Source: Firmicutes bacterium UBA3941 (GTDB lineage Bacteria; Bacillota; Clostridia; Caldicoprobacterales; UBA3941). Taken from it: a stretch of 17,180 nucleotides of DNA. The translations under genes were made by a program, and so were the position numbers. Below are positions 1-17,180 of this stretch, in pieces; the first letter of the stretch is position 1, and every line of letters begins with the position of its first letter. The notes under the pieces are model-generated. The model worked only from the letters and a program-made list of their open reading frames with translations. It did no database searches and was not told where the DNA came from. The stretch covers positions 1-17,180 of the forward strand of contig DGDX01000037.1 in NCBI GenBank assembly GCA_002385665.1, in the 5' to 3' direction.

Positions 1-59
1 GGTTAAGACACCGCCCTTTCACGGCGGTAACAGGGGTTCGAGTCCCCTAGGGGTCACCA
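1..59 (+). tRNA. tRNA-Glu (TTC), 5' end cut by the window edge
   Basis: The anticodon stem CCGCC/GGCGG encloses the 7-base loop CTTTCAC, giving anticodon TTC (Glu). A complete T-arm follows (AGGGG, TTCGAGT loop, CCCCT), then the 3' acceptor strand with an encoded CCA at 57-59. The 5' acceptor strand and most of the D-arm lie outside the window. It sits 13 bases before tRNA-Thr, so the two are probably cotranscribed. Confidence 0.93.
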
Positions 60-72
60 AACCATAAACTGT

Positions 73-148
73 GCTGGCATAGCTCAATCGGTAGAGCAGC
101 TGACTTGTAATCAGCAGGTTGGGGGTTCAAGTCCTCTTGCCAGCTCCA
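73..148 (+). tRNA. tRNA-Thr (TGT)
   Basis: This is a complete cloverleaf. The acceptor GCTGGCA (73-79) pairs with TGCCAGC (138-144), discriminator T145 follows, and CCA is encoded at 146-148. The anticodon stem GCTGA/TCAGC encloses the loop CTTGTAA, giving anticodon TGT (Thr). It is the last tRNA of a cluster and is followed closely by an intrinsic terminator. Confidence 0.96.
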
Positions 149-154
149 GATAGA

Positions 155-190
155 AGCCCTGAAATTAACGTTTCGGGGCTTTTTATTTTA
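155..190 (+). terminator. Intrinsic terminator of the tRNA cluster
   Basis: A 10-bp stem (AGCCCTGAAA against TTTCGGGGCT, one G-U pair) encloses a 6-base loop and is followed by a T-rich run from 181. It lies 7 bases after the CCA of tRNA-Thr. Confidence 0.88.
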
Positions 191-280
191 TCAATATTTA
201 TCCCTGTACAAACATCAGCTAATTTAATACTTTATATTCATTCATGGGCTATGTCATTTATCCAATGATAAATAGCAGAA

Positions 281-319
281 AAGCACCGCAAAACTATTAA
301 TATCAGTTTTGCGGTGCTT
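281..319 (-). terminator. Terminator for the minus-strand cysteine-patterned gene pair
   Basis: There is a perfect 15-bp inverted repeat (arms 281-295 and 305-319) with a 9-base loop, rich in GC at its base. Read on the minus strand it ends in TTTT, and it begins 5 bases after the stop codon of the gene at 324-1106. The T-run on the plus strand is short, so it mainly serves the minus-strand genes. The stretch 191-280 between this and the tRNA terminator shows nothing else. Confidence 0.85.
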
Positions 320-323
320 CTTA

Positions 324-1106
324 TTATGCTATATCATTATTATCGTCTTCACAATGGGGCGGGCATCCAGGAGCATTTCCTTCATTGAATTGAGTTAATG
401 GCTCCTGAACATCTGGAGCACCTGCCATACCCCCTGCAGGAGAAGCTCCGAGGAAGTTATCTGCTGCTGTGATTGCATTGGTAGCAAATTCACAGATTTC
501 AGCTCCCATAGCAACCAGATTCAGGACATTGAGTTTTGCTGCCAGAAGCTGAGCATAAAGAACCTGGTACTGGTTGGAAAACGGTGGTGATTCCGGTGCA
601 GGAGGTGACGGGACATTGAAGGAAAGAACATCGTTTGCGTTGGCAGTATTAACCATAAAGCTAAGTCCTGCACCTGTACCCAACAATATTGAACCGCCGG
701 CTAGCGTAATCAATGAATTAGTGAATTCCGAATTGTCTCTGAAGAATCCAATTGAAAAGGTGCAGCCAATATCCCCATCAGGACATGGACCAACTTCAGG
801 TGTTCCGCAAACTACCCCATTTGAAACTGCGCTAGCTGTAGCAGAGAATCTTAGAGGTATCTGGACACAGATGTTTTGGCTAACGGTAAAGGTACAAGTC
901 CTGGCCAGCTCACCGGGACATTCTCCTATAATCGGAGGGCCTACGCAAAAAGATCTGCTTGGGCCAGACATTAAATCAGGGGTGATTGTTACTGTGCCTT
1001 GAACACATACTGTTTCATGCACTATAGTCTCGCACCCCGTGCTGGTGTTCTGCTGAGGGGTTATAGCATTTATATTACTTTGGGGATAATTAACATTATT
1101 ATTCAA
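324..1106 (-). CDS. Cysteine-patterned protein of unknown function (260 aa), possible spore-surface protein
   Basis: I do not recognise a named family. Residues 35-108 form a Cys-rich, beta-like module with CTFT (71-74), CV-x-IP (80-84) and CGTPEVGPC (100-108). It aligns with the neighbouring 132-aa protein with no gap. Residues 130-155 are Gly- and hydrophobic-rich, 165-176 are Pro-rich, and about 180-220 look like an amphipathic Ala/Leu helix. The tail is acidic with two Cys. No signal peptide or clear membrane helix is seen. The start is TTG at 1106: the codon just upstream is TGA, the next in-frame ATG is at residue 45, and an AGAAAGG ribosome binding site lies about 10 bases upstream. 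It follows its paralog after 61 bases, probably in one operon. A role in the spore coat or exosporium is inference only, from Cys-patterning, the absence of enzyme motifs and the spore-forming context. Confidence 0.82.
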   Translation of the reverse strand: MNNNVNYPQSNINAITPQQNTSTGCETIVHETVCVQGTVTITPDLMSGPSRSFCVGPPIIGECPGELARTCTFTVSQNICVQIPLRFSATASAVSNGVVCGTPEVGPCPDGDIGCTFSIGFFRDNSEFTNSLITLAGGSILLGTGAGLSFMVNTANANDVLSFNVPSPPAPESPPFSNQYQVLYAQLLAAKLNVLNLVAMGAEICEFATNAITAADNFLGASPAGGMAGAPDVQEPLTQFNEGNAPGCPPHCEDDNNDIA

Positions 1107-1167
1107 TCAAATCACGCCTTTCTCATTCTTTACTAATAGAGTTAATGCAACAATATTGAAATAGGTT

Positions 1168-1566
1168 TTAATATTCGTATTCATCTTCTATTGGGTCTTC
1201 ATCATTTTCATCGTCCAAAGAAAAATCCTTGCGTCTGGGCTTGCATGGTCCAATATTGGGTTTGCCGCAACGAATTATTCCTGCATCAACGTCTACATCC
1301 ATATCTATCTCTATAGGAACTTCAACACATAGTAATTGGGTGATAGTAAAGGTACATTTGCTGTTTTTTCTATCACTATCCTCTATAGTTGGTTTACAAG
1401 GTTGCTGTTGTTCATCCCAATCAAAGTTAGGTCCAACAGCGGAATCAATACAGAATACTTTTGGCTTGCCATGTTTTGCAATGGGTTTAAGTGTAACTTG
1501 AGCTTGTGTTCTTATTAACTGACTAACTATTGATTTTTTATCACATTTAGAAAACTTCTTTGACAA
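1168..1566 (-). CDS. Short paralog of the cysteine-patterned protein (132 aa)
   Basis: Function is unknown. It carries the same module as the downstream gene: CTFT (71-74), C80, V-P (83-84), and CGKPNIGPC (100-108). The four cysteines 71, 80, 100 and 108 fall at exactly the same residue numbers in both proteins. It lacks the long C-terminal half and ends in a strongly acidic tail rich in Asp and Glu (residues 117-132). The start is TTG at 1566, supported by a strong AAGGGAGGGGG ribosome binding site 6-7 bases upstream on the minus strand. It is the first gene of the pair, with a perfect inverted repeat 21 bases upstream of the start. The pairing looks like a duplication followed by gain or loss of the C-terminal half. 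Confidence 0.82.
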   Translation of the reverse strand: MSKKFSKCDKKSIVSQLIRTQAQVTLKPIAKHGKPKVFCIDSAVGPNFDWDEQQQPCKPTIEDSDRKNSKCTFTITQLLCVEVPIEIDMDVDVDAGIIRCGKPNIGPCKPRRKDFSLDDENDEDPIEDEYEY

Positions 1567-1586
1567 GTTAACCCCCTCCCTTAATA

Positions 1587-1612
1587 CATTATATGAAGCA
1601 CTTCATATAATG
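1587..1612. promoter_or_regulatory. Perfect 12-bp inverted repeat upstream of the cysteine-patterned genes
   Basis: Arms CATTATATGAAG (1587-1598) and CTTCATATAATG (1601-1612) are separated by CA. The repeat lies 21 bases upstream of the TTG start at 1566, just before its ribosome binding site, and no T-run follows. It resembles an operator or a leader hairpin. On the minus strand the right-hand part reads CATATAAT, close to a sporulation-type -10, but no good -35 partner stands at the right distance, so the promoter reading is weak. Confidence 0.5.
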
Positions 1613-1691
1613 GAACATATATAAAGAAATATATCTAAAAAATTTTATCAATTGCATTCTCATTAATTTTATGTGATATTCCAAATCCAAT

Positions 1692-1721
1692 TTGGACAAT
1701 CATACATTAATACAGTAAAAT
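1692..1721 (+). promoter_or_regulatory. Possible promoter for the flavodoxin-SDR operon
   Basis: TTGGAC (1692-1697) and TAAAAT (1716-1721) are 18 bases apart, upstream of the flavodoxin gene. The -35 overlaps a small inverted repeat (CCAAAT 1681-1686, ATTTGG 1690-1695) that could be an operator. Both hexamers are imperfect. Confidence 0.35.
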
Positions 1722-1818
1722 AGAAATAGAAATTAATGGGAGGTTGCTAAAATAGAAAGGTAGTGAAAAAGATTACCAGAGTAATCTAAGCATTGGATAG
1801 TTGAGGAGGTAGAGAAAA

Positions 1819-1860
1819 GTGGAGAATATCCAAATCCATTTAAAGGAGACTCTAGAATGA
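1819..1860 (+). CDS. Possible 13-codon leader ORF coupled to the flavodoxin gene
   Basis: A GTG start at 1819 follows a strong GAGGAGGT ribosome binding site (1803-1810) with an 8-base gap. It runs 13 codons (M-E-N-I-Q-I-H-L-K-E-T-L-E) and stops at TGA 1858-1860, overlapping the ATG of the next gene as ATGA. An in-frame TAG at 1810-1812 rules out a longer gene. The flavodoxin gene's own ribosome binding site (AAGGAG 1843-1848) lies inside this ORF. This layout fits translational coupling, but the ORF is short and codon statistics cannot support it, so it is tentative. Confidence 0.3.
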   Translation: MENIQIHLKETLE

Positions 1861-2360
1861 TCATTGTTTATGAATCAAAAACAGGCTTTACAAAAAAATA
1901 TGCCGAAATGTTGGCTGCCAAAACCAAGCTTGAGGTTTTCCGGGTAGACGAAATCTCAAAGATTAGTCAGGATGAAGAAATAATTTTTCTTGGCTGGATG
2001 AAAGTAGGGAAGATACAGGGGCTAAATAAACTGAGAAACTATAATGTAAAGGTGGTATGTGGGTCGGGTACAGGACAAACTGCCGAGCCCGATACTGAAA
2101 CGGTTATCGCCAGGAATAAGATTGAAGACATACCGTTTTTCTATCTGCGCGGCGGCTGTCTCCCTTTGAAGGAGATAAAGGGAATGGATAGAATCTTGCT
2201 ATCCATCTTCGTAAAGATGCTTAAAAGCAGTAAAGATAGAGATGAGAAAACCGAAGAGGCCATCTCTATAATAGAAAACGGTTTTAACGGCGTAAAGGAG
2301 GAAAATCTCGTACCTGTTTTGGATTTCTTAAACGGGAAAGCAAAGGAGAATTCTTTATGA
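1857..2360 (+). CDS. Flavodoxin-domain protein (167 aa)
   Basis: The N-terminus carries a flavodoxin FMN phosphate-binding loop, S7-K-T-G-F-T12, directly after the first beta strand, followed by a typical helix. The length fits a single flavodoxin domain, of the type sometimes grouped with HemG-like flavodoxins. It probably binds FMN and carries electrons in the cytoplasm; the redox partner is unknown. The AAGGAG ribosome binding site at 1843-1848 gives an 8-base spacing to ATG 1857. Its stop overlaps the start of the SDR gene (ATGA at 2357-2360), so the two products are probably made together. A possible leader ORF overlaps its start. Confidence 0.85.
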   Translation: MIIVYESKTGFTKKYAEMLAAKTKLEVFRVDEISKISQDEEIIFLGWMKVGKIQGLNKLRNYNVKVVCGSGTGQTAEPDTETVIARNKIEDIPFFYLRGGCLPLKEIKGMDRILLSIFVKMLKSSKDRDEKTEEAISIIENGFNGVKEENLVPVLDFLNGKAKENSL

Positions 2361-3145
2361 AAAATGTAGTGATAACAGGCAGTACACGGGGTATCGGCTT
2401 ATCTATGGCAAGGGAGTTCCTGCGGGCCGGATGTAATGTCACTCTATCCGGAAGGCATGAAGTGCTACCGGAAGCGGCCCATTCTGCACTATCTTCTTTT
2501 GAAGGGAAGTACATTTATGTCCCATGCAATGTCCAGGAAAAAGTAAACCTGCAAAAACTCTGGGATGTTTCTTTTACACAGTGGGACAGGATAGATATAT
2601 GGATCAATAACGCGGGGCAAAACACGCCCTACATGTTTTTGTGGGAAACGGACGAAAGCTATACTGAGAATACTGTAAAGACCAATATTATGGGTGTGAT
2701 ATACGGTTCACAGGTTGCAGCAGCGGGAATGCTGAAACAGGGGTATGGCGCAATATACAGCATGGAAGGCCTTGGCTCAAACAACATGATACAGCCAAAA
2801 ACAATACTGTATGGTACCACCAAGCATGCCTTAACCTACTTTATGAAAGGGCTTGCCAGGGAGCTGGAGGGCACCGGAGTAATAGCGGGACGGTTATCTC
2901 CGGGGATGATGCTGACTGATTTCATCACAAAGACCCCCGACGGTGAGCAGTCTGAAGTCATCTCGGACGAAAAATTCAGAAAGCTGTTCAACATATTGGC
3001 AGATAAGCCCGAAACCGTGGCTAAGTTTTTTATACCCAGAATAATTAACAACACAAAAAACGGTGTTCAGATTGCCTGGCTAACAAACAGAAAGGCGGCA
3101 TGGCGTTTTATGACTGCAGGCTTACGCAAGGATAGGTTGATTTAG
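2357..3145 (+). CDS. Short-chain dehydrogenase/reductase, NYC1/NOL (chlorophyll b reductase)-like branch (262 aa)
   Basis: This is a classical SDR Rossmann fold. The TGSTRGIG dinucleotide-binding motif is at residues 7-14 and NNAG at 84-87. The catalytic pair is Y152 and K156 (YGTTK), with S141 as the likely third residue, and SPGMMLTD (181-188) follows as in the family. The stretch MEGLGS before the catalytic tyrosine recalls the plant chlorophyll b reductases NYC1 and NOL. That is a family resemblance from memory, and a spore-forming heterotroph is unlikely to use chlorophyll. It is probably an NAD(P)H-dependent ketone or alcohol oxidoreductase in the cytoplasm with unknown substrate. The start ATG overlaps the stop of the flavodoxin gene, which suggests translational coupling and a shared redox job. 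No clear terminator follows in 3146-3254. Confidence 0.88.
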   Translation: MKNVVITGSTRGIGLSMAREFLRAGCNVTLSGRHEVLPEAAHSALSSFEGKYIYVPCNVQEKVNLQKLWDVSFTQWDRIDIWINNAGQNTPYMFLWETDESYTENTVKTNIMGVIYGSQVAAAGMLKQGYGAIYSMEGLGSNNMIQPKTILYGTTKHALTYFMKGLARELEGTGVIAGRLSPGMMLTDFITKTPDGEQSEVISDEKFRKLFNILADKPETVAKFFIPRIINNTKNGVQIAWLTNRKAAWRFMTAGLRKDRLI

Positions 3146-3254
3146 GACAGAGAGACCTAACAAATCAATTTACCCCGGCTCAGATACTCCCTCGTATCCG
3201 CTTATGGTGGCGTGTTGTACTCCAATATAGACAGATCATGACTATGAACCTTGC

Positions 3255-4277
3255 TTAAATAATATATTTAACTACTCCATCTGGAAATACAGCGGGAATC
3301 TCTTTCTTAAAGAAAGACTTGATCTCTTCCAGCTCTTCTTTGCGGTAGGTATACTTTCCGTAGCCAAATTGTCCATATTTGTATGTTCTTTCTTCATCCT
3401 CCATGGGTAGTTTTGTATCGGGGAAAATCTTGGTTATTATGTTTTTTGCTCTCGGAGTGTACCTGTGGGATATTACCTCAAACGTAACAGGATAACTTGT
3501 GTTTTTTGGAATAATATCTTTTAGTTCTAACAGTAGATTTTTGTAATCATCTTGCCAATGATCATATAAAAAGACTGGAGCAATGAGAAAGCCGGTGGGA
3601 TAATCGGCGGACATGATTTTTCTTGCAGCTTCGATTCGTTTTGACATCAGGGGTGTTCCATTTTCAAAGTCTTGAATCACCCTGTCTGTATTCAGGGTAA
3701 AACGAACCTCCGTATGACCACCATGATTAACATCCAGGAGGGTATCAACATCTGTATATTTAGTTACGAATCGGAATCTACCCTTTTCGGTTTTGCTGAA
3801 GTATTGAATGGCCTGCTTCAGGGAATGGGTATAGGGTTCAACAGGTATGGGATCTGATGTAGCAGAGCCTTCAAATATTGTTACCTCGGGCAGTCTTTCT
3901 TCGATGTTCTTCCCCGCCTGTTCCAGGATTTCATCCACATTTACGTTGACCCGCATATAAGGTCTGTCTCCAAGATTTGTGTTCAGATAGCAGTATTCAC
4001 ACTGTCCGATGCAGCCTGACAGCAGAGGGAGCTGATAGTGAGCAGAAGGCTTGCAGGACTGAAACTTCATGCCTCTTCTAATTCCTACTACCAGGGTCCT
4101 TTTGCCATGTCGATAGAATTCGGAAATGTCATCTCCTGGTATGTTCTTTTTGATTCCGTGGTTCCCTAGCTCAATTATTTCTACTTTGCTGTTATCTTTA
4201 AAGTAAGCATGAATCTGCCTTCCTACCTGATAATCCAGCGACCCTTTCATAAACAGAATCCTTTTTGGTATAAACAT
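3255..4277 (-). CDS. splB: Spore photoproduct lyase (radical SAM, 340 aa)
   Basis: The family repairs the spore photoproduct thymine dimer in germinating spores, using a [4Fe-4S] cluster and S-adenosylmethionine. The cluster motif CX3CX2C is C89, C93, C96, followed by Tyr97. Length (340 aa) matches Bacillus subtilis SplB (about 342). FEGSATSDPIPVE (135-147) aligns with the segment that in Bacillus enzymes carries the hydrogen-donating cysteine (Cys141); here the position is Ala139. The whole protein has only four cysteines, the three cluster ligands and Cys75. The start ATG 4277 has an AAGGGTGG ribosome binding site about 9 bases upstream on the minus strand. It is a single-gene unit, transcribed away from the FMN reductase gene. 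I am sure of the family; repair activity depends on whether Cys75 or another residue replaces the missing cysteine. Confidence 0.93.
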   Translation of the reverse strand: MFIPKRILFMKGSLDYQVGRQIHAYFKDNSKVEIIELGNHGIKKNIPGDDISEFYRHGKRTLVVGIRRGMKFQSCKPSAHYQLPLLSGCIGQCEYCYLNTNLGDRPYMRVNVNVDEILEQAGKNIEERLPEVTIFEGSATSDPIPVEPYTHSLKQAIQYFSKTEKGRFRFVTKYTDVDTLLDVNHGGHTEVRFTLNTDRVIQDFENGTPLMSKRIEAARKIMSADYPTGFLIAPVFLYDHWQDDYKNLLLELKDIIPKNTSYPVTFEVISHRYTPRAKNIITKIFPDTKLPMEDEERTYKYGQFGYGKYTYRKEELEEIKSFFKKEIPAVFPDGVVKYII

Positions 4278-4448
4278 ATCGTTTTTCCACCCTTCACGTT
4301 TCTTACATATAGATATTGTTTTACTTCACCTATAAAAAATACTATTCAATCTATAGAGCTGGTGACTTTCCAAATTAGGATTGCAGCAAACCTATTATTG
4401 GAACCCAATCCCTGGTTTACCTTCACACTAAGAGCAATTATATGGGTT

Positions 4449-4478
4449 TTGGCGAAAACTAGAGACTCATGGTATAAT
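4449..4478 (+). promoter_or_regulatory. Promoter for the flavodoxin-fold reductase gene
   Basis: TTGGCG (4449-4454) and a perfect TATAAT (4473-4478) are 18 bases apart, with an extended -10 TGg directly before. It lies about 55 bases upstream of the start codon at 4532. Confidence 0.65.
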
Positions 4479-4531
4479 AAGGATAATGAAATTATCTCTA
4501 CTTGGTAAATCATGGAGGAGGGTAATAAAAA

Positions 4532-5128
4532 ATGAAGGTACTTTTAATTAATGGTAGTCCCAATGAGAAAGGAAGTACATACACAGCTCTTTGTGAAGTG
4601 GAAAAAGAGTTGAATAAGGCAGGGATTGAGACTGAAATCTTTCATATAGGCAAGGAGCCCATAAGAGGCTGCACCGCATGCGGACACTGCAGCAAAGGAT
4701 CCTATAGGTGTATCTATGACGATACCGTCAATGTTGCCTTAGACAAGGCTGAAACCGCCGATGGATTTGTATTCGGTTCACCCGTATATTATGCAGCGCC
4801 AACTGGCCAGATTACATCGTTCTTAGACCGATTCTTCCAGGCAGGGATATCATATCAGTATAAGCCGGGAGCGGCTGTTGTATGTTGCCGCCGCGGTGGG
4901 TCGACAGCAGCTTTTGAGCAGTTGAACAAATATTTTACCATTTCCAATATGCCTGTTGTATCGTCACAGTACTGGAACATGGTACATGGACATGACGCCG
5001 AAGAGGTCAAGCAGGACCTGGAGGGATTGCAGATTATGAGAACACTGGGCAAGAATATGGCTTGGCTGTTAAAATGTATAGAAGCAGGAAAAAAGGCAGG
5101 GATATCGCTGCCGGAGAAAGAAGAGTGA
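4532..5128 (+). CDS. Flavodoxin-fold NAD(P)H-dependent oxidoreductase, iron-sulfur flavoprotein-like (198 aa)
   Basis: This belongs to the NADPH-dependent FMN reductase family. GSPNEKGST (8-16) is the FMN phosphate loop, and SPVYYAAPTG (about 84-93) is the second FMN-contacting loop typical of the family. Cysteines 47, 50, 53 and 60 are spaced CX2CX2CX6C, which fits the compact [4Fe-4S] motif of iron-sulfur flavoproteins (Isf), so it may carry a cluster beside FMN. Related proteins with similar Cys motifs are often annotated only as NAD(P)H oxidoreductases, so the cluster is inference. The ribosome binding site GGAGGAGGG lies about 8 bases before ATG 4532. It appears monocistronic under its own promoter. 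Possible roles are reduction of quinones or small electron acceptors in the cytoplasm; the substrate is unknown. Confidence 0.86.
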   Translation: MKVLLINGSPNEKGSTYTALCEVEKELNKAGIETEIFHIGKEPIRGCTACGHCSKGSYRCIYDDTVNVALDKAETADGFVFGSPVYYAAPTGQITSFLDRFFQAGISYQYKPGAAVVCCRRGGSTAAFEQLNKYFTISNMPVVSSQYWNMVHGHDAEEVKQDLEGLQIMRTLGKNMAWLLKCIEAGKKAGISLPEKEE

Positions 5129-5214
5129 CTGAGAGCCAGCGTTGTTATAGATAATCCTTACTATATATAAGTAATGTAATTAGACGAAGGTCTTCATATA
5201 TTGCAATACTAACT

Positions 5215-5228
5215 TGAGCCATGGCTCA
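5215..5228. promoter_or_regulatory. 14-bp perfect palindrome, possible operator
   Basis: TGAGCCATGGCTCA is fully palindromic and stands in the 281-base intergenic stretch 5129-5409, about 115 bases upstream of the ABC transporter promoter. Apart from the promoter at 5345-5372, I see no other feature in this stretch and no T-box or known riboswitch. Confidence 0.25.
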
Positions 5229-5344
5229 TTTCCCTCGGTTTTATACTCTTTATACTCATGATGGTTGTATAAATTTCGGGGATGGGCAATGGCTTATTTT
5301 TTATACCATTTATATTTTTTACTATATAAATTATAAAAAAGGGC

Positions 5345-5372
5345 TTGCTTTATTGCGGTAAAGTGTTATAAT
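5345..5372 (+). promoter_or_regulatory. Promoter of the amino-acid ABC transporter operon
   Basis: TTGCTT (5345-5350) and a perfect TATAAT (5367-5372) are separated by 16 bases, with an extended -10 TGt at 5364-5366. It lies about 38 bases upstream of the receptor gene start. Confidence 0.7.
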
Positions 5373-5409
5373 GATAAAGGATTTTTAATTGAAATTGGGG
5401 GAATTGACA

Positions 5410-6216
5410 ATGAAGAAATTATTATATTTGTTTCTGGTACTAACCATGGTTCTTGCCCTGGCCGCATGTGGAAACTCAGGTGATAAGGATGCAGCTGGTA
5501 ACACTCAGGATGAAAGTGATCTGGCCTATGTTAAGGGAAAAGGCAAGATGATAATTGGTTATACCGATTATGCTCCTATGAATTATACTGATGAAGATGG
5601 TAATTTTACCGGTTTTGATACGGAGTTGGCAATCCTGGCCTGTGAGAAGCTCGGTGTTGAGCCCGAATTTGTTGAGATAAACTGGGATACCAAAGAAGTA
5701 GAGCTAAACGCAAAGTCCATTGACTGTATCTGGAACGGCCTTACAATCGATGACAAGCGTAAGCAAACCATGGAAATTACCAAGCCCTATGTGAAGAATG
5801 CCCAGGTAGTTGTCATGAAGGAAGATGCAGATTATGAAGACACTTCTTCCTTAATTGGCAAGACCGTAGCTGCAGAGCAGGGCTCCGCCGGTGAAGACAC
5901 CATTGAGGCAGACGAAAACCTGAAGCAGGCAACTTACGTACCCAAGACCTTGCAGACTGAAGCCCTGATGGAAGTAAAGGCAGGAACCGCTGATGCCGCA
6001 GTGTTAGACTTAACCCTGGCAAATACCATGACCGGTGAAGGCACCAACTTTGAGGATGTTACCATAGTGGATTACTTGGGCGAAGAGGATTATGGGGTTG
6101 CCTTCCGCAAGGGTTCCGATATTTGTGCAGAAGTGAATAAGATCTTTGACGAACTTGTTGCAGACGGAACCATGGCTAAATTGGCTGAGAAGTATGGATT
6201 GGAATTGGCTGAATAG
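5410..6216 (+). CDS. Amino-acid ABC transporter substrate-binding lipoprotein (SBP family 3, 268 aa)
   Basis: This is the extracytoplasmic receptor for a polar amino acid or similar solute. The N-terminus is a lipoprotein signal peptide: basic MKK, a hydrophobic stretch, then the lipobox LAAC with the lipidated cysteine at residue 20, followed by a Gly/Asp/Ser-rich linker. The mature part has the SBP_bac_3 pattern, including GYTDYAPMNY near the start, GFDTELA, and LTIDDKRKQTMEITKPY. I chose ATG 5410 over the in-frame TTG at 5389: the signal peptide begins there and a GGGGGAA ribosome binding site stands about 9 bases upstream. It is the first gene of a three-gene operon, separated from the permease by a hairpin. 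The transported amino acid cannot be told from sequence alone. Confidence 0.93.
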   Translation: MKKLLYLFLVLTMVLALAACGNSGDKDAAGNTQDESDLAYVKGKGKMIIGYTDYAPMNYTDEDGNFTGFDTELAILACEKLGVEPEFVEINWDTKEVELNAKSIDCIWNGLTIDDKRKQTMEITKPYVKNAQVVVMKEDADYEDTSSLIGKTVAAEQGSAGEDTIEADENLKQATYVPKTLQTEALMEVKAGTADAAVLDLTLANTMTGEGTNFEDVTIVDYLGEEDYGVAFRKGSDICAEVNKIFDELVADGTMAKLAEKYGLELAE

Positions 6217-6243
6217 AATTATAGAGTATAGAAAACTATAGCA

Positions 6244-6269
6244 AGGGCAGAGGGCAAAACCTCTGTCCT
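6244..6269 (+). promoter_or_regulatory. Intercistronic hairpin between receptor and permease genes
   Basis: A 10-bp stem (AGGGCAGAGG against CCTCTGTCCT, one G-U pair) has a 6-base loop and no T-run after it. Such hairpins after receptor genes often act as partial terminators or protect the upstream mRNA end, giving more receptor than permease. That role is inferred from position. Confidence 0.5.
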
Positions 6270-6297
6270 ATCGCTTGTATATTGAGGTAATAGGGAT

Positions 6298-6960
6298 ATG
6301 GATCAGGTTATTGTGATTGTTGATAGGTTAACGGAAAGCTTTATACTGAACTGTAAGCTCTTTGCACTAACGCTTTTGTTCTCACTACCCTTAGGGCTAC
6401 TGATTTCTTTTGGATCCATGAGCCGCTTTTATCCCCTTCGCTGGCTTATGAGAACACTAGTCTGGGTTGTCCGGGGGTCACCTTTGATGCTGCAGCTGAT
6501 GATAATTTTTTACGGCCCAGGCCTTTTGAACATGTCATATACATGGCCGGCCGGTGATACGGGTCGCTTTGTTGCAGCTACAGTTGCTTTTGTTATTAAC
6601 TATGCCTGTTATTTTTCGGAAATCTTCCGGGGAGGTATCGAGAGCATACCAAGGGGACAGTATGAAGCTGGCCTGGTCTTAGGCATGACAAAGAGTCAGA
6701 TTTTTTTCAAGGTAACGCTCCTTCAAGTAATAAAGCGTATCCTGCCACCGGTAGGTAATGAGGTGATTACCCTGGTGAAGGATACATCCCTTGCCCGGAT
6801 CATTGCAAATAAGGAGATCATAATGATGGCCGGGGAATACAGCAGCAGAGGACTTATTTGGCCCCTCTTTGCTACAGGAATCTACTTCCTTGTCTTTGTT
6901 GGGGTGTTAACCATACTGCTGGATTGGCTGGAAAAGAGACTGGGCTATTTCCGTACATGA
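6298..6960 (+). CDS. Amino-acid ABC transporter permease (220 aa)
   Basis: This is the membrane permease of the HisM/GlnP family. It is a hydrophobic protein with several membrane segments (about residues 15-40, 50-75, 85-105 and 190-215). The cytoplasmic EAA loop ([17 protein letters not shown], about 121-137) contacts the ATPase. Only one permease gene is present, so a homodimer is likely. The ribosome binding site GAGGT (6284-6288) stands 9 bases before ATG 6298. Its stop overlaps an ATG (ATGA, 6957-6960), but the ATPase probably starts at 6975. Confidence 0.92.
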
Positions 6961-6974
6961 AAGGAGGGATTCCA

Positions 6975-7775
6975 ATGGCCATTTTAGAAGTTAAAAATTT
7001 GGGAAAAAGTTTCGGGACACTGGAAGTGCTGCAGAAGATAGATTTTTCCCTGGAAAAAGGAGAGTCACTGGCTATTATAGGTTCTTCCGGCAGTGGAAAG
7101 ACCACCTTGCTGCGCTGTCTTAACTTCCTGGAAAAGCCTGACAAGGGTAGCATCATGGTCAATAATGAGGTGATTTTTGATGCCATGGATCCCGCCACTC
7201 AAAGGGAAAGCGAAGTGCGAAAAAAACGCCTGCATTTCGGCTTGGTCTTCCAAAACTTTAACCTATTTCCTCAATACACGGTACTAAAAAATGTTACATT
7301 GGCAGCAGAATTGTTGGCCAAAGAACGCCCTGACTATAAGCAGGAGAAAAAGGCTATCCTAAATGAAATTGAGGATCGAGCCAAAAGGTTACTATCTCAG
7401 GTTGGCCTGTCAGATAAGCTGGACAACTATCCCCATATGATATCCGGTGGACAGCAGCAGCGGGTGGCCATTGCCCGTGCCCTTGCCCTGGAACCGGACA
7501 TCTTGTGTTTTGATGAACCTACATCCGCCCTGGATCCCGAGCTCACAGGGGAAGTGTTGAAAGTCATTAGGAATTTGGCAGAGGAGAATACTACAATGAT
7601 CATCGTGACCCATGAGATGGACTTTGCCCGTGACGTTGCGGATCGCGTTATCTTTATGGATGAGGGTGTGATTGTCGAACAGGGTTCCCCTCAGGAAGTG
7701 TTTGACGATCCTAAGGAGGAGAGAACCAAACAGTTCTTATACCGGTACAAGAAGGACAAAGGCCATTCCCTGTAA
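6975..7775 (+). CDS. Amino-acid ABC transporter ATPase (266 aa)
   Basis: This ATP-binding subunit energises uptake. The Walker A GSSGSGKT is at residues 36-43, the Q-loop at Q93, the signature SGGQQQR at 157-163, Walker B ILCFDE at 176-181, the D-loop SALD at 184-187, and the H-loop His at 213. All are intact. A stretch of about 20 extra residues lies between the Q-loop and the signature (about 115-135, charged), a modest insertion relative to many PAAT-family ATPases. I chose ATG 6975 because AAGGAGGG (6961-6968) gives a 6-base spacing; the alternative ATG at 6957 overlaps the permease stop and has a poorer site. It closes the operon, with a terminator at 7871-7920. Confidence 0.94.
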
Positions 7776-7870
7776 AGCTGGCAAAGTATCGCAGCATTTG
7801 GTGATTGGCCTGTAGGGAAACTTTTATGTATTCTGTAGGATAGAAATTAGCATAAAAAGGATTAAATATT

Positions 7871-7920
7871 AGGTTTCCAGACTTTCGGCAATAATAGCCG
7901 ATAGGTGGAAACCTTTCTTA
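7871..7920 (+). terminator. Nested-stem terminator after the ABC transporter operon
   Basis: A perfect 9-bp outer stem (AGGTTTCCA 7871-7879, TGGAAACCT 7906-7914) encloses a second 5-bp stem (TCGGC/GCCGA, 7885-7901). TTTCTTA follows. It lies 95 bases after the ATPase stop. The two-tier shape is unusual for a plain terminator but the position fits. Confidence 0.65.
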
Positions 7921-8232
7921 TTTCCCGGATATGGTTAAATTTGGTTGATTTATTGCCAGATGAAAGATATACTAAAGATGTACATTTTCTAAACGACATC
8001 CCATGTATTTTCGGTCTTAATCTTGCTTTTATTCATGCTCTTAGAATTTGGACCTCTATTTCTATTATTGCTTTCTTAATATGTACTGCAATTACAGTTG
8101 GATGATTAATAAATGAAGAACAAGAATATAAGAGGGATTTATATTTTAATCATAAGGTTAGATCTCATGATAGAAGAGATTTCTATCAAAGGGGGAACCA
8201 TAATCATATAGCTTTAGAAAGGAAAACAGAGA
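7921..8232. other. Intergenic stretch before the GH3 gene, no gene recognised
   Basis: This AT-rich DNA contains only short open frames. One plus-strand frame (to 8105) encodes a hydrophobic peptide that begins inside the terminator and has no ribosome binding site, so I do not call it. A hairpin, GATAGAA (8169-8175) against TTCTATC (8181-8187), stands about 45 bases before the GH3 start and may be an operator or leader element. No convincing promoter pair is seen. Confidence 0.5.
8169..8187. promoter_or_regulatory. Inverted repeat upstream of the GH3 gene
   Basis: A perfect 7-bp repeat with a 5-base loop, GATAGAA-GAGAT-TTCTATC, sits upstream of the GH3 ribosome binding site. It could be an operator half-site pair for a sugar regulator; no T-run follows, so it is not a terminator. 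Confidence 0.3.
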
Positions 8233-10536
8233 ATGGACAAGTATAAGGACAAAACTTTGGATATCGATGTCAGGGTTAATGATTTGCTATCTAAGATGAC
8301 TTTGAAGGAAAAAGTAGGCCAGTTAAATCAAAAGATGTTTGGTTGGAACGCCTATAGAAGAAATGGAGACAGCATAGAACTTACAGAGGAATTTAAAAAA
8401 ACTGTAGAGTTTGGAGATGGAATGGGGGCCTTATACGGACTCTTTAGGGCTGATCCATGGTCGGGGGTCACCTTTGATACAGGTATACCGGTGGAAAAGT
8501 CCGCTCAAGTAGCCAACATGATACAGAGATATGTTATAGAAAATACAAGGCTGGGTATACCGGTTCTTATATCGGAAGAATGTCCTCATGGCCACCAGGC
8601 CCTTGATGGGACTATGCTGCCGACCAATTTAGGCATAGGCTGTACCTGGAATCCTGAGCTATATAGGGAAGCCGCATCCCAGGTGGCAGCTGAGATCAGG
8701 TCCCGTGGAGGGAATCTGGGCCTTATATCCCTCCTGGATATTGTTCGCGATCCCAGGTGGGGGCGCAGCGAAGAGTGTTTCGGGGAAGATCCCTATCATG
8801 CTGCCAGGATGGCAGTTGCGGCCGTAAAAGGGCTTCAGGGAGAAACATGGGAGGAACTTAAAAGCAGGGATAAGGTAGTTGCTGTAATGAAGCATTTCTG
8901 TGCTCAGGGAGCATCTGTAGGCGGTCATAATGCTGCTCCGGCGTCTATTGGCGAAAGAGAGCTCAGAGAGATCTTTTTACCGGGTATGAAGGCCGGAGTG
9001 GAGGCAGGTGCTTTAGGCTGCATGGCTGCCTATAACGAAATTGATGGTATCCCATGCCATGCCAATAAAAAGCTGCTCACAGACATACTGCGGGATGAAT
9101 GGGGCTTTGATGGCATAGTTATGGCAGACGGTACAGCAATAGATAAGCTGCTGACCTTAACCGGAGATCATGAGGGTGCAGCTGCCCTGGCATTAACATC
9201 AGGGGTAGACCTCAGTCTGTGGGATGATTCATTCACTACCTTGGAAGAAGCAGTAAAGCAGGGCAAGGTTTCAATGGAATATATAGATAGGGCTGTCAGT
9301 AGGGTATTAAAGCTTAAATTTATGCTGGGATTATTTGAGAATCCATATACTGACGAAAACCTGGCCAGTCAGGTAGTATATTCCCCAAGGGCCGGGAGAG
9401 TCAACCTACAGTTAGCCCGGGAATCCATAGTGATGTTAAAGAACGAGGATAATCTTCTGCCCATAGATAAAAACATAAGGAGTATAGCAGTAATAGGTCC
9501 TAATGCGGATAACCTTTATAACCAACTGGGTGATTATACTGCACCCCAAAGAAAGAATACAGGATTTACGGTCCTGCAGGGTCTGGAAGCTGTAGCGCCG
9601 CCCCAAACAGAATTGATATATGCCAAAGGCTGTGGCATCCGCGATATGTCCAGGGAGGGATTCCAAGAAGCCATAGATGCTGCAAAGAGGGCTGATATTG
9701 CTGTAGTTGTTCTGGGCGGTTCCAGTGCCAGGGACTTTTCCACTGTTTTTGATGTTAACGGGGCTGCCATAGTAGGTGGGGATCCTTCAGAAATGGACTG
9801 CGGAGAAGGTGTGGATCTGGCAGATCTGGAGCTGGGGGGCGTGCAGGTAGAACTACTAAAGGAGATTGAGAAGACCGGTACACCGGTTGTAGTAGTACTT
9901 ATCCAGGGAAGACCCCATGCTATTCCATGGATAGCTGAAAACTGCAAGGCAATCCTATGTGGATGGTATCCCGGCAAAGAAGGGGGTAAGGCCATAGCCG
10001 AAGTTTTATTTGGTGACTATAACCCTTCAGGAAAGCTGTCGGTTTCCATACCCAGATCTTCTGCACAATTACCGGTGTATTATAATCACAAGGACCTGGG
10101 CCTGGTAAATTCATATTTGGATATGGATGCAGCTCCCCTATACCATTTCGGTCATGGCCTGAGCTATACAGAGTTTAGGTATAGCGGCTTGGAAGTTTTG
10201 GATAAGGATTTATCCGTTAAGGATCTACAGGAGGGTAAAAATATAAAGGTAAAGACTACAGTGGAAAATACAGGAGATCTTCCGGGGGCGGAGGTTGTGC
10301 AACTTTACATCAGGGATCTGGAAGCCAGCGTTACGAGGCGTATAAAGGAGTTAAAGGGATTCAAGAAAATTCACCTAAATCCCGGCGAGAAGATGGATGT
10401 TATTTTCACCCTGGGTGAAGAGGAGCTGGGCATATGGAACAGTGAGATGGAGTTTTGTGTAGAGCCAGGAAACGTTAAAATCTTTGTAGGTGGCAATTCT
10501 CAGGATAATCTTGAAATCACTTATACCATTAAATGA
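8233..10536 (+). CDS. Glycoside hydrolase family 3 beta-glycosidase (767 aa)
   Basis: This is a retaining beta-glycosidase of the beta-glucosidase/beta-xylosidase type, removing sugars from the non-reducing ends of oligosaccharides. The N-terminal TIM barrel contains RDPRWGRSEE (172-181), the K220-H221 pair (VMKHF), and the nucleophile D299 in GIVMADG, where many relatives have SDW or SDY. The alpha/beta sandwich domain follows from about residue 390, with a candidate acid/base Glu in the DCGEGVD region near 520. A fibronectin III-like C-terminal domain covers about 670-760. No signal peptide is present, so it is cytoplasmic and probably acts on imported oligosaccharides. The start ATG 8233 has an AAAGGA site about 9 bases upstream. 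The GH38 gene follows 100 bases later in the same direction. Substrate cannot be fixed from sequence alone. Confidence 0.93.
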   Translation: MDKYKDKTLDIDVRVNDLLSKMTLKEKVGQLNQKMFGWNAYRRNGDSIELTEEFKKTVEFGDGMGALYGLFRADPWSGVTFDTGIPVEKSAQVANMIQRYVIENTRLGIPVLISEECPHGHQALDGTMLPTNLGIGCTWNPELYREAASQVAAEIRSRGGNLGLISLLDIVRDPRWGRSEECFGEDPYHAARMAVAAVKGLQGETWEELKSRDKVVAVMKHFCAQGASVGGHNAAPASIGERELREIFLPGMKAGVEAGALGCMAAYNEIDGIPCHANKKLLTDILRDEWGFDGIVMADGTAIDKLLTLTGDHEGAAALALTSGVDLSLWDDSFTTLEEAVKQGKVSMEYIDRAVSRVLKLKFMLGLFENPYTDENLASQVVYSPRAGRVNLQLARESIVMLKNEDNLLPIDKNIRSIAVIGPNADNLYNQLGDYTAPQRKNTGFTVLQGLEAVAPPQTELIYAKGCGIRDMSREGFQEAIDAAKRADIAVVVLGGSSARDFSTVFDVNGAAIVGGDPSEMDCGEGVDLADLELGGVQVELLKEIEKTGTPVVVVLIQGRPHAIPWIAENCKAILCGWYPGKEGGKAIAEVLFGDYNPSGKLSVSIPRSSAQLPVYYNHKDLGLVNSYLDMDAAPLYHFGHGLSYTEFRYSGLEVLDKDLSVKDLQEGKNIKVKTTVENTGDLPGAEVVQLYIRDLEASVTRRIKELKGFKKIHLNPGEKMDVIFTLGEEELGIWNSEMEFCVEPGNVKIFVGGNSQDNLEITYTIK

Positions 10537-10636
10537 GCTAATTCTTGTTTGGTATATATCACCTTTGTTATATATTGTACAAAACATAATATAAGGCTTA
10601 CACCAAAGTTAAAAAATTTAGCAGGGGGAGGAAAGC

Positions 10637-13600
10637 ATGAGATACATTGATAGACGAATTGGTGTTATTTGCGATCAGCTGGCAAAGTTGGCGGTAGTGC
10701 AGAAAATCCCAATAGAAAGCCTGGTATACAAAGAGGGTAAATATTTGCGTCCAGAGGATGCAGATGCTGCAGAAGTGGAGTTTAAGCCCTTTGACAGCAA
10801 GCTTATGCACTGGTATGGGCCGGATAGACATTACTGGTTCCGGGCAGATTTTACGGTTCCGGAGAGTTTGGACAACAAGCCCATGTGGCTCAAGGTTAGG
10901 ACACAAATTGAAGAATGGGATGACGGCAAAAACCCTCAATTCCTGCTTTTTGTAAATGGAGTGGTTGTCCAAGGGCTGGATATGAACCATAAAGAGGTCC
11001 TGATAACCGGATCTGCAAAAGCAGGAGATACCTATCGATTTGACCTGCAGGCCTATACTGGAACCTTACATAGTGAATTTAAGCTTATTGTGGAAGTACA
11101 GGAGATCGATCCTAAAATTGTAGAATTATACTATGATTTAAAGGTACCTCTGGAGGCATTTCCCCGTATGGACGAGGAAGATCAGAACCGGCTTGCCATA
11201 GAGAGTATCCTAAACAATACCATTAACTATCTGGATTTAAGGAAACCCTACTCCGAGGCTTTCTATTCATCCCTGGACAAGGCCAGGGAATATATCGCCA
11301 AGGCCTTATATGAAGATATGGCGGGATACAGTGATATTATTGCAACCTGTATCGGCCATACCCATATTGACGTGGCATGGTGGTGGACTGTAGAACAGAC
11401 CAGGGAAAAGGTGGCCAGAAGCTTTGCCACTGTATTGAAGTTGATGGAGGAGTATCCCAATTACAAGTTTATGTCCAGTCAACCCCAGCTATACTATTTC
11501 CTGAAGGAAAGGTATCCGGAGCTTTACAACCACTTGAAGGAAAGAGTCAGGGAAGGGCGCTGGGAGCCTGAAGGAGGCATGTGGGTTGAAGCCGACTGCA
11601 ACGTGACTTCCGGAGAATCCTTGGTACGGCAATTCATCCATGGGAAGAGGTTCTTTAAGGAGGAGTTTGGAGTAGACAACAGGGTACTTTGGCTTCCCGA
11701 TGTCTTTGGTTATTCCGGAGCCCTGCCCCAGATTATGAAAAAAAGCGGCATTGATTATTTCATGACCACTAAATTGTCCTGGAACCAGTTCAACAAAGTT
11801 CCCTACGATACAATGCGATGGAGGGGGATAGACGGTACCGAAGTATTGGCCCACTTTATTACCACTGTGGGAATAGGACAGGATGTGAGCAACTTCTTTA
11901 CCACCTACAACGGTCTCCTGCATCCCGATGCTATCATGGGGGGCTGGGAACGCTACCAGAACAAGAATATCAACAACGATATCCTAATCTCCTATGGCTA
12001 TGGTGACGGTGGTGGAGGCCCAACCAGGGAAATGCTGGAGACCTCAAAGCGCATGGAAAAGGGAATACGGGGCATACCCAAGGTTAGACAGGAATTTACC
12101 CTAAAGTATTTCGAGGAACTGGAGGAGCGGGTTAAGGATAACAGGAGACTTCCTGTATGGGAAGGGGAATTCTATTTCGAATATCACCGTGGAACCTATA
12201 CTTCAATGGCAAGGAATAAACGCTCCAACCGCAAGGGCGAGTTTCTGCTAATGGACCTGGAGCTGATGTCTGTGCTGGCACAGGATCTGAAGGGAATGCC
12301 CTATCCCAGGGAAGAACTGGATAAGCTATGGAAAACCCTGCTGATAAACCAGTTCCACGATATTCTGCCGGGAACTTCTATCTATGAGGTTTACGAGGTA
12401 ACCAAGAAGGAATATGCCCAGCTGAAGGAGAAGGCAACATCTCTACTAGAAGAAAGGCTCCAGACTTTAACAGGTGGAGGAAGTGGGCTTACCATATATA
12501 ATACCCTTGGCTTTAGGCGGGATGATATCATTAATTTAGGCGAATGTCAGGCAGCTGGGTTAAAGGATGAAAAGGGTAATATATATCCCATCCAGCAAAC
12601 ATCCGATGGAGCAATTGCCTATGTAGAGGGAATTCCTTCAAAGGGCAGTAAGACCTTTGAAATAGTAGAAGAGGCGGATGTATCTACACAGCCATTTATC
12701 CTAAAGGATAACTACAACCTGGAAACCCCATTCTACAGGATTAAGCTTGATAAGAATGGGCTGTTCACTGAAATCTATGATAAGGAAAACCAAAGGCAGG
12801 TTCTTCAGGCAGGAGGGCAGGCCAACCTGTTCCGCATGTATGAAGACAAGCCCATGTACTATGACAACTGGGATATAGACATTTACTATACTGAAAAATG
12901 CTGGGATGCAGACCAGGTGGAAAGGCTGGAATGGACTGAAGTGGGGACTCTCCGGGCTACCCTGGAAATCGATCGTAGAATTAGCAATTCCCTGATCAAG
13001 CAAAAGATTTATTTTTACAGGGACAGCAGAAGGATCGAGTTTAACACTTATGTAGACTGGAAGGAACACCAGCATCTCTTAAAGGTCCATTTCCCGGTGA
13101 ATATTCATACTGACGAGGCCACATTTGATATTCAGTTTGGTAATGTGACCAGAAAGGTTCATACCAACACCAGTTGGGATGTGGCAAGATTTGAAAGCTG
13201 CGGGCAGAAATGGGTAGATTTGTCAGAGGGCCATTATGGGGTTAGCTTGCTCAATGATTGTAAGTATGGTCACTCGGTAAAGGATGGAAATGTGGCCATT
13301 ACCCTCATCAAATCCGGTATTGAGCCCAATCCCATGACGGATTATGAGGAGCATTATTTCACCTATGCCCTTTATCCCCATGCAGGGAACTGGCGTGACG
13401 GTGGAACGGTGCAGGAAGCTTATAAGCTAAACCAGCCGGCCTATGCTGTTAAGGGCGGAGATCCTGGCAATGAGTACTCACTGATATCCGTTGACCAAAA
13501 GAACGTGATTATAGAGGCGATAAAAGAGGCTGAGGACGGAACAGGCATGGTTGTACGTATATATGAATGCGACAGGTCATTGACCAGGGCCCATGTAAGT

Positions 13601-13735
13601 CTGGGTGTAAAGGCTTCTTCCATAACGGAATGCAACCTGATTGAAGAAGAAATTGGACCTGTGGCCCTTAACGGCGATGGATTTGATATAGAGATTAAGC
13701 CCTATGAGATAAAGACATTCAAAATAAAGATATAA
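10637..13735 (+). CDS. Glycoside hydrolase family 38 alpha-mannosidase (1032 aa)
   Basis: This is a zinc-dependent retaining alpha-mannosidase. Residues 1-230 form the N-terminal domain typical of bacterial members. GHTHIDVAWWW (240-250) supplies zinc ligands H243 and D245. WLPDVFGYSG (352-361) carries the nucleophile D355. GYGDGGGGPT (454-463) and QFHDILPGT (572-580, with the fourth zinc ligand H574) are conserved family motifs. The C-terminal half (about 620-1032) is the beta-sandwich region. Length is normal and no signal peptide is present, so it is cytoplasmic. A GGGGGAGGAAAG ribosome binding site precedes ATG 10637. With the GH3 enzyme it would trim mannose-containing oligosaccharides after uptake; an N-glycan or mannan source is inference. 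Confidence 0.95.
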   Translation: MRYIDRRIGVICDQLAKLAVVQKIPIESLVYKEGKYLRPEDADAAEVEFKPFDSKLMHWYGPDRHYWFRADFTVPESLDNKPMWLKVRTQIEEWDDGKNPQFLLFVNGVVVQGLDMNHKEVLITGSAKAGDTYRFDLQAYTGTLHSEFKLIVEVQEIDPKIVELYYDLKVPLEAFPRMDEEDQNRLAIESILNNTINYLDLRKPYSEAFYSSLDKAREYIAKALYEDMAGYSDIIATCIGHTHIDVAWWWTVEQTREKVARSFATVLKLMEEYPNYKFMSSQPQLYYFLKERYPELYNHLKERVREGRWEPEGGMWVEADCNVTSGESLVRQFIHGKRFFKEEFGVDNRVLWLPDVFGYSGALPQIMKKSGIDYFMTTKLSWNQFNKVPYDTMRWRGIDGTEVLAHFITTVGIGQDVSNFFTTYNGLLHPDAIMGGWERYQNKNINNDILISYGYGDGGGGPTREMLETSKRMEKGIRGIPKVRQEFTLKYFEELEERVKDNRRLPVWEGEFYFEYHRGTYTSMARNKRSNRKGEFLLMDLELMSVLAQDLKGMPYPREELDKLWKTLLINQFHDILPGTSIYEVYEVTKKEYAQLKEKATSLLEERLQTLTGGGSGLTIYNTLGFRRDDIINLGECQAAGLKDEKGNIYPIQQTSDGAIAYVEGIPSKGSKTFEIVEEADVSTQPFILKDNYNLETPFYRIKLDKNGLFTEIYDKENQRQVLQAGGQANLFRMYEDKPMYYDNWDIDIYYTEKCWDADQVERLEWTEVGTLRATLEIDRRISNSLIKQKIYFYRDSRRIEFNTYVDWKEHQHLLKVHFPVNIHTDEATFDIQFGNVTRKVHTNTSWDVARFESCGQKWVDLSEGHYGVSLLNDCKYGHSVKDGNVAITLIKSGIEPNPMTDYEEHYFTYALYPHAGNWRDGGTVQEAYKLNQPAYAVKGGDPGNEYSLISVDQKNVIIEAIKEAEDGTGMVVRIYECDRSLTRAHVSLGVKASSITECNLIEEEIGPVALNGDGFDIEIKPYEIKTFKIKI

Positions 13736-13758
13736 TAAGCATACAATAAGCATCAAAA

Positions 13759-13796
13759 AGTAGACAGCCAATGATATAATACCTCCAAGTAGACAG
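13759..13796 (+). repeat. Direct repeat AGTAGACAG, possible insertion sequence end
   Basis: AGTAGACAG occurs at 13759-13767 and again at 13788-13796, 29 bases apart. A related GAAGTAGAC stands at 13988-13996, at the other side of the remnant. Repeats of this kind next to a hairpin and a transposase-like start suggest the end of an IS3-type element. This is a pattern reading, not a database match. Confidence 0.4.
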
Positions 13797-13836
13797 TCTG
13801 ATTAATCAGGATTATCTACTTGGGGGTATTATTTTG
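13778..13836 (+). terminator. Long fold-back hairpin after the GH38 gene, also an IS-end structure
   Basis: A 16-bp stem with one G-U pair (13778-13793 against 13815-13830) encloses a 21-base loop that itself holds CTGAT-TA-ATCAG. TATTATTTT follows, so it can end transcription from the GH operon. The right arm contains TTGGGGG, a ribosome binding site for the TTG at 13834, and the left arm contains its complement (ACCTCC). A TATAAT at 13775-13780 overlaps the left arm. Confidence 0.6.
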
Positions 13837-13890
13837 AACATTAAGCAAAAACCTCTCATAAAGTAAAGTAAAGAATTTAAACTGACGCTA
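13834..13890 (+). pseudogene. Truncated IS3-type OrfA start (remnant)
   Basis: A TTG at 13834 with a GGGGG ribosome binding site begins N-I-K-Q-K-P-L-I-K, then an in-frame stop (13864-13866), then S-K-E-F-K-L-T-L. Apart from the stop, this resembles the N-terminus of IS3-family OrfA proteins, which typically carry a (Y/F)-(S/T)-x-E-F-K-x-x-(A/V) motif before their helix-turn-helix. The similarity ends near 13890, where the reading changes to an ABC ATPase tail. The call rests on a short motif and should be treated as tentative. Confidence 0.35.
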
Positions 13891-13994
13891 ATGGGGATAC
13901 AACAATTTTGCTTGCATCCCACAATCCCCTGGATATTCAGGTGATGTGCCATACAGTGTGTGAAATGGATGCCGGGGAGCTGGTAAGGAAGTAG
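13881..13994 (+). pseudogene. C-terminal remnant of an ABC transporter ATPase gene
   Basis: An open frame of 37 codons ending at TAG 13992-13994 reads N-G-D-T-T-I-L-L-A-S-H-N-P-L-D-I, then V-C-E-M-D-A-G. This is the H-loop region and following strand of an ABC-2-type transporter ATPase. In-frame TAA at 13878-13880 closes it upstream, and no start, Walker A, signature or Walker B is present nearby, so only the last 35 or so residues of the gene survive. It lies directly downstream of the apparent OrfA start and converges on the CDF gene. An IS insertion followed by deletion would explain the layout. Confidence 0.55.
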
Positions 13995-14015
13995 ACTGCT
14001 AATCTTAACCAGACT

Positions 14016-14882
14016 TTATCCATCGGGTTCTACATGAACTATAACTTGTGCATTTTTATCAAATTTTGCTTTTATAGCGTCTTCTATATCGTGGACTAGG
14101 TTATGGGATTTTTCAACATTCAATTTCGGATTTACCACTATGTGTAAATCAATATGCAGACAATTGATGCTGCTTCTACTCCTAATTTTGTGAGCATCCT
14201 TAACATCTTCAAAACTCATTACAAGATCTCTGATATCTTGAGCATCAATGGCCGCACTGTCAAGAAGTATATTGCTATTCTCCTTATAAATTTCATAGCT
14301 GGCGTGAAAAATAAAAGCGGCTACCACCAATGAAACAATTGGGTCGATTACAGGAGGAAGCCCAAATTTAACGCCTACAAGAGTGGCAAAAACTCCTGAC
14401 GATATATAAATATCGCTTCTTGTATGCATTGAATCTGAAATAAGAATCTGGCTGTTAAGCTCTTTACCTTTCCTATATTCTGTAACAGAAACGACGATAT
14501 TAACTGTCAAAGTAAAAATTAGCACCATTAAGCTCTCTATTGTTATCTCAGGAATTACAGGCTCCCTAAACCTTTGTATTGCGTCTACAACTATCTTTCC
14601 TCCAGCGAAAAAGAGCATAACTGATATAAATAAACCTGCCAATGTTTCATACTTGTTATGTCCATAAGGATGTTCCTTATCTTCCGGTTTAGAAGCAAAA
14701 TGGATGCCAATTAACCCGACAACATTTGAAGAACCATCCGCAAGGGAATGGAATCCGTCCGCTGTCATGCTTGCACTTTTGATGATTGAACCTATAATGA
14801 TTTTCAGTATAGCTACGAGAATATTAGCCAGCAGAATGATAAAGAGAACTTGTCGTACTTTACTAAAATTATTCCTTTCCAT
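14016..14882 (-). CDS. Cation diffusion facilitator family metal efflux protein (288 aa)
   Basis: This is a membrane antiporter exporting divalent metal ions. The N-terminal part has several membrane helices (first about 11-31). Metal-site residues are D42, H45 and D49 in ADGFHSLAD of helix 2, and H152 and D156 in SDSMHTRSD of helix 5; HPYGHNKYE (70-78) is the usual cytoplasmic loop motif. The C-terminal domain (about 210-288) is the soluble dimerisation fold. H45-x3-D49 with H152-x3-D156 fits the zinc-type signature, but the leader carries a NiCo-like riboswitch, which points to cobalt or nickel export. The start ATG 14882 has an AGGAGGT site 6-7 bases upstream on the minus strand. It is the only gene downstream of that leader. 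Confidence 0.93.
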   Translation of the reverse strand: MERNNFSKVRQVLFIILLANILVAILKIIIGSIIKSASMTADGFHSLADGSSNVVGLIGIHFASKPEDKEHPYGHNKYETLAGLFISVMLFFAGGKIVVDAIQRFREPVIPEITIESLMVLIFTLTVNIVVSVTEYRKGKELNSQILISDSMHTRSDIYISSGVFATLVGVKFGLPPVIDPIVSLVVAAFIFHASYEIYKENSNILLDSAAIDAQDIRDLVMSFEDVKDAHKIRSRSSINCLHIDLHIVVNPKLNVEKSHNLVHDIEDAIKAKFDKNAQVIVHVEPDG

Positions 14883-14901
14883 AGAGATACCTCCTGCGAC
14901 C

Positions 14902-14950
14902 TATTAAAAAATCCATGGAACATTATCTAACGCAATGTCCCATGGATTTT
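14902..14950 (-). terminator. Riboswitch-controlled terminator in the CDF gene leader
   Basis: A 17-bp inverted repeat with one mismatch (14908-14924 against 14934-14950) and a 9-base loop is followed on the minus strand by TTTTTT. It sits between the promoter region and the ribosome binding site of the CDF gene. Its 5' arm uses the same bases as P4, the GGGACA element and the P1 3' strand of the aptamer-like structure, so only one of the two can form. Confidence 0.8.
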
Positions 14951-15017
14951 GCTATATCCACTGCCTTATAAAAGGCCCAGCCGCACACGCATAAGCGTAT
15001 CGCCTGTTCATTTGCAC
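14931..15017 (-). promoter_or_regulatory. NiCo (cobalt/nickel) riboswitch aptamer-like leader of the CDF gene
   Basis: On the minus strand the leader folds into four helices. P1 is GTGCAAATG with CATTGCGTT (one bulged A, G-U pairs). P2 is ATACGC-TTAT-GCGTGT (15000-14985). P3 is GCCTT-TTAT-AAGGC (14976-14963). P4 is GTGGAT-loop-ATCCAT (14961-14942). The joining segments AACAGGC, GCGGCTGGGC, GGCAG and GGGACA match the conserved junction of the NiCo/czcD riboswitch class as I remember it. That class controls CDF-type exporters. Formation of the aptamer would block the downstream terminator, so metal binding should turn the exporter on. A TATAGT (15027-15022, minus strand) would start transcription just before P1. 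The identification is by eye; a covariance search would settle it. Confidence 0.72.
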
Positions 15018-15140
15018 TTATACTATAAAATGGATTATTCTTTTATTATTAGTATATGCAAGTTATCCATCAAATGTTACAAAAATTCAAATGTCCAAGA
15101 AGGATGTTTATTATATTGTATTAGTTAAACATGGAAATGT

Positions 15141-15195
15141 CAAAAACGGACAGCGTCAGAGATGAACGGTTGGAATATCCTTGTCTGCGTTTTTG
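15141..15195. promoter_or_regulatory. Inverted repeat upstream of the GH42-like gene
   Basis: CAAAAACGGACA (15141-15152) faces TGTC-TG-CGTTTTTG (15182-15195): 8 bp plus 4 bp with a 2-base bulge, 29 bases apart. It lies just upstream of the promoter and could be a pair of regulator half-sites. Confidence 0.3.
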
Positions 15196-15212
15196 CATAT
15201 AGAGCTTTTGTA

Positions 15213-15241
15213 ATGACACCAAATAGCATATGATATATAAT
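15213..15241 (+). promoter_or_regulatory. Promoter of the GH42-like gene
   Basis: ATGACA (15213-15218) and a perfect TATAAT (15236-15241) are 17 bases apart, 41 bases before the start codon at 15283. Confidence 0.65.
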
Positions 15242-15282
15242 AGGCAATACTGGAGAATGCAGATTGGCTATAGGAGGTTATT

Positions 15283-16767
15283 ATGAAAATTTGGTCTGAA
15301 ATTAAGGAATATAAGGGGAGAAATAGAATACATATTGATGGACGCCCATATCTGACTTTGGGTATTCAATATGATTATCTCAATTGCACCAAAATCGAAA
15401 ACTTTGACTACCTGTTCCAACATACCGTTTCCATGGGTTGCAATACCCTTTTCTTTCCCCTAAGATGGCTTGTATTGGAGCCTGAGGAGGGAAAATATAA
15501 CTGGGAAGTTTTGGATCATGCAATTGCAAGATGTCGTGAGTTCGGACTACGCATGTCCCTGCTGTGGTTTGGTACAAACCAGGGGGGGAGTTCAAGGCCT
15601 GCCCCTGAGTGGATAACCGGCGACAGAAAGAGGTTTCCCAGAATTATCGACGAGAGAGGTAGGGAACGGGATGGCCTGTGCCCTAACAGCAGGAACACCT
15701 TGGAAGCGGAGAGAAAGACCTTTAACAAGCTTCTAAGTCATCTGGCAGAGGTGGACGGTAGTGAACGTACGGTTATTATGATGCAGATTGAAAACGAGGT
15801 TTGCCTGTACATGAGCCATGAAAAACCGGAAGAAGGACAGCAACCCCTGATGGATTTTTGGTCTCCCCGCTGTTACTGCAGTGTTTGCAACGAATTATAT
15901 GAAAATGAGGGCGGTAGCGAGTTCGAGTTTGGTGTCAGGTCCCTGATCAAATACCTGAACTCATTACTCAAGGACCAAAAGAGTATATTTCCGGTACTAA
16001 CCTATGTGAACTTTCCCATAAATCCATTGAGGCCGGGAGAGGATGTGGAAATGTATTTGGAGGAGTGTCACGGTGTTGACTTTGTTGCTCCTGACTACTA
16101 CGGCTTTACACCGGGAGATCTGGCCTTTGCCATGCAGCATTTTACAAGGGGAAGAAATATCCCTTTCATAGCGGAGCATTCAACCGAGTCAGTCGGGGAT
16201 GCCGACCTCAACCTTTACCTGGCCGTTTGCGAACACGGGGCTCAGGGCTTTTCTCCCTGGGCTATAGACCACACATTTGGTTGGAGGGCTTGGAGGGATG
16301 GAGTTAAAGAAAAACCTTTTGTCGACAGGAATGGAGAATGGTCTGATGCCGCCATATACTATGGACGGGCTTTATCTGCCATGAATCATGCATCCAGGCA
16401 AATCGCTGCTCTGGCAGGCACCGAGGACATGATGCACTATATTTCATACGGCACTCCCAGAAAGGTTGAGGAAAGAAGATGGGGAATGAGATGGAGAATG
16501 ATCACCGGCAAGGACGGTAAATGTATCATTCTAAGGACAGGAGAATATGATTATACCGTGTTGGGGGTGGATACCCTTGTAACCGTGTGTCCTGTGGTAT
16601 CCGGGAAAAGCCTGTTGGTTGAAGAAGGCAGGTGGCATGAAGGACAATGGATGAGTAAGAATAGGATTCTTCCCGGCGGGGAGACTGTAGGCGAAGCAGG
16701 AAATGCAGCCGATACCGTAGATGTGGACTTGGGTAATGGTACAGCTTTTAGGATAAGGTTAGAATAA
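15283..16767 (+). CDS. Clan GH-A glycoside hydrolase, short GH42-like (494 aa)
   Basis: This is a TIM-barrel retaining glycosidase. QIENEV (168-173) gives E172 as acid/base and FIAEHS (295-300) gives E298 as nucleophile, the usual clan-A pair. It also holds GLCPNS (131-136) and CYCSVC (197-202). The pattern C133, C197, C199, C202 matches the four-cysteine zinc site of GH42 beta-galactosidases, which is also CxCxxC with an upstream CPNS cysteine. At 494 residues it is far shorter than typical GH42 enzymes (about 650-690), and it appears to lack the middle trimerisation domain. GH35-like families are the alternative. No signal peptide is seen. TAGGAGG stands 7 bases before ATG 15283. It is transcribed alone under its own promoter, and likely joins the GH3 and GH38 enzymes in oligosaccharide breakdown. 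Confidence 0.85.
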   Translation: MKIWSEIKEYKGRNRIHIDGRPYLTLGIQYDYLNCTKIENFDYLFQHTVSMGCNTLFFPLRWLVLEPEEGKYNWEVLDHAIARCREFGLRMSLLWFGTNQGGSSRPAPEWITGDRKRFPRIIDERGRERDGLCPNSRNTLEAERKTFNKLLSHLAEVDGSERTVIMMQIENEVCLYMSHEKPEEGQQPLMDFWSPRCYCSVCNELYENEGGSEFEFGVRSLIKYLNSLLKDQKSIFPVLTYVNFPINPLRPGEDVEMYLEECHGVDFVAPDYYGFTPGDLAFAMQHFTRGRNIPFIAEHSTESVGDADLNLYLAVCEHGAQGFSPWAIDHTFGWRAWRDGVKEKPFVDRNGEWSDAAIYYGRALSAMNHASRQIAALAGTEDMMHYISYGTPRKVEERRWGMRWRMITGKDGKCIILRTGEYDYTVLGVDTLVTVCPVVSGKSLLVEEGRWHEGQWMSKNRILPGGETVGEAGNAADTVDVDLGNGTAFRIRLE

Positions 16768-16787
16768 AGGAAGTATAAAAGAAATAT

Positions 16788-16820
16788 GAAAGATGATGTG
16801 CAAAATGTGCATCATCTTTC
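16788..16820 (+). terminator. Terminator after the GH42-like gene
   Basis: A 15-bp stem with two G-U pairs (16788-16802 against 16806-16820) and an AAA loop stands 21 bases after the stop codon. The T-run within and after the right arm is short (CTTTC). Confidence 0.65.
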
Positions 16821-16903
16821 ACTAATACAGGATATTCATCTACTACCTCGATATATTATTCAAACGTTAGATCTAGCCACAAAATACCTTATATTACTAA
16901 AAC

Positions 16904-16933
16904 TTGACAAAAACTATAAACTATAATTATACT
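16904..16933 (+). promoter_or_regulatory. Possible promoter upstream of the kinase-like gene
   Basis: A perfect TTGACA (16904-16909) and TATACT (16928-16933) are 18 bases apart. It competes with a second pair closer to the gene. Confidence 0.5.
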
Positions 16934-16972
16934 TCATATAGCGATATGAAAATTCTATGGGGCCTGTTGACT

Positions 16973-17000
16973 TTGACATCCATTCGTAAACGTTTATTAT
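16973..17000 (+). promoter_or_regulatory. Second possible promoter with an internal LacI-like palindrome
   Basis: TTGACA (16973-16978) and TATTAT (16995-17000) are 16 bases apart, 33 bases before the start at 17034. Between them lies TAAACGTTTA (16987-16996), a perfect palindrome with the central CG typical of LacI-family operators. It lacks the outer TG...CA of a standard CcpA cre site. Confidence 0.5.
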
Positions 17001-17033
17001 GAACCAGGATTACCTTAGCATGGAGAATAGATA

Positions 17034-17180
17034 ATGAAAAACCTGATTTTTATAAATGGGACTATGGGCGTAGGAAAGACAGCAACGAGCAGAGAATTGC
17101 AAAAACTGTTGCCAAACTGCGTCTTTCTTGATGGTGACTGGTGTTGGGACGCCAACCCCTTTCAGGTCACCGCAGAGACC
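17034..17180 (+). CDS. P-loop nucleotide kinase-like protein, 3' end outside the window
   Basis: Forty-nine codons are present from ATG 17034, with TGGAG 8 bases upstream. The N-terminus is a beta strand followed by the Walker A GTMGVGKT (residues 9-16), and LDGDW (about 32-36) then resembles the second strand of small AAA_33-type kinases. It probably phosphorylates a small molecule or nucleoside in the cytoplasm. The substrate cannot be judged from this fragment. Confidence 0.8.
   Translation, partial: MKNLIFINGTMGVGKTATSRELQKLLPNCVFLDGDWCWDANPFQVTAET

Follow-up and report, generated by a model that had tools for sequence, protein, structure and literature searches.

Papers from 2015 and 2022, together with one from 2020, reportedly differ on the metal sensed by NiCo (czcD) riboswitches: as reviews tell it, the first proposed cobalt and nickel as the ligand, and the two later ones Fe(II). 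A 2024 review places the class under Fe2+ (PMC11477304), and the ligand is called open in PMC9294342 and PMC7689651. The mechanism is already in print as an ON transcription switch, in which guanines of the aptamer junction bind metal and transcription reads through when metal is present (PMC7689651, PMC7917058). The metal ligands in the solved aptamer are given as G46 and G47 (and G45), along with G87 and G88 (PMC7689651). In Listeria, a czcD riboswitch is described over a PfeT-like P1B ATPase and linked to Fe(II) (PMC7689651). Here we describe one further intact member of the class, found in a window of 17,180 nucleotides (the whole stretch of DNA that was analyzed) from Firmicutes bacterium UBA3941. 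Like the Listeria system, it places this sensor class ahead of a metal exporter; the exporter is a P1B ATPase in Listeria and a CDF protein here. We put at roughly nine in ten the probability that this NiCo-class riboswitch controls the CDF metal exporter by transcription termination, as an ON switch. The features of the locus are collected in Table 1.

Table 1. Features of the exporter leader and gene, in window positions.
Feature	Position	Strand	Basis
NiCo (czcD) riboswitch aptamer, four-way junction P1-P4	14933..15020	-	Rfam RF02683
P1 5' strand AATG, pairing with CATT 14937-14934	15009..15012	-	Rfam alignment; P1 covariation, 21 rows
P2 hairpin, basal GGC/GCT and distal stem	14979..15004	-	Rfam alignment, fold, covariation
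GGG at P2/P3 junction, third G opens P3; invariant	14976..14978	-	alignment columns G43-G45
P3 hairpin GCCTT...AAGGC	14963..14976	-	Rfam alignment, fold, covariation
P4 hairpin GTGGAT...ATCCAT; 3' strand common to terminator	14942..14961	-	Rfam alignment, covariation, folding
GGGAC junction and P1 3' strand, common to terminator	14934..14941	-	invariant columns G80-C84; 23/23 leader folds
Possible promoter TTGATG - 17 - AATAAT; weak	15045..15073	-	promoter scan
Terminator hairpin, 17 pairs, arms 14950-14934 and 14924-14908, loop of 9	14908..14950	-	sequence, fold, shuffles
T tract, six T, overlaps right-arm end	14906..14911	-	sequence
AGGAGG ribosome-binding site, outside both alternative structures	14890..14895	-	sequence
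CDF cation exporter, 288 aa, ATG start	14016..14882	-	PF01545, PF16916; YiiP/FieF alignment

An Infernal search of the minus strand with the Rfam NiCo riboswitch model RF02683, the check suggested in the preliminary description of this DNA, returned a match at 15020-14933 of 61.5 bits (E 2.9e-12) that covers positions 1-96 of the 96 in the model, the curated cut-off being 37 bits. The match starts three bases further 5' than the 15017 given in that description and bears out the four helices that it had drawn around AACAGGC, GCGGCTGGGC, GGCAG and GGGACA, all of which are present in the minus-strand leader. Our own model, R1, scored the aptamer at 78.3 bits, with the window as one of its 21 training rows. 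This is the only NiCo match in the source assembly, which is 83% complete. The GGG at the P2/P3 junction appears to hold the run of G equivalent to the metal-coordinating Gs of the solved aptamer, and the guanines of GGG and GGGAC together would correspond to G45-G47, G87 and G88 of that RNA. In its full-length covariance match, junction bases, four helices, overlapping terminator and CDF (CzcD-type) exporter gene downstream, the window leader is like the NiCo/czcD family, and no structural difference from RF02683 was found. Besides the promoter candidate in Table 1, others lie at 15080-15051, 15137-15110 and 15143-15115; since the stretch holds 9 promoter-like sites compared with 6.5 expected by chance, a promoter is not established.

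When 21 aptamers including that of the window were aligned (leaving out L004 and L032, near copies of L003 and L022), the GGG at the P2/P3 junction and the GGGAC were invariant in all 21. With the Rfam pairing imposed on these rows, 93.5% of 356 cells pair, and pairing falls to 25-47% in a control in which the partner is slid by 1-3 columns. Cells changed on both sides number 53 versus a shuffle mean of 19.5, with 0 of 500 shuffles as high. Such changes are present in each of the four helices, P2 contributing a single pair and a single cell; P1, P3 and P4 covary, and one pair of P1 is seen as U-A, A-U and C-G, the next as U-A and A-U. Two of the five covariation measures give little or nothing, namely the number of pairs with a both-side change (9 versus 6.6 for shuffles, of which 28 of 500 reach 9 or more) and the number of further pair types (15 versus 19.0). 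Neither the outermost pair of P1 nor the innermost pair of P4 is general, with breaks in 4 of 21 rows for the former and in 11 of the 20 rows that carry letters for the latter. Nothing that we found supports a chance hairpin without a riboswitch; the E-value of the Rfam match, the covariation and the recurrence before the orthologous gene described below all speak against it, and we give it a negligible probability.

The 17-bp terminator with six T described earlier has the letters AAAATCCATGGGACATT - GCGTTAGAT - AATGTTCCATGGATTTT, which form 17 pairs, one of them G-T, and end in the T tract at 14911-14906. Its left arm reuses the 3' strand of P4, GGGAC and the 3' strand of P1, so that the sharing of bases with P4, GGGACA and P1 can be seen directly in the letters. 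The 14950-14908 hairpin is missing from the output of a simple terminator scan that allows loops of at most 8 bases; the loop of 9, or else the overlap of T run and stem, is the probable cause. The 141 bases from 15030 to 14890 fold to -49.3 kcal/mol, compared with a shuffle mean of -31.8 (z -4.83; 0 of 200 as low), and when the downstream part was shuffled, 0 of 200 sequences formed a hairpin as stable as the real terminator. Folded at full length without constraints, the leader adopts the terminator form at -46.1 kcal/mol, compared with -23.7 for the aptamer-constrained form. Even the aptamer by itself, in the absence of metal, favors other pairings: it reaches -28.5 kcal/mol in a free fold that lacks the Rfam P1, versus -19.4 when the Rfam pairs are enforced. 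Bound metal is beyond the energy model, and the ON state lies outside these computed folds. On stepwise lengthening of the window leader, P4 had formed by length 80, the upper part of the terminator appeared at 104, and P4 was gone by 108. Because folding favors the terminator form, termination would be the default without ligand, and the ligand must then hold the aptamer, which makes the switch an ON switch. Neither structure includes the ribosome-binding site, so control is expected at the level of transcription.

The same overlap recurs among relatives. In a set of 23 leaders free of repeats, in which L004 and L032 were kept, the hairpin ahead of the T run pairs bases of the aptamer 3' end, those of GGGAC among them, in 23 of 23, and by fold the terminator and the aptamer are mutually exclusive in every one. 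The terminator captures a median of 14 of the 15 bases at the aptamer 3' end, versus 7.5 after shuffling of the downstream part. In 21 of the 23 leaders, no more than 1 of 200 downstream shuffles is as stable as the real terminator, and L006 (6 shuffles as stable) and L017 (4) miss that level. When leaders are scored only by how many bases are captured, 69 (L006), 29 (L011), 16 (L009) and 12 (L004) of 200 shuffles do as well as the real sequence. The preliminary description had staked its reading on a covariance hit and on conservation of the junction bases and the overlap in homologous leaders; these were looked for, and the reading came through.

Our proposal draws on the sequence of the aptamer, its covariation and conservation, the conserved overlap with the terminator and the order of the genes; the window copy would work by the mechanism published for the class. 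The first helices to form during transcription of the leader would be P2, P3 and P4. With no metal present, P1, which is weak, and the metal-bridged junction would not be held, and the 3' strand of P4 through GGGAC and the 3' strand of P1 would pair with the next arm to give the 17-bp terminator, stopping transcription ahead of the exporter gene. A divalent metal on the junction guanines would hold P1 and P4 and make the left arm of the terminator unavailable, and the exporter would be made. The earlier prediction of an ON switch worked by Co2+ or Ni2+ is thus supported in its ON logic, by the fold, the overlap and the published mechanism; Co or Ni as the settled signal is the part that does not stand, the ligand being disputed in print.

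Among 38 distinct relatives of the exporter with at least 50% identity, a NiCo riboswitch precedes the orthologous gene in 22, the window included; two of these (L025 and L029) were found by R1 only, below the Rfam cut-off. Five relatives carry a palindrome described below, none carries both, and 11 carry neither (the leader of L018 is short and that of L034 is absent from the data), so the exporter does not always need a NiCo switch. Loss and decay of this kind, seen in L010 and L012 (no R1 match, though the exporter is 73% identical) and in L025 (TGGAC in place of GGGAC), would suit a relic aptamer in a leader that now serves as a plain attenuator or a constitutive terminator. The window itself has its invariant junction bases and helices intact and scores well above the cut-off, and we hold a relic to be highly improbable here; a working ON switch remains our reading.

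Two diverged aptamers show how far the element can depart from the common form: that of L029 (36-96) has 61 bases with P2 nearly lost, and that of L025 (2254-2414) has a long insert and stands outside the 21-row alignment. Some 60 bases upstream of the CDF gene in L012, AAATCCATGGACATT ... TTCTTTTTTT resembles by eye a decayed NiCo terminator half without an aptamer. All counts leave out L008 (27.5 bits, below the cut-off, no CDF). L002 and L009 are the same place on a contig, as are L007 and L023, and L071-L074 and L099 repeat places already included; the listing of 30 NiCo leaders in the palindrome analysis contains repeats. The genes of L034 and L060 are incomplete, and the exporter tree left out these two, L058, 17 archaeal rows and the repeats.

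The exporter matches PF01545 (Cation_efflux; 160.1 bits) and PF16916 (ZT_dimer; 72.4 bits), which places it among the CDF proteins. TIGR01297 (CDF superfamily) is the only one of the ten NCBIfam models listed to exceed its cut-off; the nine equivalog models listed all fall below theirs, including those for DmeF, a Co/Ni CDF (NF033827; 55.6 bits, cut-off 250), FieF (NF050169; 139.8 bits, cut-off 420) and the zinc CDF Cdf31 (NF052602; 217.5 bits, cut-off 460). In the alignment with the YiiP/FieF structures, site A is H45-D49/H153-D157, the HD-HD type that had been read from the translation, site B is D68/H71/H75, and site C ends in E285. The exporter is related in sequence to YiiP/FieF (PDB 5vrf, 3h90 and 2qfi; query residues 24-286 for 5vrf) and shares the D/H/H of site B and three of the four site C positions; it differs in site A, which is DD-HD in YiiP/FieF, and in the last site C residue, which is D in YiiP. 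All fetched orthologs with at least 50% identity and complete sites are HD-HD, with or without NiCo. The second CDF of the source genome, on contig C107, is ND-DD, and its locus has no NiCo match. Beside that gene lies a cobalamin riboswitch (L070 2477-2660; genome G000), so the source genome handles B12; the gene behind the riboswitch encodes a lipoprotein that looks by eye like a B12-binding protein.

Two other features of the window lie on the far side of the exporter. By eye, 13863-13988 (+) encodes the C-terminus of an ABC transporter ATPase (TTILLASHNPLDIQVMCHTVCEMDAGELVR), preceded by stops; it is probably what is left of a gene between the exporter and the convergent gene that comes next. 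Between two convergent genes, 13780-13831 forms a near-perfect hairpin, perhaps a shared terminator; an Rfam miRNA hit there is below its cut-off.

Across the class, 47 of 391 genomes carry NiCo over the cut-off. At 27 further loci, the best-scoring of 56 matches listed and thus no fair sample for shares, the next gene encodes a CDF in 15 (11 HD-HD, 4 ND-DD), a P-type ATPase identified by DKTGT and PEEFP motifs in 11, and no clear exporter in 1. The ND-DD CDFs are at L195, L198, L200 and L201, and this type of site is usually tied to manganese. PEEFP P-type ATPases follow NiCo at L003, L004, L177, L179, L180, L183, L185, L187, L189, L190, L192, L193 and L199. Of these ATPases, that of L003 alone was scanned; it matches P2-type (calcium-pump) models best, below their cut-offs and in a frame cut by the end of the locus. 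At L188 (1501-1650), a complete NiCo aptamer and terminator have no intact exporter frame close behind. The preliminary description had hoped that sensor and HD-HD exporter together might reveal the true metal. We rejected the exporter site as a guide to metal identity because NiCo stands ahead of CDFs of both the HD-HD and the ND-DD type and also of P-type ATPases; with three kinds of exporter behind one sensor, exporter type does not name the metal. The same spread would be expected if the switch answered several metals as a general overload alarm and the site of each exporter set which metal is removed, and Mn, Fe, Co, Ni and Zn are reported to activate the switch in E. coli (PMC7689651). 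Selectivity at the level of the family is reported in the same source against this, and we consider a general alarm unlikely.

The signal for the same switch could instead be Co2+ or Ni2+ in the cell, as the original name implies, with the CDF exporting those metals. Co/Ni-selective binding and induction have been described for the class (as reviewed in PMC7689651; PMC7917058), and among 30 genomes of the order, kin that are not independent, CbiM, the only Co/Ni importer covered, is matched in 3 of the 7 with NiCo over the cut-off. Against this, CbiM has no match in the other 4 NiCo genomes, the source genome (83% complete) included, or in any of the 6 genomes of the window's family, again with the source genome, and it is matched in 19 of the 23 genomes without NiCo. 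NiFe hydrogenase is matched in 0 of the 30, and the measured Co/Ni affinities are said to look too weak for a response in the cell (PMC7689651). We judge a Co/Ni signal somewhat unlikely. FeoB is matched in 29 of the 30 genomes, with two copies in the source genome. None of the three counts, CbiM, NiFe hydrogenase or FeoB, was accepted as proving the metal, since 30 genomes of non-independent kin are only suggestive; the counts disfavor a dedicated Co/Ni economy in the source genome and are compatible with iron, short of proof, and the cobalamin riboswitch of that genome is a further caution. Weighing the above, we infer about an even chance that Fe(II) is the physiological metal of the switch, take Co/Ni as a tentative second candidate, and regard Zn or Mn as doubtful.

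CDF genes without NiCo can carry another element. When all CDF leaders fetched were searched for a palindrome near ATTNTCAATTGANAAT, with up to 2 mismatches and within 300 bases, it was found in 0 of 23 with NiCo and 14 of 65 without; shuffled leaders gave means of 0.27 (maximum 2) and 0.69 (maximum 3), respectively. NiCo and the palindrome were never seen on one gene. Two copies are present in 13 of the 14 leaders, in 11 of these 108-121 bp apart; the exceptions are L019 (61), L031 (89) and L091, which has a single copy. By eye, the copy closer to the gene is mostly found just upstream of the ribosome site. The leaders with ATTNTCAATTGANAAT are L075, L076 and L079 (HD-HD orthologs), L080-L082, L084-L086, L090 and L098; L019, L031 and L091 are weaker, and weaker copies (1 or 2 mismatches) occur in Fonticella tunisiensis and Clostridium pascui. 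Of the 30 genomes of the order, 11 contain exact copies, and in 8 of the 11 these lie ahead of a CDF gene. Elsewhere, an exact copy lies inside a flagellin frame in G002 and near a glyoxalase-like gene in G025 (names by eye), and in G015 one (L102 1501-1516) begins 117 bases upstream of a rubrerythrin gene (1618-2211). In the exporter tree, which carries a long-branch warning, the palindrome falls in two separate CDF groups.

The pair of palindromes appears to be a putative protein operator. In G006, G007 and G010, the distal copy runs into a 17/19 match by eye, counting free N as a match, to the E. coli Fur consensus as quoted in PMC545781. Across the class, the two-palindrome pattern occurs in 51 of 391 genomes versus 14 for a backward-pattern control, and it coincides with known CDF genes, which are known for the 30 genomes of the order only, in G006, G007, G009, G010, G011 and G017 alone. 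Canonical Fur-type boxes (TGATAATGATTATCA or 1-2 off) stand before feoAB in L161, L163, L165 and L171; feoB starts were recognized by motif in 5 of the 17 stretches only. The palindrome is absent from these four feoAB leaders, and we accordingly leave its regulator unnamed. Among the 20 papers listed by a literature word search for ATCAATTGAT, none was relevant by title. We offer, as an unlikely but specific suggestion, that the CDFs of this order alternate between NiCo and the ATTNTCAATTGANAAT pair around the promoter region, with its Fur-like, TGATAAT-like units, and that, if the binder is an iron or peroxide sensor, the metal would be Fe(II); the palindrome before rubrerythrin in one relative is set beside this reading of the binder.

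The presence in one order of orthologous exporters with and without NiCo gives a comparative handle on the metal of the switch and the pump. G024, in which the palindrome lies ahead of one CDF and NiCo ahead of another, offers a natural way to ask about the metal within one genome. We regard the two controls as the most useful lead from this locus: if the alternation is true and the binder of the pair is an iron or peroxide sensor, the swapping of regulators on orthologous genes would settle the ligand of the NiCo class by comparison.
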